DNA of 64,000 nt. Source: Alkaliphilus pronyensis. GTDB lineage: Bacteria > Bacillota > Clostridia > Peptostreptococcales > Natronincolaceae. The position numbers were made by a program, and so were the translations under genes. Every line of letters begins with the position of its first letter. The first letter of the stretch is position 1. Positions 1-64,000 of this stretch are shown piece by piece. Location: the NCBI RefSeq assembly GCF_009017275.1, contig NZ_WBZC01000026.1:1-64000 (forward strand). The letters run 5' to 3'. Below the pieces are notes generated by a model, which saw only the letters and a program-made list of their open reading frames with translations, was not told where the DNA came from and did not search any database.

Positions 1-266
1 GTAAAATATAAATAATTTGAATTTTCTAAAAATATGTTTATTTTTTTATGGTTATGGTATATAATAAATATATAGAATCCGGTAGTTTCCTATCAGTCAA
101 TATTAGTTTTTTTAGTTTACTAAAGGTTAAATGTTTAGTTGTTGAAAGTATATTAATTAGTTGTTGTAAGTGAAAGGATGTTGATAATTAAAAATGTTAA
201 ATTCTAGTCCACCAAAGTCACAAGAAATTGATTGGTATAGCTACTTCCGATTCTATATAAGATAAA
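1..266. other. AT-rich left-edge region, no confident gene
   Basis: This stretch carries no recognisable gene. The only coding signal is a 23-codon reading frame on the plus strand (ATG at 194, TAA at 263-265). It has a weak AAAGGATG ribosome-binding-like site about 14 nt upstream, and it ends one base before a strong hairpin. It could be a tiny peptide, the remnant of a gene 3' end, or chance. Confidence 0.3.
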
Positions 267-309
267 CGGGTGATTTCATTATAAGAAATGAGATCGCCCG
301 CTATCATTT
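267..309 (+). terminator. Rho-independent terminator-like hairpin
   Basis: Two 14-nt arms (267-280 and 287-300) pair at 12 of 14 positions, with G-T wobbles at the others, around a short loop. A run of T follows shortly after on the plus strand (305-312). It would terminate plus-strand transcription entering from the left. On the minus strand it lies 25 bp beyond the small membrane protein gene and could serve that transcript too, although the T-run there is weak. Confidence 0.6.
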
Positions 310-324
310 TTTGATAATGTTAAA

Positions 325-492
325 TTATATTAAGCCAATTATAACTCCGACTACAAACAAAAAAAATGAACTAACCGTAATTATCACCTGGATTTTAGAC
401 CTTCTTGTTTGTTTTTTCAGCACCCTAAAAATTGGAGATAATATCCCTAGCACCATACCTACTAAACCAATTCCCATAAGTAACTTATCCAT
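325..492 (-). CDS. Small two-span membrane protein, coupled to the arsenate-reductase-like gene
   Basis: A 55-codon reading frame whose ATG overlaps the 3' end of the preceding arsC-like gene in the string ATGGATAA, an arrangement typical of translational coupling. The product has two hydrophobic segments (about residues 4-22 and 37-55) separated by a basic stretch KKQTRR, as expected for a two-span inner-membrane hairpin with the positive loop inside. I do not recognise a family. The coupling suggests it is made with the phosphatase/reductase-like protein, perhaps as a partner. A reading frame on the opposite strand is less plausible because it has no ribosome binding site. A hairpin lies just downstream. 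Confidence 0.6.
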   Translation of the reverse strand: MDKLLMGIGLVGMVLGILSPIFRVLKKQTRRSKIQVIITVSSFFLFVVGVIIGLI

Positions 493-895
493 TAATTTCC
501 CCTCTTTTAACTCTATTGATTAATTCCTCTACCTTATTCTTAATGATATCCCTTGTATTTCTAAAGCCTTCAATAGGTCCACCTGATGGGTCTTCTAGCC
601 CCCAATCCTCCTGATGCTTACATGGTACATATGGACAGGAAACATTGCATCCCATAGTTATAAGTATATCTATTTCTTCAGGAATATCACTAAGTAGCTT
701 TGGATAATGCTGACCCATATCGATTGAAGCTTCCTCCATCACTTGTACTGCTTCTGGCTTAACTTCAGGGTATTCCTCTGTACCAGCTGAATAAACCTCC
801 AATACATCATTACCTAAATGTTTGGCCCAGCCTTCTGCCATTTGTGAACGACAAGAGTTATGGACACATACAAAGGCTACAATCTTTTTCTTCAT
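485..895 (-). CDS. arsC: Thioredoxin-coupled arsenate reductase / low-molecular-weight phosphatase family protein
   Basis: 136 residues, the normal length for ArsC of the low-molecular-weight tyrosine phosphatase fold. The P-loop CX5R is present (Cys10 to Arg16, CVHNSCR). A second redox cysteine region lies at Cys83, Cys87 and Cys92, and the acid loop WGLEDPSGGP starts near residue 98. In the family Cys10 attacks arsenate and the later cysteines resolve the intermediate for thioredoxin. The start has a good site, AAAGGAG. No arsR, acr3 or arsB gene is adjacent, so arsenate specificity is inferred; a protein phosphatase role is the alternative. It overlaps the small membrane protein gene downstream and lies 83 bp after tdk. 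Confidence 0.8.
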   Translation of the reverse strand: MKKKIVAFVCVHNSCRSQMAEGWAKHLGNDVLEVYSAGTEEYPEVKPEAVQVMEEASIDMGQHYPKLLSDIPEEIDILITMGCNVSCPYVPCKHQEDWGLEDPSGGPIEGFRNTRDIIKNKVEELINRVKRGEING

Positions 896-978
896 GTTTG
901 GCGAACTCCTTTCATGCTAACAAATTCGAAATCTATTAATATTCTTAGTTACACATATGTATAGCTATAGCTTAGATG

Positions 979-1569
979 TTAGTCTTTTATTACTGTATGG
1001 CATTTTCTACATCTTGCTTCATAGTCTTCCTTGGCACCTACTAGAATAATTGGATCAGAATATTTAGCTGGCTTTCCATTTACTAATCTTTGTGTTCGTG
1101 TTGCAGGTAGCTTGCACACCATGCAAACTGCCGTTAGCTTACTAACGTGCTCTGCTATTGACATCAATTGGGGGACTATTTGAAAGGGTTCTGCTCTAAA
1201 ATCCATATCTAGTCCTGAGCAAATTATTCTCTTGCCATTATCTGCTGTCCACTGACAAAATTCAACTAAACCTTCATCAAAAAACTGAACCTCGTCTATA
1301 GCAAGAACATCAAACTCCTTGTCTTTAATGTATTCTCTTATATCTTGTGATGTGTCAACCGTTATACAGTCTGCGTGTTTACCATTATGGGAGGTTATAG
1401 TATCTTTACAATATCTATTGTCTATTCTAGGCTTAAATGCTATTACCTCTAATTCTGCAATTCTCGCCCTATTAATTCTACGTATTAGCTCTTCGCTTTT
1501 ACCTGCATACATTGGACCTACGATAACCTCAATACTTCCGTTCTTTGAATACTCCATTATATCGACCAT
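979..1569 (-). CDS. tdk: Thymidine kinase
   Basis: 196 residues, a type II thymidine kinase that phosphorylates thymidine to dTMP in the cytoplasmic salvage pathway. Visible features are the Walker A loop GPMYAGKS (18-25), the catalytic glutamate in DEVQFF (Glu93), and a zinc ribbon from Cys149, Cys152, Cys187 and Cys190. The first ATG is kept because AGGGGG precedes it at good spacing; an in-frame ATG four codons later has no better site. It follows rpmE and rho on the same strand, a gene order common in Clostridia. The rpmE terminator lies between, so tdk probably has its own promoter. Confidence 0.95.
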   Translation of the reverse strand: MVDIMEYSKNGSIEVIVGPMYAGKSEELIRRINRARIAELEVIAFKPRIDNRYCKDTITSHNGKHADCITVDTSQDIREYIKDKEFDVLAIDEVQFFDEGLVEFCQWTADNGKRIICSGLDMDFRAEPFQIVPQLMSIAEHVSKLTAVCMVCKLPATRTQRLVNGKPAKYSDPIILVGAKEDYEARCRKCHTVIKD

Positions 1570-1707
1570 TTTAAATCCCCCTAAAACCTATTCTTTATTA
1601 TGCCATCCTAAAGAATTCAACAATTACTTCTAAAAAACCTTCAATTAATACTAAATTATTTGCTTTTAGATAAAATTTGACACAGTGAAATAAAATTTGA
1701 AACAACG

Positions 1708-1745
1708 AAAAAATCAAGGCTAGAATTAATACTCTAACCTTGATT
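1708..1745 (-). terminator. Rho-independent terminator of rpmE
   Basis: Arms at 712-724 and 733-745 pair over 13 bp with one mismatch, and a run of six T follows on the minus strand (1708-1713). It lies 14 bp beyond the rpmE stop codon. Confidence 0.85.
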
Positions 1746-1759
1746 AATGTTTATATGGA

Positions 1760-1957
1760 TTACATTCCAAATTTTTTCTTGAATTTTTCTACACGTCCAC
1801 CCTTTTCAACTGACTTTTGCTTACCAGTGAAAAAAGGATGACAATCAGAGCAAATTTCTACTCTTATTTCTTTTTTAGTCGAACCAGTTTTAAATGTGTT
1901 TCCACATGCACAATGTACATCTACTTCTCTGTATTCTGGATGAATTTCCTTCTTCAT
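1760..1957 (-). CDS. rpmE: Ribosomal protein L31, zinc-binding type
   Basis: 65 residues from the chosen ATG at 1957. A GTG three codons upstream is in frame, but it forms part of the Shine-Dalgarno string GAAGAGGTG, so ATG is the likely start. The protein is the C-plus form of large-subunit protein bL31, with zinc-ligand cysteines in CACG (residues 16-19 region) and CSDC (about 35-38). It lies directly after rho, a common arrangement, and is closed by its own terminator. Confidence 0.95.
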
Positions 1958-2093
1958 TTTTTTCACCTCTTCTTTCCATATTACCTTATATATAAGTATG
2001 ATTATATATCAGAACTACCATTAGGCTAAATTAACTATTACATTATAGCATACAAGATGTTTAGGCGCAAGAAATAATTACATTAATGAAGCC

Positions 2094-3446
2094 CTAAATC
2101 TTTTTCTTAAACATTTCGACAAACATATAGTTTGATTTAGTTTCAACTAAAGAGCTTATAATTTTTTCTGTTACATCTTGCACACTGTTATTACTCATTG
2201 CTCTACGAATACTCCATATTGTTTCTAGCTCCTGCTGACTTAATAATAGTTCTTCCCTTCTTGTTCCAGACTTATTTATGTCTAATGCAGGGAAAATTCT
2301 TTTTTCAGATAGCTTTCTATCGAGATGAAGCTCCATATTCCCTGTTCCCTTAAACTCTTCAAAAATTACATCATCCATACGGCTACCAGTTTCTATTAAA
2401 GCAGTGGCAATAATAGTTAAACTTCCGCCATTCTCAAGATTTCTTGCTGCACCGAAAAATCTTTTGGGTTTATGTAAAGCACCAGGATCAAGTCCTCCTG
2501 ATAGAGTTCTTCCTGTAGGTGGTATGGTTAAATTATAAGCTCTAGCTAGTCTTGTTATACTGTCTAAAAGAATCACAACATCCTTGCCATGTTCTACAAG
2601 CCTTTGGGCACGGTTTAGAACCATTTCTGCAACTTTAATATGATGACTTGGTAGTTCATCGAAGGTAGAATAAACAACTTCACCTTTTATTGATCTTTGC
2701 ATATCAGTTACTTCTTCAGGTCTTTCATCTATTAATAGAACTATAATATCTATATCTGGATAATTTGTAGCAATGCTGTTGGCAATTTTTTGAAGCAATA
2801 TTGTCTTACCAGCCTTTGGAGGAGCTACAATCATCCCCCTTTGTCCCTTCCCAATTGGTGCAATTAAATCAATTAACCTTGTTGATAGCTCTTTATTATT
2901 TAATTCAAGATTAATTCTCTCTTGGGGATATATTGGAGTAAGGTCTTCGAAATTTGGTCGTTTTGTTGCCGAGTCTGGATCTAATCCATTAATTTTCTTG
3001 ACATATAGAAGGGCTTTAAATTTTTCACCACTTTTTGGGGATCTGGTTATTCCAGTAATTTTATCACCTGTTCGCATGTTAAAGCGTCTGATTTGTGATG
3101 GAGATATATATATATCATCGTCACTAGAAAGGTAATTTTCTCGTCTTAAGAATCCATATCCATCGGTATGGGTTTCCAATATTCCATCTGCAATATTGGC
3201 TTCTTCACCATCTGGTATTTCGTCAGATAGATGGTCTGGTAGCTGGTTATATTTATTGTTTTTTGTGGGCTTTTCTTTAACCTGTGGTTTATCAGCCTTT
3301 AACTCTTGCTTATTCTCTTGCTTCTGTTTTTCAATCCAATTTATTAGTTCTTCCTTACGGTACTTTGTTGTGCTTTTCAATCCCATGTTCTTGGCAATTT
3401 CCCTTAAATCATTTATTTTTAAAGACATTAAGTTTGGTTCACTCAA
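2094..3446 (-). CDS. rho: Transcription termination factor Rho
   Basis: 450 residues. An N-terminal Rho_N helical domain (about 8-45) is followed by a charged linker, then the cold-shock-like RNA-binding domain with GYGFLR (96-101). A hexameric RecA-type ATPase begins at the Walker A motif PPKAGKT (209-215). The start codon is TTG, chosen because AGGAGGTG lies 5 nt upstream; the next ATG, six codons on, is too far from that site. Rho unwinds RNA from polymerase at unstructured C-rich sites. It is preceded by glpX and followed by rpmE. The Lys/Gln-rich linker (41-65) is typical of Firmicute Rho length variation. Confidence 0.97.
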
Positions 3447-3554
3447 AACTACACCTCCTAAACTCTCTGAAATATTGAGGAGAGTTTCTCCCCCCTATAT
3501 TAACGAGATTCTATCATTTTTACCAATATTAGTCAACATGTTTTATCAAAATAG

Positions 3555-4514
3555 TTAATATGCGTAGCTGGGCTTTTTATTTAGCTTATGAATAGTCTCT
3601 ACAAATCGTATAGTACCAGTCTCTGATCTCATAACCACTGAGTGGGTTCTTGCAGTATCTTTTTTGGGATATACTACTCCCTTTAGTAATTCTCCATCAG
3701 AAATTCCTGTTGCAGCAAAGTAAACTTCATTTCCTTTAATTAAGTCCTCCATATATAGAATCTTATCTACATCTATGCCCATTTTTATGCACCTACTCTT
3801 TTCTTCATGGGTATAGGGAACTAGTCTACCTTGGAACTCTCCCCCCATGGATTTAAGAGCTGCTGCTGCAATAACGCCTTCTGGTGCTCCCCCAATACCT
3901 AATAGTATATCCACTCCTGTATAATCGAAGCAAGTAGCCAATGCTGCTGCCACATCTCCGTCTTTGAAGAGCTTAATTCTAGCACCTGCGTCTCTACAGG
4001 CTCTAATTATTTCCTCGTGTCTAGGTCTATCAAGCATTGTTACTGTTAAATCTCCGACCTTCTTATTTAAAGCCTCTGCTGTTGCTTTAAGATTTTGATG
4101 TATTGGGGCATCTAGTTTTATTCTTCCTGCAGCCTTTGGCCCAACTGCTATTTTATCCATATACATGTCTGGAGCATTAAGTAGACATCCCCTAGGGGCC
4201 ATTGCCACTACTGCAATAGCATTTGGAAGTCCCTTTGCAACTGAATTTGTTCCTTCTACTGGGTCTACTGCAATATCAACTTTAGTGCCACATGCACCAA
4301 CCACTTCTCCTATGTATAGCATAGGAGCTTCATCCATTTCTCCTTCACCAATTACAACTACACCCTCTATATTTATTGTATCAAACATTTTTCTCATGCC
4401 ATCTACTCCAGCTTGATCTGCAGCAATTTTGTCTCCCCTACCCATGTGCTTAGCTGCACCTAAAGCCGCTGCTTCAGTAACCCTTACTAAATCAAGAGCC
4501 AGATTTCTATCCAT
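3555..4514 (-). CDS. glpX: Fructose-1,6-bisphosphatase class II, copy A
   Basis: 319 residues, the normal length for GlpX, which hydrolyses fructose 1,6-bisphosphate to fructose 6-phosphate with divalent metal in gluconeogenesis. Motifs seen are GEGEMDE (56-62), DPVEGT (84-89), DRPRHEEII (162-170), GDVAAA (186-191) and GIGGAPEG (206-213). All metal and substrate positions look intact. It lies just upstream of rho. A second glpX follows 415 bp upstream in the same direction, so the two are tandem paralogs. This copy has the plain C terminus, without the extension found in copy B. Confidence 0.95.
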   Translation of the reverse strand: MDRNLALDLVRVTEAAALGAAKHMGRGDKIAADQAGVDGMRKMFDTINIEGVVVIGEGEMDEAPMLYIGEVVGACGTKVDIAVDPVEGTNSVAKGLPNAIAVVAMAPRGCLLNAPDMYMDKIAVGPKAAGRIKLDAPIHQNLKATAEALNKKVGDLTVTMLDRPRHEEIIRACRDAGARIKLFKDGDVAAALATCFDYTGVDILLGIGGAPEGVIAAAALKSMGGEFQGRLVPYTHEEKSRCIKMGIDVDKILYMEDLIKGNEVYFAATGISDGELLKGVVYPKKDTARTHSVVMRSETGTIRFVETIHKLNKKPSYAY

Positions 4515-4539
4515 AATATTACCTGCCTTTTTAAAAAAT

Positions 4540-4929
4540 AATTTATGATTTTAAATTTTTTCATTTACTATGTTTTAATGCTTAATTTTATCTTTAACGC
4601 TTCTATCTTTTGTTTTTTCTTTGCATTTTTCAATTTTTAATTTAGTGCTTTAATGTTTTGCTTTTTTCTTTTTATTTCAACGTTTTCTCTTAACTTTAAT
4701 TCTTAACTCTTAATTCATAACTCATAACTCTTAATTTTTAATTATGTCTTCTTGTTTTCCATTTTCAACTTTCTATTTTCTTTAAGGTTTATCATTTTCA
4801 ATTTTCAATTTTCAACTTTCCATTTTCAACTTTCCATTTTCAATTTTCCATTTTCAATTTTCAATTATGATTTTTAACTCTTAACTCTTAACTCTTAACT
4901 TTTAATTTTTAATTTTTAACTTTTAACTT
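4540..4929 (-). repeat. Purine-rich heptad repeat tract 1
   Basis: The whole gap between the two glpX genes is low-complexity DNA. Read on the minus strand it is built of 7-nt units such as TTGAAAA, TTAAGAG and TTAAAAG, clearest at 4796-4925. The first unit contains the stop codon of the upstream glpX. The tract shares longer phrases with other tracts: GTTAAGAGAAAACGTTGAA (4676-4694) and TAAAGCACTAAATTAAAA (4635-4652) recur in tract 5, and a phrase at 4731-4753 recurs in tract 3. It is therefore a dispersed repeat family and not only slippage. No promoter or gene was seen. Confidence 0.8.
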
Positions 4930-5934
4930 TTAATCATGTCTTCTATGTTTCTCTAATATATTTATCATTGTCTCATTTTTATCTAAACGATGAATTGCTT
5001 CGACAAATCTGATAGTTCCTGTTCTTCCCCTCATAACTACAGAGTGGGTTTGCGCTTGATTATTTCCTAAATATATAACACCCTTTAGCAGATCCCCTTG
5101 GGTGATGCCTGTTGCTGCAAAGAAACAGTCTTCACTACTAACTAAATCATCAAGTGTCAAAATCCTATGAACATCTTGCTCTGTTAATCCTAATTCACTA
5201 CATCTTTTCCATTCTTCTTCACTCATAGGGTGTAGCTTCCCCTGCATATCGCCACCTAAGCATTTTAGGGCAGCTGCTGCTATTACACCCTCGGGTGCCC
5301 CTCCAATACCCATTAAAATATCTACGCCTGTTTCTTCAAAGCCTGTAGCCATTGCAGCAGCAACATCTCCATCGCTAAATAGCTTTATTCTTGCGCCGGC
5401 TTCACGCACCTCACTTATTATTTCTTGGTGTCGAGGTCTGTCCTGTATAATAACTGTTATATCTTCTATATTTTTATCCAATGCATTGGCAACCGCCTCT
5501 AGATTTTCTCTAACGGAAGCATCTATATTCACTACTCCTTTAGCCTTTGGTCCAACTGCTATTTTCTTCATATATGTGTCGGGTGCATGTAGCAGGCATC
5601 CCTTAGGTGCTATTGCAACAACTGCAATTGCATTGGGTAACCCCTTGGCTATAAGGTTGGTCCCCTCTAATGGGTCAACCGCAATGTCAACTTCAACGTC
5701 ACTTCCTTCACCACACCCTACTTCTTCTCCAATATATAGCATGGGAGCTTCATCAAGCTCTCCTTCACCAATAACTACAGTACCTTTTATTAATAGGCTT
5801 GCAAAGGTGCTCCTCATTCCGTCTACAGCAGCTTGGTCTGCTCCTTCTTTATCACCTCTACCCATATAGGAGGCCGATGCCAATGCAGCTGCTTCCGTAA
5901 CCCTTACTAATTCTAGAGATAAGCTTCTATCCAT
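4930..5934 (-). CDS. glpX: Fructose-1,6-bisphosphatase class II, copy B
   Basis: 334 residues and clearly paralogous to the downstream copy. It has the same motifs, GEGELDE (56-62), DPLEGT (87-92) and GIGGAPEG, with a three-residue insertion before DPLEGT. It has a longer C-terminal tail ending MINILEKHRRHD, after which the stop codon sits inside the heptad repeat tract. The last codons resemble a phrase found inside other tracts, so the tail may have been reshaped by the repeat. Retaining both copies suggests either gene dosage or different regulation; one may prefer another bisphosphate such as sedoheptulose 1,7-bisphosphate, but nothing in the sequence decides this. Confidence 0.93.
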   Translation of the reverse strand: MDRSLSLELVRVTEAAALASASYMGRGDKEGADQAAVDGMRSTFASLLIKGTVVIGEGELDEAPMLYIGEEVGCGEGSDVEVDIAVDPLEGTNLIAKGLPNAIAVVAIAPKGCLLHAPDTYMKKIAVGPKAKGVVNIDASVRENLEAVANALDKNIEDITVIIQDRPRHQEIISEVREAGARIKLFSDGDVAAAMATGFEETGVDILMGIGGAPEGVIAAAALKCLGGDMQGKLHPMSEEEWKRCSELGLTEQDVHRILTLDDLVSSEDCFFAATGITQGDLLKGVIYLGNNQAQTHSVVMRGRTGTIRFVEAIHRLDKNETMINILEKHRRHD

Positions 5935-6012
5935 TTAAACTTCCTCCTTAGTTTAACAAAAGAAAAATTTCTGCTTAATTAAGTACTTATAAACACTATT
6001 TATTTGGCTATA

Positions 6013-6131
6013 TAAAAAACTTAGTTCAAATGGAGCTTTTACTCCATTTAAATTTAGCTCCACTAATTTAGAAGCCTTGTGGTAATTGTAGCCCTTTTAA
6101 TAAGCCGATGCAATAGTAACGCTGCTGATAT
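6013..6131 (+). repeat. Palindromic repeat element, decayed copy C
   Basis: A degenerate copy of the 120-nt element seen intact at 15200-15319 and 35449-35568. It keeps the left end AACTTAGTTC, a weakened first hairpin around TGGAG and CTCCA, and the right end GCTGCTGATAT, but many stem pairs are lost. It sits between glpX copy B and the terminator of the metabolic operon. The rest of the 5935-6341 gap shows nothing else except that terminator. Confidence 0.6.
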
Positions 6132-6266
6132 AAAGCAAATTAGGTTATACTAGTACTATATTAATAATATACTATTAAGCTATAATTCTCAACCGTATTA
6201 TATCACATGTATAGTATTATATAACATTTGAAGCTGAAATGACTTTGTAACTCATTTTCTATAGAC

Positions 6267-6301
6267 AAAAAAGAAGATATAGAAGGTTATTCTACATCTC
6301 C
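6267..6301 (-). terminator. Terminator of the liv/KASIII/CoA-transferase operon
   Basis: Arms at 6273-6284 and 6290-6301 form a 12-bp stem (with G-T pairs) around a 5-nt loop, followed on the minus strand by six T (6267-6272). It lies 40 bp beyond the CoA-transferase stop. Confidence 0.85.
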
Positions 6302-6341
6302 TTAGATGTATTGAAATTATACTATAGGGGAATTTATTTTT

Positions 6342-7673
6342 TTACCATATTCTATTCTTTTTAGCTTCAAAGCTTAGCTCATCCCTAAAGTCTGGATGCG
6401 CTATGCTAATTAATCTCTCAACTCTTTCTTTAATTGTCCTACCCCTCAGCCTAACTATACCGTATTCAGTTACCACATAATCAACATCATTTCTGGATAA
6501 GCTTACTGCTGCACCATGCTTAAGCATTGGTACAATCTTAGATATAGTGACTTTTTCTCCTTCCTCATTTTTTACCTTTGTTGTTGAATATAAGGCAATA
6601 AATGACTTTCCTTCTGAACAATTTTGTGCCCCTACTGCAGTGTCTGTCTGTCCACCAGTACCTGAAAATTGCATAGACCCGATTGACTCGGAAGCACACT
6701 GCCCAAACAAATCTACCTCTATTGAAGTATTAATGGAAACCATTTTATGGTTTTGACCAACAATGTATGGATTATTAGTCCATTTTCCGTACTTTAATAT
6801 TACCGATGGATTATCATCTATAAAATCATACAGCCTTTGGCTTCCTAGTGCAAAGGTAGCTATTGATTGACCACGGTATATTGTTTTGTGGGAATTATCA
6901 ACTGCCCCACACTGGATAAGGTCCACCATGCCATCTGTAAACATTTCAGTGTGAATTCCTAAGTGTTTCTTGCTTTTTAATGCTTTAGCAACTGCATTAG
7001 GTATACCTCCAATTCCAAGCTGAATCGTAGATCCATCCTCCACCATCTCTGCTATAAACTCGCCAATTTTTTGATCTTTATCATTAATGGGTACCTCTGG
7101 AAGTGTTGGTACCTTATAATCTGACTCTACAATAACATCTATCTCACTAATATGCACCAATGTGTCACCAAAGGTTCTAGGCAATTTAGAGTTAACAACT
7201 GCAATAACATAAGCCCCTTCATCAATTGCTTGTCTTTCATAAGTCGTGCCTAATGATAAGCTTAAATATCCGTGCTTATCCATTGAGGCACAGGTACATA
7301 ATAGTACCAGTCGTCTATTATCCCTTGCATATAGTCGTTTTGTAAAGGAGCTATGAAGGTGCTGAGGAGCAAAGGAAACATTGCCAAAATCATGGGCTTT
7401 TCTCATAACAGGGGAGTAAAACCACCCTGCTGTAAATATTGTATCTGAATAATGGGGATTTTTTATAAATTCATAGTCCCTCATAGGTAAACAATTGCTT
7501 AATTCACATCCCCTAACTCCATATTCTTTAATTTTGTGTAACTTTTCTAAAAGAGGAATAGGTTCACTTCCTGCCATTGCAGCAATTATAAAGTCCTTTG
7601 ACTTAATAGTTTTTAGTGCTTCATCTATTGTTTTTATCTTACTTTTATAAGCTCCATTAGCATTTACTGTCAT
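6342..7673 (-). CDS. Acetyl-CoA hydrolase / 4-hydroxybutyrate CoA-transferase family protein
   Basis: 443 residues, family I-type CoA-transferase of the acetyl-CoA hydrolase/transferase group. The conserved GIGGIPNA (220-227) and the catalytic glutamate in HTEMFTDG (Glu243) are present, as is GTGGQ in the C-terminal half. In this family the glutamate forms a glutamyl-CoA thioester and moves CoA between acyl groups, usually with acetate or acetyl-CoA as partner. It is the last gene of a nine-gene operon, 14 bp after the KASIII-like gene. It would activate, or recover the energy of, an acid handled by that enzyme. The substrate is unknown: 4-hydroxybutyrate, butyrate or propionate are all possible. 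Confidence 0.85.
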   Translation of the reverse strand: MTVNANGAYKSKIKTIDEALKTIKSKDFIIAAMAGSEPIPLLEKLHKIKEYGVRGCELSNCLPMRDYEFIKNPHYSDTIFTAGWFYSPVMRKAHDFGNVSFAPQHLHSSFTKRLYARDNRRLVLLCTCASMDKHGYLSLSLGTTYERQAIDEGAYVIAVVNSKLPRTFGDTLVHISEIDVIVESDYKVPTLPEVPINDKDQKIGEFIAEMVEDGSTIQLGIGGIPNAVAKALKSKKHLGIHTEMFTDGMVDLIQCGAVDNSHKTIYRGQSIATFALGSQRLYDFIDDNPSVILKYGKWTNNPYIVGQNHKMVSINTSIEVDLFGQCASESIGSMQFSGTGGQTDTAVGAQNCSEGKSFIALYSTTKVKNEEGEKVTISKIVPMLKHGAAVSLSRNDVDYVVTEYGIVRLRGRTIKERVERLISIAHPDFRDELSFEAKKNRIW

Positions 7674-7687
7674 TATGCTATCCTCCT

Positions 7688-8707
7688 TTATGAACTACCC
7701 CATTTTATTGTACATGCATCCCATGCATAGCCTATACCTGCACTAACCCATACCACAATATCACCATCCTTAACTTTTCCTTCTGCTAAAGCAAGGAAGG
7801 TAGAAAGAATTTGATCAATTTGCCCAATATGACCATAGTTTTCAAGATAAATTGATTTTTCCATATCCACCCCTAACTCATTCATTACATATTGATGTGC
7901 TGAAGGTTTCATATGGAGCATTGCTACGTAACCTATATCACTTCTTGTATAGCCACTTGCTTTAAGGCTTTCATCAATAACCTTTAAAAAATTTGGCATG
8001 CTTTTTTCTCCTAAACCCCTTTTCATATGTTGGGGGTCTAAAACATCCAATGATTTTATTCCAAAATCAATATTTTCTTTAGTTAATGGATTTATAGTTC
8101 CTCCATATTTTACTGCAACATCCCTAGAAAAGGATCCATCAGTTATTATATGGGATTCAAGTAACAGGTTTTTCCCGTAGTTTTTCTTGAGCAGGATAGC
8201 TCCTCCACCAGCTGCTAGATTAAACATAAAGGTAACTCTTTCATTTTTATAGTCAATAAAATCTCCATTTCTATATCCTCCAGCTATTAATACCGTATTA
8301 ATGTTTTTATCTGACTTCATCAAAGCTTTTGCAAGCTTCATTGCAACTACTGTAGTGCCACATCTTTGTGCTACATCAAAGGCCCATGCATTGTAGGCTC
8401 CAATTGCCTCTTGTATATATATCCCTGTGGTTGTTAAAGGATATTCCTTGTGTTCTTCTCCTATTGATATTATTACATCAATATCAAGGGGATTAGTGTT
8501 TGTTCTATCAAGACAATCTAGGGCTGCCTTTACTCCCATTTCCATAGTTCCATCTTCTCTACCTGGTATTGGTTTTTTATTGAATCCAAATTTGTTTTTT
8601 ATGACATCAACTGGTATTCCCGATTGATTTGCAATTTCTTCAGCAGTTTCATAGGTATCAGGAATATAAATACCCATACCTACGATACCAACATCTATAT
8701 CCTTCAT
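7688..8707 (-). CDS. KASIII/FabH-like thiolase-fold enzyme
   Basis: 339 residues with the thiolase fold of 3-oxoacyl-ACP synthase III and HMG-CoA-synthase-like enzymes. The nucleophilic cysteine is Cys116 (AQRCGTT), and the likely histidine is His265 in LHMKPSAHQ. Where FabH has the asparagine of YGN, this protein reads YGH (His293), so the usual Cys-His-Asn triad seems altered. The glycine-rich GGGA loop (167-170) is kept. It is unlikely to be the housekeeping FabH: no fatty acid genes are near, and the operon is an uptake and catabolism type. It may condense or, in reverse, cleave a beta-keto acyl compound. The exact reaction is not known. Confidence 0.75.
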   Translation of the reverse strand: MKDIDVGIVGMGIYIPDTYETAEEIANQSGIPVDVIKNKFGFNKKPIPGREDGTMEMGVKAALDCLDRTNTNPLDIDVIISIGEEHKEYPLTTTGIYIQEAIGAYNAWAFDVAQRCGTTVVAMKLAKALMKSDKNINTVLIAGGYRNGDFIDYKNERVTFMFNLAAGGGAILLKKNYGKNLLLESHIITDGSFSRDVAVKYGGTINPLTKENIDFGIKSLDVLDPQHMKRGLGEKSMPNFLKVIDESLKASGYTRSDIGYVAMLHMKPSAHQYVMNELGVDMEKSIYLENYGHIGQIDQILSTFLALAEGKVKDGDIVVWVSAGIGYAWDACTIKWGSS

Positions 8708-8755
8708 GGCATTACCTCCTATTGAAAATTAAGGAAACCTACTGAGAGTTAAAGA

Positions 8756-9568
8756 TTATTCATTGGTGCTTAGGGCTAAAAAACCTAACACTACTAAAAT
8801 AAACTCCTCCATCTTCTCATAACATGAAGCGTGGCCTGCCTCAGGTATTACAACAAGCTTTGAATCTCTTATTCTTTCATGAATCATAAATAATTCACGA
8901 TAGGGAGTTATTAAATCTTTGTCAGAAGAAATTAATAGGGTGGGAACCTGAATATTACTTAATTTGTCAACTATATCATAGTCTCCATGGCTAGAGGAAA
9001 GTCTTAAATATCTTTCAAACCATTCTGGTGTTAAAATACTGCTAAAGAGCTCTTCTCTATCCTTTAGCCATTGCAGGTTTTTTTCATAGAATGTATCAGA
9101 ATAAATTAAAGGCATTGCTAACCTGAAGAATTTTTCCCCATCCTTAAGCTTAGCTGCTTCGTCCCAGGCTTCACCTATGGACTTCAAATAATTAGTTAGT
9201 CTCGCCATTGTATTGGCTAAAATTAATGACTCTAGCATATGGGGGTATTTTAGTGCAAAAAGCATTGATACCTGGCCTCCATAGGATATTCCTAATAAGT
9301 TGATCTTTTCAATTTTTAAATGCTGTAGTAAACCTCTTAAATCTTCAACATGTTGTGTTATTGTATAAGCATCCTTTGAAGATTCAGATTTTCCCTGATC
9401 TCTAAAATCAACATTTAAGACCTTATATCCTGCCCTTACATAGGAGGGCACCAGCCCTCCCCAGCTTTCTGAGCTCATCATAATACCGTTTAGTATAACT
9501 AAAATTTTTTCACCATCACCATTGAATTTATAATAAATATCTACACCATTTACTTTTACTCTGGGCAT
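8756..9568 (-). CDS. Alpha/beta hydrolase
   Basis: 270 residues with the alpha/beta hydrolase fold. The nucleophile elbow GISYGG places Ser95, the acid is in SSDKDLIT near residue 215, and the histidine is in EAGHAS near residue 245. The oxyanion region reads LNGIMMSS, where many relatives have HG. No signal peptide is seen, so it acts in the cytoplasm. It lies 9 bp after another hydrolase gene and before the KASIII-like gene, so both hydrolases probably work on one imported compound or its CoA or carbon-carbon cleavage products. Esterase, lactonase and C-C hydrolase activities are all possible. Confidence 0.8.
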   Translation of the reverse strand: MPRVKVNGVDIYYKFNGDGEKILVILNGIMMSSESWGGLVPSYVRAGYKVLNVDFRDQGKSESSKDAYTITQHVEDLRGLLQHLKIEKINLLGISYGGQVSMLFALKYPHMLESLILANTMARLTNYLKSIGEAWDEAAKLKDGEKFFRLAMPLIYSDTFYEKNLQWLKDREELFSSILTPEWFERYLRLSSSHGDYDIVDKLSNIQVPTLLISSDKDLITPYRELFMIHERIRDSKLVVIPEAGHASCYEKMEEFILVVLGFLALSTNE

Positions 9569-9577
9569 CTTATCACC

Positions 9578-10447
9578 TTATTCTTTTATAAAATCAATTA
9601 TTTTTTTAACGAGTATTTCTGGACAATCAACTAATGGAGAATGTCCACATTTCTCTAAAGTCTCTAGTCTTGCATTTAATCCAATAGCTTCAACTGTTTC
9701 TTCCACCATCTCCTTAGTAATAACAAGATCACTATCTCCTCTAAGGGCTAAAACTGGCATATTAATAGTTTTAATTGATTCTTCAATATTGAAATTAGCT
9801 AATGCCCAATCAACATCTAGTAAATTCCTCTGCTCGAAGGTAGCATCTAACAATCGGATATATTCATCCTCCTGTGGTTTTTTATGTACATATATTAGTG
9901 TATTCCAAAGATGTTTCATAAAATCGTAATCTTTATTTTCTATAGCCATAAGCGGATACATAACCTGAATTGGATCCTTTGCCATTTCTTCCTTTGTTTT
10001 ATAAACCTCGCCTATAATTGGCTTTCCATTTGAATCCTTTTTATATATTGGATACCCTTTATATGACACTGAGCTAATTAATACTAGTTTCTCAATAACT
10101 TCTGGATGTAGTATTGCCAATTCCATAGCTACACCACCTCCAGTAGACCATCCTACAACCACTAAATTATCTAGCATTTTCTGATCAATTAGTTCCTTTA
10201 TGTCTTCCGCCAACTCCTTAAGTGAGTTAAATCCTCTGTTATAGGAAGACTTACCCATTCCCCTTAGATCAACTGCAAATAGGCGATGAGCATCCGAAAG
10301 GGAATCCATTATTGGCTCCCAATAGATTGAGGAGGACATATTTCCGTGTATTAATAGAATAGTCTTATCTCCCTTTCCTGCCTCTCTATAAAAGAGTGTA
10401 TCGCCACCCTTTAGTTCAATGGTTCCACAGCCTTGTCTTTTAATCAT
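9578..10447 (-). CDS. Alpha/beta hydrolase
   Basis: 289 residues, alpha/beta hydrolase fold. It has the classic oxyanion motif LLIHGNMSSS (31-40), the nucleophile elbow GWSTGG (Ser101), an acid in RGDSDLVI, and the histidine in KCGHSP near the C terminus. It is divergent from the neighbouring hydrolase, so this is not a recent tandem duplication. It follows livM by 11 bp in the same operon, linking it to the imported substrate. A cytoplasmic location is expected, since no signal sequence is present. The substrate cannot be told from sequence. Confidence 0.8.
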   Translation of the reverse strand: MIKRQGCGTIELKGGDTLFYREAGKGDKTILLIHGNMSSSIYWEPIMDSLSDAHRLFAVDLRGMGKSSYNRGFNSLKELAEDIKELIDQKMLDNLVVVGWSTGGGVAMELAILHPEVIEKLVLISSVSYKGYPIYKKDSNGKPIIGEVYKTKEEMAKDPIQVMYPLMAIENKDYDFMKHLWNTLIYVHKKPQEDEYIRLLDATFEQRNLLDVDWALANFNIEESIKTINMPVLALRGDSDLVITKEMVEETVEAIGLNARLETLEKCGHSPLVDCPEILVKKIIDFIKE

Positions 10448-10458
10448 TTACAGCCCCC

Positions 10459-11460
10459 CTATAATCCCTTCTCAAAAACTCTTGAATTTTTCTTTGTCCG
10501 TCTATCCTTTAAATACTTGTTCCATAGTCCAACGAAGCCCTCTGGCATAAATAGAACAACTACTACATACATTGCACCAAAGAATAATAGCCATCTTTCA
10601 AATATTGGATGTACCGATCTTAAATCTAATAAATAGTTTTGTACTGTGTTTACAAAGGCACTACCTACTATGGCACCATATAAGGTACCTGTTCCTCCAA
10701 CAAGTGTAATTAGTAAGGCATTTAAGGTTTGCTGAACACTAAGTAGATCTGTGTTAGCAAATCTATTTAATATTCCAAACATAACACCAGAAAGTCCTGA
10801 GGTTATCCCTGCCACCTGCAAACCAATTAACTTGTATTTTGAAGTATTATAGCCTAAAAATGTTGCCCTTTGCTCATTTTCTCTTATAGCCATTAGCACT
10901 CTACCGGTTGGCGATAAAATAAATTGCCTAAGTATAATAGTCATTATAATTAGAAAGATTAAAGCATAATAGTAAAAACCTAGTCTATCTCTAAAAATAT
11001 CTGGTATTTTAAAGGGTAACCCATCGGCTCCCATTGTTACGCTTCTCCATCGTTCTGCAGTATTTCTTGCAATTTCACCAAGGGCTAATGTAATCATGGC
11101 AGCAGCTATAACTCCCCCACCTCTCAATACAATTTTTCCCATTATATATGCAGCTAATGAACAGTAAATAACTGTAATGATGACTGCCAAAACAAATACA
11201 CCCATTGTATTATCTATTTTGGTAAACAGTATTCCTCCGATATAGGCTCCGCTACCAAAGAAAAGTGCATGACCTAAATTAATAAAGCCTGTGTAGCCCC
11301 TTAAAATGTCATAGCTCATTGCATATACAGCTAAAATGAATATTCTACTCATAAGAGTTATTGTTGATAATTTTGCTAAGTGTGGCACTATGCTTAAAAC
11401 AACAAGTAATACTCCTATTGCAATAAAAGTTTTTTTATCTATATTCTTCAGTAGCTTCAT
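10459..11460 (-). CDS. livM: Branched-chain amino acid-type ABC transporter permease LivM
   Basis: 333 residues, a hydrophobic permease of the LivM type with about eight to ten membrane spans. The family loop around GFINLGHALFFGSGAY (residues 57-72) is conserved, as are GRVLMAIRENEQRA and the GGTGTLYGAIVG segment. It pairs with LivH to form the membrane channel of an importer using periplasm-like lipoprotein LivK and ATPases LivG and LivF. The start codon overlaps the last base of the livH stop. The linked hydrolase and CoA genes suggest the cargo may be another small carboxylate or amide and not leucine; the liv family is known to import many such compounds. Confidence 0.9.
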   Translation of the reverse strand: MKLLKNIDKKTFIAIGVLLVVLSIVPHLAKLSTITLMSRIFILAVYAMSYDILRGYTGFINLGHALFFGSGAYIGGILFTKIDNTMGVFVLAVIITVIYCSLAAYIMGKIVLRGGGVIAAAMITLALGEIARNTAERWRSVTMGADGLPFKIPDIFRDRLGFYYYALIFLIIMTIILRQFILSPTGRVLMAIRENEQRATFLGYNTSKYKLIGLQVAGITSGLSGVMFGILNRFANTDLLSVQQTLNALLITLVGGTGTLYGAIVGSAFVNTVQNYLLDLRSVHPIFERWLLFFGAMYVVVVLFMPEGFVGLWNKYLKDRRTKKNSRVFEKGL

Positions 11461-12326
11461 TATTTCTTCACCGCCAATCCAAATAATCCATCTGGTTTAA
11501 AGGCTAGTACTAAAGCCATTAAGGTTACATTGGCTACAACTGCTAAGGATGGGGCGTACCACGCAACAGCTGCTCCCATTAAGCCTAAAAACAGGCTTCC
11601 TGCAGCAGAGCCTATAAAGCTACCCATACCTCCAATTACCACAACTATAAAAGCTAATACCTGATTATGTAACCCTGCAGTTGAGCTAATACTACCAACT
11701 AAGGGTGCATATAAAGCACCACCTAATCCCGCCAATGCAGCACCAGCAGCAAATACTAAAGTAAAATAAAGCTTAATATTTATTCCTAATGCCTGAACCA
11801 TATCTGGTCTTTGAACTCCAGCCCTAATAACCATACCTATTTTTGTTTTGCTTAATAGTTTATGAATACCTAGTGCAATTAATAGTCCAACCACTATTAA
11901 AAATATTCTATATTGTACAATAGTGACTCCGCCAATTGTCCAGGTGCCTGCAAGGTAGCTTGGTCTTGCTACAGTAATTGGTGTAGCACCCCAAAATAAT
12001 CTTACCAAGTCTGTAAATATAACCTGAAGGCCTAATGTAATAAGAATTTGTGCCGGTACATTTCCATAAACTCTACTTACGAAAAATTTCTCAAAGAATG
12101 CACCTAAAGCAAATACAATTATAATTGCTCCTAGTACTCCTAATATAAAGCTGTTTGTAAAGGTAAAAATCCATACAAAGATATAGCCTCCCCAGAGGAA
12201 CAAAGTACCATGGGTGAAATTAACTACACCCATTAGCCCTAGGATAATGGACAACCCCGATGCCATTAGGAAGATTAATGCTCCTTCTGCCAATCCGTTA
12301 ATTAGTAGCGTAACAAATATATCCAT
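11460..12326 (-). CDS. livH: Branched-chain amino acid-type ABC transporter permease LivH
   Basis: 288 residues, LivH-type permease with about eight membrane spans. The motif MGVVNFTHGTLFLWGGY near residues 32-48 and the EAA-like region RPDMVQALGINIK near residue 180 are typical. It is preceded by AAGGAGG. It overlaps livM by one base and follows livF by 15 bp, so the permease pair is made together. The complete set of five transporter genes in order K-G-F-H-M supports a working importer. Confidence 0.92.
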   Translation of the reverse strand: MDIFVTLLINGLAEGALIFLMASGLSIILGLMGVVNFTHGTLFLWGGYIFVWIFTFTNSFILGVLGAIIIVFALGAFFEKFFVSRVYGNVPAQILITLGLQVIFTDLVRLFWGATPITVARPSYLAGTWTIGGVTIVQYRIFLIVVGLLIALGIHKLLSKTKIGMVIRAGVQRPDMVQALGINIKLYFTLVFAAGAALAGLGGALYAPLVGSISSTAGLHNQVLAFIVVVIGGMGSFIGSAAGSLFLGLMGAAVAWYAPSLAVVANVTLMALVLAFKPDGLFGLAVKK

Positions 12327-12341
12327 AATATCCTATCCTCC

Positions 12342-13049
12342 TTATATAACTCCAAGATGTTTTCTTTGAAGCTCTGTGTTTTGTTTTAATTCTTCAATAG
12401 TACCATCATCTACAGTTTTACCTTCATCAATCATGTAGTATCTTTCTGCAACTGCACATGCTAGGGCAAAATTCTGTTCCACCAATAAAATAGTTGTAGT
12501 TTTACTTATTTCTTTTAATGCTTGTGCAAGTCTTTCTATTATAACCGGTGCTAAGCCTTTGCTTGGTTCATCAATCAGTATAATTTTATTTTCATTAACT
12601 AAAGCCCTTGAAATAGATAGCATCTGTCGTTGTCCACCACTAAGGGTTTTAGCCAATCTCTTATATGCCATCTTTAAATCTGGAAATAAATCTAAAACAT
12701 AGTCTCTTTTCTCAAGGGTAGGTTTATCTTCCTTCCACATTGCAATTTTTATATTCTCTTCTACTGTAAGCTGGTCAAAAACACCATAATCCTCTGGAAC
12801 ATACCCAATGCCTAATTTTGCAATACCATATGTGGGCTTTCCAACTAATGATTCTCCATCAAGTTTTATTAAACCACTTCTAGTATCAACTAAGCCCATT
12901 ATTGTTTTAAGTAAGGTTGTTTTTCCTGCTCCATTCCTTCCCAGTAGCGCCACAGCTTCACCTTGATTAATTTCAACAGAAACCCCCTGCAAAATTGTAT
13001 ATAACCCTATATAGGATACTAGGTCCTCTACTTTAAGTAGTGGGTTCAT
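12342..13049 (-). CDS. livF: ABC transporter ATP-binding protein LivF
   Basis: 235 residues with a Walker A GRNGAGKTT (37-45), the signature LSGGQRQML and the Walker B IILIDEPSKGLAP. The last of these is characteristic of LivF, as opposed to LivG. It energises import from the cytoplasmic face together with LivG. Its start lies inside the 3' end of livG (17-bp overlap), with GGAGGAG upstream, indicating coupled translation. Confidence 0.92.
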   Translation of the reverse strand: MNPLLKVEDLVSYIGLYTILQGVSVEINQGEAVALLGRNGAGKTTLLKTIMGLVDTRSGLIKLDGESLVGKPTYGIAKLGIGYVPEDYGVFDQLTVEENIKIAMWKEDKPTLEKRDYVLDLFPDLKMAYKRLAKTLSGGQRQMLSISRALVNENKIILIDEPSKGLAPVIIERLAQALKEISKTTTILLVEQNFALACAVAERYYMIDEGKTVDDGTIEELKQNTELQRKHLGVI

Positions 13050-13803
13050 TTAAAACTCCTCCTCCTAGATAAGCCTTTAGCACTTCAGGGTTTTGGGAAA
13101 CCTCTTCTGGGTCACCTTCTACCAGCTTAGCGCCATTAACAATTATTATTAATTTATCTGATAATGCTTTTACCATATCCATTTTGTGTTCTATTAAGAT
13201 AATTGTTGTACCCTTTTCCTTTGTTTTGTTTAATATATCTATCATGGTTGGTACTTCTTCTATTGACATTCCTGCTGTAGGCTCATCTAATAGTAAAACT
13301 TCTGGCTGTAAAGCTAAAACCATTCCTAGTTCCAGCTTTCTTTGCTCTCCATGGCTTAATTCTCCTGCTAAGAAATCCTTCTTATCCTTAAGAAGAACTT
13401 CTTCTAATATTTCATGGGTTTTATCATTTAGGCTCTTAAACTTTCTATAATCTGTAAACATTTTATAACCAACCTCTTGGTGGGCTTGAATAGAAAGTCT
13501 CACATTTTCAAAGGTAGTAAGCCTTGAGAATACATTAGTTAGCTGAAAGGATCTTCCCATCCCCATCTTTACTCTTTCAATAGGGGACAGACCTGTTATA
13601 TCTGTCCCTTTGAAATAGATCTTGCCTTCAGTTGGCTTTAGCAAACCACTGATAAGATTAAATAAAGTTGTTTTTCCAGCACCATTTGGTCCTAGAATGG
13701 TGGTAAATAACCCTTTTTCTAGTGAGATGCTAACATTGTTAACTGCTTTATGTGCCCCGAAGCTAATACTTAAGTTTTCGGTTTGAATTAATGTATCTGC
13801 CAT
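13033..13803 (-). CDS. livG: ABC transporter ATP-binding protein LivG
   Basis: 256 residues from the ATG at 13803. Upstream in-frame TTG and ATG codons are rejected because the site AAAGGATG is spaced for this ATG. Walker A is GPNGAGKTT, the signature is LSHGEQRKLELG and Walker B is VLLLDEPTAGM. The His in place of Gly in the signature is normal for LivG. It forms a heterodimeric ATPase with LivF. It follows livK by 29 bp. Confidence 0.92.
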   Translation of the reverse strand: MADTLIQTENLSISFGAHKAVNNVSISLEKGLFTTILGPNGAGKTTLFNLISGLLKPTEGKIYFKGTDITGLSPIERVKMGMGRSFQLTNVFSRLTTFENVRLSIQAHQEVGYKMFTDYRKFKSLNDKTHEILEEVLLKDKKDFLAGELSHGEQRKLELGMVLALQPEVLLLDEPTAGMSIEEVPTMIDILNKTKEKGTTIILIEHKMDMVKALSDKLIIIVNGAKLVEGDPEEVSQNPEVLKAYLGGGVLNEPTT

Positions 13804-13832
13804 GTTATACATCCTTTCCTTCAACAGGGTTT

Positions 13833-15050
13833 TTATCTTTTTGCGTCAGCTGGTACACTAATAGGTGGTGCTATATCCTCCGCTGGAATAACACGCAGTA
13901 GCTTTGGTATTGGATGATCATCTCCCTCTGTTAGTTCAATTTCAAATAGTGGTTGAATTGCTTGATGATCTTCTTCTCTAAAGAAACGTTTTCCTGTTGG
14001 GCTTTCGAATTCCATTCCTCTTAAGGTCTCTATTAATGCTTCTGTATCTGTATTACCTCCGGTTTCTTCAAGAGCAGTAACAACTGCAATAGCTGCTGCC
14101 ATGCCTCCTGATGTAAATATATCTGGTGGTGAATTGTATTTTTCCATATGGTTTTCTACTAACCAATCATTTACTTCGTTATCTGGTACACTATGATAAT
14201 ATACAGTGAATCCAGTCATTCCAATCATAGGCTCCATGGATCTTAATGCCGCGATTTCTGGTGCACCAGTTGTTATTTGAATACCATATTGCTCAAGGTC
14301 TAATTCCATCAACTGACTCCATGGGTTATTAGCTCCTGCCCAAATTACATATAAGTAATCGGGAGCTGCTTCTCTAATTCTCAATATATATGAGGTGAAA
14401 TCTGTTGTCTCGGCAGGAGGAAACTCTTGCTGTACTAGGCTTCCATCTTTATCGGCTAAAGCTGTAATAAATGGTTCTACCATTGCTCTACCAAATGCAC
14501 TATCAGGTGCTAAAGTTGCAACCTTTGCCCCAGGCTTGTTGGTGGTGATAACATCGGCCATTGCTGCTGCATCTTGAGCAGAGTTTCTACCTGTTCTAAA
14601 TATATATCTGTTCCAGTGTTGTCCAGTTAAAAAGTCTGCGGCGGCAGGTTCAATCATTAGTATCTTCTCGAACTCTTCTGCTAGCTCTAAAATAGCAAAG
14701 GCATCTGCTGATGATGCAGGGCCCACCAGTAGGTCTACATCCTCTTCATCAAGTAACCTAATAGCTCTTTCTCTTGCAACCTCAGGTACAGTTGTAGTAT
14801 CTTCCCATACTACTTCTATTTTTCTACCAGCCACCTCCATAGTTCCATCAGTTGCGTATTCTAAACCTAACATAAATCCTTTTTGCATTTGCTCACCATA
14901 ATCTTGTAGAGCCCCACTTAAGGAAGTTAAACCGCCAATTTTAATTGGACCTGTTTCTTTTCCAGCTGTTTCTTCACTACCACAACCAGCTAGAAATACT
15001 GTTAGTAACATAATTACAGTTAAAAATAATACAAATGTTTTTTTACCCAA
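13833..15050 (-). CDS. Substrate-binding lipoprotein LivK-like
   Basis: 405 residues. A lipoprotein signal ends in the lipobox LAGC with Cys23 as the lipidation site, followed by the type I periplasmic-binding fold (GGLTSLSGALQDYGEQM and later segments). It captures the ligand outside the membrane and feeds LivHM. The start codon is TTG, preceded by GGGGGG at 8 nt. It is the first gene of the operon, 49 bp downstream of a sigma-54 promoter. The ligand is not predictable; many family members bind amides, aromatic acids or short carboxylates and not branched-chain amino acids. Confidence 0.88.
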   Translation of the reverse strand: MGKKTFVLFLTVIMLLTVFLAGCGSEETAGKETGPIKIGGLTSLSGALQDYGEQMQKGFMLGLEYATDGTMEVAGRKIEVVWEDTTTVPEVARERAIRLLDEEDVDLLVGPASSADAFAILELAEEFEKILMIEPAAADFLTGQHWNRYIFRTGRNSAQDAAAMADVITTNKPGAKVATLAPDSAFGRAMVEPFITALADKDGSLVQQEFPPAETTDFTSYILRIREAAPDYLYVIWAGANNPWSQLMELDLEQYGIQITTGAPEIAALRSMEPMIGMTGFTVYYHSVPDNEVNDWLVENHMEKYNSPPDIFTSGGMAAAIAVVTALEETGGNTDTEALIETLRGMEFESPTGKRFFREEDHQAIQPLFEIELTEGDDHPIPKLLRVIPAEDIAPPISVPADAKR

Positions 15051-15098
15051 TGTGTATTCCCCCCTAATTTTTATAATTAATATTACACTTCTTCTTAA

Positions 15099-15116
15099 AG
15101 CAAAGGTTGTGCCAAA
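15099..15116 (-). promoter_or_regulatory. Sigma-54 (RpoN) promoter of the liv/KASIII operon
   Basis: On the minus strand the sequence TTGGCACAACCTTTGCT matches the -24/-12 consensus TGGCAC-N5-TTGC at every position. The -24 GG pair and -12 GC pair have the right spacing. It lies 49 bp before the livK start codon, and a gene for a sigma-54 activator is the next gene upstream. Transcription would start near 15088. Confidence 0.9.
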
Positions 15117-15199
15117 ACAATAATTCTGTACATAAATTAGTGAATTTTAGAAATACTCTAAAAATTCATTGTAACTACAAACTCTGTATAAATAACTAT

Positions 15200-15319
15200 A
15201 AAGAAAACTTAGTTCAGATGGAGTTTTACTCCACCTGAACTCTAGTTGCCCTTATTTCGAAGCTTGGCGGCACTTAACTTCCGCTTAAGAAGCGGGAGTG
15301 TTAGTAACGCCGCTGAGAT
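15200..15319 (+). repeat. Palindromic repeat element, full copy A (120 nt)
   Basis: The element starts AAAGAAAACTTAGTTCAG and ends CGCCGCTGAGAT. It contains a first hairpin (arms around GATGGAG and CTCCACC), and a second, nested structure in which CCGCTT pairs with AAGCGG, CACT with AGTG and GGCGG with CCGCT. Copy B at 35449-35568 has the same length and architecture. Paired subterminal hairpins without terminal inverted repeats resemble non-autonomous IS200/IS605-type elements. It lies between the sigma-54 promoter and the putative enhancer, lengthening that spacer by 120 bp. Confidence 0.85.
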
Positions 15320-15401
15320 AAATAAAGTGGTTTTTAAAATTAATTTTAGAGAATTTAACAATGCTTGTTAGGCAAAGGTTTTTATGGATTTATTTAAATA
15401 T

Positions 15402-15438
15402 TTGTATTTTTTGCATACAATTGTAGTAACTTCATACA
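15402..15438. promoter_or_regulatory. Tandem dyads, likely enhancer sites for the sigma-54 activator
   Basis: Two adjacent dyads share one geometry. Site 1 (15402-15420) is TTGTAT-N7-ATACAA, perfect over six bases per arm. Site 2 (15422-15438) is TGTAG-N7-ATACA, one mismatch. Their centres are 19 bp apart, about two helical turns. They lie roughly 300 bp upstream of the sigma-54 promoter, or about 190 bp if the inserted repeat element is ignored. A third dyad with the same TGTAT-N7-ATACA pattern is at 15559-15581. Binding by the neighbouring regulator is inferred. Confidence 0.6.
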
Positions 15439-15488
15439 CATTTGCTTTTTTTTGCTTATTTTACAATTTTACGTCAATGTTCTAATAA

Positions 15489-15530
15489 GAAAAAAATACT
15501 GATTCCAGTGTCAATCTGAAACTCAGTACT
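15489..15530 (-). terminator. Second terminator downstream of the sigma-54 activator
   Basis: Minus-strand arms ending in TCAGTAT (15496-15507) pair with 15521-15530, followed by a run of seven T (15490-15496). It backs up the terminator at the gene's stop codon. Confidence 0.65.
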
Positions 15531-15553
15531 AACTTAGCAGACTATTATATTAA

Positions 15554-15581
15554 CAAAAAAGTGTATGAACATCATACACTT
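15554..15581 (-). terminator. Terminator hairpin overlapping the activator stop codon, also a regulator-site-like dyad
   Basis: A perfect 9-bp inverted repeat (AAGTGTATG and CATACACTT, 5-nt loop, 15559-15581) includes the last codons of the activator gene. It is followed on the minus strand by six T, so it reads as a rho-independent terminator. Its core TGTAT-N7-ATACA is the same as the putative enhancer dyads at 15402-15438, so it may also bind the regulator. Confidence 0.7.
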
Positions 15582-17002
15582 AAATTATAGCGCTCCATTT
15601 TATCATAGAGGCAGGATCTGGATATTCCCAGTAATTTTGCAGTTTTAAGCTTATTACCTTTAGTATCTTTTAGGTATTTTATTATAATCTCTCTTTCCAT
15701 CTCTTCTATTATTTCACTTAACTGCCTACAGGCAGTATTTCGTTTAGCGTTAAAATCTTTCTTAGTTATATAGCTAGGTAAGTGTATTGGTAGTATTTTT
15801 CCCTCTTCACCTAAATTCATTGCCCTTTCCAAGACGTTCTCTAATTCCCTTACATTACCAGGCCAACTATAACCCTTTAATATATCTATAGCTTCTTTAG
15901 ATATACTATCTACATAAACTCCCAGTTTGTTTGATAGCTTTACCAATAGACTTTTAGTCAATGTATCAATATCTTCTATCCTTTCTCTTAGGGGTGGAAC
16001 TTCAATTGTCATTACATTTAATCTATAATATAAATCCTCCCTAAAATCTCCCTTCTCAACCAGGTACATTAGGTTTTTATTTGTAGCAGCTATAATACGT
16101 ACATCAATTTTTATAGGATTAGTTGCTCCAATAGGCTCTATTTCCTTCTCTTGAAGTACTCTTAATAGTTTAACCTGCATCTTTATAGGCATATCCCCTA
16201 TTTCGTCTAGAAAAATACTGCCCCCTTCTGCAAATTTGAACTTACCAATTTTCCCACCCTTTTTAGCACCGGTAAATGCTCCTTCTTCATACCCAAAAAG
16301 CTCTGATTCTAAAAGATCATGTGGAATAGCACCACAATTTACTTTAACAAAGGGTTGATGACTTCTTCTACTTGCATTATGAATAGCATGGGCAAATAAT
16401 TCTTTACCTGTTCCGCTTTCCCCTGTTATCAGAACTGTTGATCCTGTTTTGGAGGTCTTCTTTCCAAACTCCTTGGCTTGAGCCATCTTTTCACTATTAC
16501 CAATAATATTGTCCCAAGAATAGTAAGCCCCTTGAATTTTCTTTAATACCTGTTTATAATGTTTAATTTCTGTTTGCAGGAGCTTATTTTTTACAATAAT
16601 ATTATGAAATTCCTCCATATTATCAAAAAGCACCATTCCAAAACCATATAAAACTTCATTTTCATTATTTAATATAGGGATTCTATGTACAATGGCAGTG
16701 TGACCATTTGCAAAGGTATGTTTCCAAGCAATTTCTGCCTTCTTAGTTCTCATAACTATAGGAAATCTAGAATTAGGATTAATTTCTATTACCTTTTTAC
16801 CTATTGCCTCATCCTTGCTTACTTCTAAAAACTTACAAAATTCATTGTTAATCATCAATATATTAGTATCTTTATCAACCAGTATCATAGATACAGGTAT
16901 TGGATCAAATATTTTATAAAACCATTCAATTGTATTCTTATCAATTAATAATTCCGTTTCACTAGTGGCTTTGGGAAAAAAATCTTCATTGTTATAAGTC
17001 AT
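15572..17002 (-). CDS. Sigma-54-dependent transcriptional activator (PAS-AAA+-Fis)
   Basis: 476 residues from the ATG at 17002, chosen because GGGAGTG is correctly spaced for it; an ATG five codons earlier lacks a site. The protein has a PAS sensor domain (about 30-130), a linker, and the AAA+ domain with Walker A GESGTGKE (194-201) and the sigma-54 contact loop GAFTGA (241-246). A C-terminal Fis-type helix-turn-helix lies at about 430-475. There is no receiver domain, so the signal is probably a metabolite bound by PAS. It lies directly upstream of the liv operon, which has a sigma-54 promoter and candidate enhancer dyads. It should be the operon's activator. Confidence 0.93.
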
Positions 17003-17059
17003 AATATACACTCCCATCGACTTCTAATTACGAGCATTATAACGTAAGAAGCATAAATA

Positions 17060-17245
17060 TTAAGAAATGCTTTTGGTTTTAATGTTTTCTATTTGTCTTA
17101 TCATTCAACATTTAACATTCAACATTGCCTTTATATTTGATTTTAATTTTTAGCTCATAACTCTTAACTTTTCACTTTTCATTTTTCACTTTTCACTTTT
17201 AATTAGTGTTTTATTACTTATTACTTATTACTTATTCCTTATTCC
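17060..17245 (-). repeat. Purine-rich heptad repeat tract 2
   Basis: On the minus strand the tract begins at the stop codon of the transaldolase gene with units GAATAAG and TAATAAG, then AAAAGTG and TTAAGAG units. A 27-bp stretch at 17102-17128 containing GCAATGTTGAATGTTAAATG recurs in tract 3 (26109-26135), showing common descent. It fills the gap between the transaldolase and the sigma-54 activator gene; no other feature is seen. Confidence 0.75.
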
Positions 17246-17893
17246 TTACTCTTTATTGGCCATTTCCCAATCCTTTAAAAATTTATCTATTCCGTTGTTG
17301 GTTAATGGATGCTTTAGCATTTGCTTAAATACTGCATACGGAACAGTTGCAACATCAGAGCCTGCTTTAGCAGCTTCTATAACATGCATGCTATGCCTAA
17401 TGCTTGCAGATAAAATTTTAGTTGAAATATTATGTAGGGCAAAAATTGTTACTATCTCACGTATTAACCCCATACCCTCATGTCCAATGTCATCTAATCT
17501 TCCTAAGAAGGGACTAACATAGGTTGCTCCAGCCTTAGCAGCTAAAAGTGCTTGGGCTGCTGAAAAAACTAAGGTAACATTGGTCTTTATCCCCATTTGC
17601 GTTAGGATTTTGCAGGCCTTTAAGCCTTCCTCCGTCATAGGAATTTTAATTATAACATTCTTATGTATTTCTGCTAACTCCTTAGCCTCCTCAATCATTT
17701 CTTTAGAGGCTAAGCTAATGACCTCTGCACTTATGGGTCCATCTACTATTGTTGTTATTTCTTTAATTACTTCCTTTAAATCTCTTCCTTCCTTAGCTAT
17801 TAATGAGGGGTTTGTTGTAACTCCATCTAATATTCCCCATTCTGCTATTTCTTTTATTTCACTAATATTTGCAGTATCAATAAAAAACAGCAT
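17246..17893 (-). CDS. Fructose-6-phosphate aldolase / transaldolase, small type
   Basis: 215 residues, the length of the FSA/TalC subfamily. The start [20 protein letters not shown] (24-32) and the Schiff-base lysine Lys83 in [10 protein letters not shown] are intact. The enzyme is a cytoplasmic class I aldolase that works as transaldolase in the pentose phosphate pathway or splits fructose 6-phosphate. From memory, this gene often precedes glpX and rho in Clostridia; here 11 kb of other genes lie between. It follows kce by 7 bp on the same strand, so it may now be read from the kal-kce transcript, an odd partnership. Its stop codon is the first unit of a heptad tract. Confidence 0.9.
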
Positions 17894-17900
17894 TTATCAT

Positions 17901-18716
17901 TTACCTCCCAATTCCTAATATATCACGTGCTTCATCTGGTGTTGCAACAGCTCTACCCATTTCCTTTGCAATTCTAACTATACGCTCAACCAACTCAGCA
18001 TTTGAAGTGGCTAATCTACCTTTTTCATAATATATATTATCTTCGAAGCCTACCCTTACATGACCTCCTAATATAATACCCATAACACCCAAAGACAATT
18101 CATGTCTACCTATACCTGCCACAGTCCATGTAGAATCCTTAGGAATAAACTGCAACATATGGATTAAATCTTCTGGAGTTCCAGGACAAGCGCCTGGTAC
18201 ACCAAGAACAAAATCAAAATGAAGGGGTGTTTTTAGTAGGCCTTTTTTTACTAGCCTTAATGCATTATCTATCATTCCCCTTTCAAATATTTCTAGCTCT
18301 GGCTTTACTCCTAATTCCTTCATCCTGTATGCAAATTTTTCCATATATTCTTCGGTGTTCATAAAAACATCTTCACCGAAGTTACAGGTTCCACAGCTTA
18401 GTGTTGCCATTTCTGGCTTTAGCTCAACAGGCTGTAGTCTTTCTTCTAGTTTATGCCAAACTGCACCACCAGTGGATGGTTGAAATATTATATTGCACTT
18501 CTCTTCAATTTTTTCTTTTATTTCTTTATATATGTCATAGGATTGTGTCGGATTACCATTTTCATCTCTAGCATGGACATGAACTATTGAAGCCCCAGCC
18601 CTGTAGCATTCATATGCCGCCTCTGCTATTTCTTCAGGTGTAATAGGTAGATTAGGCTGCAATTCCCGAGTAACCTCTGCACCAGTAAGGGCAGCAGTTA
18701 TAATCAACTTCTCCAT
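17901..18716 (-). CDS. kce: 3-keto-5-aminohexanoate cleavage enzyme (BKACE family)
   Basis: 271 residues. The zinc ligands of the beta-keto acid cleavage family are visible in VHVHAR (His46, His48), with Glu14 and Glu225 at the expected places. Kce joins 3-keto-5-aminohexanoate and acetyl-CoA to give acetoacetate and 3-aminobutyryl-CoA in lysine fermentation. The function is assigned mainly because the preceding gene encodes the enzyme that uses the product, 12 bp upstream. Other members of the family act on carnitine or triacetate intermediates, so the substrate is not certain. The rest of the lysine pathway (aminomutase, kdd, atoDA) is not in the window. Confidence 0.85.
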   Translation of the reverse strand: MEKLIITAALTGAEVTRELQPNLPITPEEIAEAAYECYRAGASIVHVHARDENGNPTQSYDIYKEIKEKIEEKCNIIFQPSTGGAVWHKLEERLQPVELKPEMATLSCGTCNFGEDVFMNTEEYMEKFAYRMKELGVKPELEIFERGMIDNALRLVKKGLLKTPLHFDFVLGVPGACPGTPEDLIHMLQFIPKDSTWTVAGIGRHELSLGVMGIILGGHVRVGFEDNIYYEKGRLATSNAELVERIVRIAKEMGRAVATPDEARDILGIGR

Positions 18717-18727
18717 TTTTTTACCTC

Positions 18728-19108
18728 CTACCTTCTTTGCTTTTCTTTAGGAACGACACAGGTTCCAACAGCACTACACACAACTATTGGCTCTTCTAAT
18801 ACATCGCAGGCGGATTCATTTATGTCTGGTCGAGGAATGATAACTTTTCTAGCTTCAAACTTCATTTTTCTAGAGCTGTTTCCTATTTTAGTGATCTCAC
18901 CCTCTGCTTCTATATAGTCGCCAGCGTAAACTGGGGCTTTAAACTCAACACTTTCATAGGCAACAAATAAACCCTCATCGCCATCCTGTCTTATTAAAAG
19001 CTCAGTAGCAACATCACCAAATAATTGGAGCATTTTAGCTCCGTCTACAAGATTACCTCCATAATGTGCATCATGCATACCCATTCTTACACGAATCAAA
19101 GCCTTCAT
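18728..19108 (-). CDS. kal: 3-aminobutyryl-CoA ammonia-lyase (hotdog fold)
   Basis: 126 residues from the ATG at 19108, which has GGAGGA upstream; an earlier in-frame ATG lacks a site. The protein is a hotdog-fold enzyme with the Kal-type N terminus ([19 protein letters not shown]). Kal removes ammonia from L-3-aminobutyryl-CoA to give crotonyl-CoA, the step directly after Kce in lysine fermentation. It is the first gene of the kal-kce-transaldolase run. The promoter was not identified in the 400 bp upstream, and no sigma-54 box was seen there. An acyl-CoA thioesterase is the general alternative for this fold. Confidence 0.85.
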
Positions 19109-19523
19109 CGTATATCCTCCTCTACTGGTATTTAAACTCAATATTTAAATATTCGTTAAATATTATTAAAACCCTTCTCGGTTTTTTACTATCTTTTATA
19201 AGCTGTAGTCCTTTGCATATTCATTCCAATTTTTTCATCCACTAGAATTGTTAAGTATCTGATTTTCAATGTTCCAATATATAAGCATGATTGTAAAAAA
19301 TTAAACACTTGCATACATGGGCAAATAATTGTATAATTATCTAAATATAAAATTTTTTTAATATTCTCTATTTTTTGTTTAATATCCAATAGTACCTCGG
19401 CATTTTTATCTGTAATTATACTAGCAATTTATAAGCAGAGTAGTTTTATTGGATTATAGGGGGTGATCAATAGGATTAAGTGTATGATGTTAATTTATTT
19501 ATTTATTAAAAGGAGGGAATATC
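19109..19523. other. Divergent intergenic region between kal and the symporter
   Basis: This 415-bp AT-rich region must hold the promoters of kal (leftward) and of the sodium symporter (rightward). I see no convincing -35/-10 pair, no sigma-54 box and no riboswitch. A 66-codon minus-strand frame starting with TTG near 19389 has a GAGGT site but no family likeness and is not called. A TTTA run precedes the symporter ribosome binding site AAAGGAGGG. Confidence 0.5.
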
Positions 19524-20888
19524 ATGATTGATGTAAACGAAAAAAAACAGAGGGATCAATGGGGCTCTAAAATAGGCTTTATTTTAGCAGCTGCTGGCTC
19601 AGCAATTGGTTTAGGTAACATTTGGAAGTTCCCCTTCATGGCCGGACAAAACGGTGGTGGAGCATTTGTATTCTTATATTTTGCAATTTTAATTGTTGTA
19701 GGTTTTACTTTAATGATGGCGGAATTAACAATAGGTAGACATACTCAGCTAAGCCCTGTTGGAGCCTACAGAAAGCTTAAGGCTAAATGGGCTTGGGTTG
19801 GATTCCTGGGAGTTCTTGCTGGCTTTTTAATTCTTTCTTTTTATAGTGTTATTGGTGGATGGGTTATTAGGTATATCGTAAAAGCATTAACTGGTGCCTT
19901 TACTATTTCTGACCCTGATGCACTAGGGGGATTATTTGGAGCATTTATTACTAACCCACTAGAGCCACTTGTTTATCATGCAATTTTTATGGCCCTTACT
20001 TTAGGTATAGTTATAGGTGGCGTTAAGGGTGGTATTGAAAAGTATTCTAAAATATTAATGCCTTCACTGTTTGTAATGATGATTCTTATTATGATCCGTT
20101 CTCTAACTTTAGATGGAGCAATGGAGGGTGTTAAGTTCTTATTACTACCTGATTTCTCTAAAATAAATGGTGGAGTTGTATTGGCTGCTCTAGGTCAGGT
20201 ATTCTTCTCACTAAGCTTAGGTATGGGTACCATGATTACCTATGGTAGCTACTTAAATAAAGATGAAAACCTAGTAGATAGCTCTATACAAATACCATTA
20301 TTAGATACAGCCATCGCTTTAGTTGCTGGTTTAGCAATTCTTCCAGCAGTATTTGCATTTGGCTTTAACCCGGAAGGTGGTCCTGGATTACTGTTTATAA
20401 CATTACCAGCAGTATTCTCACAAATGCCTCTAGGTTCATTGTTCGGAGTATTATTCTTTGTTTTAGTATTATTTGCTGCTTTAACATCTTCTATTTCATT
20501 ATTAGAGGTGGTTGTTGCATACTTCGTTGATGAAAAGAACTGGGATAGGAAGAAATCTAGTTTAGTATTTGGTTTAATTATCTTCTTGTTCGGTATTCCT
20601 TCATCATTGGGTATTGGTATTTGGAGTGATATTAGAATTATTGCAGGTAGAGATATTTTGGACTCTGTCGACTTTGTTGCAAGTAATGTTCTATTACCGT
20701 TAGGTGGAATGCTACTATGTATCTTCATTGGATGGGTATGGGGTCTAGATAATGCCTTCAAGGAAGTTACAAATAACGGTAAAATTAAGTTTCCATTGAT
20801 GAACGTATGGGGCTTCCTAGTTAAGTGGGTTGCACCAATTGCTATAGGTATTGTGTTTGTTCAAGGTCTTATTGATACATTCTTTTAA
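19524..20888 (+). CDS. Sodium-dependent transporter, neurotransmitter:sodium symporter family
   Basis: 454 residues with about eleven to twelve membrane spans. The first span has the family signature GSAIGLGNIWKFPF, which forms part of the sodium and substrate sites in LeuT-type proteins. Span 6 to 8 segments such as FFSLSLGMGTMITYGSYL are also conserved. Bacterial members import amino acids with sodium. It is transcribed divergently from kal-kce, so an amino acid for fermentation is a reasonable cargo, but that is inference from position. A strong terminator follows. Confidence 0.92.
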   Translation: MIDVNEKKQRDQWGSKIGFILAAAGSAIGLGNIWKFPFMAGQNGGGAFVFLYFAILIVVGFTLMMAELTIGRHTQLSPVGAYRKLKAKWAWVGFLGVLAGFLILSFYSVIGGWVIRYIVKALTGAFTISDPDALGGLFGAFITNPLEPLVYHAIFMALTLGIVIGGVKGGIEKYSKILMPSLFVMMILIMIRSLTLDGAMEGVKFLLLPDFSKINGGVVLAALGQVFFSLSLGMGTMITYGSYLNKDENLVDSSIQIPLLDTAIALVAGLAILPAVFAFGFNPEGGPGLLFITLPAVFSQMPLGSLFGVLFFVLVLFAALTSSISLLEVVVAYFVDEKNWDRKKSSLVFGLIIFLFGIPSSLGIGIWSDIRIIAGRDILDSVDFVASNVLLPLGGMLLCIFIGWVWGLDNAFKEVTNNGKIKFPLMNVWGFLVKWVAPIAIGIVFVQGLIDTFF

Positions 20889-20907
20889 ATAACAAATACA
20901 AAATATT

Positions 20908-20943
20908 AGCACTGTTGATACTTCAACAGTGCTATCTTTTTCT
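20908..20943. terminator. Strong bidirectional terminator
   Basis: A perfect 11-bp stem (20908-20918 with 20923-20933) and 4-nt loop is followed on the plus strand by a T-rich tail. It lies between the converging symporter and LtaS-like genes and can serve both, with the better T-run for the symporter. Confidence 0.85.
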
Positions 20944-20994
20944 TTATTAAGTTAATCATTATTTTTAAGTTTTTACTTGTATGGTTTTCTGTTC

Positions 20995-22893
20995 TCAATT
21001 AATACACAGACCCATTTCCTTAAGTATCTTTAGTATGTCCAACTGCTCCTTTAAGGGTAGCAACTGGTTTTCAAGGATATACTGTGACAAATATATTTCT
21101 GCTAAAGCCCTTTCATGTCCTAACTTAAACTCCTGTAGGTCTATTTCTTCATCTGTGTCCTTGTTCCAACCCCTACTATTTTCAAATACTCCATCCCTTG
21201 ACATCAAAAACACCTTATCGTCTTCAATAAAGGAGCCCTTAGCTGTGTGAATAAAGGTAGTTGCAAAGCCATTGTTGTTGTTTAAAAGGTCTTTACCTAT
21301 ATAATATGAATTTTCAATACTAATACCCAGTAAGTTGGCTATGGTTGGAAAAAAATCCACCATTCCACCTGTAGTAGTTATTTCACAGTTTATATTGGAG
21401 CCAGGTACATGAATTAAAAATGGAACCCTTAGCATATCATCTTCTCGATATTCAGCATTCAGAAATACCTCTAGCAGCTCAGTGGCTTCTTCATCCTGCA
21501 TTTTAAGTCCGTGGTGATCACCATATACTATAATAACAGAGTTATAATACAGTCCTTCATTTTTTAAGTCTTCTATCAATTGGCCTATGGCACTATCTAA
21601 ATAATTTACAGTTTGAAAATAGTTCCCCAAAATTGTATCCTTGTAGTCTGAGTTCAAAGTTAAGCTTTTGTATTTATCCTCCATTATATATGGATAATGA
21701 GAGGTGAGGGTAATGAATAGGGAATAAAAAGGCTGATCTATAGACTTTAAGTATGGAATGCCTTGCTTAAACAGTGACTTATAACTTAGTCCCATTCCTA
21801 TTATCTCTTCTTCTTCTAATTCCTCTGAACTTATGAAGGTATCAAAGCCCATATAGGGGTACATGTTTTTACGATTCCAGAAATCAGGCTCATTTCCGTG
21901 GAATACAATAGTATTATAGCCCTTCTTCTTTAATAGATTTGGCAGGGTTATAAGGGTTTTTCCTTCATAGCTTTTATAGCTATAATTCTTAGTTGAGGGA
22001 AGAAAACCAGTATGAGAAACAAACTCTGCATCTGAGGTATTTCCCCAACCTACCTGCTCATAATAATTTGAGAAATATATGCTATCGTTTTTTATTAGTT
22101 GGTTTAAAACCGGAGTAATTTGCTGACCATTTACCTCTTTATTAATTACAAAATTCTGAAAAGACTCTGCTTGAACAACTATAATGTTTTTACCTGCTAT
22201 TAATCCATTATATTTGTTTTTTTCAACCTCTTCTTCCTCTTCTACTATAACTTCTTCAGCTATACTTGCAAAGCCCGCCGGTATTGTCTTATCACTAAAT
22301 ACTCTAGATAAGTCATAAATATGATAGTTAATCATGCCTAGATTATGTGGAGTTCTAATTGCATCATCTGCATTATTAATAATAAAATGACCTACCCCAG
22401 AGGTAAAAGCTAAAAACAACACTAGCATAAATACCTTTGAAGCCTTCATTGGTTTAACCATTAGTCTTTTACTTTTTTTGTATATTCGATTATAGTACCA
22501 AACAAGTGGTGCTATATCTACTAAAAAAAGAATATGGTATGGCTGCAAAATAGCCCATATACTGTCTCCAACACCGCCAACATGATTAATCTGATAAATT
22601 ATATGAACCGGTAAAAGAGTGGTGAAGTGCTTATAATATAAGCTATTAAATATAAAAACTATAGAAATAAAACAATTTATAATAATAAAAATTTTAAACA
22701 TATCTGTTTTCTTTATTAATGAGGCTAAAAATAGAATAGCCATTACGGTTAGTCCATTTAAAATGGATATGATAATGAGATTACTTTTAACACCTATAAA
22801 ATAGTGAAAAACAAGTAGCTTTAAAAACAATAATCCGCTAAATAAAAATATAAGCTTTGATATACTATCTTTTTTTGTATATTGTTGAATCAT
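20995..22893 (-). CDS. LtaS-like lipoteichoic acid synthase / sulfatase family protein
   Basis: 632 residues: five predicted membrane spans in the first 170 residues, then an extracellular sulfatase-fold domain. The metal glutamate lies in QAESFQ (Glu243), the nucleophilic threonine in GWGNTSDAE (Thr286), and the late metal site in YGDHHGL. FHGNEPDFWNR is the glycerol-phosphate-binding type segment. Such enzymes transfer glycerol phosphate from phosphatidylglycerol to the growing lipoteichoic acid or related polymer. A Glu-rich patch (214-224) marks the linker before the catalytic domain. The gene stands alone, converging with the symporter. Confidence 0.92.
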   Translation of the reverse strand: MIQQYTKKDSISKLIFLFSGLLFLKLLVFHYFIGVKSNLIIISILNGLTVMAILFLASLIKKTDMFKIFIIINCFISIVFIFNSLYYKHFTTLLPVHIIYQINHVGGVGDSIWAILQPYHILFLVDIAPLVWYYNRIYKKSKRLMVKPMKASKVFMLVLFLAFTSGVGHFIINNADDAIRTPHNLGMINYHIYDLSRVFSDKTIPAGFASIAEEVIVEEEEEVEKNKYNGLIAGKNIIVVQAESFQNFVINKEVNGQQITPVLNQLIKNDSIYFSNYYEQVGWGNTSDAEFVSHTGFLPSTKNYSYKSYEGKTLITLPNLLKKKGYNTIVFHGNEPDFWNRKNMYPYMGFDTFISSEELEEEEIIGMGLSYKSLFKQGIPYLKSIDQPFYSLFITLTSHYPYIMEDKYKSLTLNSDYKDTILGNYFQTVNYLDSAIGQLIEDLKNEGLYYNSVIIVYGDHHGLKMQDEEATELLEVFLNAEYREDDMLRVPFLIHVPGSNINCEITTTGGMVDFFPTIANLLGISIENSYYIGKDLLNNNNGFATTFIHTAKGSFIEDDKVFLMSRDGVFENSRGWNKDTDEEIDLQEFKLGHERALAEIYLSQYILENQLLPLKEQLDILKILKEMGLCIN

Positions 22894-22956
22894 TTTTATG
22901 CCCTCCTATATGCTCATAAGATATTCTAGCATATAGCAGAATATTTTTCCAATTAA

Positions 22957-23694
22957 TTAGGATTTTTCAGTTAAATGCTTCCAATATCGAGTTGGCATAA
23001 AGCTTCTCTGTAGCTTTGAATTTTTTCTTTCTTTTATTGCAATGTTTTTAAAGTATGTTTTCCATAACTCTTGGTATAAAGCTTCTTCATTATTATTTGT
23101 TATTTCATTTTTGTATTGTAGAGGTGCTATAAACCATTGACTTTTATCGAATATAGCTGCGGTGTCCCTCTTTTTATCGTGAATAATCCAATTTTGGTCT
23201 GCCATACGCTTTGCAAAATGTGGTGCTAACAATCCAACTATATGATGATCTGGCTCAATTGAGGCATAGTATAAATCTTCTTTTATTAACTGAAAACGCA
23301 CTAGGCCAAGCATTCTATGCTTCTCCCTTGTTACCTTCTTACTAATTTTATGGATTTCAAGTATATGCTTATTAGTCAACAGGTGATCCACCTGCTGACC
23401 CATTTTAAAGGCAATTGTTAAATATCTATAGATAATTGTAGGTGCATCCACTGTTTCTGATAAAAAAGCATGATAAACATGGCGGAGTGCTTCTTTTGAT
23501 ACTTTCTTTACAATGGCATCATATACCTTATTTGACTTAACTTCATCGGTTTCAATAAATTTTACAGCATCAACTAGGTTAGGCTGGTGATAGACTTCAG
23601 TGACGATTCTATCGGGCCTAGCATTTGTATAGTATGCTTCATATACAGCTGTTAACAAGCCTTCGAATGTGTTGTCAAATACGAAAATTATCAT
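22957..23694 (-). CDS. DUF4130-type putative DNA repair protein, partner of the radical SAM gene
   Basis: 245 residues. The start IIFVFDNTFEGLLTAVYEAYY and the internal MLGLVRFQ and PHFAKRM segments match the DUF4130 family that is almost always encoded beside a radical SAM putative DNA modification/repair protein. The stop codon of that gene and this start are separated by a single base, so the two are co-translated. Members have an alpha/beta core and have been likened to uracil-DNA glycosylases; the reaction is not established. An upstream LexA-like box suggests induction by DNA damage. Confidence 0.85.
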   Translation of the reverse strand: MIIFVFDNTFEGLLTAVYEAYYTNARPDRIVTEVYHQPNLVDAVKFIETDEVKSNKVYDAIVKKVSKEALRHVYHAFLSETVDAPTIIYRYLTIAFKMGQQVDHLLTNKHILEIHKISKKVTREKHRMLGLVRFQLIKEDLYYASIEPDHHIVGLLAPHFAKRMADQNWIIHDKKRDTAAIFDKSQWFIAPLQYKNEITNNNEEALYQELWKTYFKNIAIKERKNSKLQRSFMPTRYWKHLTEKS

Positions 23695-23695
23695 T

Positions 23696-24985
23696 TTATA
23701 GCTCTCCTGTTATTATTGATTCCTTTAGCTTATATACATCAAAAAATGAAAGCTGCTTTTCATTCTGATTTGATGGTGATAATATGGGTTTTACTGTTAA
23801 GCTCTCCCTTATTAAGTGGTCTTTTAATCCGACTTCACTGTAATACTTTCCCTGGCAGGTAATAAAGTATTTTGCCCTTTTTAGCACTACTCCGATTTTC
23901 TTCAACCCGTCATAGCTTATTGGGGCAAGTCTTCTAGCTGCGATTATTCTTCTAGCAGATTGTACACCTATTCCAGGTACCCTTAAAAGCATATGATACT
24001 CTGCTTTATTAATCTCTATAGGAAATAAACTAAAATTGTTTAAAGCCCAATCGCATTTTGGGTCTAATTGAACATCAAAGTTTGGCTGACGCTCATTTAA
24101 CAGTTCATCGGCACTAAAGCCGTAAAATCTTAAAAGCCAATCTGCTTGATATAGCCTATGCTCCCTTAAGGTTGGAGGATTTGCTAAAACAGGTAAATTT
24201 GGGTGTACACCAACAGGTACATAAGCTGAATAATATACTCTTTTAAGTTGAAAGCGATTATACAGGCCTTCTGATAGTTTTAGTATTTGAAAATCGTGGT
24301 CTTGTGTTGCCCCAACAATCAATTGTGTGCTTTGACCTGCGGGAGCAAAGGCAGGACTGCTTTTAAAGGCTCTTCTTTCCTCCTTTGATTGCTGATGTTG
24401 CTTTGTAATTAGGGACATAGGCTTAATGATTTCTTCTTTCTTCTTTTGAGGTGCCAATAGCTTTAGCCCGCCATTACTGGGAAGCTCGATATTTACACTC
24501 ATTCTATCTACATATAAGCCTGTCTCATGTATTAGCCTACTATCGGCACCTGGTATTGCCTTAACGTGTATGTACCCGTTAAAGTTATGCTCAGTCCTTA
24601 ATATTTTAACTGTGTTTAGTAACTGCTCCATAGTATGATCTGGGTTAATCATAATTGCTGAGCTTAGAAATAATCCTTCAATATAGTTTCTTCTGTAGAA
24701 ATTTATAGTTAACTCCGCCACCTCATTTGGTGTGAAGGCAGCTCTTGGCAGATCATTTGATGCCCTATTTATGCAATAGGCACAATTGTATATGCAATAA
24801 TTGGTTAACAAAATCTTAAGTAAGGAAATACAGCGACCATCATCTGACCAGCTGTGGCAGATTCCACTAATGGCAGCATTTCCTATTCCATCAGCTTTGT
24901 TTTTTCTGGAGCTACCACTTGAGGAACAGGATACATCATATTTTGCAGCATCTGCTAAAATCTTTAACTTATCTTTAATTTCCAT
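23696..24985 (-). CDS. Radical SAM putative DNA modification/repair protein with helix-hairpin-helix
   Basis: 429 residues. The 4Fe-4S motif CX3CX2C is at Cys64, Cys68 and Cys71 (CIYNCAYC). Earlier cysteines Cys20, Cys43 and Cys52 may add structure. Near residues 330-350 a helix-hairpin-helix segment (VPGIGVQSARRI) points to nucleic acid binding. It belongs to the uncharacterised family paired with DUF4130 proteins, with a proposed role in DNA base modification or repair. It begins 80 nt downstream of a good promoter whose -35 is overlapped by a LexA-like box. Confidence 0.88.
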   Translation of the reverse strand: MEIKDKLKILADAAKYDVSCSSSGSSRKNKADGIGNAAISGICHSWSDDGRCISLLKILLTNYCIYNCAYCINRASNDLPRAAFTPNEVAELTINFYRRNYIEGLFLSSAIMINPDHTMEQLLNTVKILRTEHNFNGYIHVKAIPGADSRLIHETGLYVDRMSVNIELPSNGGLKLLAPQKKKEEIIKPMSLITKQHQQSKEERRAFKSSPAFAPAGQSTQLIVGATQDHDFQILKLSEGLYNRFQLKRVYYSAYVPVGVHPNLPVLANPPTLREHRLYQADWLLRFYGFSADELLNERQPNFDVQLDPKCDWALNNFSLFPIEINKAEYHMLLRVPGIGVQSARRIIAARRLAPISYDGLKKIGVVLKRAKYFITCQGKYYSEVGLKDHLIRESLTVKPILSPSNQNEKQLSFFDVYKLKESIITGEL

Positions 24986-25073
24986 TTTCCCTTCCCCATT
25001 TTACAAGTTTTTTACTAATTTATTAATTGTTTGCTAGCAATTAGTTATCTTTTAGCTTTTACCCTATAGAATG

Positions 25074-25102
25074 ATTTTATCAGTAATATCATCCATTGTC
25101 AA
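25074..25102 (-). promoter_or_regulatory. Vegetative promoter of the radical SAM repair pair
   Basis: Minus-strand TTGACA (25097-25102), a 17-bp spacer and TAAAAT (25074-25079) make a near-consensus promoter. The start point would be near 25067, giving a leader of about 80 nt. Confidence 0.85.
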
Positions 25103-25113
25103 ACACATGTTCT
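25100..25113 (-). promoter_or_regulatory. LexA-like SOS box overlapping the -35
   Basis: Minus-strand AGAACATGTGTTTG fits the Gram-positive LexA pattern GAAC-N4-GTTC with one change in the core (GTTT). It overlaps the -35 hexamer, where a bound repressor would block polymerase. Confidence 0.65.
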
Positions 25114-25293
25114 ATAGGTGTCTATGTAATATTTGTAAATTTTATATGTAATTTTATATGTAAAATATGTTTTCCTCAGCTGCATAAAATATATAATACT
25201 GGGTATTTAATACACAAATGAAAAATGTTAAATAATAAATGGAAATAATAGCTATTTACTATATATTATTGTTTTTTTAAGGGGGTTGGTAAT

Positions 25294-26019
25294 ATGCTAA
25301 GGTCTAACAAAAAAATTAATAAAGCACTTTCTGCATTTCTAAGGGATCCTCTATGGTTATATCTTTTAGGTATATCCTTTATTACCTTCATGATTGCAGA
25401 TGAATCTGTTGAATATATGCTAGCTTCTATATTTTTAATGTTTTCACTTATTGTTATATTTTATATGTATTTAAACAGGGCTGAATCTCTACACAAAAAA
25501 ATATTTATGGAATTTAGTAGCTTTGGTGAGGAGTATACATTATTATCCTCTGTTACCCTTGAGAATGAAGGATCTAAAGGATATTCTGATTATATCTTTA
25601 TTTCTGCGAAGGGAATTTTTAACATTCGAGCACTTGACTTTCAGGGGGTTATAAAGGGATTCGAAAATGATGATGTTTGGTCCTATATGAAAATAACTAG
25701 TTTATATGATATGGCAGTTAAGGCTATTAAAAACCCTATATACTACCACCAAAAAACCCATAATATTATCTATGATTTACTTGCTAAAAACAATATACGC
25801 TATATTCCTATTCAATCGATTATTGTAATTAGAGACGAGGATGCTGAAATATCCACCAATAGCAATATACCTATCATAAAGGCAAAAAATCTTAAAAAAT
25901 ATATAAGTCAATACTCCAATCGACAAAATATGTTCTCTTTATTGGATGAGATTGTTGCTATATTCAATAATGAAACAGTATTCAACTATAATTTCAGTGG
26001 TAAAGCTGTAGGTAATTGA
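25294..26019 (+). CDS. Membrane protein with a degenerate NERD-like domain
   Basis: 241 residues: two adjacent membrane spans (about 20-38 and 42-60), then a cytoplasmic domain. The segment DYIFISAKGIFNIRALDFQGVIKG, described here as residues 98-121, resembles the NERD nuclease-related fold, where the family normally has an E-x-K pair; here it reads IRAL, so catalytic residues seem missing. A trailing H near residue 155 and later beta strands also fit loosely. It may bind and not cut nucleic acid, or the likeness may be superficial. It stands alone between a divergent repair operon and a repeat tract. Confidence 0.5.
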   Translation: MLRSNKKINKALSAFLRDPLWLYLLGISFITFMIADESVEYMLASIFLMFSLIVIFYMYLNRAESLHKKIFMEFSSFGEEYTLLSSVTLENEGSKGYSDYIFISAKGIFNIRALDFQGVIKGFENDDVWSYMKITSLYDMAVKAIKNPIYYHQKTHNIIYDLLAKNNIRYIPIQSIIVIRDEDAEISTNSNIPIIKAKNLKKYISQYSNRQNMFSLLDEIVAIFNNETVFNYNFSGKAVGN

Positions 26020-26029
26020 TGGAGAGATT

Positions 26030-26290
26030 AGTACAAATATTAAAATTAAAAGTGAAAATAATAATTGAAAATTGAAAGTTGAAAATGGAAAATGAAAAAA
26101 ATATAAAAGCAATGTTGAATGTTAAATGTCGAATGGTGAATGAAAAGACTAAATCAAAAACCTTAATACCTTAAAACATTAAATAAAAATTGAGAATCGA
26201 AAATGGAAATCAAGAAGACATAATTAAAAATTAAAGGTTAAGAACTAAAAATCAAAAGATAAAACAAAAATGAAATATTAAATATTGAAT
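26030..26290 (+). repeat. Purine-rich heptad repeat tract 3
   Basis: Starting 10-20 bp after the preceding stop codon, units such as TTGAAAA, TTGAAAG and TTAAAAG run on the plus strand, the same sense as the upstream gene. It shares GCAATGTTGAATGTTAAATG with tract 2 and the phrase at 26212-26234 with tract 1. No gene is present. Confidence 0.75.
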
Positions 26291-26305
26291 TCTGCAATAG
26301 CATTG

Positions 26306-26352
26306 AAGCCCAGCAGTTATACCTTCTTAGATAGGTATAGCCACTGGGCTTT
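26306..26352. terminator. Long two-step hairpin between convergent genes
   Basis: Outer arms AAGCCCAG and CTGGGCTT and inner arms TATACCT and AGGTATA form one 47-nt hairpin. T-runs on either side are weak, but the position between two converging genes makes a bidirectional terminator likely. Confidence 0.65.
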
Positions 26353-26378
26353 AACTTATATTAATATGAAGCTAAACT

Positions 26379-27224
26379 TTACTTTTCAAGAATTCCTACC
26401 ACCATCTTAACAAATCCTTCTTTAAGCAATGGTAGCTTTGCTAAGGGGGTAAAAAATGATCTAAGGGGAACTTCTCTATAATATACTACTTTATAATTGG
26501 TTTTATGGAGTAGCTCATTAAACCACTTTATGGTCATTCCATTTATATAGGAGAAATACTCATTCCCATTCTCATCCCTTGCAATTCTAAAATTTATTCG
26601 TTCCTCACCATCTGGTAAGTTTTTTACCTTATCCTTGTAAACCTCTATAAGTGTTTTATCATCAAAGAATAAATGCACCCACGGAAAGCCAATCGCATCA
26701 CTTAAATGGGCTCCAAAGGGATGATAATATGGGGGAAAGTTTACATACAGCCTACCCTTTGGCTTCAACACCCTATAGCATTCATTTAAAACCTGTAAGG
26801 GCTTATCTACATGCTCCATAGCATCATTCATAATAATAGTGTCAAAGTGATTTTCTTGGAAAGGTAGCTTTGCAGCATCTCCAGATATGAATTGGAAACG
26901 ATCCTCTAAGCCCTTTTCTTTAGCTAAGGCCTTTGCCTCCTCTTCATATCTTTCCACCACTTCTATTCCATAGACCTTTTTTGCCCCCTGTGCTGCATAA
27001 TAAAGGGTTTTCCCAGCTGCTCCACAGCCAATGTCCAGTACTACCTTGTCCTTAAGAATTTCATCCTTTGTTGCCTTTTCAAGATAAAACCTTAGTGTTT
27101 CCTCTCCCCTTTGGAATTGCCACTGTCCATAGGTTTTTAAACCTTCATTTTTAAGATTAAAGGGGTGTACAGGCAATGGAAACAATTTATTTAAACCTTT
27201 ACATAATGTTGTTTTAACTGACAT
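26379..27224 (-). CDS. SAM-dependent class I methyltransferase
   Basis: 281 residues from the ATG at 27224, which has AAGAGGT upstream; an upstream ATG that would overlap the SLH gene is rejected. The SAM-binding motif I is VVLDIGCGAAGKTLYYA and motif II includes DTIIMNDAMEHV, both typical of the UbiE/Coq5 or methyltransferase-11 class. The acceptor is unknown. A proline- and aromatic-rich middle (NFPPYYHPFGAH) suggests a small lipid or sugar acceptor in related proteins. It follows the SLH gene by 19 bp and may modify an envelope component, but this is inference. Confidence 0.75.
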   Translation of the reverse strand: MSVKTTLCKGLNKLFPLPVHPFNLKNEGLKTYGQWQFQRGEETLRFYLEKATKDEILKDKVVLDIGCGAAGKTLYYAAQGAKKVYGIEVVERYEEEAKALAKEKGLEDRFQFISGDAAKLPFQENHFDTIIMNDAMEHVDKPLQVLNECYRVLKPKGRLYVNFPPYYHPFGAHLSDAIGFPWVHLFFDDKTLIEVYKDKVKNLPDGEERINFRIARDENGNEYFSYINGMTIKWFNELLHKTNYKVVYYREVPLRSFFTPLAKLPLLKEGFVKMVVGILEK

Positions 27225-27243
27225 TAAGTAACCTCTTTTCCAT

Positions 27244-29178
27244 CTAATCTGACACAACTATAACAACTCTCTCAGCAGTAAATATTCCCTTTTTAGTTTG
27301 ACCAACTACAAATATTTCATCCCCAACCTGTAGCTTAGAGAATCTTGTTGTTCCTCTATCGTCAATGTAAACAGTTCTATCATTTGAACCATTATCCTTA
27401 GTATGAATCATTTTTACTTCTGCTTTGCCATCCTCTATATATTCAACCTCAAAGACTTCTGCATCTTCATCTATATAGGTGATAATTCCATTAACCCTTT
27501 CCATATCTAATCTGTCGGTAGTTGTTAAACGAACCACCTCATTACTTTCAATTTTAACCTCAGCAAAATAGTTAAGCCTTAAATCGTAAATCTCTCCAGC
27601 ATCATCCCCCATACGAATTGTTGTATAGTCTTCTATTAAAAACTCTTCCTTTACATTATCAGAGGACTCAATAACTACATAGCTTTCTTCACCAATTACT
27701 ATTTTTCTAATATAGCCTTCAACTCTTCTGCGTACTGTTGAAGCATTAAAAACCTTAACCTTATCATATTCAAGCTCTATATGGACTTCGTCGGAAACAC
27801 GTAGCTTTGAGAAGCTAGCTACTCTACCGTCTCTTCTAATTACTGTTTCATCCTCCATTTCAAGCTGTATTATAGTATCATCGTTTTTTGCTATTTCAAC
27901 AACCTGATTATTTGATGTGCCTAAAGAGGTTATAACTCCCCTTACAAACTCTGTTTTGCTCTTGCCCTGTATTTCTGTAAGCTCATCATCCTTAGCAAAA
28001 ACCTTTACTATGTCTCCTACCTTAAAGGACTCTAAATTGCTTCTTTCTCCATTAAGATACACTGTAATATCATTTGGTAATCTGTATACTTTTAGCTTTT
28101 CCTTATCATCAACTAAGCTTAAAACTGTGTTGGAGGTTCCTTTTGTTAGTTTTTCAAAATAACCTCTGTATACTTCCCTCATTGCTACTGCATCAATTCT
28201 CACAACAACATCATTAACCAGCTTTAGTTTTACATCTTGTCCTTTTATTAAATCACTTAGCTTTTTCTTATCATTATCTAAATACACTAGAGCAGTATCG
28301 CTAATATCATAAATCAATAGGTTTTCGTCTGAGGTAATGGTTATAACTCTTCTATTTCCAATAGTAAGACCATCAATTACTCCTTCTTGGTAGGTAATTT
28401 TATCTTCTACTTCATTGTTTTCTTCCTCAGCCTCTTCTACTTCCTCTAAGTCATCATTTTCCTCTTCTAACTCATTGTTTTCTTCTTCAGAATCTTCCAT
28501 AGCTTCAATTATTTCTTCATCTATATCATCTAACAGCTCAGCAGTTAAGGAAATAATTTTAGCTACTTCACCCCGTGTGATTTCATTTTCTGGTAAAAAC
28601 CTTCCATCATTGCTGGCGGCATTTAGTAGATTTTTTCTCAGCATTAGATCTACATATGGCTTTGTTGTAGCAGGTATATCCATTTCATCCTTATATGGAA
28701 GTAGATAACTTCTACTGACATCCTCTCCACCATACTCAACAAGTATTCTTCCTATTAGGTTTGCAAACTCATATCTTTTTATTTTAGTAGTTTTATTATC
28801 CTTAACAAAGTTAGAAAGCTCTGTTTCCTTAACTATATTTCTATCCATAAGGTAGGCCAAATGCCCATAGGCCCACGCAGGTATTCTGTTCATGGTAAAT
28901 TTGTCCACCTGTAAATCTGTTGCAGCATCTTCTTCTGCATCAAAGCCTAATAGATTAGCCAGCATTACTACCGCCTCTAACCCAACAATAGGGTTGTTAG
29001 GCCTATAGGTTGCATCTACATACCCTGATGTAAGCTTTCTATTATATATGTCTTCTATGTACTCTTTTGCCCAATGGTCATTTATATCTGTGAAGATTAA
29101 CCCATCTCCAAATGCAGTTATACCACTTACCAGTATCATAACAAATGCTAGTGTCAATATTAGGTGTTTTTTACGCAT
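27244..29178 (-). CDS. SLH-domain surface protein with repeated beta modules
   Basis: 644 residues. A signal peptide (1-25, cleaved near ITAFGDG) is followed by three S-layer homology domains (about 27-85, 90-150 and 155-215), which anchor to pyruvylated cell-wall polymer. A very acidic linker (about 220-262) comes next. The rest is about five tandem beta-rich modules of 65-75 residues, each ending in a phrase like KVGDIVKV, RVSDEVHIE or QVGDEIFVVG. The modules are not a family I can name. It is exported and wall-bound. Its neighbours are a stalk-domain protein and a DUF368 transporter upstream and a methyltransferase downstream, probably one operon. Confidence 0.88.
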   Translation of the reverse strand: MRKKHLILTLAFVMILVSGITAFGDGLIFTDINDHWAKEYIEDIYNRKLTSGYVDATYRPNNPIVGLEAVVMLANLLGFDAEEDAATDLQVDKFTMNRIPAWAYGHLAYLMDRNIVKETELSNFVKDNKTTKIKRYEFANLIGRILVEYGGEDVSRSYLLPYKDEMDIPATTKPYVDLMLRKNLLNAASNDGRFLPENEITRGEVAKIISLTAELLDDIDEEIIEAMEDSEEENNELEEENDDLEEVEEAEEENNEVEDKITYQEGVIDGLTIGNRRVITITSDENLLIYDISDTALVYLDNDKKKLSDLIKGQDVKLKLVNDVVVRIDAVAMREVYRGYFEKLTKGTSNTVLSLVDDKEKLKVYRLPNDITVYLNGERSNLESFKVGDIVKVFAKDDELTEIQGKSKTEFVRGVITSLGTSNNQVVEIAKNDDTIIQLEMEDETVIRRDGRVASFSKLRVSDEVHIELEYDKVKVFNASTVRRRVEGYIRKIVIGEESYVVIESSDNVKEEFLIEDYTTIRMGDDAGEIYDLRLNYFAEVKIESNEVVRLTTTDRLDMERVNGIITYIDEDAEVFEVEYIEDGKAEVKMIHTKDNGSNDRTVYIDDRGTTRFSKLQVGDEIFVVGQTKKGIFTAERVVIVVSD

Positions 29179-29251
29179 GGCAAAACTCCTCCTTTTGCTT
29201 TTTTATATATTATTTCTACATCTTCTTCCAATATCCTTCATTTTTATGCTG

Positions 29252-29878
29252 CTACTGCTCTTCAAGAACTGTAAGACTCTTTTCATGTACTGTTCTAAAG
29301 CTATCCTTAATCTTTAATTGGAATCTAAAATAATAATCTCCAGTTTTATCAAGGGGAATGTCATCATAGCTTATGGTTTGATAAAATCCAACAATATTTT
29401 TTTCATCCACCTGAAGATTGTACTCATCTGATTTTTTTATTATTTCTCCATTGGGATCAGCAATTACAACTCTATAGGTATGTGTGCCAATTGTAAGCTT
29501 GTTCATAAGTAGATACAATTGGAAGCTTTTATTGCCTACGTAGGTGGCCTTAAAGGGATTCACCAAGGTGTCCTTTCCATCTTCATCTGTTATTAGTTGC
29601 TCAATAAAGAGCATCTCAATTTCCGGCTTTACTAAATCAACAGTCCATGTATCTCCATCCCAAGCAATTGCTGCATTCAATGCTTCACCAATATCTCTAA
29701 CTGGTAGCATTGTTTTTCCATAGAAGTTTATAGCTGGAATCTTCATATCGAAGTTTAATCCATTAACCCTTACGTTAACGATAGGGAATCCTCGATATTC
29801 TCCATTAATGGCAGCAGTTGCAATTATGGTAAAGGTTAAAAAAATAATGGCTACTAATATTAAGGTTTTTCTTTTCAT
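29252..29878 (-). CDS. Exported protein with a stalk domain (copper amine oxidase N-terminal-like)
   Basis: 208 residues with an N-terminal signal or anchor segment (4-23). Residues about 35-85 resemble the copper amine oxidase N-terminal-like stalk domain, with the typical phrases VNGLNFDM, GKTMLPVRDIGEAL and WDGDTWTVDL. That domain is common in clostridial surface proteins and has no oxidase activity. The C-terminal 110 residues form a second beta domain of unknown family. It lies between the DUF368 and SLH genes and is probably a wall-associated partner of the SLH protein. Confidence 0.75.
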   Translation of the reverse strand: MKRKTLILVAIIFLTFTIIATAAINGEYRGFPIVNVRVNGLNFDMKIPAINFYGKTMLPVRDIGEALNAAIAWDGDTWTVDLVKPEIEMLFIEQLITDEDGKDTLVNPFKATYVGNKSFQLYLLMNKLTIGTHTYRVVIADPNGEIIKKSDEYNLQVDEKNIVGFYQTISYDDIPLDKTGDYYFRFQLKIKDSFRTVHEKSLTVLEEQ

Positions 29879-29919
29879 TTCTTCTCCTCCTCTCCTATCA
29901 AAAAGCTGTCTATTAAGAC

Positions 29920-30666
29920 TTACTCCTTATCACTCCATTTCCATATTATTGAAAAGCCGAGTATAAATAAAACAGTTACTAATAAGTTTATATCATAGGG
30001 TAATAATGCCCGTGAGGAGCCAAAAATTATACCTGCAAAGGAATAAGAAACCAACCCTCGGTGGTTATTATATAGGTTTTCTAAAATCTTTACCAATAAT
30101 AATATTCCTATTAAGCCTCCAATCCCAAATATAGCTAAATTTATAATATCCAAGTTACTAATGTATAAAAGTAAGGAATCATATATTCCAAATAATATCA
30201 GTACTGAGCTGCCTGGGAGTCCTGGAATAATCATAACAGCACTTGACAAGGCACCTCCCATTAGTAGCAAATACCAGCTAACCTCTTTACTAGCACTTAC
30301 AATACTAATAGGTTCACCTACAAGATAGTAACCAAGTAAAAAACCTATAACTGCAATAATTAGCCTATTGAAATTAAGCTTGGGACTGTTTTTAAGAACA
30401 GGCTTGATAGATGCGATAACACACCCTAGTAAAAGTGCTGTTGTAGCATCTCTATGGTGCTCGAAAAACACAGAAAATGCCATGGCTCCTAAGAAAATAC
30501 CTACTATTGCACCAATCACCAGTGGTATATAGGGCTTTAAATTAAGCTTAACAAGATCCTTTATAACTTGCTCATAAATACCTAAAATAACGAAAACTGT
30601 ACCACCACTCATTCCAGGAAGTACAATGATAAAACCTAAAATAAAACCTTGTAAAATAGGATGCAT
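29920..30666 (-). CDS. DUF368 family membrane protein (PopT-type undecaprenyl phosphate translocase), copy 1
   Basis: 248 residues, eight or more membrane spans. It has the DUF368 hallmarks: LPGMSGGTVFVILGIYE near the N terminus, the inverted repeat of it (MIIPGLPGSSVLILFGIYD) in the middle, and the late GIIFGSSRALLPYD. Recent work on the family (PopT) links it to flipping undecaprenyl phosphate back to the cytoplasmic face. It begins a run toward the stalk, SLH and methyltransferase genes, all envelope-related. A second DUF368 gene lies at 44614-45396. Confidence 0.85.
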   Translation of the reverse strand: MHPILQGFILGFIIVLPGMSGGTVFVILGIYEQVIKDLVKLNLKPYIPLVIGAIVGIFLGAMAFSVFFEHHRDATTALLLGCVIASIKPVLKNSPKLNFNRLIIAVIGFLLGYYLVGEPISIVSASKEVSWYLLLMGGALSSAVMIIPGLPGSSVLILFGIYDSLLLYISNLDIINLAIFGIGGLIGILLLVKILENLYNNHRGLVSYSFAGIIFGSSRALLPYDINLLVTVLFILGFSIIWKWSDKE

Positions 30667-30769
30667 TTTTTCCTCCAGTTCTTACTCAATATTAGTAGAC
30701 TTAATATTAGTATATATATAATTTCAATTAAAACCCTTGAAATCCTTCAAATTTAAATATTAAATTATT

Positions 30770-30925
30770 ATTACAAGCACGGTAAAAATGAAAGTTGAAA
30801 GTTAAGAATTAAGAGTTAAGAGTTATGAGTGATAAATGATAGTTGAAAATTGAAAGTTAAAAATGGAAAATTGAAATTAAAGGCATAAAGCAAAAACCTT
30901 AATTCATAAATAAATAATTGAAAAT
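30770..30925 (+). repeat. Purine-rich heptad repeat tract 4
   Basis: Plus-strand units TTGAAAG, TTAAGAG and TTGAAAA between two divergent genes (30667-30996 gap). This is the only tract not downstream of a stop codon. The last 70 bp before BrkB are AT-only runs that probably carry its promoter, but no clear -35 is visible. Confidence 0.7.
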
Positions 30926-30996
30926 AGCAATTTATAATTGTTAAGTATATAATTTATGTGTATATATATATTAACACGTAAAATGGAGGTTTACTG

Positions 30997-31845
30997 ATGC
31001 TAATTATAAATTTAAAATCTAATGGGTTATTAAAATTTATTAAAAATCTATATAAGCAAATGCAGTACCATGAAGTACAGGCTTTAGGGGCTCAGGTCAC
31101 ATTTTACCTTATACTATCTTTTTTCCCATTTCTTATGTTTTTAATAACCTTAATAAGTTATACCCCCCTTACCAGCCAGTCAACATTAGAAAGCCTTTTA
31201 AGCTTTCTTCCTAATGATGCCTATGTTTTTGTACTGGATATTGTGCAACAAATTGTGGAGGAAAAAAGCAGTACACTGCTATCGGTAGGTATGATCTCTA
31301 CTCTTTTTGTAGCTTCAAATGGTGTAGCCGCCCTAATTAGAGGAATAAATAAGTCATATGAGCTTACTGAAAAGCGACCTTTTTGGAAAAAGAGGGGCTT
31401 AGCAATTCTCTTTACTATTGCACTATCAATTGTTATTCTTTTTTCCTTAATTCTATTGGTTTTTGGTGAAATTTTAACTGGCTTTTTAACTAACTATTTT
31501 AACCTACCAAGCAGCTTTAATATACTATGGTTTTTAATACGCTATATTTCCTCCCTTTTTATTATGTGGCTAGTATTTGTATGTTTATACAGATATACTC
31601 CCGTAGTAAGACCAGATATAAAAAATGTATTGTTAGGTGCTACCTTCACTACTATAGGCTGGTTTTTAACCTCCTACGGCTTTTCAACTTATGTTAACCA
31701 TTTTGGCCACTACTCCAGTACATATGGTAGTATAGGTGGTGTAATTGTATTGCTAATATGGCTGTATATTAGTAGTATTATTATACTTACTGGTGCAGAG
31801 GTTAATGGACTTATTATAAAAAAGAATAATAAAAATAACATTTAA
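30997..31845 (+). CDS. YihY/BrkB family membrane protein
   Basis: 282 residues with six predicted membrane spans. The N-terminal EVQALGAQVTFYLILSFFPFLMF, the middle GVAALIRGINKSYELTEKRPFWKKR and the late YGSIGGVIVLLIWLYISSIIILTGAE segments are the standard landmarks of the YihY/BrkB family (formerly misnamed RNase BN). The family is thought to act in envelope transport. It has a good site (TGGAGG) and a monocistronic look, ending at a bidirectional terminator. Confidence 0.85.
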   Translation: MLIINLKSNGLLKFIKNLYKQMQYHEVQALGAQVTFYLILSFFPFLMFLITLISYTPLTSQSTLESLLSFLPNDAYVFVLDIVQQIVEEKSSTLLSVGMISTLFVASNGVAALIRGINKSYELTEKRPFWKKRGLAILFTIALSIVILFSLILLVFGEILTGFLTNYFNLPSSFNILWFLIRYISSLFIMWLVFVCLYRYTPVVRPDIKNVLLGATFTTIGWFLTSYGFSTYVNHFGHYSSTYGSIGGVIVLLIWLYISSIIILTGAEVNGLIIKKNNKNNI

Positions 31846-31865
31846 GCGTAGTTTTTCCATTAAAT

Positions 31866-31891
31866 AATCCCCTTTAAGTAACAAGGGGATT
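31866..31891. terminator. Bidirectional terminator
   Basis: Arms AATCCCCTT and AAGGGGATT form a perfect 9-bp stem between the convergent BrkB and hemerythrin genes, with a T-rich tail on the plus strand. Confidence 0.8.
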
Positions 31892-31896
31892 AGGTA

Positions 31897-32340
31897 TTAT
31901 TTTTGAGTTGCAATATAATTAGGTAGCTGTTGATCTATATTTAATATATGGTTTTTTAACCAATCTATCAAAAATGCCACTAATTCTACAGATATTTCTT
32001 CCTGTTGTTCATCAATATCCTTATCAAATATTGCTTTTATCTTAACTACAAAGCTAAAATGCTCTTTCTTATGGTTTTTAAAATAGCTCCAAAATTCTGC
32101 TAGCTTTACTTCATCATTAATTTTTTCCATTGCGTCCTTCATAAGACCTTCCTCATCTGAAAAATGCTCTTCTGTATATTCCTTTAATTCCAATAATACT
32201 GCCATAATTTTATCATAGTTATCATACTGCAGTTGATGAACAACCTCTTCATTTAGCTCATTTAATAGGCTTACTAAATGAAAGTGCTGTTTATCTACCT
32301 CGACTATTCCTGTTTCAAAGCTATTATTCCATCTAAACAT
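31897..32340 (-). CDS. Bacteriohemerythrin
   Basis: 147 residues, a single hemerythrin domain. The di-iron ligands are recognisable: HxxxL-type helix 1 (DKQHFHLV), H-F-x-x-E-E in helix 2 (EEHFSDEEGLM), HKKEH in helix 3 and WLKNHILNID in helix 4. It binds oxygen reversibly, acting as oxygen scavenger or sensor in anaerobes. It follows the FG-GAP protein gene by 24 bp on the same strand, but a functional link is unclear. Confidence 0.9.
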   Translation of the reverse strand: MFRWNNSFETGIVEVDKQHFHLVSLLNELNEEVVHQLQYDNYDKIMAVLLELKEYTEEHFSDEEGLMKDAMEKINDEVKLAEFWSYFKNHKKEHFSFVVKIKAIFDKDIDEQQEEISVELVAFLIDWLKNHILNIDQQLPNYIATQK

Positions 32341-32364
32341 TTAGTTTCCTCCTTGTTCATTAGT

Positions 32365-35300
32365 TTATTGGTTAATTTTAATTCTAATTTCTGTTTCCTC
32401 TCCATAATGGGTTATTGTGTATATGTTATCTTCCTTTTCAACTATAGGGTTATCTCCTGCAATATCAAGGCTACTACTGCTAGAAATTTTTAACTGTTTC
32501 ATACCCTTACTATTTAACTGAATTACTAGTGTTTCATTTTCCCACCTATAATTTACGGGGCTATTTACCATAATAATATGTAGTGGGTTGCTGGTATCTT
32601 TACCGCCTATATTCAACTGTAGATCATTTACTATACCAACGTATAATCCATCCGCTACCTCATATTGAATTAATGCATCTGTGTTTATACTTGAAGACTT
32701 GTACCTTTCTCCTAGTTCAAGCTTTACTCCACCTGTTCCAATGTATTCCCTTGCTAAATGCTTTGGTACTCTACTGGTATCAGTAACAAGCTTTATGCTT
32801 TCTCCATCTATATAAACATCATAATCTGTATAAAAATTATTTATAAAGGTTTTTGCCATTTGATCTTCTGTTACAAAGGCATAGTTATATTTATACCTAA
32901 TTTCTTGAGCAAAGCTTACCATGTTTTTTATAAGATTATTTCCTTTAGTACCCTCTTCCATTTTATATTCTATATGCTCAAAAAAGCTCAGAGGCACATC
33001 CATAGAAGCTAGGTTTGAGTAGGCTCCTCTAAAATACATGAAAAACGGAGCAGGCTCAAATAGTACCAAAGGTAGCTTTTCTTCTCCCTCCATCATTACA
33101 AATGGTAGGGGCCATAGATAATCATAGGCAAAGGTTGGGTCTGTAGGTGCATTAGGTACTTTAAACCCAAAGTTATACCATACATTATACTCCATTAAGT
33201 TCCTAAAGCTTTGGGTAGGTTCATCAATGTTTACTCTCCATGTATGTTGGTTAGTTCCAGTGTAGCCCCAAGGTAAACCAAGCTTTTGGTAGTTTTCCAT
33301 ATGTAATTCAATTTCTCTTTTTTCAAGCTCATTATCCTTATGACTATGGAAATAAATATGGGGTATCACCGGAATAAAATTCTTTTTTGCATACTCTAAG
33401 CTTTCAGCCAGCTCCTTTTTATGAATAAAGTCCTCATGGGCTGTATCATAGGTTAGTGCAAAGCTTAATTGACCAGTTGCTAAGTCCATTACTCCATCGT
33501 TATTATAATCAACTAAAAATGGTACTACGTTTTTTCCTGTATACATTAGATTTTCACCATAAATATTCTTTCTTTCGGTGGTTAGCTTACCGTCATAATA
33601 AAAGCTGTTTCCTGTTCCGATAACAATATGTATATAGCCACTACCATCACCAATGAGTATATCCATTTTTCCATCGTTGTTATAGTCACCTACATGGGGT
33701 GTAGCATATCTCTCAACTGGAATTGGCTTGCCTGCAAATATCAGCTGCTGAGGTGTATTAAATTGCAAGCCTTCTGACCCTTCAGTTCCTTCATAGATAT
33801 ATACCCTACCATTGCCATCACCTAACACTAAATCTGTAATATCATCTCCGTTTAAATCCTTGGCAAAAGGAGCTGAATCAGATGTCATTTCTATTTTTTC
33901 ACCTGCTGTATCGTATAGAAATTCTGGTAAAGAAAACCCGTCTTCATTGTTTTTAAGTAAAAATACCTTACCCTTTTTGCTACCAACAATTATATCCATA
34001 AGACCATCACCATTGTAATCTAAAAGGGTTGGCGCTGCATTCTCTCCTATTGAAATATCTCTACCCATATTATATTTTAGGTAGCTTATGTCATCATATT
34101 GTGGCTCTTCATTTGTACCAATATTTTTTAGTAGACCGATTTTGCCATCATATGTACCCACTAGTAAATCAGTTAACTCGTCACCATCCCAGTCAACAAA
34201 GTAGGGATAGGGTCTAAAGTTATTTGTGAATTTTTGATAATAGCTTTTATATTCTGGAAGCTTTCCAAAGGTTAAATAGTCATTATTTTTATCCATAATG
34301 AATCTACCATTTGAATAAAAGGAGGTCTCTTCTTCTCCTAAAAACACTGGAGTTTTATTATCCTTTTGGTTCAAATGATATGTTATTGTACTGTGCCATT
34401 GTCCCCACTCATATGACCCCCTAACTAAAGAGAAGGTTGGAACCTGGTGAAAATTCTTTAAATAATCAATCCAGCTAATCATGTCCTTATTTCCAATAGA
34501 GCTTAGCACCTCATAATGGTTTTGCCACGCCATAGCTGGGCGACCATATGGCCCCATAACCTTTTTCATGGAAAAGCCATATTTATCTTTAGTTATAGTC
34601 GAAACCAGTTCATTTAAAAATTGCCAGTTTCCTGCTGCATAGAAAAATTGAAAGTATTCATTCTCTTCGCCTCTATGTTGAAAATCAAAGGATGTTATAT
34701 ATTTTGTAAAGTTGGGTAAAAACTCAGACAAAACCATTACTAGCCCTTTGTTATATGAATTTACTGTAAACAAGGCTTCTTTTCCTTGAGCTATCACAGC
34801 CTCAGCAGTGTTTACCTTTAAGCCATTAACCTTCAAAGGTTTCCTAGCATAAGCCCTATAGTCAGCTTCAAATGCCTTTGCCACCTTTTGAATGCCCTGA
34901 AAATCCTTTCCTGTATCTGGATAGCTTAAGGCTTTATCCATTATATCGACTGACTTTCCCCCTTCAACACCTGTAAAGGCTGTGGGAAAACTATTAATTA
35001 TGGTATGGTCCATAATTAGCCTACCACCATTATTTACATAGGATACTAGTTCCTTAACAATTTCTTCTTCAAGATTATTACCTTCACTTATATGTAGATA
35101 AGCTCCATCGTATTGTTGTAAGCTGCTGGTGTTAAACTGGTCTATACTAGTTGCTTTTACATTGCTTCCAATAACTAAGTTTTGACTCATTTGCTGGTAT
35201 AATGGTAAATATCCTTCATCATCATATAGAATTAGAAGATTAACCCCATATTTCGACTTATTGCTGTTTTCCTCATTAGTAATGGCTGAAGCCTCAATCC

Positions 35301-35373
35301 CAATAGATGCTGCAGAAATAAGCAAAGCTAAAACAAGTGGAACTATAGTTGCGTGAGCTATTTTTTTAAACAA
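32365..35373 (-). CDS. Large exported protein: FG-GAP/VCBS repeats within a deacetylase-like domain
   Basis: 1002 residues, starting with TTG (GGAGG 7 nt upstream) and a signal peptide (about 1-30). Residues 40-260 look like a glutamine-amidotransferase-like Rossmann domain. From 275 a catalytic-looking segment AMAWQNHYEV begins, then five calcium-binding FG-GAP/VCBS repeats follow with D-x-D-x-D-x-x-x-D loops at 394, 452, 506, 563 and 622. After them a His-rich stretch (His672, His676, His678, His710) resembles the second half of a polysaccharide deacetylase or glycosidase barrel. The propeller thus seems inserted in an enzyme domain. A C-terminal beta domain follows. The likely substrate is an exopolysaccharide outside the cell. 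Confidence 0.6.
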   Translation of the reverse strand: MFKKIAHATIVPLVLALLISAASIGIEASAITNEENSNKSKYGVNLLILYDDEGYLPLYQQMSQNLVIGSNVKATSIDQFNTSSLQQYDGAYLHISEGNNLEEEIVKELVSYVNNGGRLIMDHTIINSFPTAFTGVEGGKSVDIMDKALSYPDTGKDFQGIQKVAKAFEADYRAYARKPLKVNGLKVNTAEAVIAQGKEALFTVNSYNKGLVMVLSEFLPNFTKYITSFDFQHRGEENEYFQFFYAAGNWQFLNELVSTITKDKYGFSMKKVMGPYGRPAMAWQNHYEVLSSIGNKDMISWIDYLKNFHQVPTFSLVRGSYEWGQWHSTITYHLNQKDNKTPVFLGEEETSFYSNGRFIMDKNNDYLTFGKLPEYKSYYQKFTNNFRPYPYFVDWDGDELTDLLVGTYDGKIGLLKNIGTNEEPQYDDISYLKYNMGRDISIGENAAPTLLDYNGDGLMDIIVGSKKGKVFLLKNNEDGFSLPEFLYDTAGEKIEMTSDSAPFAKDLNGDDITDLVLGDGNGRVYIYEGTEGSEGLQFNTPQQLIFAGKPIPVERYATPHVGDYNNDGKMDILIGDGSGYIHIVIGTGNSFYYDGKLTTERKNIYGENLMYTGKNVVPFLVDYNNDGVMDLATGQLSFALTYDTAHEDFIHKKELAESLEYAKKNFIPVIPHIYFHSHKDNELEKREIELHMENYQKLGLPWGYTGTNQHTWRVNIDEPTQSFRNLMEYNVWYNFGFKVPNAPTDPTFAYDYLWPLPFVMMEGEEKLPLVLFEPAPFFMYFRGAYSNLASMDVPLSFFEHIEYKMEEGTKGNNLIKNMVSFAQEIRYKYNYAFVTEDQMAKTFINNFYTDYDVYIDGESIKLVTDTSRVPKHLAREYIGTGGVKLELGERYKSSSINTDALIQYEVADGLYVGIVNDLQLNIGGKDTSNPLHIIMVNSPVNYRWENETLVIQLNSKGMKQLKISSSSSLDIAGDNPIVEKEDNIYTITHYGEETEIRIKINQ

Positions 35374-35448
35374 GATGCTACCTCCTTAAATGTAATTATT
35401 ATCAATTATACCATAGATTTCTTTAACCATAAATCATTGAAATGTTTT

Positions 35449-35568
35449 ATCTCAGCGGCGCTACAACACTCCTGCTTCTTAAGCGGGAGATAAGTGTCGA
35501 CAAGCTAGAAAGTAAGCGGAACTAGAGTTCAGATGGAGTTGAAACTCCATCTGAACTAAGTTTTCTTT
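35449..35568 (-). repeat. Palindromic repeat element, full copy B (120 nt)
   Basis: The same length and architecture as the copy at 15200-15319, in the opposite orientation: left hairpin with perfect 15-bp arms (AGTTCAGATGGAGTT and its complement), right nested hairpin, ends AAAGAAAAC and CGCTGAGAT. It lies in the gap upstream of the diguanylate cyclase promoter. The better first hairpin suggests this copy is younger. Confidence 0.85.
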
Positions 35569-35624
35569 ACAATAGCAGGGATTGGTTTTCTTTATATTGC
35601 CATATGTTTATGGTAAATAATAGG

Positions 35625-35653
35625 TTGTATTAAATTGTCGAAATTGATATAAT
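35625..35653 (+). promoter_or_regulatory. Likely promoter of the diguanylate cyclase gene
   Basis: TTGTAT (35625-35630), a 17-bp spacer and a perfect TATAAT (35648-35653) lie 37 bp upstream of the GTG start. Confidence 0.65.
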
Positions 35654-35689
35654 TTTCTTAAAGGACGTTCTATTTTCAGGAGGTTTTCT

Positions 35690-36850
35690 GTGGAAGGAAA
35701 AAAAGATTTTAAAAAATCTGAAAGAGAAATTAAATATGAGTATATTATTGAGGAGGGAGAAAAAACCAGAAAGCTAGGTAGGTTTGTGGTTTTAATAGGA
35801 ATTGTAATAATGCTAATAGCCCTGTATTCGGATGCTAATATAATACACTATCCTTCAATAATCTACAGAGGAAGAATAGCCCTTATAACTGTATTTGCTA
35901 CCTACATTGTATTTACCCTTACCCCTTATGCCGAAAGCCCCCGGAGAGTTATTAGATATTATAGCTACTGTCTTATAATGGCCATGTCTTTTGCTGTGTT
36001 TTTTAACCTAGTTACCTTTCAAGCCTATAATGGTATATTTGATTTTAGAGGCCCCCAGCTATTATTGGCCTTTAGTGTTTTTATAGTATTTTTCTCATTA
36101 GGTGCTAAGGAAAAGGTAATCAAAATTGTTCTTTTTCCCATAGGCTTTATGATTATTTACTTATTGTTATTTAAAGAAATGAATCCATATGAGTGGACAA
36201 AGTTCTTTAACTCCTTTGTTACTATTTTAATGGTTTGTTTATATCATAGGCATTGTATAAAAAGGGAGTACGGAGAATATAAGTCTAGAAAAATATCTCA
36301 ATATAATATGCTTAAGCTTAAGCAAGAATTAGAAAACAAAAAAAATCAAGAGGAAAGTCTGCAGGTTAAAGCTAATCTTGACCCGCTTACAGGAGTACTT
36401 AGTAGGAGATCTGGATTAGAGGAGCTGGAGAAGATTTTTAATTTAGCAGCTAATGAAGAAAAGCCCCTAAGTATATGCTATATTGATTTAGATGGACTAA
36501 AAAGCATAAATGATGCCTATGGACATTCCGAAGGTGATCGTTATATTAAAATAGCTGTGGAAATAATACAAAAACAATTAAGGGATGGAGACCTATTAGC
36601 CAGAATAGGGGGAGATGAGTTCATTATCGGTTTATATAATACCCCTCCCCATGTTGCTGAAAAAATATGGAATCGTATTAAGGGTGGTTTTGATAGCTTC
36701 AATAGGCAGGAAATTATTTATTATAAGGTTAGTGCCAGTCATGGTATAGTAACCTATTATAAGGAAAATTACTCTAGTTTACATGAACTATTAGAAAGTG
36801 CAGATAACAAAATGTATAACGAAAAAAAGAGAAAGAAAATGTATAAGTAA
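35690..36850 (+). CDS. Membrane-bound diguanylate cyclase (GGDEF)
   Basis: 386 residues. The start codon is GTG, with AGGAGG 6 nt upstream. About five to six membrane spans (30-190), a short coiled coil (205-225) and a GGDEF domain follow. The domain has DPLTGVLSR and the intact active site RIGGDEF. An RxxD inhibitory site (RDGD) lies five residues before it, so product feedback by cyclic di-GMP is expected. No EAL domain is present. It makes cyclic di-GMP, which in Clostridia controls surface adhesion, pili and polysaccharide. Its signal input is unknown. Confidence 0.9.
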   Translation: MEGKKDFKKSEREIKYEYIIEEGEKTRKLGRFVVLIGIVIMLIALYSDANIIHYPSIIYRGRIALITVFATYIVFTLTPYAESPRRVIRYYSYCLIMAMSFAVFFNLVTFQAYNGIFDFRGPQLLLAFSVFIVFFSLGAKEKVIKIVLFPIGFMIIYLLLFKEMNPYEWTKFFNSFVTILMVCLYHRHCIKREYGEYKSRKISQYNMLKLKQELENKKNQEESLQVKANLDPLTGVLSRRSGLEELEKIFNLAANEEKPLSICYIDLDGLKSINDAYGHSEGDRYIKIAVEIIQKQLRDGDLLARIGGDEFIIGLYNTPPHVAEKIWNRIKGGFDSFNRQEIIYYKVSASHGIVTYYKENYSSLHELLESADNKMYNEKKRKKMYK

Positions 36851-37025
36851 ATAGATAGATAAATTAAAATTAAAATTAAAAATTAAAAGTGAAAAATTAA
36901 AAATGCAAATAATAATTGAAAATGGAAAACTAAAAGTTAAGAATTAAGAGTTAAGAGTTAAGAGAAAACGTTGAATGAAAAAGATTAAAAGAAAAAATCA
37001 AAAATAAAGCACTAAATTAAAAGCA
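36851..37025 (+). repeat. Purine-rich heptad repeat tract 5
   Basis: The tract starts at the stop codon of the diguanylate cyclase gene and fills the gap to the converging lipoprotein gene, with units on the plus strand. It shares GTTAAGAGAAAACGTTGAA (36957-36975) and TAAAGCACTAAATTAAAA (37005-37022) with tract 1, in the same order, so the two descend from one sequence. Confidence 0.8.
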
Positions 37026-37397
37026 TTAATCTATTTGTACATTGGCTACATTCTTTCCCCCTTGTACTGCTTGTACATTAACGCTTTTATCGGGATACTT
37101 CTCCTTAAGCTCCTTAGCCAAGTCATTAGCTAAAGTATCTATCTCACTTTGCTGTATACCCTCCTTAATTATCATCGTTCCAACAACTAAATTATCCTCT
37201 TGAATATAAACCCTGCCTCCCTGTACCTGTTCCTTCTCTAAAACCTCTTCTGTAGAATCTACATCAACATTTTCATCATATTCCTTTTCAGAGGTCTCAG
37301 GCTCTTGCTGTGGTGCCTCCTCAGTTTGGCATCCAACTGTAAATACCATTAAAACTGTTAATATTAAAATTACTACTAACATCCTTTTATATCCCAT
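37026..37397 (-). CDS. YhcN/YlaJ-type sporulation lipoprotein
   Basis: 123 residues. The signal sequence ends in a lipobox TVGC (Cys23), followed by an acidic linker (25-58). A compact domain includes RVYIQEDNLVVGTMIIKEG and ends NVQAVQGGKNVANVQID. Length, lipobox and domain resemble the YhcN/YlaJ family of spore-associated lipoproteins, but the likeness is moderate. It faces the diguanylate cyclase gene across a repeat tract. An alternative is a general surface lipoprotein. Confidence 0.6.
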   Translation of the reverse strand: MGYKRMLVVILILTVLMVFTVGCQTEEAPQQEPETSEKEYDENVDVDSTEEVLEKEQVQGGRVYIQEDNLVVGTMIIKEGIQQSEIDTLANDLAKELKEKYPDKSVNVQAVQGGKNVANVQID

Positions 37398-37502
37398 TTA
37401 CTGTAGCCTCCAATATAAATATTTAATTATTATAAGTATTTGTAGCTAACTTAATTTGTATACACATTACTTAGTTGAGGTTTGACTAATAGCTTGGTTA
37501 TT

Positions 37503-37531
37503 TTGCTTTTAATGGGGTATAAATATATTAT
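37503..37531 (+). promoter_or_regulatory. Possible promoter for the two small genes
   Basis: TTGCTT (37503-37508), 17 bp, TATTAT (37526-37531), about 30 bp upstream of the next ATG. The -35 is weak. Confidence 0.4.
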
Positions 37532-37561
37532 AAAAATAAGTTGTGAATTTGGAGGTGTAAT

Positions 37562-37867
37562 ATGATTAGATTTAAAACAAAGGATGAGATATTAAATCTA
37601 TATGTTAGTAGATATCCAGAGCTGGATGCCTTCGCTTTAGCACAGCTGGAGAGGGAATATGAACACTATCTAAAACTCTTAAAGGATTGTAGCACAAAGG
37701 AAGAAGCTAATATAGTTTTTGATAGGGAAATTGAAATAAACGAAGGAAGATTTAGAAGAAATAAAGATATTAAAGGAGTTGAATCATCACCCTGTAAAGA
37801 CTTTTATCAGATACTTGCAAATTATGGTATGATAGTATTTTTTAGAGATAACATTTTAAAGGAATAG
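37562..37867 (+). CDS. Hypothetical protein, 101 residues
   Basis: I do not recognise a family. The protein is soluble and mostly helical, with a charged N-terminal half (long helix about 22-50), one cysteine and no signal sequence. It has a strong site GGAGGTG. It precedes a zinc-ribbon protein gene by 17 bp in the same direction, and both end before a bidirectional terminator, so they form a two-gene unit. Confidence 0.7.
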   Translation: MIRFKTKDEILNLYVSRYPELDAFALAQLEREYEHYLKLLKDCSTKEEANIVFDREIEINEGRFRRNKDIKGVESSPCKDFYQILANYGMIVFFRDNILKE

Positions 37868-37884
37868 TACAAAGGAGTGATATT

Positions 37885-38079
37885 ATGGCTGAAGAAATTA
37901 AGAAATGTAAATCATGTAAAAAAGAGTTTAATATTTCTGATGTTAAGGAGAACAAAAGTCTTTTCAAAACATTTTTTTCTAACCTAGTAAAATCAAATGA
38001 TTACGACAAAAAAAATGAAGCTACTGATTACTGTCCCGAGTGCTTGATTGAAGATGCTAACAATCAAATAAGACAATAA
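37885..38079 (+). CDS. Small zinc-ribbon protein
   Basis: 64 residues with two CxxC knuckles, CKSCKK near the N terminus (Cys8, Cys11) and CPEC near residue 50, separated by a lysine-rich middle. This is a classic zinc-ribbon layout, probably binding nucleic acid or a protein partner. It is the second gene of a two-gene unit and has AAGGAGTG upstream. No specific function can be given. Confidence 0.7.
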   Translation: MAEEIKKCKSCKKEFNISDVKENKSLFKTFFSNLVKSNDYDKKNEATDYCPECLIEDANNQIRQ

Positions 38080-38084
38080 ATAAA

Positions 38085-38145
38085 GCAATAGACATGGGCT
38101 GAAGCTGATATTGAATCAAGCTTCAGTCTTTTGCTATTGCCTTTT
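38085..38145. terminator. Bidirectional terminator with nested stems
   Basis: An outer stem (GCAATAG with CTATTGC) encloses an inner stem (GCTGAAGCT with AGCTTCAGT). A T-run follows on the plus strand (38141-38145), and the stop codon of the converging mntA gene lies in the outer arm. Confidence 0.75.
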
Positions 38146-38442
38146 ATATAATATACTTCCATGCTTATCAATATGTTCTTTAAGTTCAAGGTTTTCTAAG
38201 GTTTCATAGTGTATAATGTCAAAATAATATGGCAAAGGAAGAATTTCATTTAGTTCAACTCTTATATTATTTAGAATTACTTCTGAAATGTCGGGTCCAT
38301 AAATAGCAATATCAATATCTGACCCATTCTTGTAATTACCCATGCTTCGGCTTCCAAAAATTACAACCCTTTCAACTTCTTTATTGTTTATTAATGTGTT
38401 TAGTATTATATCTAAACTTTTCGGTGAAATTCCAAAGCTCAT
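38134..38442 (-). CDS. mntA: MntA-type nucleotidyltransferase antitoxin
   Basis: 102 residues, minimal nucleotidyltransferase fold. The motif GSX10DXD is exact: Gly30-Ser31, then Asp42-x-Asp44. MntA antitoxins add AMP groups to the HEPN toxin and so silence it. Its ATG overlaps the hepT stop codon (ATGA), the toxin gene coming first, as in described HepT/MntA pairs. Intact catalytic residues suggest an active pair. Confidence 0.88.
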   Translation of the reverse strand: MSFGISPKSLDIILNTLINNKEVERVVIFGSRSMGNYKNGSDIDIAIYGPDISEVILNNIRVELNEILPLPYYFDIIHYETLENLELKEHIDKHGSILYKRQ

Positions 38443-38837
38443 ATTATCTCTCCTAAAAAATTATATACTTGAGTTATTGCATTATAATACTCTTCGTCAA
38501 TCTTTTTTATAGCGAAATTAAAACGTTCCTCATTATATGTATGTGCTAAAATATTTCTCTTCTCCAGCATATCCATCCATACATCTCCATCTATAATAAT
38601 CTCATAATGAAAGGCTGCTTTAATAACATCTCTTGGAAACTTAGCATCTATCTCCTTTGATTCTAGGTAATCCTTTAATGTTTTCCATGCTAGTTCAAAT
38701 GTATATTCAAACCTTTGAATCAAGCCTTCTTTTTCCAATGTGCTTAGCTTTTCGATATCTACTACTGCAGCCTGAAACTTTCGATATGCTTTGTCAAAGT
38801 TTTCAAACCTTTGTCGCCATCTTATTTCTTTATTCAT
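38439..38837 (-). CDS. hepT: HepT-type HEPN toxin (HI0074 family)
   Basis: 132 residues, all-helical HEPN protein of the HI0074 nucleotidyltransferase-substrate-binding family. The RNase motif RX4HXY is intact at Arg94, His99 and Tyr101 (RNILAHTY). The tyrosine is the known site of AMP addition by MntA. Together with the next gene it forms a type VII toxin-antitoxin module. The gene begins 36 bp after the SEC-C gene on the same strand and may share its transcript or have its own promoter. Confidence 0.88.
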   Translation of the reverse strand: MNKEIRWRQRFENFDKAYRKFQAAVVDIEKLSTLEKEGLIQRFEYTFELAWKTLKDYLESKEIDAKFPRDVIKAAFHYEIIIDGDVWMDMLEKRNILAHTYNEERFNFAIKKIDEEYYNAITQVYNFLGEII

Positions 38838-38873
38838 TTTATCCTCCCCATAATATATTATTAAGCTATATTT

Positions 38874-41138
38874 TTACTTATTATAGACTAGTTTTAACCA
38901 AGAAATAGCACCCCAGGTTTTTTCCCAAGCCTTTTTTCCGTAGGCGGCATAGGTAATTGCTTCTTCTTTACTGCCAGAGGATACATACTGTGGTAGTGTT
39001 TTAGGTATAGATTTAATTCCTAATAGATAATCTACTACATATTTATTACTGTCAATAGCCTTTTCAAGTAATTGCTCTGACTTTGCATTTGCCCCCTTAG
39101 TAGCTAAGGATAACAATGCCCTGTTAAATAGCCAATCACATGATTCTTCATAATATTTTCCAATAAGCTTATGAGCCTCTTTATATCTGCCATTTTCTAT
39201 TAAGCTTGGCACCAGTAAATATCTAACCCCTTGGTTGTCATTAGGGTTTAGATCCAACATAGTATACATATTGTCAATAGCTTCTGTTGTACTGCCCTTT
39301 TCTATAAAACATTGTACAAATCCCATATTAGCCCTCATAAAGGGACGGGTTTCAAGTAGACCCCAGAAATGCCCCATATTCTCTTCAAAGTATGCTGTCC
39401 CCTTCGATTTAACAAAAACATCTAAGGCCTTTACATATAATGCTATCTTATGATCTATATTATTTGCGTCGTACTCTGCCAGAAGATTATATGCATCTAC
39501 ACAATTATTATCAAGCTTTAATGCCCTATTGGCAAGCTTTATTATTTCACTTTTGCTATTACTTTCCCATGCCGAATATATTAATTCTTGTGCTTCTTCT
39601 TCATTAGACAGCTTGTCCTTATTTTCTTCTAGCATACCATTTTGCAGTAAATCAGTTAAAAAATCGTTAGCCTCTTCTATTGACTTAAAATCTTGCTTCT
39701 GTAATATTTCACTAATAGCTAACATATTTTTCTCAGTCATAGGCTTATTTATGCTGTTTGGTGATGTCTTTAGCATTTCTTGTGGAGTAAGCTGTTTCTC
39801 ATATGAGTCTATTGTATTGTAGATAAAATCCATAATTTTTCTACTATTATTGGAAAGTGTACTATAGCTAACTCCATACTTTTTAGCTATATCCTTTTGT
39901 GTAGGTTGATATTCTCCCCAGAAATCATCTAGGGTAATATGCTCAAGTACAGAAGCCCAGCTTCCACTCTTTTTAATTACGGGATTCATTTCGCAGGTAT
40001 ATAGATACCATAAACTTAATGCTTTTTCTATATCATAAATGAAGAGCTTCCCTTTAGTACCTTCAACAAACAATAGTGCTTCTTTACTGTAGGTTTCATT
40101 TTCAAAGGGAATAACATCTAAACCACCAGAGGACAAATACCCTTCTCCATAAATTAATTCTTTAACCAGCTCTATTTCCTGGGATAGCTTAACATCACTA
40201 AACTCCTTATCTAGCTGACCTTTACATAATTTATCTATAAATTTCTTTAACTTTTTTTCCATTTTAGAATCATAACTAGCCTGTAGCGGACTCTTTCTAT
40301 CTAATAAACGGTGGGGCTTGCTAAGAAATTTTTTTACTAATAACTCTGCATAGAAGGAGTCTTCATCAAAGTAATCATTATCTAGGGAATCCTCATCCAA
40401 ATAATTGTCATTTTCATCAGCCAGTCCTTCTAAAAGAGTTTCTATAAAAACATGTCCCTCAGACTTTAAGAAATCTCCCCAATCCTTATATTCACCCCCC
40501 AATGCTTCCAATAAGTTTCTTTTGCCTTTTATTTCATCTATGAAGCCCGTCATATCATGTTCATCAAATATAAGACAGCCATTTAAATACTCGTACCATG
40601 ACTCTATTGGTAGTAATCTTCCTAAGTGAATATCTTTTATATTTATATCCTCCAAGGTGGTGTATATTCTAACAATCTTCTCCTCTTGCGCTAGTAAATC
40701 TATTAGAATTAGGCCATCATCACCATAAAAATCCTTAACTTCATATACACTTATATATCTTTCTCGCCAACTATGGATGTTTCTCAGGACTCTATCCTTA
40801 ATGGCTTTATTTTTAGCATTTAAATATAGGTCAAATAAAGTCATTTCATCCTTAATTGGATAATCAAATACAATTAAATCCAATGTAAAGTCATAAAGCT
40901 TATCTACAATAGTCTTTTTATCAATATCTGTTTTACTTGCTAATTCTCCTAAAGCCTTGTCCACCAATAGCTTATTTGCCATAACAAATTGATAGAAGTC
41001 ACTTCTTATTTCATCAGCATCAGTTTTCATAATAACATTAGGATTCATCACTATTAAGTTGTTATTTTTTCCGCAGCATCGTTTGTGTTTTTTTCCACTA
41101 CCACACTGACAAAGCTCATTTCTTCCTTGCTTAAACAT
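38874..41138 (-). CDS. SEC-C zinc-motif protein with central HTH and C-terminal TPR-like repeats
   Basis: 754 residues. The SEC-C metal motif is at the very N terminus and is exact (CxCx8CC: Cys10, Cys12, Cys21, Cys22), whereas in SecA it is C-terminal. The middle is unassigned. Near 412-433 a helix-turn-helix-like segment (DIAKKYGVSYSTLSNNSRKI, 20 residues) is seen. Residues about 500-720 show TPR-like helix pairs (ANRALKLDNNCVDAYNLLAE and others). No signal peptide or membrane span is seen. It precedes hepT-mntA and may be an intracellular scaffold or regulator, but the function is unknown. Confidence 0.7.
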   Translation of the reverse strand: MFKQGRNELCQCGSGKKHKRCCGKNNNLIVMNPNVIMKTDADEIRSDFYQFVMANKLLVDKALGELASKTDIDKKTIVDKLYDFTLDLIVFDYPIKDEMTLFDLYLNAKNKAIKDRVLRNIHSWRERYISVYEVKDFYGDDGLILIDLLAQEEKIVRIYTTLEDINIKDIHLGRLLPIESWYEYLNGCLIFDEHDMTGFIDEIKGKRNLLEALGGEYKDWGDFLKSEGHVFIETLLEGLADENDNYLDEDSLDNDYFDEDSFYAELLVKKFLSKPHRLLDRKSPLQASYDSKMEKKLKKFIDKLCKGQLDKEFSDVKLSQEIELVKELIYGEGYLSSGGLDVIPFENETYSKEALLFVEGTKGKLFIYDIEKALSLWYLYTCEMNPVIKKSGSWASVLEHITLDDFWGEYQPTQKDIAKKYGVSYSTLSNNSRKIMDFIYNTIDSYEKQLTPQEMLKTSPNSINKPMTEKNMLAISEILQKQDFKSIEEANDFLTDLLQNGMLEENKDKLSNEEEAQELIYSAWESNSKSEIIKLANRALKLDNNCVDAYNLLAEYDANNIDHKIALYVKALDVFVKSKGTAYFEENMGHFWGLLETRPFMRANMGFVQCFIEKGSTTEAIDNMYTMLDLNPNDNQGVRYLLVPSLIENGRYKEAHKLIGKYYEESCDWLFNRALLSLATKGANAKSEQLLEKAIDSNKYVVDYLLGIKSIPKTLPQYVSSGSKEEAITYAAYGKKAWEKTWGAISWLKLVYNK

Positions 41139-41222
41139 GGTTTTGGCACTCCTTAATTGGTCTTACCGAGTTTTACTATATTATATAATATATAATTTTT
41201 TTCATCAAATAAAAACGAATAA

Positions 41223-41249
41223 ACCCCATAAGCCTATTGTACTTATGGG
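41223..41249 (-). terminator. Terminator of the TolC-like gene
   Basis: A perfect 9-bp stem (CCCCATAAG with CTTATGGGG) lies 20 bp beyond the stop codon; the minus-strand tail is T-rich. Confidence 0.75.
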
Positions 41250-41269
41250 GTAAAAATTAGCTATGTACT

Positions 41270-42535
41270 TTACCAGCTAGCGGTAGCTAAATTACCTTTT
41301 TCAGCCAGCTGTAATTCTGTATCCGTATTAATATAATCTATCATGGCTTTTTTATAATCAAAAATAGCTTGATCTATTTCTTGCTTTTGCAGATTATATT
41401 GTAGCTTACTAATAACTCCAGTTTTGTATTGAACTTCAAGCTGAAGCATTTTTTCATCAGCCAATAGCTTATTTCTTAACTGTTGAACTAAGTCACTGCC
41501 TAGCTGATTATGTCTAAAATATAAGCTTTTAACTAAGTGTTCAAAATCCCTCTTTGTTTGCTTTTCATTTAACTCTGCCTCATCAGCTTCATATACGCTA
41601 ATTAAATATTCAGTGTCATCTTCTTCATAGGCTATTTGAAGTTTTTCAACTATTTCAGCATTAACCTCAGTTAATCTTTCTACTTTTTTAAGGTCTAGAC
41701 TTTGCTCCATAAATCCTTTTAATACATTTTCAAGCTTATACTTTTTAATACTAACGGCACCAGGAAGCTCAAACAGAATATCTATATTATCACTTACTTC
41801 TATATTTAAATCTGTCTTTAATTTTTCAATTGCCTGTTCAATTGAATTATCCAGCTTTTCGATGCTTAGTTCTAGGTTAATCTTTTGTGTTTCAAGATTA
41901 TTGACTGCTAGCTCAGTAGTAAGGTCTAGCTCCTTCTTTGTTTTCTCTACATTTAGTTGCATATCAATATTAGCAATACTTTTTTCTAACAAATCTCTTT
42001 GTTCTTTTAATATTAGTAATTGATAGTAATCTTTTTGAAGCTGATATTTTAACAATTCAATGTCATTTTGCTTTTTTATGTCGGCCTGTTGATCTTCTAG
42101 CACCATCATTTCTAGGTTTTTCATCATGCTTGCTTCTTGCTTAAGTAATGCTTTATAATTGTCGGTGGCAGCTTCTACAGTATGCATCATTCCATGGTAA
42201 TATTGGAATGCCGCTTGCTCTTCATTACTACCTTTCGAAGCACTATAGTACTCATCTCGTGCTTGCTTTCTTTGCTTTACCACACTGTCTGTGTACTTCC
42301 CAGCCCTTTCAACTTGCTTCTGTAAATCTTCATAATCCTCTAGGGTTTCTTCATATCTAAGCTTTAGAAGCCTATTATCTAAATCTAATTTCTTAATCTC
42401 GATATTTTCCTCTAAGAATCGATTTGTTAGCTCTTCTAATCCTAATGGAGTTTTGCTTTCCACTGCTAAAGCAGAACTGGATAACATTAAAGCTACTAAT
42501 ATTGTACAAATAATATTTCTTTTTAACCTTAGCAT
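41270..42535 (-). CDS. TolC-like exported coiled-coil protein
   Basis: 421 residues. A signal peptide (1-25) is followed by LGLEELTNRFLEENIEIKK, the start typical of outer-membrane efflux (TolC) proteins, and two long helical coiled-coil blocks with an internal repeat (about 30-215 and 270-410). True TolC sits in an outer membrane, which this Gram-positive-type cell should lack. Similar proteins occur in several Clostridia and presumably span the wall or act as coiled-coil surface proteins. The gene stands alone. The TolC-like beta-barrel strands are not obvious. Confidence 0.65.
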   Translation of the reverse strand: MLRLKRNIICTILVALMLSSSALAVESKTPLGLEELTNRFLEENIEIKKLDLDNRLLKLRYEETLEDYEDLQKQVERAGKYTDSVVKQRKQARDEYYSASKGSNEEQAAFQYYHGMMHTVEAATDNYKALLKQEASMMKNLEMMVLEDQQADIKKQNDIELLKYQLQKDYYQLLILKEQRDLLEKSIANIDMQLNVEKTKKELDLTTELAVNNLETQKINLELSIEKLDNSIEQAIEKLKTDLNIEVSDNIDILFELPGAVSIKKYKLENVLKGFMEQSLDLKKVERLTEVNAEIVEKLQIAYEEDDTEYLISVYEADEAELNEKQTKRDFEHLVKSLYFRHNQLGSDLVQQLRNKLLADEKMLQLEVQYKTGVISKLQYNLQKQEIDQAIFDYKKAMIDYINTDTELQLAEKGNLATASW

Positions 42536-42633
42536 TTTATCACCTCATAATGTATTTGTTTCTATTATACATTTTTATATACGATATTACTTGTAAAATG
42601 TCTATTTTAATATATTAAAAAATTATTAACTGC

Positions 42634-44481
42634 TTAGCTTGTTCTTTTATATGTTGGCACCATCTTCACCATGTATTCTTTTATCTCGTCTCTATTATCG
42701 CCAATAATATCCCTTAGTATTTCCAGCTCTCTAACCAAAAGCTTAAAATCTGTAAATACTGGCTTACCAATAAAAATCTTTTCGTGCTTAGTTGCCTCAA
42801 GGCCCTCCTCCTCCATTAAAAGCTCCTCATACAGCTTTTCACCAGGACGAAGTCCGGTTATTTTTATTTGAATATCAGCTTCAGGTTCAAACCCAGATAA
42901 TCTGATAAGATTTTTAGCTAAATCAATAATTTTTACAGGCTCACCCATATCTAATACAAATATCTCTCCACCCTTAGCCATAGCACCTGCTTGCACAACA
43001 AGCTGTACTGCCTCAGGAATTGTCATAAAGTATCTTGTTACCTCAGGATGTGTCACAGTTACTGGTCCGCCTTCAGAAATTTGCTTTCGAAAAAGGGGAA
43101 TTACACTTCCATTACTCCCAAGTACATTACCAAAGCGTACTGCAACAAATTCTGTTTTACTAATAATATTTATAGATTGAATAATCATTTCAGCAACCCT
43201 TTTAGTGGCACCCATTATGTTGGTTGGATTAACGGCTTTGTCGGTGGATATTAACACAAAGCGTTTTGCACCATACTTATGGGCACATTCCGCAACATTT
43301 TTTGTGCCAAAAACGTTATTTTTAATAGCCTCCTGTGGATTATTCTCCATTAGAGGTACATGCTTATGGGCAGCTGCGTGAAAAACAATTTCGGGAAGAT
43401 ATTGTTTAAAGATTTCCTCCATACGACCCTTATCTCTTACAGATGCTATTAATATATCAAGATTTAACTGAGGATGCTTTCTTAATAGCTCATTTTGAAT
43501 ATCATAGGCATTGTTTTCATAAATATCTAGTATTAAAAGCCTTTTAGGCTTAAAGCCAGCAATTTGACGACAAAGCTCCGCCCCTATTGAACCACCGCCC
43601 CCAGTAACAAGTACGGTTTTACTTTCTAGGTAATCACTTATTTCGTCTAAATCTACCTTTACAGGGTCTCTTCCTAATAAATCTTCTATATCAACATCTC
43701 TAATCTCCTTAATGGTTACCTTACCATCAATTAGCTCAAATATACCAGGCACAATTTTTAACTTGCACTTTGTTTTACTACACTCTTCTACTATTTCCCT
43801 AATATCCTTTTTATTAGATGAGGGTATTGCAATTATTATTTCATCAATCCTTTTAGATTCTGCAATCTTTTTTATGTGATACCTGTCTCCTAAAACTGGA
43901 ACACCATTTATTCTTGAACCCAGCTTTGAGTCATCGTCATCAATAATTGCTACTGCTTTACTATGGAGGTTATCATGGTTTTTTAATTCTTTAATAACTA
44001 GTGCACCTGCCTGACCAGCACCAATAATCATTACTCTTTTTGTTTCCTTCTTTTTTCCGAAGCTAAAAAACGAGGTCTCAGATATCCCACGAGTTGCCCT
44101 AATACTAAAGCGTACTCCACCTATTAAAACTATATCTAATATAAAGGCTAATATGTATATACTTCTTGGAAAGCTTTGCTGAGAGATAACCATGTAAGAC
44201 ACTACGCCAGCATTGGCAACAAAGGAGGTTAAAACAATTTGGAATAACTCCTCTATACTTGCATACTTCCATAGGTTCTTATACATACCAAATACATAAA
44301 ATATTATGATTTTAAGCATGCTTAAAGAGAATATGTTTTCTTTATATACAGCAATATATGGTGCAACTACTTTACCAGTAAAATCTCCTTCAAATCTTAT
44401 GTAAAAGGCTATCAAAAAAGCTAAATTTATAAGTATTATATCTATAGCAATTAAAAAAGCCCCTATCATTTTCTTTTTCAT
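42634..44481 (-). CDS. CapD/WbpM-like UDP-sugar 4,6-dehydratase, membrane form
   Basis: 615 residues from the ATG at 44481, with GGCGGTG upstream; an earlier ATG 14 codons before has no site. Four N-terminal membrane spans (to about 130) precede a Rossmann domain (IIGAGQAGALVI) and the NAD-dependent dehydratase domain starting VTGGGGSIGAELCRQ. The active-site phrase STDKAVNPTNIMGATKR is in place. It converts UDP-GlcNAc to a 4-keto-6-deoxy sugar for glycan or glycoprotein synthesis at the membrane. It lies at the left end of the polysaccharide region and is separate from the soluble CapE in the main operon. Confidence 0.9.
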   Translation of the reverse strand: MKKKMIGAFLIAIDIILINLAFLIAFYIRFEGDFTGKVVAPYIAVYKENIFSLSMLKIIIFYVFGMYKNLWKYASIEELFQIVLTSFVANAGVVSYMVISQQSFPRSIYILAFILDIVLIGGVRFSIRATRGISETSFFSFGKKKETKRVMIIGAGQAGALVIKELKNHDNLHSKAVAIIDDDDSKLGSRINGVPVLGDRYHIKKIAESKRIDEIIIAIPSSNKKDIREIVEECSKTKCKLKIVPGIFELIDGKVTIKEIRDVDIEDLLGRDPVKVDLDEISDYLESKTVLVTGGGGSIGAELCRQIAGFKPKRLLILDIYENNAYDIQNELLRKHPQLNLDILIASVRDKGRMEEIFKQYLPEIVFHAAAHKHVPLMENNPQEAIKNNVFGTKNVAECAHKYGAKRFVLISTDKAVNPTNIMGATKRVAEMIIQSINIISKTEFVAVRFGNVLGSNGSVIPLFRKQISEGGPVTVTHPEVTRYFMTIPEAVQLVVQAGAMAKGGEIFVLDMGEPVKIIDLAKNLIRLSGFEPEADIQIKITGLRPGEKLYEELLMEEEGLEATKHEKIFIGKPVFTDFKLLVRELEILRDIIGDNRDEIKEYMVKMVPTYKRTS

Positions 44482-44613
44482 GTTTTCACCGCCAAAATAA
44501 ATATAGTAGTATGAATATACCACATACTACTAATTATTATATCATTTGTATGCCTATAAAAATAGATGTTTAAGATTACAAAGATGTTACAAAGCTATAA
44601 TATTACTATAGGG

Positions 44614-45396
44614 TTACTTATATTTTAAGTTTCCCCACTTAAATACTATTGCAGCTCCAAGAATAAAGGTAATTATAGATATTATTCCAATATCACTTGG
44701 AAAAAGAATTCTTGAAGAACCTAAAATTAATCCAGAAAAAAAATACAATATTTGAGCTTGATACTTAGAAAATAATTTGCTTAATATCTTTGCCATAATA
44801 ATTAATCCAAAAAGTGCTCCAACAATAAATATTAGTAGGTTTACAACCTGAAACTCTTTTATTAGAAGTAGCATTTCTTCATATATACCCAATACTATTA
44901 GCACAGCACTACCAGATATTCCAGGAATTATCATTGCACAGCTGGAGATTAAGCCTGCTAAAAAAACACTTTTTACTGTTAAGCCTCCCCCAGTTAATAG
45001 GGGTGGCATTTCCATAAGACTAAAGGATATAACTCCCCCAAAAATCAATAACAAAGCATTAACCTTTGAATAATTGTTATTTCTTTTTATAATAAAGGGG
45101 ATAGACATAAAAAGGCACCCCAGTATAAAGGCATAGGTTGGATTCCCGTGGAACTCCAGCAAATATGATAGAATATAACTCCCAAAAAAGATTCCTGCCA
45201 CCGTCCCAAATACCATTACTATATAGGGCTTAACATTAAACTTCAAAAGGTCCTTTATTATACTTTCATAAATACCAAATATAACTAAAATGGTTCCACC
45301 ACTCATGCCAGGTATTATTATTCCCAAACCTAAAATAACCCCTTTAATAAATAGTAGTGTTTGATTTTTACTAAGGCTTTTAATTGCTTTATCCAT
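44614..45396 (-). CDS. DUF368 family membrane protein (PopT-type), copy 2
   Basis: 260 residues with the paired hallmarks IIPGMSGGTILVIFGIYE and MIIPGISGSAVLIVLGIYE, and the late GLILGSSRILFPSD. It is clearly a paralog of the protein at 29920-30666 but only moderately similar. The family has been tied to recycling undecaprenyl phosphate, the carrier used for capsule, wall and teichoic acid. It sits between galU and the CapD-like gene, matching that role. Confidence 0.85.
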   Translation of the reverse strand: MDKAIKSLSKNQTLLFIKGVILGLGIIIPGMSGGTILVIFGIYESIIKDLLKFNVKPYIVMVFGTVAGIFFGSYILSYLLEFHGNPTYAFILGCLFMSIPFIIKRNNNYSKVNALLLIFGGVISFSLMEMPPLLTGGGLTVKSVFLAGLISSCAMIIPGISGSAVLIVLGIYEEMLLLIKEFQVVNLLIFIVGALFGLIIMAKILSKLFSKYQAQILYFFSGLILGSSRILFPSDIGIISIITFILGAAIVFKWGNLKYK

Positions 45397-45470
45397 TCTG
45401 CATCCCCTTGCTTTATTTTACTGCTGTTTTTCTTACTGTAGTAATCTTGTATTATTTAGTACATTTATTG

Positions 45471-45490
45471 ATCTCAGCGGCGTTACTAAC
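45471..45490 (-). repeat. Palindromic repeat element, right-end fragment D
   Basis: Only the right-end 20 nt, GTTAGTAACGCCGCTGAGAT on the minus strand, remain of the 120-nt element, between galU and the second DUF368 gene. Confidence 0.65.
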
Positions 45491-45513
45491 AGCTTTCATA
45501 TTACTATATCATT

Positions 45514-46392
45514 CTATGCTTCTTTTTCTCTATCTATTATTCTTACTAGGTAATCTAAAAACTCATCCCTAAGATCAGCTCGCCTTAATGCAAATTCTAC
45601 AGTAGCCTCTAAAAACCCTTGCTTATTTCCAACATCATAGCGCTTGCCTTCAAAATTATAAGCATACATTGCTTCTCTTTCAGCTAATTCCTTTAGGGCA
45701 TCAGTAAGCTGTATCTCTCCACCTTTCCCGGGCTTTGTAGCCTCTAATATATGAAATATTGCTGGATTTATAATATACCTTCCAAGTATAGCAACGTTTG
45801 ATGGGGCTTCCCCTATAGATGGCTTTTCAATTAATCCCTTAACCTTATAAATTCTATCTTCTATATGTTTACCTTCTACTATACCATATTTGCTTACATC
45901 TTCATCGGCTACCTCTTGAACTCCTATAATAGATGTCTTATATTCTTCATAGGCTTCTATCATTTGCTTTAGACAGGGTTTACCGTTATAAACAATATCA
46001 TCACCTAATAAAACAGCAAAGGGCTCATCACCAATAAAGCTCTTAGCGCAATAAATAGCGTGCCCAAGCCCTTTTGGCTCCTTCTGTCTAATGTAATGTA
46101 TGTTTACCATGTCTGATATTTTTCTTACTTCAGCCAGTAAATCATCTTTACCTGATTTTTCTAGCTCAAGCTCTAACTCCACTGATTTATCAAAATGATT
46201 TTCAATGGAAGATTTGTTTCTACCTGTAATAATCAATATTTCTTCTATACCAGATTCTACTGCTTCTTCTATTATATATTGCAGGGTTGGTTTATCAACT
46301 ATTGGTAGCATTTCCTTTGGTTGTGCCTTAGTTGCAGGAAGAAAGCGAGTTCCTAATCCTGCTGCTGGTATAACTGCCTTACGTACCTTCAT
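45514..46392 (-). CDS. galU: UTP--glucose-1-phosphate uridylyltransferase
   Basis: 292 residues, normal GalU length. The nucleotide-binding signature AAGLGTRFLPATKA (10-23) with QPKEMLPI, and the C-terminal GNKQGFLEATVEFALRR, are intact. It makes UDP-glucose for UDP-glucuronate, glycolipid and polysaccharide synthesis. The ugd gene that uses UDP-glucose lies 2 kb upstream on the same strand, and a broken second galU lies at 50979-51131. It has GGAGG upstream. Confidence 0.95.
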   Translation of the reverse strand: MKVRKAVIPAAGLGTRFLPATKAQPKEMLPIVDKPTLQYIIEEAVESGIEEILIITGRNKSSIENHFDKSVELELELEKSGKDDLLAEVRKISDMVNIHYIRQKEPKGLGHAIYCAKSFIGDEPFAVLLGDDIVYNGKPCLKQMIEAYEEYKTSIIGVQEVADEDVSKYGIVEGKHIEDRIYKVKGLIEKPSIGEAPSNVAILGRYIINPAIFHILEATKPGKGGEIQLTDALKELAEREAMYAYNFEGKRYDVGNKQGFLEATVEFALRRADLRDEFLDYLVRIIDREKEA

Positions 46393-46466
46393 AAGCTTTT
46401 TCCTCCTATGTAAACTATTAAGCTCCTACTTTGGATATATTATATCATTTGAATAGGCAAAATTAA

Positions 46467-46494
46467 ATAGGGGAGAATAAATTCCCCCCCCTAT
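46467..46494 (-). terminator. Terminator of the antiporter gene
   Basis: Minus-strand ATAGGGG and CCCCTAT arms 7 bp beyond the stop codon, with a weak T-rich tail. Confidence 0.6.
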
Positions 46495-46500
46495 ATATGT

Positions 46501-47817
46501 TTACAGTATCATAGCTGCTATAATTCCAAATATAACCAATGGTATGTTGTAGTGAATAAAGGTTGGTACACAGGTGTCCCAAATATGATCGTGCTGACCA
46601 TCAATATTTAACCCCGCTGTTGGCCCTAATGTACTATCAGAGGCCGGAGAGCCTGCATCCCCTAGGGCTGCTGCTGTACCTATTAATAGTATAGTAGCCT
46701 GAGGACTAAAGCCTATGGCAGTTGCTAATGGAACATAGATAGCTGCTATTATGGGGATAGTTCCAAAGGAAGTTCCTATACCCATAGTTATCACAAGTCC
46801 TACTAATATTAATACAGTTGAAGCTATGAATTGACTTCCACCCATTAAGCCTGATGCCGCTTGGACCAATGCCTCAACTCCGCCTGTTTCTCTGATAATA
46901 GCACCATATCCTGCCGCAACCAGCATAACAAAGGCGATAAAGCCCATCATTCCGATACCGCTGTTTATCATATCATCAATATCTTTCCATTTTATGGCTC
47001 CTCCCACAAGCATAATAGCCATACCAACAATGGCACCAAGATGTAACGAGCCTATAGGACTCAATTGTATTGCTAAGGCAGATACAGCACCAATTAAGGC
47101 TACCCAATGGGTGCGTGTCATTTGTACTGGAGCTTCCTCAGATGCAGCAGCTACTTCCTCCTGAGATAACTGTACATCTTCATAATCTCTAGCCTTTCTA
47201 TAGCTAAAGAAAATAGCTACAATTAGACCTATTACCATGGCTAAACCTGGAATCCACATTACCTTCCAAACATCTCCCTGAGCTATTGCCATTCCATTTT
47301 GTGACATTTGATCACTTATAATGCCATGAAATATCCATCCATACCCTACAGGCAATGCCACGTAGGGAGCCTTTAAACCAAAGGTCAATGCTGAGGCCAC
47401 TGCCCTTCTATCGATTTTAAGCTTATTCATTACAGCAACTAACGGTGGAATCATGATAGGAATAAAGGCTATGTGTACAGGTATAAGGTTTTGTGAAAAA
47501 CAGCTTACGATTGCAAGTACTACCACAAGAATAATTCCCTTTCCTTTAACCCATTGTACAATTTTTTTAGCCAACACCTCTGCAATTCCAGTTTTATGCA
47601 AGCATGCCGCCAATGCTCCAAGCAAAATATAGCTTAATGCTGTGCTAGAATTTCCACCCATGCCACCTATCAAAGTTCCCATTATGTCTCCAATTGGCAT
47701 ACCAGCAAGTAATCCTCCAACCAAGGCTGCTATTATTAAAGATAGAATAACATTTAGCTTCAAAAGGCATAACACTATCATTACAATAACAGATAAAACC
47801 ACTGGGTTTGTTAACAT
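46501..47817 (-). CDS. Sodium/proton antiporter family protein (NhaC/YuiF-like)
   Basis: 438 residues with about eleven membrane spans, of the ion-transporter group with YuiF and NhaC. Conserved stretches include FGLKAPYVALPVGYGWIFH and the late GDAGSPASDSTLGPTAGLN, both typical of this family. It probably exchanges sodium for protons or carries an organic substrate. The gene stands alone, between galU and ugd, with GGAGGGGG upstream. The specificity is inferred only from family. Confidence 0.85.
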   Translation of the reverse strand: MLTNPVVLSVIVMIVLCLLKLNVILSLIIAALVGGLLAGMPIGDIMGTLIGGMGGNSSTALSYILLGALAACLHKTGIAEVLAKKIVQWVKGKGIILVVVLAIVSCFSQNLIPVHIAFIPIMIPPLVAVMNKLKIDRRAVASALTFGLKAPYVALPVGYGWIFHGIISDQMSQNGMAIAQGDVWKVMWIPGLAMVIGLIVAIFFSYRKARDYEDVQLSQEEVAAASEEAPVQMTRTHWVALIGAVSALAIQLSPIGSLHLGAIVGMAIMLVGGAIKWKDIDDMINSGIGMMGFIAFVMLVAAGYGAIIRETGGVEALVQAASGLMGGSQFIASTVLILVGLVITMGIGTSFGTIPIIAAIYVPLATAIGFSPQATILLIGTAAALGDAGSPASDSTLGPTAGLNIDGQHDHIWDTCVPTFIHYNIPLVIFGIIAAMIL

Positions 47818-48283
47818 AAAAATCCCCCTCCTTTTAACTTTATGAATATTAGTACAATTTTTTTTGTAATACCTCCTTCCTTAGTTAATATATTTTACAA
47901 AAATAAGTTCTATGATATTAGTAAAGCACCCTTAGGTAATTTTTCATTACAGGTGCTTTATAGCCTTTTTTATTTCACTCTGCCCAGCTTCTAGCTTTGT
48001 CAGCCAATCTTTTGCTTCTTTAGGGTGTTTAATAAGCTGGCAAATACTTGACACTTAAAGCTGTTGCTTAAAATTTTTCTATATGATACAAGTATATCAT
48101 TATTATTAATACATTTTCAATAATAAATATTAATTCACAAGCAATTTCTAGAAAAATAACCTAACTGCATATCCCTTTTAACTATTGCCGTAGGCTTAAT
48201 AAATGCTTAGCTTTAGTCTTTCTTAGGACTTTGTGTAAAAAGTATATTTATACACAATGGTGTTGTTGGTTAAGACGCGTTTA
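47818..48283. other. Intergenic gap with a short coding remnant and a hairpin
   Basis: This 466-bp gap holds a hairpin (47923-47959; arms AAAGCACC and GGTGCTTT, plus an inner GTAAT/ATTAC stem) followed by a plus-strand T-run. It also has a 35-codon minus-strand frame at 47947-48054 that ends in the hairpin and encodes KHPKEAKDWLTKLEAG and similar helical sequence, with GTG as first codon right after a stop. It has no ribosome binding site and looks like the 3' remnant of a lost gene. The rest, near 48100-48280, shows nothing recognisable. Confidence 0.4.
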
Positions 48284-49450
48284 TTAATCCCTACTAAATA
48301 AATCTCTTGTGTAGACTTTATCTACTGCATCTTTTATCTTATCAGATAGTCTATTGGCAACAATAATATCCGAAATATTCTTAAACTCATTTAAGTCTTT
48401 TATAACTCTTGAGTTGTAGAAATAATCTTCTTGAAGAGCTGGCTCATATACCACCACTTCTATTCCCTTAGCCTTTATACGCTTCATGACACCCTGAATA
48501 GCAGATTGACGGAAGTTGTCAGAATCCATCTTCATAGTTAGTCTATAAATACCAACAACCTTCGGCTGTCTCTTGATAATCATTTCAGCGATATGGTCTT
48601 TCCTAGTTCTGTTTGCATCAACTATTGCACCCATTATATTTTGAGGCACGTCCTGGTAGTTAGCTAATAGCTGCTTTGTATCCTTTGGCAAGCAGTAGCC
48701 ACCATAACCAAAGGAAGGATTATTATAGTGATTACCTATGCGTGGGTCAAGCCCAACACCTTCTATAATCTGCTTAGTATCAAGTCCCCTCACCTCTGCA
48801 TAGGAATCAAGCTCATTAAAATATGCCACCCTCATTGCAAGATAAGTATTAGCAAATAACTTAATTGCTTCTGCTTCTGTTGGATTTGTATAAAGTATAG
48901 GAACATCTTTTTTTATTGCTCCTTGTGTTAGCAGCTCTGCAAATATTCTTGCTCTTTCAGACTGCTCGCCAACCACAATTCTCGAAGGATAGAGGTTATC
49001 ATATAATGCTTTTCCTTCTCTCAAAAACTCAGGGCTAAAGATTACATTATCTGTATCGAATTTTTCTTTGATTGCCTCTGTATATCCAACTGGTACGGTG
49101 GATTTAATAACCATTATAGCATCAGGATTAATTGCAAGTACATTTGCAATTACTGCTTCAACTGTTCTTGTGTTAAAATAGTTTTTTTCAGGGTCATAAT
49201 TTGTTGGCGTTGAAATTATTACATACTCAGCATCTTTATAGGCTTCAAAGTTATCAGTTGTTGCTGTCAAGTTGAGTTCCTTTGTGGCAAGATATTCTTC
49301 AATCTCCTGATCAATAATGGGAGACTTTTTATTGTTAATTATATCAACCTTTTCTTTGATGATGTCTAAGGCTATTACTTCATTATGCTGTGCTAAAAGA
49401 ACTGCATTAGACAGTCCAACGTATCCAGTGCCTGCTATAGTTATTTTCAT
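48284..49450 (-). CDS. ugd: UDP-glucose 6-dehydrogenase
   Basis: 388 residues. The NAD fold starts GTGYVGL (7-13), and the catalytic cysteine is Cys253 in [10 protein letters not shown]. It oxidises UDP-glucose to UDP-glucuronate. UDP-N-acetylmannosamine dehydrogenase has the same fold; this length and the close [20 protein letters not shown] start fit the bacterial Ugd group found with capsule genes. It supplies an acidic sugar to the nearby polysaccharide operon. Confidence 0.88.
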
Positions 49451-49717
49451 GGTTTATTACCTCCAGAAATCCTAAGTATTTGTTGGGCTTCGCCCCTTAT
49501 TTGTTTATCATAATTATACTATATCAGATTTCTAACTACACTTCACTACAGACTTTTTTTTGATTATAGGTCAGTAATTGACACTTAGCATAGTTACAGA
49601 TGCTCTTCTATGGTTTCTAGGGAATTAATTTCACCTCTTTATGAATGGCATTAAAAATGGACCAACTAATCGTTAAGCTGATCCATCAAATCATATATAA
49701 TTTAGAAAGCCTTACAT

Positions 49718-49758
49718 GTGCCGCCAAATTAGAAAGTAATCTGAACTAAGTTTTCTTT
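49718..49758 (-). repeat. Palindromic repeat element, internally deleted fragment E
   Basis: On the minus strand AAAGAAAACTTAGTTCAGAT is joined directly to TTACTTTCTA and GGCGGCAC, so the second arm of the first hairpin and the whole right end are lost. It overlaps the last bases of the next gene by 2 nt and is the only feature in the 49451-49756 gap. Confidence 0.6.
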
Positions 49759-50077
49759 ATTTTCCTAACTCCAGCAAATCCTCTAAAGGTTCATAGCCTT
49801 TATTGTTAAATACGTACTTCCACACCTCTCCATCGATGGTAGCAGTAATCAGTCCCATCACCTGCCCTGGTTTTTTCTGAAAGGTCATGGGCAGCTCACC
49901 AAAGAACTCTGTCCCAAAGGATGATTCAATGAAGTCCAGTTCATTGAAATAAATCGTCCTGATGAAGTTCAAAATGTTAAACTTAATCTGATCTTCGAGA
50001 TTCAGGTCACCTTTTTTAAGCATTTTCTTTACTTCTATTTCTGAATACTTCAATTGGCCATCCCCTTTCAAGACCAT
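49757..50077 (-). CDS. Hypothetical protein, 106 residues
   Basis: I do not recognise a family. The protein is soluble, with a helical first half (MLKKGDLNLEDQIKFNILNF) and a beta-rich second half (GQVMGLITATIDGEVWKYVFNN). It has a good ATG and AAGGGGATGG upstream. Its base composition is more GC-rich than the flanking capsule genes, as is the next gene upstream, suggesting both arrived together. It ends within a repeat fragment. Confidence 0.6.
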   Translation of the reverse strand: MVLKGDGQLKYSEIEVKKMLKKGDLNLEDQIKFNILNFIRTIYFNELDFIESSFGTEFFGELPMTFQKKPGQVMGLITATIDGEVWKYVFNNKGYEPLEDLLELGK

Positions 50078-50165
50078 TTTTAAGAACCGAATTATTTCTT
50101 CTTATTAATGGCAAACCATGCAGTAAATAGAACAATTACTTTCAACGCTCTTTTTAAATACTGAT

Positions 50166-50900
50166 TTATTTTTTCCTGTACTTATCTTCTATTATATTAT
50201 ACCTTTCATGGTTAATCTTGTCCCACTCAGTTTTCTTATAACTAATTCCTTTGAGTCTTTCATTAATCCAATCAGGGTCAAATTCTCTAAAGTACATCCC
50301 TTCAGCCCATGCCTTGATATCTTGATGATCTGGATGCTTCTCATCCTTGTAAATTTTCATAAACTCATAAAACCCATGAATTCCTCCAACATCTTCTGGG
50401 GGAGCTGTCTCCGCTCCATCAAATAGTGTCGGATATCCAAAGTAATAATCATCAACGATTTCTTCAAGCTTTATCGTAAACCACCAGTCATCTCCAAAGT
50501 CATAATTGTATCTGATTTCATTATGCTTCTCCAGATAAGCATCAATCTTAAGTCCAGATGGCTTACGGACCTCAATCTTTAATCGTTCCTGATGTGGCTT
50601 CTCAAACTGAAGCATTTCTGGTGGCATTGTCTTTAGTCGCTCTTCGTACATATCTTTGTTCTTCACATAATGCTGATGTTCAAGGTAGGCTTGTTCGTTA
50701 TCTGTTACTATTTTGTTTTCTTTTGGCAGGTCAAACTCAAATAGATGATACCCTGAATGGGGATACCCACTTTGGAAATTGGTCACGTTCTGGATGACAT
50801 CATGCAGTCTTTTATATGTAGCTCCCGCTGGCATGATGACTCTTCTCCAAATAAGTGGATTTGATTCTTCAAGCTCGATTTTAATTATGTATGATTTCAT
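50166..50900 (-). CDS. Plasmid pRiA4b ORF-3 family protein
   Basis: 244 residues. The start YIIKIELEESNPLIWRRVIMP, the central HLFEF, and the phrases YNYDFGDDWWFTIKLEEI and APPEDVGGIHGFYEF are diagnostic of the pRiA4b ORF-3 family, often linked to mobile elements. The biochemical role is unknown. It lies between a small unknown gene and a broken galU inside the polysaccharide region, consistent with a past insertion. Its GC content is higher than that of the neighbours. Confidence 0.88.
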   Translation of the reverse strand: MKSYIIKIELEESNPLIWRRVIMPAGATYKRLHDVIQNVTNFQSGYPHSGYHLFEFDLPKENKIVTDNEQAYLEHQHYVKNKDMYEERLKTMPPEMLQFEKPHQERLKIEVRKPSGLKIDAYLEKHNEIRYNYDFGDDWWFTIKLEEIVDDYYFGYPTLFDGAETAPPEDVGGIHGFYEFMKIYKDEKHPDHQDIKAWAEGMYFREFDPDWINERLKGISYKKTEWDKINHERYNIIEDKYRKK

Positions 50901-50978
50901 TTATTGAACACCTCCATTTAGTATTTGTCGAAGAGTTTATTGTCGAAGCATCTGATTATATATCTCTTCATGCCCGTC

Positions 50979-51131
50979 TCAATATCCCCCAACTAACCTC
51001 CCCGCAGCAACCTCTGACAAAGATCCTAAATCCTTCTCCACGATTGTAACTAGATACTGTAAGAACTCATCTCTCAAATCACTTCTTCTAAGAGCAGTCT
51101 CCACAGTAGCTTCAAGGAACCCCTGCTTATT
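50979..51131 (-). pseudogene. Truncated second galU (C-terminal remnant)
   Basis: The minus-strand frame from 51131 to the stop at 50979 encodes NKQGFLEATVETALRRSDLR and a further 30 residues. It matches the C terminus of the intact galU (NKQGFLEATVEFALRRADLR) with two differences in 20, and then diverges. Upstream of NKQG the reading frame has no galU likeness, and no start or site is present. It follows murJ at the 3' end of the polysaccharide operon, so the operon probably once had its own galU, lost by deletion or recombination. Confidence 0.85.
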
Positions 51132-51156
51132 TAGCTACAAGCAAACATCGAATTGT

Positions 51157-52680
51157 CTATGTAGCACCTCTTCCAAGCTTCTTCTTGATTGCTCCAACAA
51201 TTACGTCAACATCTTCAATTTTCATAAAGTAGATAATCACAAAATACGATACCGCTCCAACACCGATCGCTATTAGAAGCGAAAGGTTCTGAGATAAAGA
51301 AGTTGTTAGGTAGTTAAAGCTCAGTTTAGCTAATCCGCCCATAGCTAATGAAGCAAATAAGATTTTTAGGAATGAAATGCTGATTTGCTTCATTCCGAAT
51401 GGGCCTATTTTCTTGCGAAGGCTTACAAATAGTAGAATAGTAGTGAAGATAGCTGCAATTGAAGTTGCTAAAGCTAAACCCCCTATACCCAAATAACGAG
51501 ATAATATAATATTAAGAATGATGTTAAGAATCATTCCTAAAGCAGCATTCTTAACCGGAGTCTTTGTATCATGCATTGAATAAAATGCTCTAGACAAAAC
51601 TTCTCGCAATCCAAAGCCCATCATCCCAATTGAATAATAGAATAAAGCTAATGATGTTAGTTCTATAGCAGCGATATCAAAAACTCCTCTTCCAAACAAA
51701 AGTGTTACAATTTCATATGAAAAAAGCAAAAAACCAATAGTTGATGGTATTACTAGTATATTAACACTATTAATAGCCTCAGAAATAATCAACTTAAAAC
51801 CATTAGCATCATTGTTCGATGTTTTCTTCGACATCATAGGAAAAATAACAGTCGCAATAGAAGTGACGAATATGCCCTGCACGAATAAATTCAACCTATT
51901 TGCATAATTTAAAGCAGATATTCCACCAACTATTAATTGGGAAGCAATATTTCGATCTACTAAGATATTGATTTGATTTATTGAAGAGCCTATAATAATT
52001 GGAAGTCCAATCATAACCATTTTTTGTATATTGCTATCTTTGAAATCTAAATATAATTCATACTTATATCCGAATTTTTTTAAGTATGTTAGCAAAAATA
52101 CTAGTTGACTTACATAAGCAATTAAGCTCCCGATTGCCAACAACATTAAATTGAACTTTAAACTTAAAAAAATTGAGATGATAAAAAATATATTCAGCGG
52201 AATACCAATAAATGCAGGAATTACATAGTTCCCTTTTAATTGAATAAAACCACTAAGTATACTCACTGTTCCTGTAAAGTATATACCTATAATTAGAATT
52301 CTAGTAAAATTTGAAGCTAATCTTAGCGCCTCTCCTTCAAATCCTGAGGCAAAAATCATAACTATTTGGTCAGTAAAAAGATATGTAATGATAACTATAA
52401 CTGTACACAACAAAGCAACTATATTTATTAAGTTGTTTGTGAACTTTAACCCTTCACTTTCTCCGGTCTTTTTTAATATACTGCTATACATAGGAATATA
52501 TCCCGTTGCTATTGAAGTAGCAACAAAAGTAAAAATAACTCCAGGCACAGTTAATGAAATTAGATAAGCATCACTAACATTCGAAGCTCCATATATATAT
52601 GATAATCCTAAATCTCTTAATAATCCCAATACTTTTGAGAGTATTGCAAAAGCCATAATTATTAATGCATTCTTTTTCAT
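51157..52680 (-). CDS. murJ: MurJ-type lipid flippase
   Basis: 507 residues with about fourteen membrane spans. The start ALIIMAFAILSKVLGLLRD and the middle ALFYYSIGMMGFGLREVLSRAFYSMHDTKTP are typical of MurJ. MurJ proteins flip undecaprenyl-linked peptidoglycan precursor, but here it lies between the polymerase gene and a galU remnant at the end of the polysaccharide operon. It more likely serves as the Wzx-type flippase for the repeat unit, though this is inferred from position. Confidence 0.85.
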   Translation of the reverse strand: MKKNALIIMAFAILSKVLGLLRDLGLSYIYGASNVSDAYLISLTVPGVIFTFVATSIATGYIPMYSSILKKTGESEGLKFTNNLINIVALLCTVIVIITYLFTDQIVMIFASGFEGEALRLASNFTRILIIGIYFTGTVSILSGFIQLKGNYVIPAFIGIPLNIFFIISIFLSLKFNLMLLAIGSLIAYVSQLVFLLTYLKKFGYKYELYLDFKDSNIQKMVMIGLPIIIGSSINQINILVDRNIASQLIVGGISALNYANRLNLFVQGIFVTSIATVIFPMMSKKTSNNDANGFKLIISEAINSVNILVIPSTIGFLLFSYEIVTLLFGRGVFDIAAIELTSLALFYYSIGMMGFGLREVLSRAFYSMHDTKTPVKNAALGMILNIILNIILSRYLGIGGLALATSIAAIFTTILLFVSLRKKIGPFGMKQISISFLKILFASLAMGGLAKLSFNYLTTSLSQNLSLLIAIGVGAVSYFVIIYFMKIEDVDVIVGAIKKKLGRGAT

Positions 52681-52687
52681 ATTATGA

Positions 52688-53971
52688 TCAACTCACCAAC
52701 TTTGAATTCTTATTAAATCGTATCCTTTTATTTACAAATATTCTCCACATCCAATAAATTCCAGACATTAATGCAATTAATTCATTAGCACTTGAGGTAA
52801 AAAGAAAGTTTCCTACTGGAAGCGAAATCATCTGTAATAGAATTAAGTAATTTGTGACTTCACTAATGGGTGTTCTATTTTTTTCCATTAATGAATATTT
52901 TGAAAATACTCCCATGCTAAAGCATAATAATAACAATCCTATATATCCAATATTATTTATAATAACTATCGAGTCTGGATGCCATCTAACCCCAACGTGA
53001 ATTATATTACTCATTAATTCCTGAATACTCGTGTTGCTAAATGATTGGAATCCCAAAGGAATAAGTCCAGATATTAAACTTGAAAATGATGAAAACCAAA
53101 TTTCAGAAACATAACTGGAAACATAAAAAAATCCAAAACCAAAGTAACCATAAAATTGATAAATCAAAAATGACAGTTTTGGAAAAAGTTTAGATACTAT
53201 ACCGTTAGCATCATAATTTACATCTGGACGTACAATCGACAAATCAAAAACAACGCCTCTAGCACTAATACCATTCAATAATATAAAAACACCTATACTT
53301 CCTAACACCAAACTTACAGTTGCAGTCTTATAGTTTATAATTCGCTTCCTAGTATTTCTTTGCTTTGATAGTACCACATATGCAATTAGAATTATCAACT
53401 CAAAGAACTCAAAACTAGTTCCTCGTCCCACTCCTATATAGATATGAGCAAATGTAATCATAAACAAATAAAACTTATCAAATTTGCTTCTGATCTCTTT
53501 AAATAAGAATAGAGAAATATAACTTATATAAAGAAAGAATTTCACGTAAAACAGCATTAATATATACGGAATTTTCGTTAAAGTAAGCACGTTAATCTGA
53601 TTATGCTTAAAATAATTTTGATACTCATAATATACCGATACATTATTTAATAAATTAGAAATAAGCCTTACTGGATTCTGTCCTGTATAATAATTTACAG
53701 CCATAATTGAGAACAATATAGACACAAAACCAATGGTAAGTAGCGATAGTTTTGATTTTATTAGTAACCAAAATCCGTTAGAACTGTATTTTACTTTGGT
53801 GTTCAGATTTTTTTTATAACTGTACCCGCCAAAAAAGAATAAATAGTTAATCCACATAAATAGTATAGATAGTAACGTTTTATTTACTTCTAATGTAGTA
53901 GTACCTATTAAAAGAATTACAAATACCGTATACAGAAAATACACCCATAAAATAATTTTTTTAAAATCCAT
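52688..53971 (-). CDS. Wzy-type polysaccharide polymerase
   Basis: 427 residues, ten or more membrane spans, with a large loop near 260-300. Sequence conservation is low, as usual for Wzy polymerases. It is placed between glycosyltransferase and flippase genes, where a polymerase of the lipid-linked repeat unit is expected. The phrases RGTSFEFFELI and GVRWHPDSIVI fit the oligosaccharide repeat unit polymerase group. It would act on the outer face of the membrane. Confidence 0.7.
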   Translation of the reverse strand: MDFKKIILWVYFLYTVFVILLIGTTTLEVNKTLLSILFMWINYLFFFGGYSYKKNLNTKVKYSSNGFWLLIKSKLSLLTIGFVSILFSIMAVNYYTGQNPVRLISNLLNNVSVYYEYQNYFKHNQINVLTLTKIPYILMLFYVKFFLYISYISLFLFKEIRSKFDKFYLFMITFAHIYIGVGRGTSFEFFELIILIAYVVLSKQRNTRKRIINYKTATVSLVLGSIGVFILLNGISARGVVFDLSIVRPDVNYDANGIVSKLFPKLSFLIYQFYGYFGFGFFYVSSYVSEIWFSSFSSLISGLIPLGFQSFSNTSIQELMSNIIHVGVRWHPDSIVIINNIGYIGLLLLCFSMGVFSKYSLMEKNRTPISEVTNYLILLQMISLPVGNFLFTSSANELIALMSGIYWMWRIFVNKRIRFNKNSKLVS

Positions 53972-53990
53972 ATCACACCACTCTTAATCA

Positions 53991-55301
53991 TTATTTATTT
54001 GTATCAGTCTCTATTAAATCATTAAACTCATTAGCTAGCTTTGTTGAAACGCTGTCTTTATTATGGTTCATTTCATATTTCAATCTACCTTCATTTGCCA
54101 AATTATGTCTCAATGCTTTATCAGTAATTAAACGTTTTAATTCTATATAAATATCTTCTGGATTGTTTACACATAAAGCGACATCCATTAGATAACTCAT
54201 GGAAGCTACTTCTTTTGGTCCTATAGCAAGTATTGGTTTGTTCAGCGACAAGTACTCTGGAATCTTTGTAGATATTGATAATCTTGTAGATTCTATACTT
54301 TTTTTATTGAAAGATTCAACATGAACTGTAATATCACAATTATTTAAAACACTTTTTAATTCATTTTGATTAAGACTCCCACAAAATTTACTAGCCCCTT
54401 CAACATTAATTAGTTTCTTAATCTCTTGATCAGGTTCATAGCCAGAATATACTTCAAGCAACAATTTTTCTTTACCATTTTCACAATTTATTTTTTTTAT
54501 TGCCTTTGCTAATAAGTTTATATTCTCAAATCTATTAAAATGTAGGCCTCCAGCATATACAAGTTTCATAACATCATTTTCAACAATTTCTACATCGTTT
54601 AACTTCATAGATTCAGTCATATTCATTGCCAAAATACTATCTTTATTAAATAATTCTTTATATATAGAGCTCATTTCTTCTGAAATTGTTATAAGCAAAT
54701 CACTTTTCTGCACTATATTTTTCATTTTTTTTAAAATATAGTATCTTCTTAACCACCAAAATAGTGAGATAGTATTTCTAGGGAGAATATAATCATCAGT
54801 AATATAAGTAACAAGCTTAGCTTTATACCTTTTTTGAATATAATTTGCAATATCATATGCAAAACCAGTGTCCCCAGCACATAAGAAAACAATTTGTGGT
54901 TCAAAGTCATCAAGCCATTCATTCAAGTTTTCATTTTTCCACTTTTTTGATATCCAAGCAATTTCTCTGATGATTCGAAAAAACTCATTTCTCAAATATC
55001 CTTTTTTGTATCTACCTCTATAAGTATTATTTGTTTCTATTTTGGATTCAAAGTTAACTACTTGTCCTGGTGAATGTCTTAAGATTAAACTTTTCAAAAT
55101 ATCAATATCTGTAATTCTGTAATATTTTTTAAAATAATCAGACGTGGGCTTCTCATGATTAAAATACAGCTGAGCAACCTCACTATAATCAAATTTACTA
55201 AAGAAAGAAGCTAAGGTTTTTCCATTATTTTTTGTTTTACTAAACGCACTATTACTTATCACTATAACTCTAGGTCTTGAGACATTTACATCTCCTAGCA
55301 T
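53991..55301 (-). CDS. Glycosyltransferase family 4-like protein
   Basis: 436 residues with a GT-B fold. The C-terminal half holds the phrases LVYAGGLHFNRFENI, CDITVHVESFNKKS and RLSISTKIPEYLSLNKPILAIGP, as in group 1 (GT4) transferases. The donor site glutamate is probably in the region near SRLSISTKIPE. It has a short overlap with the capG gene, so the two are translated together. Donor and acceptor are unknown. Confidence 0.78.
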   Translation of the reverse strand: MLGDVNVSRPRVIVISNSAFSKTKNNGKTLASFFSKFDYSEVAQLYFNHEKPTSDYFKKYYRITDIDILKSLILRHSPGQVVNFESKIETNNTYRGRYKKGYLRNEFFRIIREIAWISKKWKNENLNEWLDDFEPQIVFLCAGDTGFAYDIANYIQKRYKAKLVTYITDDYILPRNTISLFWWLRRYYILKKMKNIVQKSDLLITISEEMSSIYKELFNKDSILAMNMTESMKLNDVEIVENDVMKLVYAGGLHFNRFENINLLAKAIKKINCENGKEKLLLEVYSGYEPDQEIKKLINVEGASKFCGSLNQNELKSVLNNCDITVHVESFNKKSIESTRLSISTKIPEYLSLNKPILAIGPKEVASMSYLMDVALCVNNPEDIYIELKRLITDKALRHNLANEGRLKYEMNHNKDSVSTKLANEFNDLIETDTNK

Positions 55302-56428
55302 ATATGTCTACCCCAAACAACTCTATTTACATAATCTGTATATGACAAAATGATTCTCAATACTTTCTCTGAAACATTTGGCATACTATAATCTGATACT
55401 AATCTTAACGTATCTTTCTGTTGAGTTTCTAATACTTCTAAACCTTGAATAATTCTTTCTTTCTTAAGCCCAACCATCATAACTGAAGCTTCTTCCATTG
55501 CCTCAGGCCTCTCGTGTGCTTGTCTAATATTAAGTGCCCTAAATCCAAGTATTGATGATTCTTCACTGATTGTTCCGCTATCACTTAAAACAGCCTTTGC
55601 ATATTTTTGGAGTTTTACATAATCGTTAAATCCAAGTGGCTTTATGGTTTTAACTAACGGATTGAACTCAATGCCTTTTGCTTCAATCATTTTTCTTGTT
55701 CTTGGATGTGTACTCACAATCAATGGCATCTGATACTTTTCTGCTATCGTGTTTAAGCTATCTACTAGATCAATAAAGTTTTGCTCAGAGCTGATATTTT
55801 CTTCTCTATGAGCCGATACTACAAAATACTTACCTTCATATAATCCTAACCTTTCGAGTACATCTGATTTCTCAATATGGCCTTTTCTTGAATTTAGAAC
55901 CTCAAACATTGGGCTGCCAGTTTTAATCACTCTATCTGCAGGCAGACCTTCTCTTAAGAGATACTCTCTAGCAATATCGCTATATGTTAGATTGATATCT
56001 GCTGTATGGTCCACAATCTTTCTGTTTGTCTCTTCTGGGACTCTCTGATCAAAGCATCTATTGCCTGCTTCCATATGAAAAATCGGGATATGTCTTCTCT
56101 TTGCAGCAATCGCACAAAGGCAACTATTCGTATCACCTAACACAAGAAACGCATCTGGTTTCACTTCTTCTAGGATTGGATCAATCTTCACGAGAATATT
56201 TCCTATCGTTTCTACTGCAGTTCCCGTTGCAGCATTCAAGAAATAATCTGGTTTCTTTAAGTTGAAGTCATTGAAGAATACTTCATTTAGTTCATAATCA
56301 TAGTTCTGTCCTGTATGAACAAGAACATGATCAATCGCTTCTGACTCATCTAATTTATTTATAACAGCTGACAGTCTGATTATTTCTGGTCTAGTCCCAA
56401 CGACAGTCATAACTTTTAATTTCTTCAT
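55295..56428 (-). CDS. capG: CapG/WecB-like UDP-sugar 2-epimerase
   Basis: 377 residues, the GT-B-like fold of non-hydrolysing UDP-GlcNAc 2-epimerases. The start MTVVGTRPEIIRLSAVI, HTGQNYDYELNEVF and the late SDSGTISEESSILGFRALNIR are standard. In the CapE-CapF-CapG set this enzyme turns UDP-N-acetyl-L-talosamine into UDP-N-acetyl-L-fucosamine. The plain WecB reaction (UDP-ManNAc) is the alternative, but the neighbours favour CapG. It follows capF by 3 bp. Confidence 0.88.
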   Translation of the reverse strand: MKKLKVMTVVGTRPEIIRLSAVINKLDESEAIDHVLVHTGQNYDYELNEVFFNDFNLKKPDYFLNAATGTAVETIGNILVKIDPILEEVKPDAFLVLGDTNSCLCAIAAKRRHIPIFHMEAGNRCFDQRVPEETNRKIVDHTADINLTYSDIAREYLLREGLPADRVIKTGSPMFEVLNSRKGHIEKSDVLERLGLYEGKYFVVSAHREENISSEQNFIDLVDSLNTIAEKYQMPLIVSTHPRTRKMIEAKGIEFNPLVKTIKPLGFNDYVKLQKYAKAVLSDSGTISEESSILGFRALNIRQAHERPEAMEEASVMMVGLKKERIIQGLEVLETQQKDTLRLVSDYSMPNVSEKVLRIILSYTDYVNRVVWGRHIC

Positions 56429-56431
56429 TAG

Positions 56432-57541
56432 TTATACCTCCAAATAATAAGTATCAGGTTTTTCAGGATCAAATGTCTCATTGGCCCACATAATTGTTAC
56501 CATATCTGAATCTCCAAGATTCTCAATGTTGTGTGTATAGCCCGTTGGTATATCAACCACTTCCATCTTGTCTCCACTTACGAAATACTCGAAAACTTCT
56601 TCTGAATCTATTTTCCTAAACCTAATGACACCTTTGCCACTTACAACTAGAAATTTCTCATTCTTCGTGTGGTGCCAGTGATTACCTTTCGTAATTCCAG
56701 GTTTTGAGATATTCACCGAAACCTGGCCACGATCTGGTGTTTTTATGAACTCAGTGAAAGACCCTCTATGATCTACATTCATCTTTAAGTCATAACTAAA
56801 CTTATCATATGGTAAGTAGCTTAAGTAAGTGCTGTAAAGTTTCTTTGCAAATGCATCAGCCATATTTGGAACTGACCTATCTTCTCTACTTTTCCTAAAT
56901 GAATAAATTAAATCCGCTATCTCGCTTAAAGTAATGGTATGCACAACAGGAACTTCGCAGAATAAATCTACTTTATTTTCATTTCTTTCTAAAGCATTAA
57001 TCAGCTCACTAACAACATCATCTATATATACAAGATTCATTACTACGCTTGGATCATTTACTTGAATAGGAAGGTCATGTGCAATATTATAACAGAAAGT
57101 CGCTACTGCGCTGTTATAATTAGGTCTACACCATTTACCGAACACATTTGGAAATCTGTAAACAAGGGCTTTAGCCCCAGTTTCTTTTACATAAGTAAAT
57201 AAGAGATTTTCTCCCGCCTTCTTACTTTCACCATAAGGATTAACTAACTCAGCTTGAATAGACGATGAAATCATCACTGGGCAGGTGTTGTTATGCTTCT
57301 TAAGAGAATTCAATAAATCGGATGTAAAACCAAAATTGCCCTCCATAAATTCAGATTGTTCTTTGGGACGGTTAATACCGGCAAGATGAAACACAAAGTC
57401 AGCCTCTTTACAGTAACCATCAAGCAAAGAAAAATCAGTATCTCTATCATACTCAAATATATCATCATACTTCCTATTTCTCAGCTCAGCTATTAAGTTT
57501 TTTCCTATGAAGCCTTTTGCCCCAGTGACTAAAATCTTCAT
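56432..57541 (-). CDS. capF: CapF-like bifunctional UDP-sugar 3-epimerase/4-reductase
   Basis: 369 residues. An N-terminal short-chain reductase domain starts GAKGFIGKNLI. A C-terminal cupin domain follows (about 250-369), with the phrase PGITKGNHWHHTKNEKFLVV holding the metal histidines. This two-domain layout is the mark of CapF. It takes the 4-keto product of CapE, epimerises C3 and reduces C4 to give UDP-L-TalNAc. It overlaps capE by one base. Confidence 0.92.
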   Translation of the reverse strand: MKILVTGAKGFIGKNLIAELRNRKYDDIFEYDRDTDFSLLDGYCKEADFVFHLAGINRPKEQSEFMEGNFGFTSDLLNSLKKHNNTCPVMISSSIQAELVNPYGESKKAGENLLFTYVKETGAKALVYRFPNVFGKWCRPNYNSAVATFCYNIAHDLPIQVNDPSVVMNLVYIDDVVSELINALERNENKVDLFCEVPVVHTITLSEIADLIYSFRKSREDRSVPNMADAFAKKLYSTYLSYLPYDKFSYDLKMNVDHRGSFTEFIKTPDRGQVSVNISKPGITKGNHWHHTKNEKFLVVSGKGVIRFRKIDSEEVFEYFVSGDKMEVVDIPTGYTHNIENLGDSDMVTIMWANETFDPEKPDTYYLEV

Positions 57542-58560
57542 TATTTATCCCAACTTTCCAATTGTTCTCTTACATAATCAAGCTGAAGTAATTTTTCTTT
57601 AATCTGCTCTATATTAAGCCTTTCTGTATTATGAGAGTTATACTCATCTTCAGATGAAAGCTTTTGATCTCCTTCAACAAAGTATTTGTCATAGTTTAAG
57701 TCTCTTTTATCAGCAGGCACTCTATAGAATTCACCTATGTCTTTTGCTACAACGTGCTCTTCTTTTGTAAGAAGTGTTTCATATAGCTTTTCACCATGAC
57801 GAGTTCCGATGACTTTAATTTCATTGTCTGCTTTAAAGAGTTCTTTAACTGCTTGAGCTAAATCTCCTATAGTTGATGCTGGGGATTTCTGAACCATAAT
57901 GTCTCCAGCCTCAGCATTTTGGAAAGCAAATACAACAAGTTCAACAGCTTCTTCAAGACTCATTAGGAATCTCGTCATATTAGGGTCTGTAACGGTAAGG
58001 GGTTTTCCACTCTTAATCTGATCAATGAACAACGGAATAACTGAACCTCTTGAAGCCATCACATTACCATATCTGGTACCACATATGAGAGTTTTTTCCG
58101 AATCAACTGTCTTAGCTTTTGAAACAAAAACTTTCTCCATCATAGCTTTTGAGATTCCCATTGCGTTGATCGGATAGGCTGCCTTATCTGTAGACAGACA
58201 TATTACCTTTTTAGCTCCCATCTCAATAGCACCAGACAATACATTATCTGTTCCTAATACATTAGTTTTTACCGCCTCAAGTGGGAAGAACTCACAAGAA
58301 GGCACCTGCTTAAGAGCAGCTGCATGAAAGATATAATCTACCCCATGCATGGCATTCTTAACACTCGCAAGGTCTCTAACATCTCCAATATAAAATCTCA
58401 GTTTATCATTCTTGTAATGTTTTCTCATGTCATCCTGTTTCTTTTCATCACGAGAAAAAATTCGAATCTCTTTAATATCTGTATTTAGGAATCTCTTCAT
58501 AACTGCATTACCAAAAGATCCTGTTCCACCTGTAATTAATAATGTTTTGTCCTTAAACAT
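57541..58560 (-). CDS. capE: CapE-like UDP-GlcNAc 4,6-dehydratase (5-inverting)
   Basis: 339 residues. The start LLITGGTGSFGNAVMKRFL and the active-site phrase STDKAAYPINAMGISKAM are those of CapE/PseB enzymes. It removes water from UDP-GlcNAc with inversion at C5, the first step toward UDP-L-FucNAc. PseB (pseudaminic acid) is the close alternative, but capF and capG follow directly, which settles the pathway. It begins 13 bp after the glycosyltransferase gene. Confidence 0.92.
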   Translation of the reverse strand: MFKDKTLLITGGTGSFGNAVMKRFLNTDIKEIRIFSRDEKKQDDMRKHYKNDKLRFYIGDVRDLASVKNAMHGVDYIFHAAALKQVPSCEFFPLEAVKTNVLGTDNVLSGAIEMGAKKVICLSTDKAAYPINAMGISKAMMEKVFVSKAKTVDSEKTLICGTRYGNVMASRGSVIPLFIDQIKSGKPLTVTDPNMTRFLMSLEEAVELVVFAFQNAEAGDIMVQKSPASTIGDLAQAVKELFKADNEIKVIGTRHGEKLYETLLTKEEHVVAKDIGEFYRVPADKRDLNYDKYFVEGDQKLSSEDEYNSHNTERLNIEQIKEKLLQLDYVREQLESWDK

Positions 58561-58573
58561 TTGATTTTTCCTC

Positions 58574-59794
58574 CTAAAGTTTGCTTGTAATACCTTTTAA
58601 CAAGTCATTATACTTTGATGTTTGGGTTTTTCTTGCCAATTTTTCCTCAGCATATTTTCTAGCATTTTTGGACATTAAGTCAAGTTCATGTCTATTGTGA
58701 TAGTAATATTTTACTAATTCAACTAAGGATTCTTTTTTAAAATTTTTAACAATTACACCAATGCCTTCATTTGTAATTTCGTTAGAAATATAACTATCAG
58801 AATCAAACATTCCCAGCAAAGGGCTACCTGCAGCTAGAATTTGGCCAATTTTTGACGGCAACGCAATTTTAGTCATATCTCTTTCAAGCGAAACCAACTC
58901 TAAATCTCCTAAACTATATGCACTCGAAATTAAATCAATTGGTTGCAATGGAAACATTAATGTATTGTTAAGTTTCCTTCTTTTGATACTTTTCTCCATG
59001 CTTTTTTTATACGAACCATTTCCAATAATGACAAATTTAATGTCATCGAATTCTCTTTCAAGTTCTTCTGCAGCGTCTAATATAACTTCCCAATTTTGAA
59101 ATAAGCCTATATCTCCTGCATATGATATGTAGAAAGATTCTTTATCCAAATCAAATTTTGAAAAAAGTTGATTCTTTTCTCTATCTACTTTATTAATTTT
59201 ATCAATGTCAACCCAATTTTGAATAACCTCAACTTTATCTGCACTGCACCCTTGCTGTAAAATTGTATTTTTCATATCTTCAGATATAGTAACAATTTTT
59301 GTATTTGTGTTATAAACTTTTTTTTCGAGATTTCGCAAGAACTTAACAAGTAAATTTTTCTCACTTAATTTTTTCATTTTCACAAGTGTATCTGGAAACA
59401 AGTCTTGGGCATTATATAACGTTGGTGCAATTTTTTTAAATTTTGTGCCTAGTAAACCTAAGAAAGGAGGAGTACTATAGATATAAATAGCATCAGCTTG
59501 ATGTCTTTTAGCTTCCTTATAAATACTAAATGTTAAAAGCACATATTTAATCATTCGAATAAAAAGACCATTTCCTTCACCGCTTTTCGAACCCACTCTA
59601 ATTACCTTTACATTTTCTGCAACTTGTTCAATTGGGTTCTCCAAGTAATACTGTTTAGTTTCCTCGGTTATCCTTCTAGAAGGAAATCCAGTTATAACTG
59701 TTACATTATTATGTTCTCCTAAATCGAGGGCAAGTTCATACAACAAAGAATGTCTTTCTTTCGCTAAATGCCCCACAAGAAACGTAATATTCAT
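58574..59794 (-). CDS. Glycosyltransferase family 4, WbuB-like (possible FucNAc transferase)
   Basis: 406 residues from the ATG at 59794, which has GGGAGG 8 nt upstream and follows the GNAT stop codon by one base; an ATG five codons earlier is rejected. The GT-B fold shows ITFLVGHLAKERHSLLYELA at the start, DIGLFQNWEVIL near 235 and the late LPSKIGQILAAGSPLLGMFD. In other loci, WbuB-type transferases carry FucNAc and lie beside capEFG-like genes, so this one may transfer L-FucNAc. The assignment is inference from context. Confidence 0.8.
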   Translation of the reverse strand: MNITFLVGHLAKERHSLLYELALDLGEHNNVTVITGFPSRRITEETKQYYLENPIEQVAENVKVIRVGSKSGEGNGLFIRMIKYVLLTFSIYKEAKRHQADAIYIYSTPPFLGLLGTKFKKIAPTLYNAQDLFPDTLVKMKKLSEKNLLVKFLRNLEKKVYNTNTKIVTISEDMKNTILQQGCSADKVEVIQNWVDIDKINKVDREKNQLFSKFDLDKESFYISYAGDIGLFQNWEVILDAAEELEREFDDIKFVIIGNGSYKKSMEKSIKRRKLNNTLMFPLQPIDLISSAYSLGDLELVSLERDMTKIALPSKIGQILAAGSPLLGMFDSDSYISNEITNEGIGVIVKNFKKESLVELVKYYYHNRHELDLMSKNARKYAEEKLARKTQTSKYNDLLKGITSKL

Positions 59795-59795
59795 T

Positions 59796-60494
59796 CTACT
59801 TCCTCCCATAGTTTTCAGGGATTAGTTTGTAATAATAAACTTTACCCATATTTCCATTATCATTTATATAGTTCTTCCACCCAAATTTCTCATAGAATTT
59901 TATCGCTCTAATATTTGTTTCTGGTGTCTCTAAGATAATACTTCTATAATTTCTTTCTTTTGCAGCCATTTCATAACCTGCCAACAATTGTTTGCCAATA
60001 CCTAAATGTGAGTATTCTTCCAATACAGCAATTCCTGTTAACCTTAAAATTGGACCTGGGGGTTGATATTGTGTTTTCAAACTTTTTGTAACATTATCAT
60101 GTTTGGTAATTATATTCTTGATTTTTGCAGGAATTTTTTTAAAAGCTGATTTATACTTGTAGATAAATTCCTCACCAAACAATAAATATGGCTTTCTAAA
60201 GAAACTCAATGCTATTTTTTTCATTATATATTTGTTCATTTTATCTTTGTATCCTTCTAGTCCACCATATACCAACCCTAGCATTTTCCCATTACTATTC
60301 TTTGCAGAAACAGTAACGGCATCTTCATTTTTAAGTAAATAGTTAAACCTCTCTGCAAGGTAGATCTTTGAAAACTCACTTTCTGAAAATAAATTTTCAA
60401 CGTGAATTTGAATGAAAGAGTTAACATCTTCTTTAGTGAAGCTAGATATAATGATGTTTTGTATATTTAATGCTTTTCTTTGTTTATTATCCAC
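59796..60494 (-). CDS. GNAT family N-acetyltransferase
   Basis: 232 residues from a GTG start at 60494, chosen because GAGGAG lies 9 nt upstream; a TTG start 20 codons earlier would overlap the aminotransferase and lacks a site. The C-terminal half has the GNAT motif A (LTGIAVLEEYSHLGIGKQLL) and the strand-helix IILETPETNIRAIKFYEKFGW. It would acetylate an amino group with acetyl-CoA, probably on a sugar or amino acid of the polysaccharide. It lies between an aminotransferase and a glycosyltransferase. Confidence 0.8.
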   Translation of the reverse strand: MDNKQRKALNIQNIIISSFTKEDVNSFIQIHVENLFSESEFSKIYLAERFNYLLKNEDAVTVSAKNSNGKMLGLVYGGLEGYKDKMNKYIMKKIALSFFRKPYLLFGEEFIYKYKSAFKKIPAKIKNIITKHDNVTKSLKTQYQPPGPILRLTGIAVLEEYSHLGIGKQLLAGYEMAAKERNYRSIILETPETNIRAIKFYEKFGWKNYINDNGNMGKVYYYKLIPENYGRK

Positions 60495-60529
60495 TAGCAA
60501 AATCTCCTCATTAAATATGATTGAAAGAA

Positions 60530-61450
60530 CTATACATATATTGGAGTTAACCAACTCAAATAATTATCCCTTTTACCAGCCACTATTTCGATATAAGTTT
60601 GATGAACTCTCTTGGTTATATTGTCTTGATTACCATTTGAAACCTGAATTCCATCCACATTTACTACAGGTGTAATTTCCATTGCTGAACCGCATAAAAA
60701 GACTTCATCACATATATATAATTCCGTTCTGTCAATTTCTCTTTCATCAACCTCAACATTCAACTCATTCTTGGCTAATTGAATAATTGCATCTCTAGTT
60801 ATACTTTCTAGTATTGAAGCTGTAACCGGTGGAGTTATAAGTTTACCATCTCTTACTATGAACAAACATGATCCAGGACCTTCTGAAACCTTTCCTTGAT
60901 TATTTAGGAAAATAGCTGAATCATATCCGTTTTCTATTGCTTCCATTTGAGCCATACGGCTATTAATGTAATTTGCACCTACTTTAACTTTTGGTGAAAG
61001 ATTCTTATCGCTAATTCTCTCCCAAGAGCTAATACAACACTTTATTCCTCTGTTATTGTTAAAATCATTTCTTGATTTAGCTATAGGAGCAATAAACATA
61101 TTAATAGGACCTTTAGCCATCCATGATCCAAAACCATCAATAAATACAGTTTGCCGAACGGCAATATCTTCCCTATAATTATTAGCTGTCACCACATCAA
61201 TAAATCCTTTTTTCAACTCTTCAACAGTATATTTATCTTCCATACGAAACATTTTCATCGAATTTTTTAAACGTTTGAAATGCTCGTTTAACTTAAATGC
61301 ATAAAGCTGTTTATCTTCTCCATTCCAATAACATCTAATACCTTCAAATACGTTAGCACCAAATTGTGATGTTGGTGCCAGAACATTTATTGTTGCTTCG
61401 CTTAGTGGGACAATATTACCATTTAACCAAATTAAACGATTATTATTCAT
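60530..61450 (-). CDS. Class IV aminotransferase (branched-chain type)
   Basis: 306 residues, PLP fold-type IV. The Schiff-base lysine is Lys156 in KVKVGANYINSRM, and the phrases FGANVFEGIRCY and SEGPGSCLFIV are of the IlvE/D-amino-acid-aminotransferase group. Branched-chain aminotransferases are housekeeping enzymes, but this one lies inside the polysaccharide operon between the sugar transferase and a GNAT acetyltransferase. With the aldolase it may make an unusual amino acid or amino-sugar-like substituent. The substrate is unknown. Confidence 0.85.
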   Translation of the reverse strand: MNNNRLIWLNGNIVPLSEATINVLAPTSQFGANVFEGIRCYWNGEDKQLYAFKLNEHFKRLKNSMKMFRMEDKYTVEELKKGFIDVVTANNYREDIAVRQTVFIDGFGSWMAKGPINMFIAPIAKSRNDFNNNRGIKCCISSWERISDKNLSPKVKVGANYINSRMAQMEAIENGYDSAIFLNNQGKVSEGPGSCLFIVRDGKLITPPVTASILESITRDAIIQLAKNELNVEVDEREIDRTELYICDEVFLCGSAMEITPVVNVDGIQVSNGNQDNITKRVHQTYIEIVAGKRDNYLSWLTPIYV

Positions 61451-61463
61451 TATTAATTCTCCT

Positions 61464-62078
61464 TTAATCTACATTTTCACTTTTCTTATTCTGCTCCACA
61501 TCATAACTACCTTCCATTTTTAGAACCTTAAAAATGGTCAATACAAAGATTTTTAAATCAAACCAAAAGCTCCTATTCTCGATATAAAGCAAATCATATT
61601 TAAACTTTTCATCCCAAGACAATTCATTTCTACCGTTTATCTGAGCGTATCCTGTCACACCAGGTTTAACTTCAAATCTTCTTTTAGGTATGAGGGGATA
61701 ATCTTCATATTTGTATGGGTGGTACGTTACTGGTGGTCTCGGTCCTACAAAACTCATATCTCCTCTTAATATATTAAACAACTGTGGTAACTCATCTAAA
61801 CTTGTGTTCCTTAATAATTTACCTACTTTTGTAACTCTACTGTCATTTGCAAATGAATCTAATCCGGTTCCCATCCTCTCAGCATTCACAACCATAGTTC
61901 TAAATTTAAGTATAGTGAAGTCTTTTCCATTCTTTCCTACTCGTTGCTGCTTAAAGAGAACCGGACCTGATGAGTCTATCTTTATAACTAATGCTGTAAT
62001 CAACATTATGGGAGCTACAAGAATTAGCATCACAACACTCAACAAAATATCGAAAGTTCGTTTAGATACCTTATACAT
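61464..62078 (-). CDS. Priming sugar transferase (polyprenol-phosphate type)
   Basis: 204 residues from the ATG at 62078 (GGAG 8 nt upstream); an ATG overlapping the previous stop is rejected. One membrane span (about 10-30) is followed by the bacterial sugar transferase domain with KFRTMVVNAE, the LDELPQLFNILRGDMSFVGPRP block and GVTGYAQINGRNELSW. Such enzymes move a sugar phosphate from a UDP sugar to undecaprenyl phosphate, starting the repeat unit. It is short, as in PglC-like proteins. Confidence 0.92.
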   Translation of the reverse strand: MYKVSKRTFDILLSVVMLILVAPIMLITALVIKIDSSGPVLFKQQRVGKNGKDFTILKFRTMVVNAERMGTGLDSFANDSRVTKVGKLLRNTSLDELPQLFNILRGDMSFVGPRPPVTYHPYKYEDYPLIPKRRFEVKPGVTGYAQINGRNELSWDEKFKYDLLYIENRSFWFDLKIFVLTIFKVLKMEGSYDVEQNKKSENVD

Positions 62079-62101
62079 TGTTAAATCTCCTTCTTCTTTT
62101 A

Positions 62102-62935
62102 TCATTTCTGTGTTTTTTCAATATTGCATTTTATTTCAGCAACTTTCTCATTAACAGCAATTCTATTCTTTATAAAAAACTCTCCACTCTTCTTAAGAAG
62201 TTCTTTTTCATATTCTCTAATTTCTTTAACTCCATTTAGAAAAAGCTCTCTCATGTCATATATTTCTCTTGTCTGCTTAACATTACAAAAACTTCTTGAA
62301 AGAATAACCATACTAGAACCTAATCTATAATGTTCTGTGATTATCTTTTCAGCTGGTAAATTTCCTTTTCCTAACTGTGCAATTCCACCAAAACCATATG
62401 GTATGCCTGCAGCTTTAATCTTATTGCATAACTTCTCCACTGTACCGTCAGCCAAAAGTTCAAACATAAATTTCATATTATAGCCAAGGTGAAGATCATT
62501 GAGTCCTATATGAATATAGTCAATTCCATCAACACTCAAAATATCATTAATATTTTCAACAGCTTCAGGAGTCTCTAATAAAAGCATAGTTTTGGATCTC
62601 TTATCAACATATCTAACAAAAGTGTCTACTTCTTCTTTTGACTTAAAAAATGGAAGCATGACAATGTCTGCTCCATCATCAATAACTTTATTAATTTCAT
62701 TTTTAGACCCTTCATAGATAGGATTTACTCTTACAAGTAGCTTTGAATTCTTAAGTACACTCTTAACACTCTTTACATCTTCAATATTGTGTCTTGATAT
62801 TACCGTGTCCAAATGCCCTTGACGTTCTTCTTTCCCGTTAATCTCAAGGTCAATAAATATCCAGTCAACACCGCTACTTTCAGCTATTCCTGCAATTGTT
62901 GGATTATTCGTTATGTACATCAAATACAAAGCCAT
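62102..62935 (-). CDS. HpcH/HpaI-type aldolase/lyase
   Basis: 277 residues, TIM barrel of the HpcH/HpaI/CitE group. The metal glutamate is in LLLETPEAV and the aspartate in IGLNDLHLG. Members form or cleave hydroxy-keto acids from pyruvate, or malyl-type CoA esters. It is the first gene of the polysaccharide operon, with AAGGAAGGATG upstream. A lyase of this type is unusual in a capsule locus. It may supply a precursor for the neighbouring aminotransferase. Confidence 0.75.
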   Translation of the reverse strand: MALYLMYITNNPTIAGIAESSGVDWIFIDLEINGKEERQGHLDTVISRHNIEDVKSVKSVLKNSKLLVRVNPIYEGSKNEINKVIDDGADIVMLPFFKSKEEVDTFVRYVDKRSKTMLLLETPEAVENINDILSVDGIDYIHIGLNDLHLGYNMKFMFELLADGTVEKLCNKIKAAGIPYGFGGIAQLGKGNLPAEKIITEHYRLGSSMVILSRSFCNVKQTREIYDMRELFLNGVKEIREYEKELLKKSGEFFIKNRIAVNEKVAEIKCNIEKTQK

Positions 62936-63156
62936 AGTCCAGTCATCCTTCCTTATCTAAAGTCTATGTATTGTATAGAGGTGCTTGTTTTTGCATCTTA
63001 ATTTTCTTCTCTATATGTTGAGTTTCGTACTTGATTTCATACTATATCTTGCACAATCTCGCCATTTGGTTGAATATATAGACGTGTAATGTTTCTGTAA
63101 CATTAGTACATTTCACAGTTATGCCAAACCCCTTGATATTACTTGTTTGCAGCCTC
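62936..63156. other. Upstream region of the polysaccharide operon
   Basis: The region probably holds the operon promoter, but no convincing -35/-10 pair can be picked. A minus-strand frame running from about 63180 to 63050 (start REYGERIKRLQ) is open for some 40 codons, with no known family, and may be a coding remnant. Confidence 0.35.
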
Positions 63157-63179
63157 TTTATCCTTTCACCATACTCACG
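63157..63179. repeat. 23-bp direct repeat, left copy
   Basis: It matches 63730-63752 at 22 of 23 positions in the same orientation (TTTATCCTTTCACCATA then TCACG, with one C/T change). It lies just before repeat array 1, and the other copy lies just before array 3. Confidence 0.75.
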
Positions 63180-63191
63180 TCGTTATAATTA

Positions 63192-63246
63192 ACGATAGAT
63201 GAACCATTGTTGAACCATTGTTAAACAGCCGTTAAACTATCGTTCT
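63192..63246. repeat. 11-bp tandem repeat array 1
   Basis: Five degenerate 11-nt units; two match ACCATTGTTGA and ACCATTGTTAA, and the flanking ones are diverged. It lies 11 bp beyond the pilin stop codon. Confidence 0.7.
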
Positions 63247-63257
63247 CCATTCTTTCA

Positions 63258-63617
63258 TCACAGCCAAGGTACTTCCTCCCCCCGCCCTTCGTCTCCCTCA
63301 CCTTCACTCTCACTACCATGCGCACTACATTTTACTTTTCCACCCTCATAGCTAGTGACACCACCAGTTGGACATATCTGATTAAAATTATCTATAAGAA
63401 ATTGATTAAAAATACTATCCTCATGATCAATATCATTTTCAACCAGAAACGCTGAGTACATTCTTTCTACTGTTTTCCTATTAGCGGCACATACACTTTC
63501 TTCAGCCTTGCTTCTGAATCCCCCTAATCTTGGAACAGCTATTGCTGCAATGATTCCTAATATTGCTATCACAACAATTAACTCTATTAAAGTAAACCCA
63601 TCAGATTTTTTATTCAT
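63258..63617 (-). CDS. Type IV pilin-like protein
   Basis: 119 residues from the ATG at 63617, which has AAAGGTGA upstream; an earlier start 16 codons before is rejected. The class III signal peptide is complete: MNKKSDG before the cleavage site, then FTLIELIVVIAILGIIAAIA with Glu5 of the mature form. A small C-terminal domain includes CPTGG and KVKCSAHG with paired cysteines. The tail SESEGEGDEGRGEEVPWL is unusually acidic. No prepilin peptidase, ATPase or PilC gene is in the window. It is flanked by 11-bp repeat arrays and 23-bp direct repeats, so it may be a movable or duplicated cassette. Confidence 0.88.
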   Translation of the reverse strand: MNKKSDGFTLIELIVVIAILGIIAAIAVPRLGGFRSKAEESVCAANRKTVERMYSAFLVENDIDHEDSIFNQFLIDNFNQICPTGGVTSYEGGKVKCSAHGSESEGEGDEGRGEEVPWL

Positions 63618-63667
63618 TGTGATCACCTTTAGTGGGCGGTTGGTAAGTTGGATAGTAGAAAGCACGA

Positions 63668-63722
63668 GCCATCGTTAAGCAATTGTTAAACCATCGTTGA
63701 ACTACTGCTATGCCATCATTCA
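63668..63722. repeat. 11-bp tandem repeat array 2
   Basis: Exactly five 11-nt units: GCCATCGTTAA, GCAATTGTTAA, ACCATCGTTGA, ACTACTGCTAT and GCCATCATTCA. It lies upstream of the pilin gene. Confidence 0.75.
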
Positions 63723-63729
63723 ACTATTT

Positions 63730-63752
63730 TTTATCCTTTCACCATATTCACG
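63730..63752. repeat. 23-bp direct repeat, right copy
   Basis: The partner of the copy at 63157-63179, with 22 of 23 bases equal, in the same orientation. The two are 573 bp apart and enclose array 1, the pilin gene and array 2. Confidence 0.75.
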
Positions 63753-63759
63753 GGTATAA

Positions 63760-63803
63760 ACCATTGTTGAACTATAGTTAAGTCATTGTTTATCCATTGT
63801 TAT
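63760..63803. repeat. 11-bp tandem repeat array 3
   Basis: Exactly four 11-nt units: ACCATTGTTGA, ACTATAGTTAA, GTCATTGTTTA and TCCATTGTTAT. The last base is the first base of the RhuM-family remnant's stop codon (on the plus-strand map), so the array starts where the gene is cut. Confidence 0.75.
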
Positions 63804-64000
63804 CACCCAGACAAAACCTTTACAATTTGATTTGCCCATTTGCGAAATTGTACAGCTCGTTCGTTATTTACTTTAAACCCAACAGAAATAATGACTTGTA
63901 AATTGTAATGCTTTACTTCTCTATTTACCTGGCGTGAACCTTCAGTTTGAACTATTCGGAATTTCCTAATAGTTGCTTCCTCTTGAAGTTCGTGATAAGA
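63803..64000 (-). pseudogene. RhuM-family protein remnant, cut by the window edge and truncated at the 3' end
   Basis: The minus-strand frame encodes QEEATIRKFRIVQTEGSRQV, then NREVKHYNLQVIISVGFKVN, then ERAVQFRKWANQIVKVLSG and a stop. This is the conserved core of RhuM-family (virulence protein RhuM, Fic-associated) proteins. Family members are several hundred residues long and continue well beyond this point, so the gene is broken right after the core, where the 11-bp array begins. Its 5' end lies outside the window. Confidence 0.75.

Follow-up and report, generated by a model that had tools for sequence, protein, structure and literature searches.

Comparison of upstream sequences indicated that a gene pair encoding a radical SAM protein and a DUF4130 protein in Alkaliphilus pronyensis is very probably an operon that LexA represses and DNA damage induces. 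The pair is located in the window, which here denotes the whole stretch of 64,000 nucleotides that was analyzed. SOS control had been suggested for it in an initial annotation made from the sequence alone, and this reading was supported by the boxes found upstream of orthologs, by the LexA encoded in the genome and by the operators found in other bacterial groups. We infer that LexA binds at the pair and represses it, and that DNA damage induces it.

Gene pair, promoter and SOS context in the genome

The radical SAM gene (23696-24985, minus strand; 429 aa) matched TIGR03916 (rSAM_link_UDG) with 666.4 bits against a cut-off of 343.5, and the DUF4130 gene (22957-23694, minus strand; 245 aa) matched TIGR03915 with 286.2 bits (cut-off, 112.25) and the Pfam model with 187.4 (cut-off, 27). 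The two genes are separated by one base, and the promoter-proximal radical SAM gene would be transcribed first. Though far over the TIGR03916 cut-off, the radical SAM protein was below the Pfam gathering scores for Radical_SAM and HHH_3. Its best named match was in Alkaliphilus peptidifermentans (84%).

A near-consensus promoter, TTGACA-N17-TAAAAT, with a LexA-like box overlapping its -35 had been described upstream of the pair, and both elements were confirmed. The promoter (25074-25102, minus strand) agreed with the consensus at 11 of 12 positions and has an extended -10, with TG ahead of it, the same layout being seen in close relatives. The predicted LexA (SOS) box, GAACATGTGTTT, was read directly at 25101-25112 (minus strand, hence 25112-25101 in reading direction) and is conserved in orthologs; its extended form, AGAACATGTGTTTG, was read directly at 25100-25113 (minus strand). 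Box and promoter together form the string AGAACATGTGTTTGACA-N17-TAAAAT (25113-25074, minus strand), in which the -35 and the box core overlap by two bases. The box begins 127 bases upstream of the ATG of the radical SAM gene in L037, the window's own locus.

TTGACA-N17-TAAAAT ranked best among the 34 promoter-like sites in 5 kb, a number to be set against a chance expectation of 27.6, so such sites are not rare as such. The bare 12-mer GAACNNNNGTTY occurred five times in the window when 2.2 were expected, and 9 of 100 shuffles reached five; in the whole genome it was found 69 times forward and 78 times reverse, compared with 58 and 60 for a reversed control pattern. The tighter pattern GAACATRTGTTY, picked with the pair's site already in view, gave two sites in 3.06 Mb (the pair's own and C65:3702) and none for the control pattern. 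The box-promoter string occurred once in the window and in 0 of 100 shuffles, a figure that is descriptive only, as the pattern is the site itself. The abundance of the 12-mer core and the nearly chance-level number of promoter-like sites would suit a chance match beside a constitutive promoter, with the operon outside SOS control, and so would the copies within open frames elsewhere in the genome: among the 13 genome stretches with a box that were read, six (L009, L257, L258, L259, L261 and L262) have it within a long open frame. The motif alone is therefore a poor predictor and weak evidence, and it is conservation, not motif rarity, that gives the predicted box its real support.

LexA is encoded in this genome (C30:43967-44584; 248 bits). 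The promoter of lexA, read directly, consists of GAACTAGTGTTTGTAT, 17 bases and TATAAT, with the same geometry of box and -35 as at the pair. The recA gene carries AAGAACAAATGTTCGA 58 bases ahead of its start, and another box was located 298 bases ahead of an open frame that, as read from the sequence, resembles the start of a Y-family polymerase. At C8:3000-8000 of the same genome (L263), several LexA-like boxes were found beside a LexA-like N-terminal fragment, together with frames resembling, by eye, DNA adenine methylase and Y-family polymerase; this region is possibly a mobile SOS module.

Past the pair, 63 bases away and on the same strand, is a lipoteichoic-acid-synthase-like sulfatase gene (20995-22893, minus strand), a homolog of which is kept after the pair in A. 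peptidifermentans, A. serpentinus and one Clostridiaceae MAG. No terminator-like site was found within 21500-26500 of the window, so SOS read-through into the sulfatase gene is possible. On the other side, a divergent NERD-domain gene (25294-26019, plus strand) shares with the pair the intergenic region that contains the box, and tblastn found no homolog of it in any other of the L026-L161 loci.

Conservation of the box and operators in other bacterial groups

In a sample of 198 genomes from the order, TIGR03916 was over the cut-off in 82. Of the 82 loci, all of which were retrieved, 80 were usable, including the window's own; in the two that were dropped (L136 and L161) a contig end truncates the start of the radical SAM gene. 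Scored as GAAC-N4-GTTY or its mirror form, the box was detected within 250 bp upstream of 66 of the 80 orthologs. The coding-window control gave 6 of 988, and 200 single-base shuffles gave a mean of 0.8 and a maximum of 3 of 80. None of 75 windows taken past the DUF4130 stop contained the box, 2 of 77 windows located 1000-1250 bp upstream did, and 44 of 47 lexA loci from these genomes, the positive control, carried it. With a limit of 700 bp, which was chosen after boxes at -288 to -678 had been seen, the count rose to 72 of 80 by the six orthologs with those boxes; a match at -819 (L113, G082) was left out of the count. The conserved box upstream of orthologs, whose absence was to have told against SOS control, was thus present at both limits. 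The sequence GTTTGACA, in which the box is joined to a perfect start of the -35 as in the window, was present in 9 of 23 upstreams read; across the order, 34 of 66 boxes were overlapped by the -35 of a promoter scoring 9/12 or better, a count made without a shuffled control.

A missing box tended to accompany a missing LexA. Among the eight orthologs with no box within 700 bp, five are from genomes with no LexA over the cut-off (G050, G059, G076, G082 and G033) and three from genomes that do have LexA (G170, G119 and G028). Five of the 72 box-bearing genomes gave no full-length LexA match (G030, G039, G048, G145 and G190), G048 being counted here as its over-cut-off match spans only model positions 78-201 in an 824-aa frame. 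The ten genomes that lack LexA are all draft assemblies, in 40-450 contigs, and some may merely miss lexA. The numbers of genomes with and without LexA were 61/5 in the presence of the box and 9/5 in its absence at the 250-bp limit (p 0.012), and 67/5 and 3/5 at the 700-bp limit (p 0.0005), where both p values are too small as the genomes are related. Two divergent TIGR03916 copies, L159 and L160 (G121 and G084; 423 and 422 bits), have paired boxes 27 bases apart at 400-570 bases upstream; they may form a subfamily of their own, preceded by another gene.

Relatives in other groups carried other operators. Bacteroidota relatives, with radical SAM proteins 56-65% identical, had CTAA-N5-TTAG upstream in 37 of 37 loci (none among 834 coding windows; a mean of 0.26 and a maximum of 3 in shuffles), a set in which 33 are from Pontibacter and not independent, and from which ten non-Bacteroidota loci of L063-L109 were left out. 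The direct-repeat form GAAC-N7-GAAC is the alphaproteobacterial operator, and this form or GTTC-N7-GTTC was detected upstream in 9 of 9 alphaproteobacterial plasmid copies (shuffles, mean 0.07). CTGT-N8-ACAG was found upstream in both Caballeronia copies, and none of the operator motifs tried was found in one Fusobacterium and one Gemmatimonadota (Gemmatirosa) record. These 13 operons were chosen by eye for spread out of 25 listed among 158 plasmid records, and the gene start was deduced in four of them (L265, L267, L270 and L272). CTAA-N5-TTAG has been reported for Bacteroidetes SOS regulators in the accessible sections of PMC8565304, and CTGT-N8-ACAG is the E. coli-type box consensus quoted in PMC4234289. 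In a cross-check on the 80 clostridial upstreams, the CTAA motif was found in none and the alphaproteobacterial motif in three, and the clostridial motif was found in 0 of 37 Bacteroidota and 0 of 9 Alphaproteobacteria.

The comparison showed SOS wiring, as predicted from these operators, to be retained while the operator itself is rewritten per lineage, and this is the strongest sign that the wiring matters. A chance match beside a constitutive promoter is extremely improbable against a box upstream of 66 of 80 orthologs as compared with under 1% of coding windows, and against lineage-specific operators in three other groups. The arrangement of the genes also differed among the groups: the clostridial radical SAM and DUF4130 genes mostly nearly overlap, unlike the Pontibacter copies (among L063-L109), where they are about 220-330 bases apart (598 in L085).

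The two proteins and their proposed action

Six cysteines were invariant in 138 of 138 radical SAM sequences, namely C20, C43 and C52 and those of the CX3CX2C motif (C64, C68 and C71), and C377 was present in 126; the set includes the window's own sequence twice, a few near-identical pairs and four Alphaproteobacteria. Because of the three extra invariant cysteines, the protein likely has an auxiliary cluster besides the radical cluster. The structural model was of moderate quality overall (pLDDT 72) and poor at residues 12-56, which hold the three extra cysteines. The fold search placed its barrel nearest to lipoyl synthase (Z 15-16), followed by biotin synthase and HydE. A helix-hairpin-helix (HhH) was located near residues 323-352, with the HhH model matching every one of the 33 members aligned at an E-value of 0.1 or lower, and the radical SAM profile weakly matched ComEA and RuvA. 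Spore photoproduct lyase (SplB), a radical SAM DNA repair enzyme, is described as SOS-linked in several bacteria in the available parts of PMC8565304 and PMC3765255. The window protein differs from it by the extra cysteines and the HhH part, and SplB was not among the best 50 matches of each radical SAM fold search, which does not by itself exclude kinship.

The model of DUF4130 had a pLDDT of 88.6. In Foldseek, a single PAP phosphatase supplied both of the top two PDB matches, as separate chains (E 4e-4, TM-score 0.43, rmsd 7); a pGpG phosphodiesterase came next, then a DHH domain and entries for RecJ. PAP phosphatase, RecJ, Cdc45 and pGpG phosphodiesterase are all grouped under DHH. The best 40 matches in the VIA fold list were likewise read as the DHH superfamily (Z 9.0 to 4.5), the best of them having Z 9.0 and an rmsd of 5.2 over 191; several were titled only as replisome, and we take their chains to be Cdc45. 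The named rows among the best 15 matches in the viral library were phosphohydrolases, exopolyphosphatases, phosphoesterases or RecJ-like exonucleases. These fold matches to RecJ, Cdc45 and NrnA (DHH-DHHA1) cover DUF4130 residues 1-206 with no detectable sequence similarity. Profile-profile comparison with RecJ, NrnA, GdpP and AlaRS returned probabilities of 0.1-0.3% compared with 0.2% for an unrelated radical SAM profile, the NrnA and GdpP profiles being built from only two and three sequences. When 35 members of DUF4130 were scanned against Pfam, the second matches were all weak and none was to a DHH model, and no sequence relative of DUF4130 with a solved structure was found.

As a lead from the model, DUF4130 may be a shortened, probably non-catalytic DHH/DHHA1-like protein of the RecJ/Cdc45 type; Cdc45 is held to be a non-catalytic DHH-type protein in eukaryotes. 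Among the residues conserved at 95% or more in 133 DUF4130 sequences, a catalytic Asp/His set was absent. An active DHH-type phosphoesterase or nuclease that processes the product of the radical SAM protein would agree with the dominance of the DHH superfamily in the fold matches and with degenerate motif-I-like residues, D7 (119 of 133), E/D11 (122), G12 (123) and S/T15 (120). Such an activity is quite improbable, as the only acids at that level of conservation are E124, D173 and E243, no histidine reaches that level, and a DHH domain is longer than the N-terminal part of the protein.

The role that we favour for the pair is the repair of damaged bases. LexA would occupy GAACATGTGTTTG, covering the -35, and self-cleavage of LexA activated by RecA would open the promoter, so that the radical SAM-HhH protein and DUF4130 are produced jointly. 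The radical SAM protein, with its radical cluster, likely auxiliary cluster and HhH DNA-binding part, may use radical chemistry to act on a base that is damaged or abnormal, and DUF4130, RecJ/Cdc45-like with no catalytic Asp/His set, may act as the partner that grips the strand or nucleotide. The fusion of DUF4130 in Proteobacteria to UdgX, which captures uracil and abasic sites, points to a pyrimidine- or abasic-site-related lesion. A two-protein DNA-repair enzyme working by this mechanism is a tentative proposal.

Mutagenic polymerases also occur in SOS regulons, and the pair could under the same control be a mutagenesis or base-modification system, not a repair enzyme. The barrel is nearest to sulfur-inserting enzymes, which would allow a group to be attached to a base. 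The accessible text of PMC3765255 suggests that the associated enzymes might modify thymines, and it links DUF4130, described there as a predicted enzyme related to mutagenesis, with uracil DNA glycosylases and with radical SAM proteins like SplB. The presence of the family in 82 of the 198 genomes sampled, in keeping with a housekeeping role, and the lack of a PADLOC match for the three proteins tested are weak counter-points; we consider this alternative unlikely.

Returning to repair, the operon, common in the order and predicted to be SOS-wired through four operator types, looks like a regular SOS part. A broader reading, possible though doubtful, is that of a core SOS enzyme with new repair chemistry, in which a lipoyl/biotin-synthase-like radical SAM protein with an auxiliary cluster would act on a lesion held by DUF4130 as a catalytically retired RecJ/Cdc45-like clamp, the whole being re-wired to the SOS repressor of each lineage and welded to UdgX in Proteobacteria. 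The conserved wiring tells when to seek the substrate, namely once DNA has been damaged; what to assay is told by the invariant cysteines and the DUF4130 fold. We know of no reaction that has been assigned to the radical SAM-DUF4130 operon.

Related systems, UdgX fusions and distribution

The family TIGR03916 is presumably the same as COG4277. The SOS link itself had already been predicted for Clostridium acetobutylicum and for UDG-linked relatives elsewhere; as far as our searches show, the additions to print are how widely the operator is swapped and the lead on the fold of DUF4130. For CAC3343-CAC3344 of C. acetobutylicum, LexA control was predicted in 2013 within the predicted LexA regulon, where the LexA box was obtained via footprinting and expression data were cited in support (PMC3828012, available sections). 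This operon was likened to the pair by its printed product name, and the report, in those sections, concerns one species, a prediction and a single operator type (PMC3828012). In Bacteroidetes, the COG1573-COG4277 operon was predicted to be SOS-controlled in a study that, in its accessible part, cites reports on Verrucomicrobia and Alphaproteobacteria (PMC8565304). Like the pair, it is a UDG-linked two-gene operon under predicted SOS control. It takes its name from its uracil-DNA glycosylase, whereas UdgX is absent from the pair in clostridia. A 'Radical SAM protein' of Streptomyces venezuelae, vnz_31145, is included in a ChIP-seq/RNA-seq LexA table (PMC9380542, part of the text) and is likened to the window protein by product name only.

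In the literature searched, with preprints and subscription papers thinly covered so that absence was weakly tested throughout, UdgX and radical SAM were found together nowhere, DUF4130 and radical SAM together, among the papers listed, only in PMC3765255, COG4277 only in PMC8565304, and CAC3343, TIGR03916 or TIGR03915 only in PMC3828012. Two of the UdgX papers contain no occurrence of SOS or operon, and the precise physiological role of UdgX is called largely unknown in the accessible part of PMC10359453. With UdgX fused to DUF4130 in Proteobacteria, working out what the pair does may account for UdgX too.

The fusion was seen in proteobacterial plasmid copies, where TIGR03915+TIGR03914 proteins lie beside TIGR03916. 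The radical SAM and DUF4130 parts there are those of the window and follow the same order, but in the window DUF4130 stands alone. The gene after the radical SAM gene in nine annotated proteobacterial copies (L215-L218, L264, L266, L268, L269 and L271) encodes 467-494 aa and has the UdgX motif GEQPG in all nine, a KRxxH-type loop being recognised as such in five. The four copies scanned matched both TIGR03915 and TIGR03914 (UdgX) and are thus fusions. A UdgX system for the pair was rejected: the window's genome (G000) gave no TIGR03914 match, and none of the 198 genomes of the order exceeded the cut-off, although 39 of them had UdgX-model matches with E-values no higher than 0.001. The radical SAM-DUF4130 core therefore exists without UdgX.

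A reading of the pair as a defence system found no PADLOC match among the three proteins tested. Copies on mobile elements were present in 158 plasmid records, at least 126 of them alphaproteobacterial (counted over the ten commonest genera) and 142 non-mobilizable. Ten putative phage records also carried copies, consisting of eight unannotated faecal 'Bacteriophage sp.' and two 240-kb Acinetobacter 'phage', in addition to two viral contigs.
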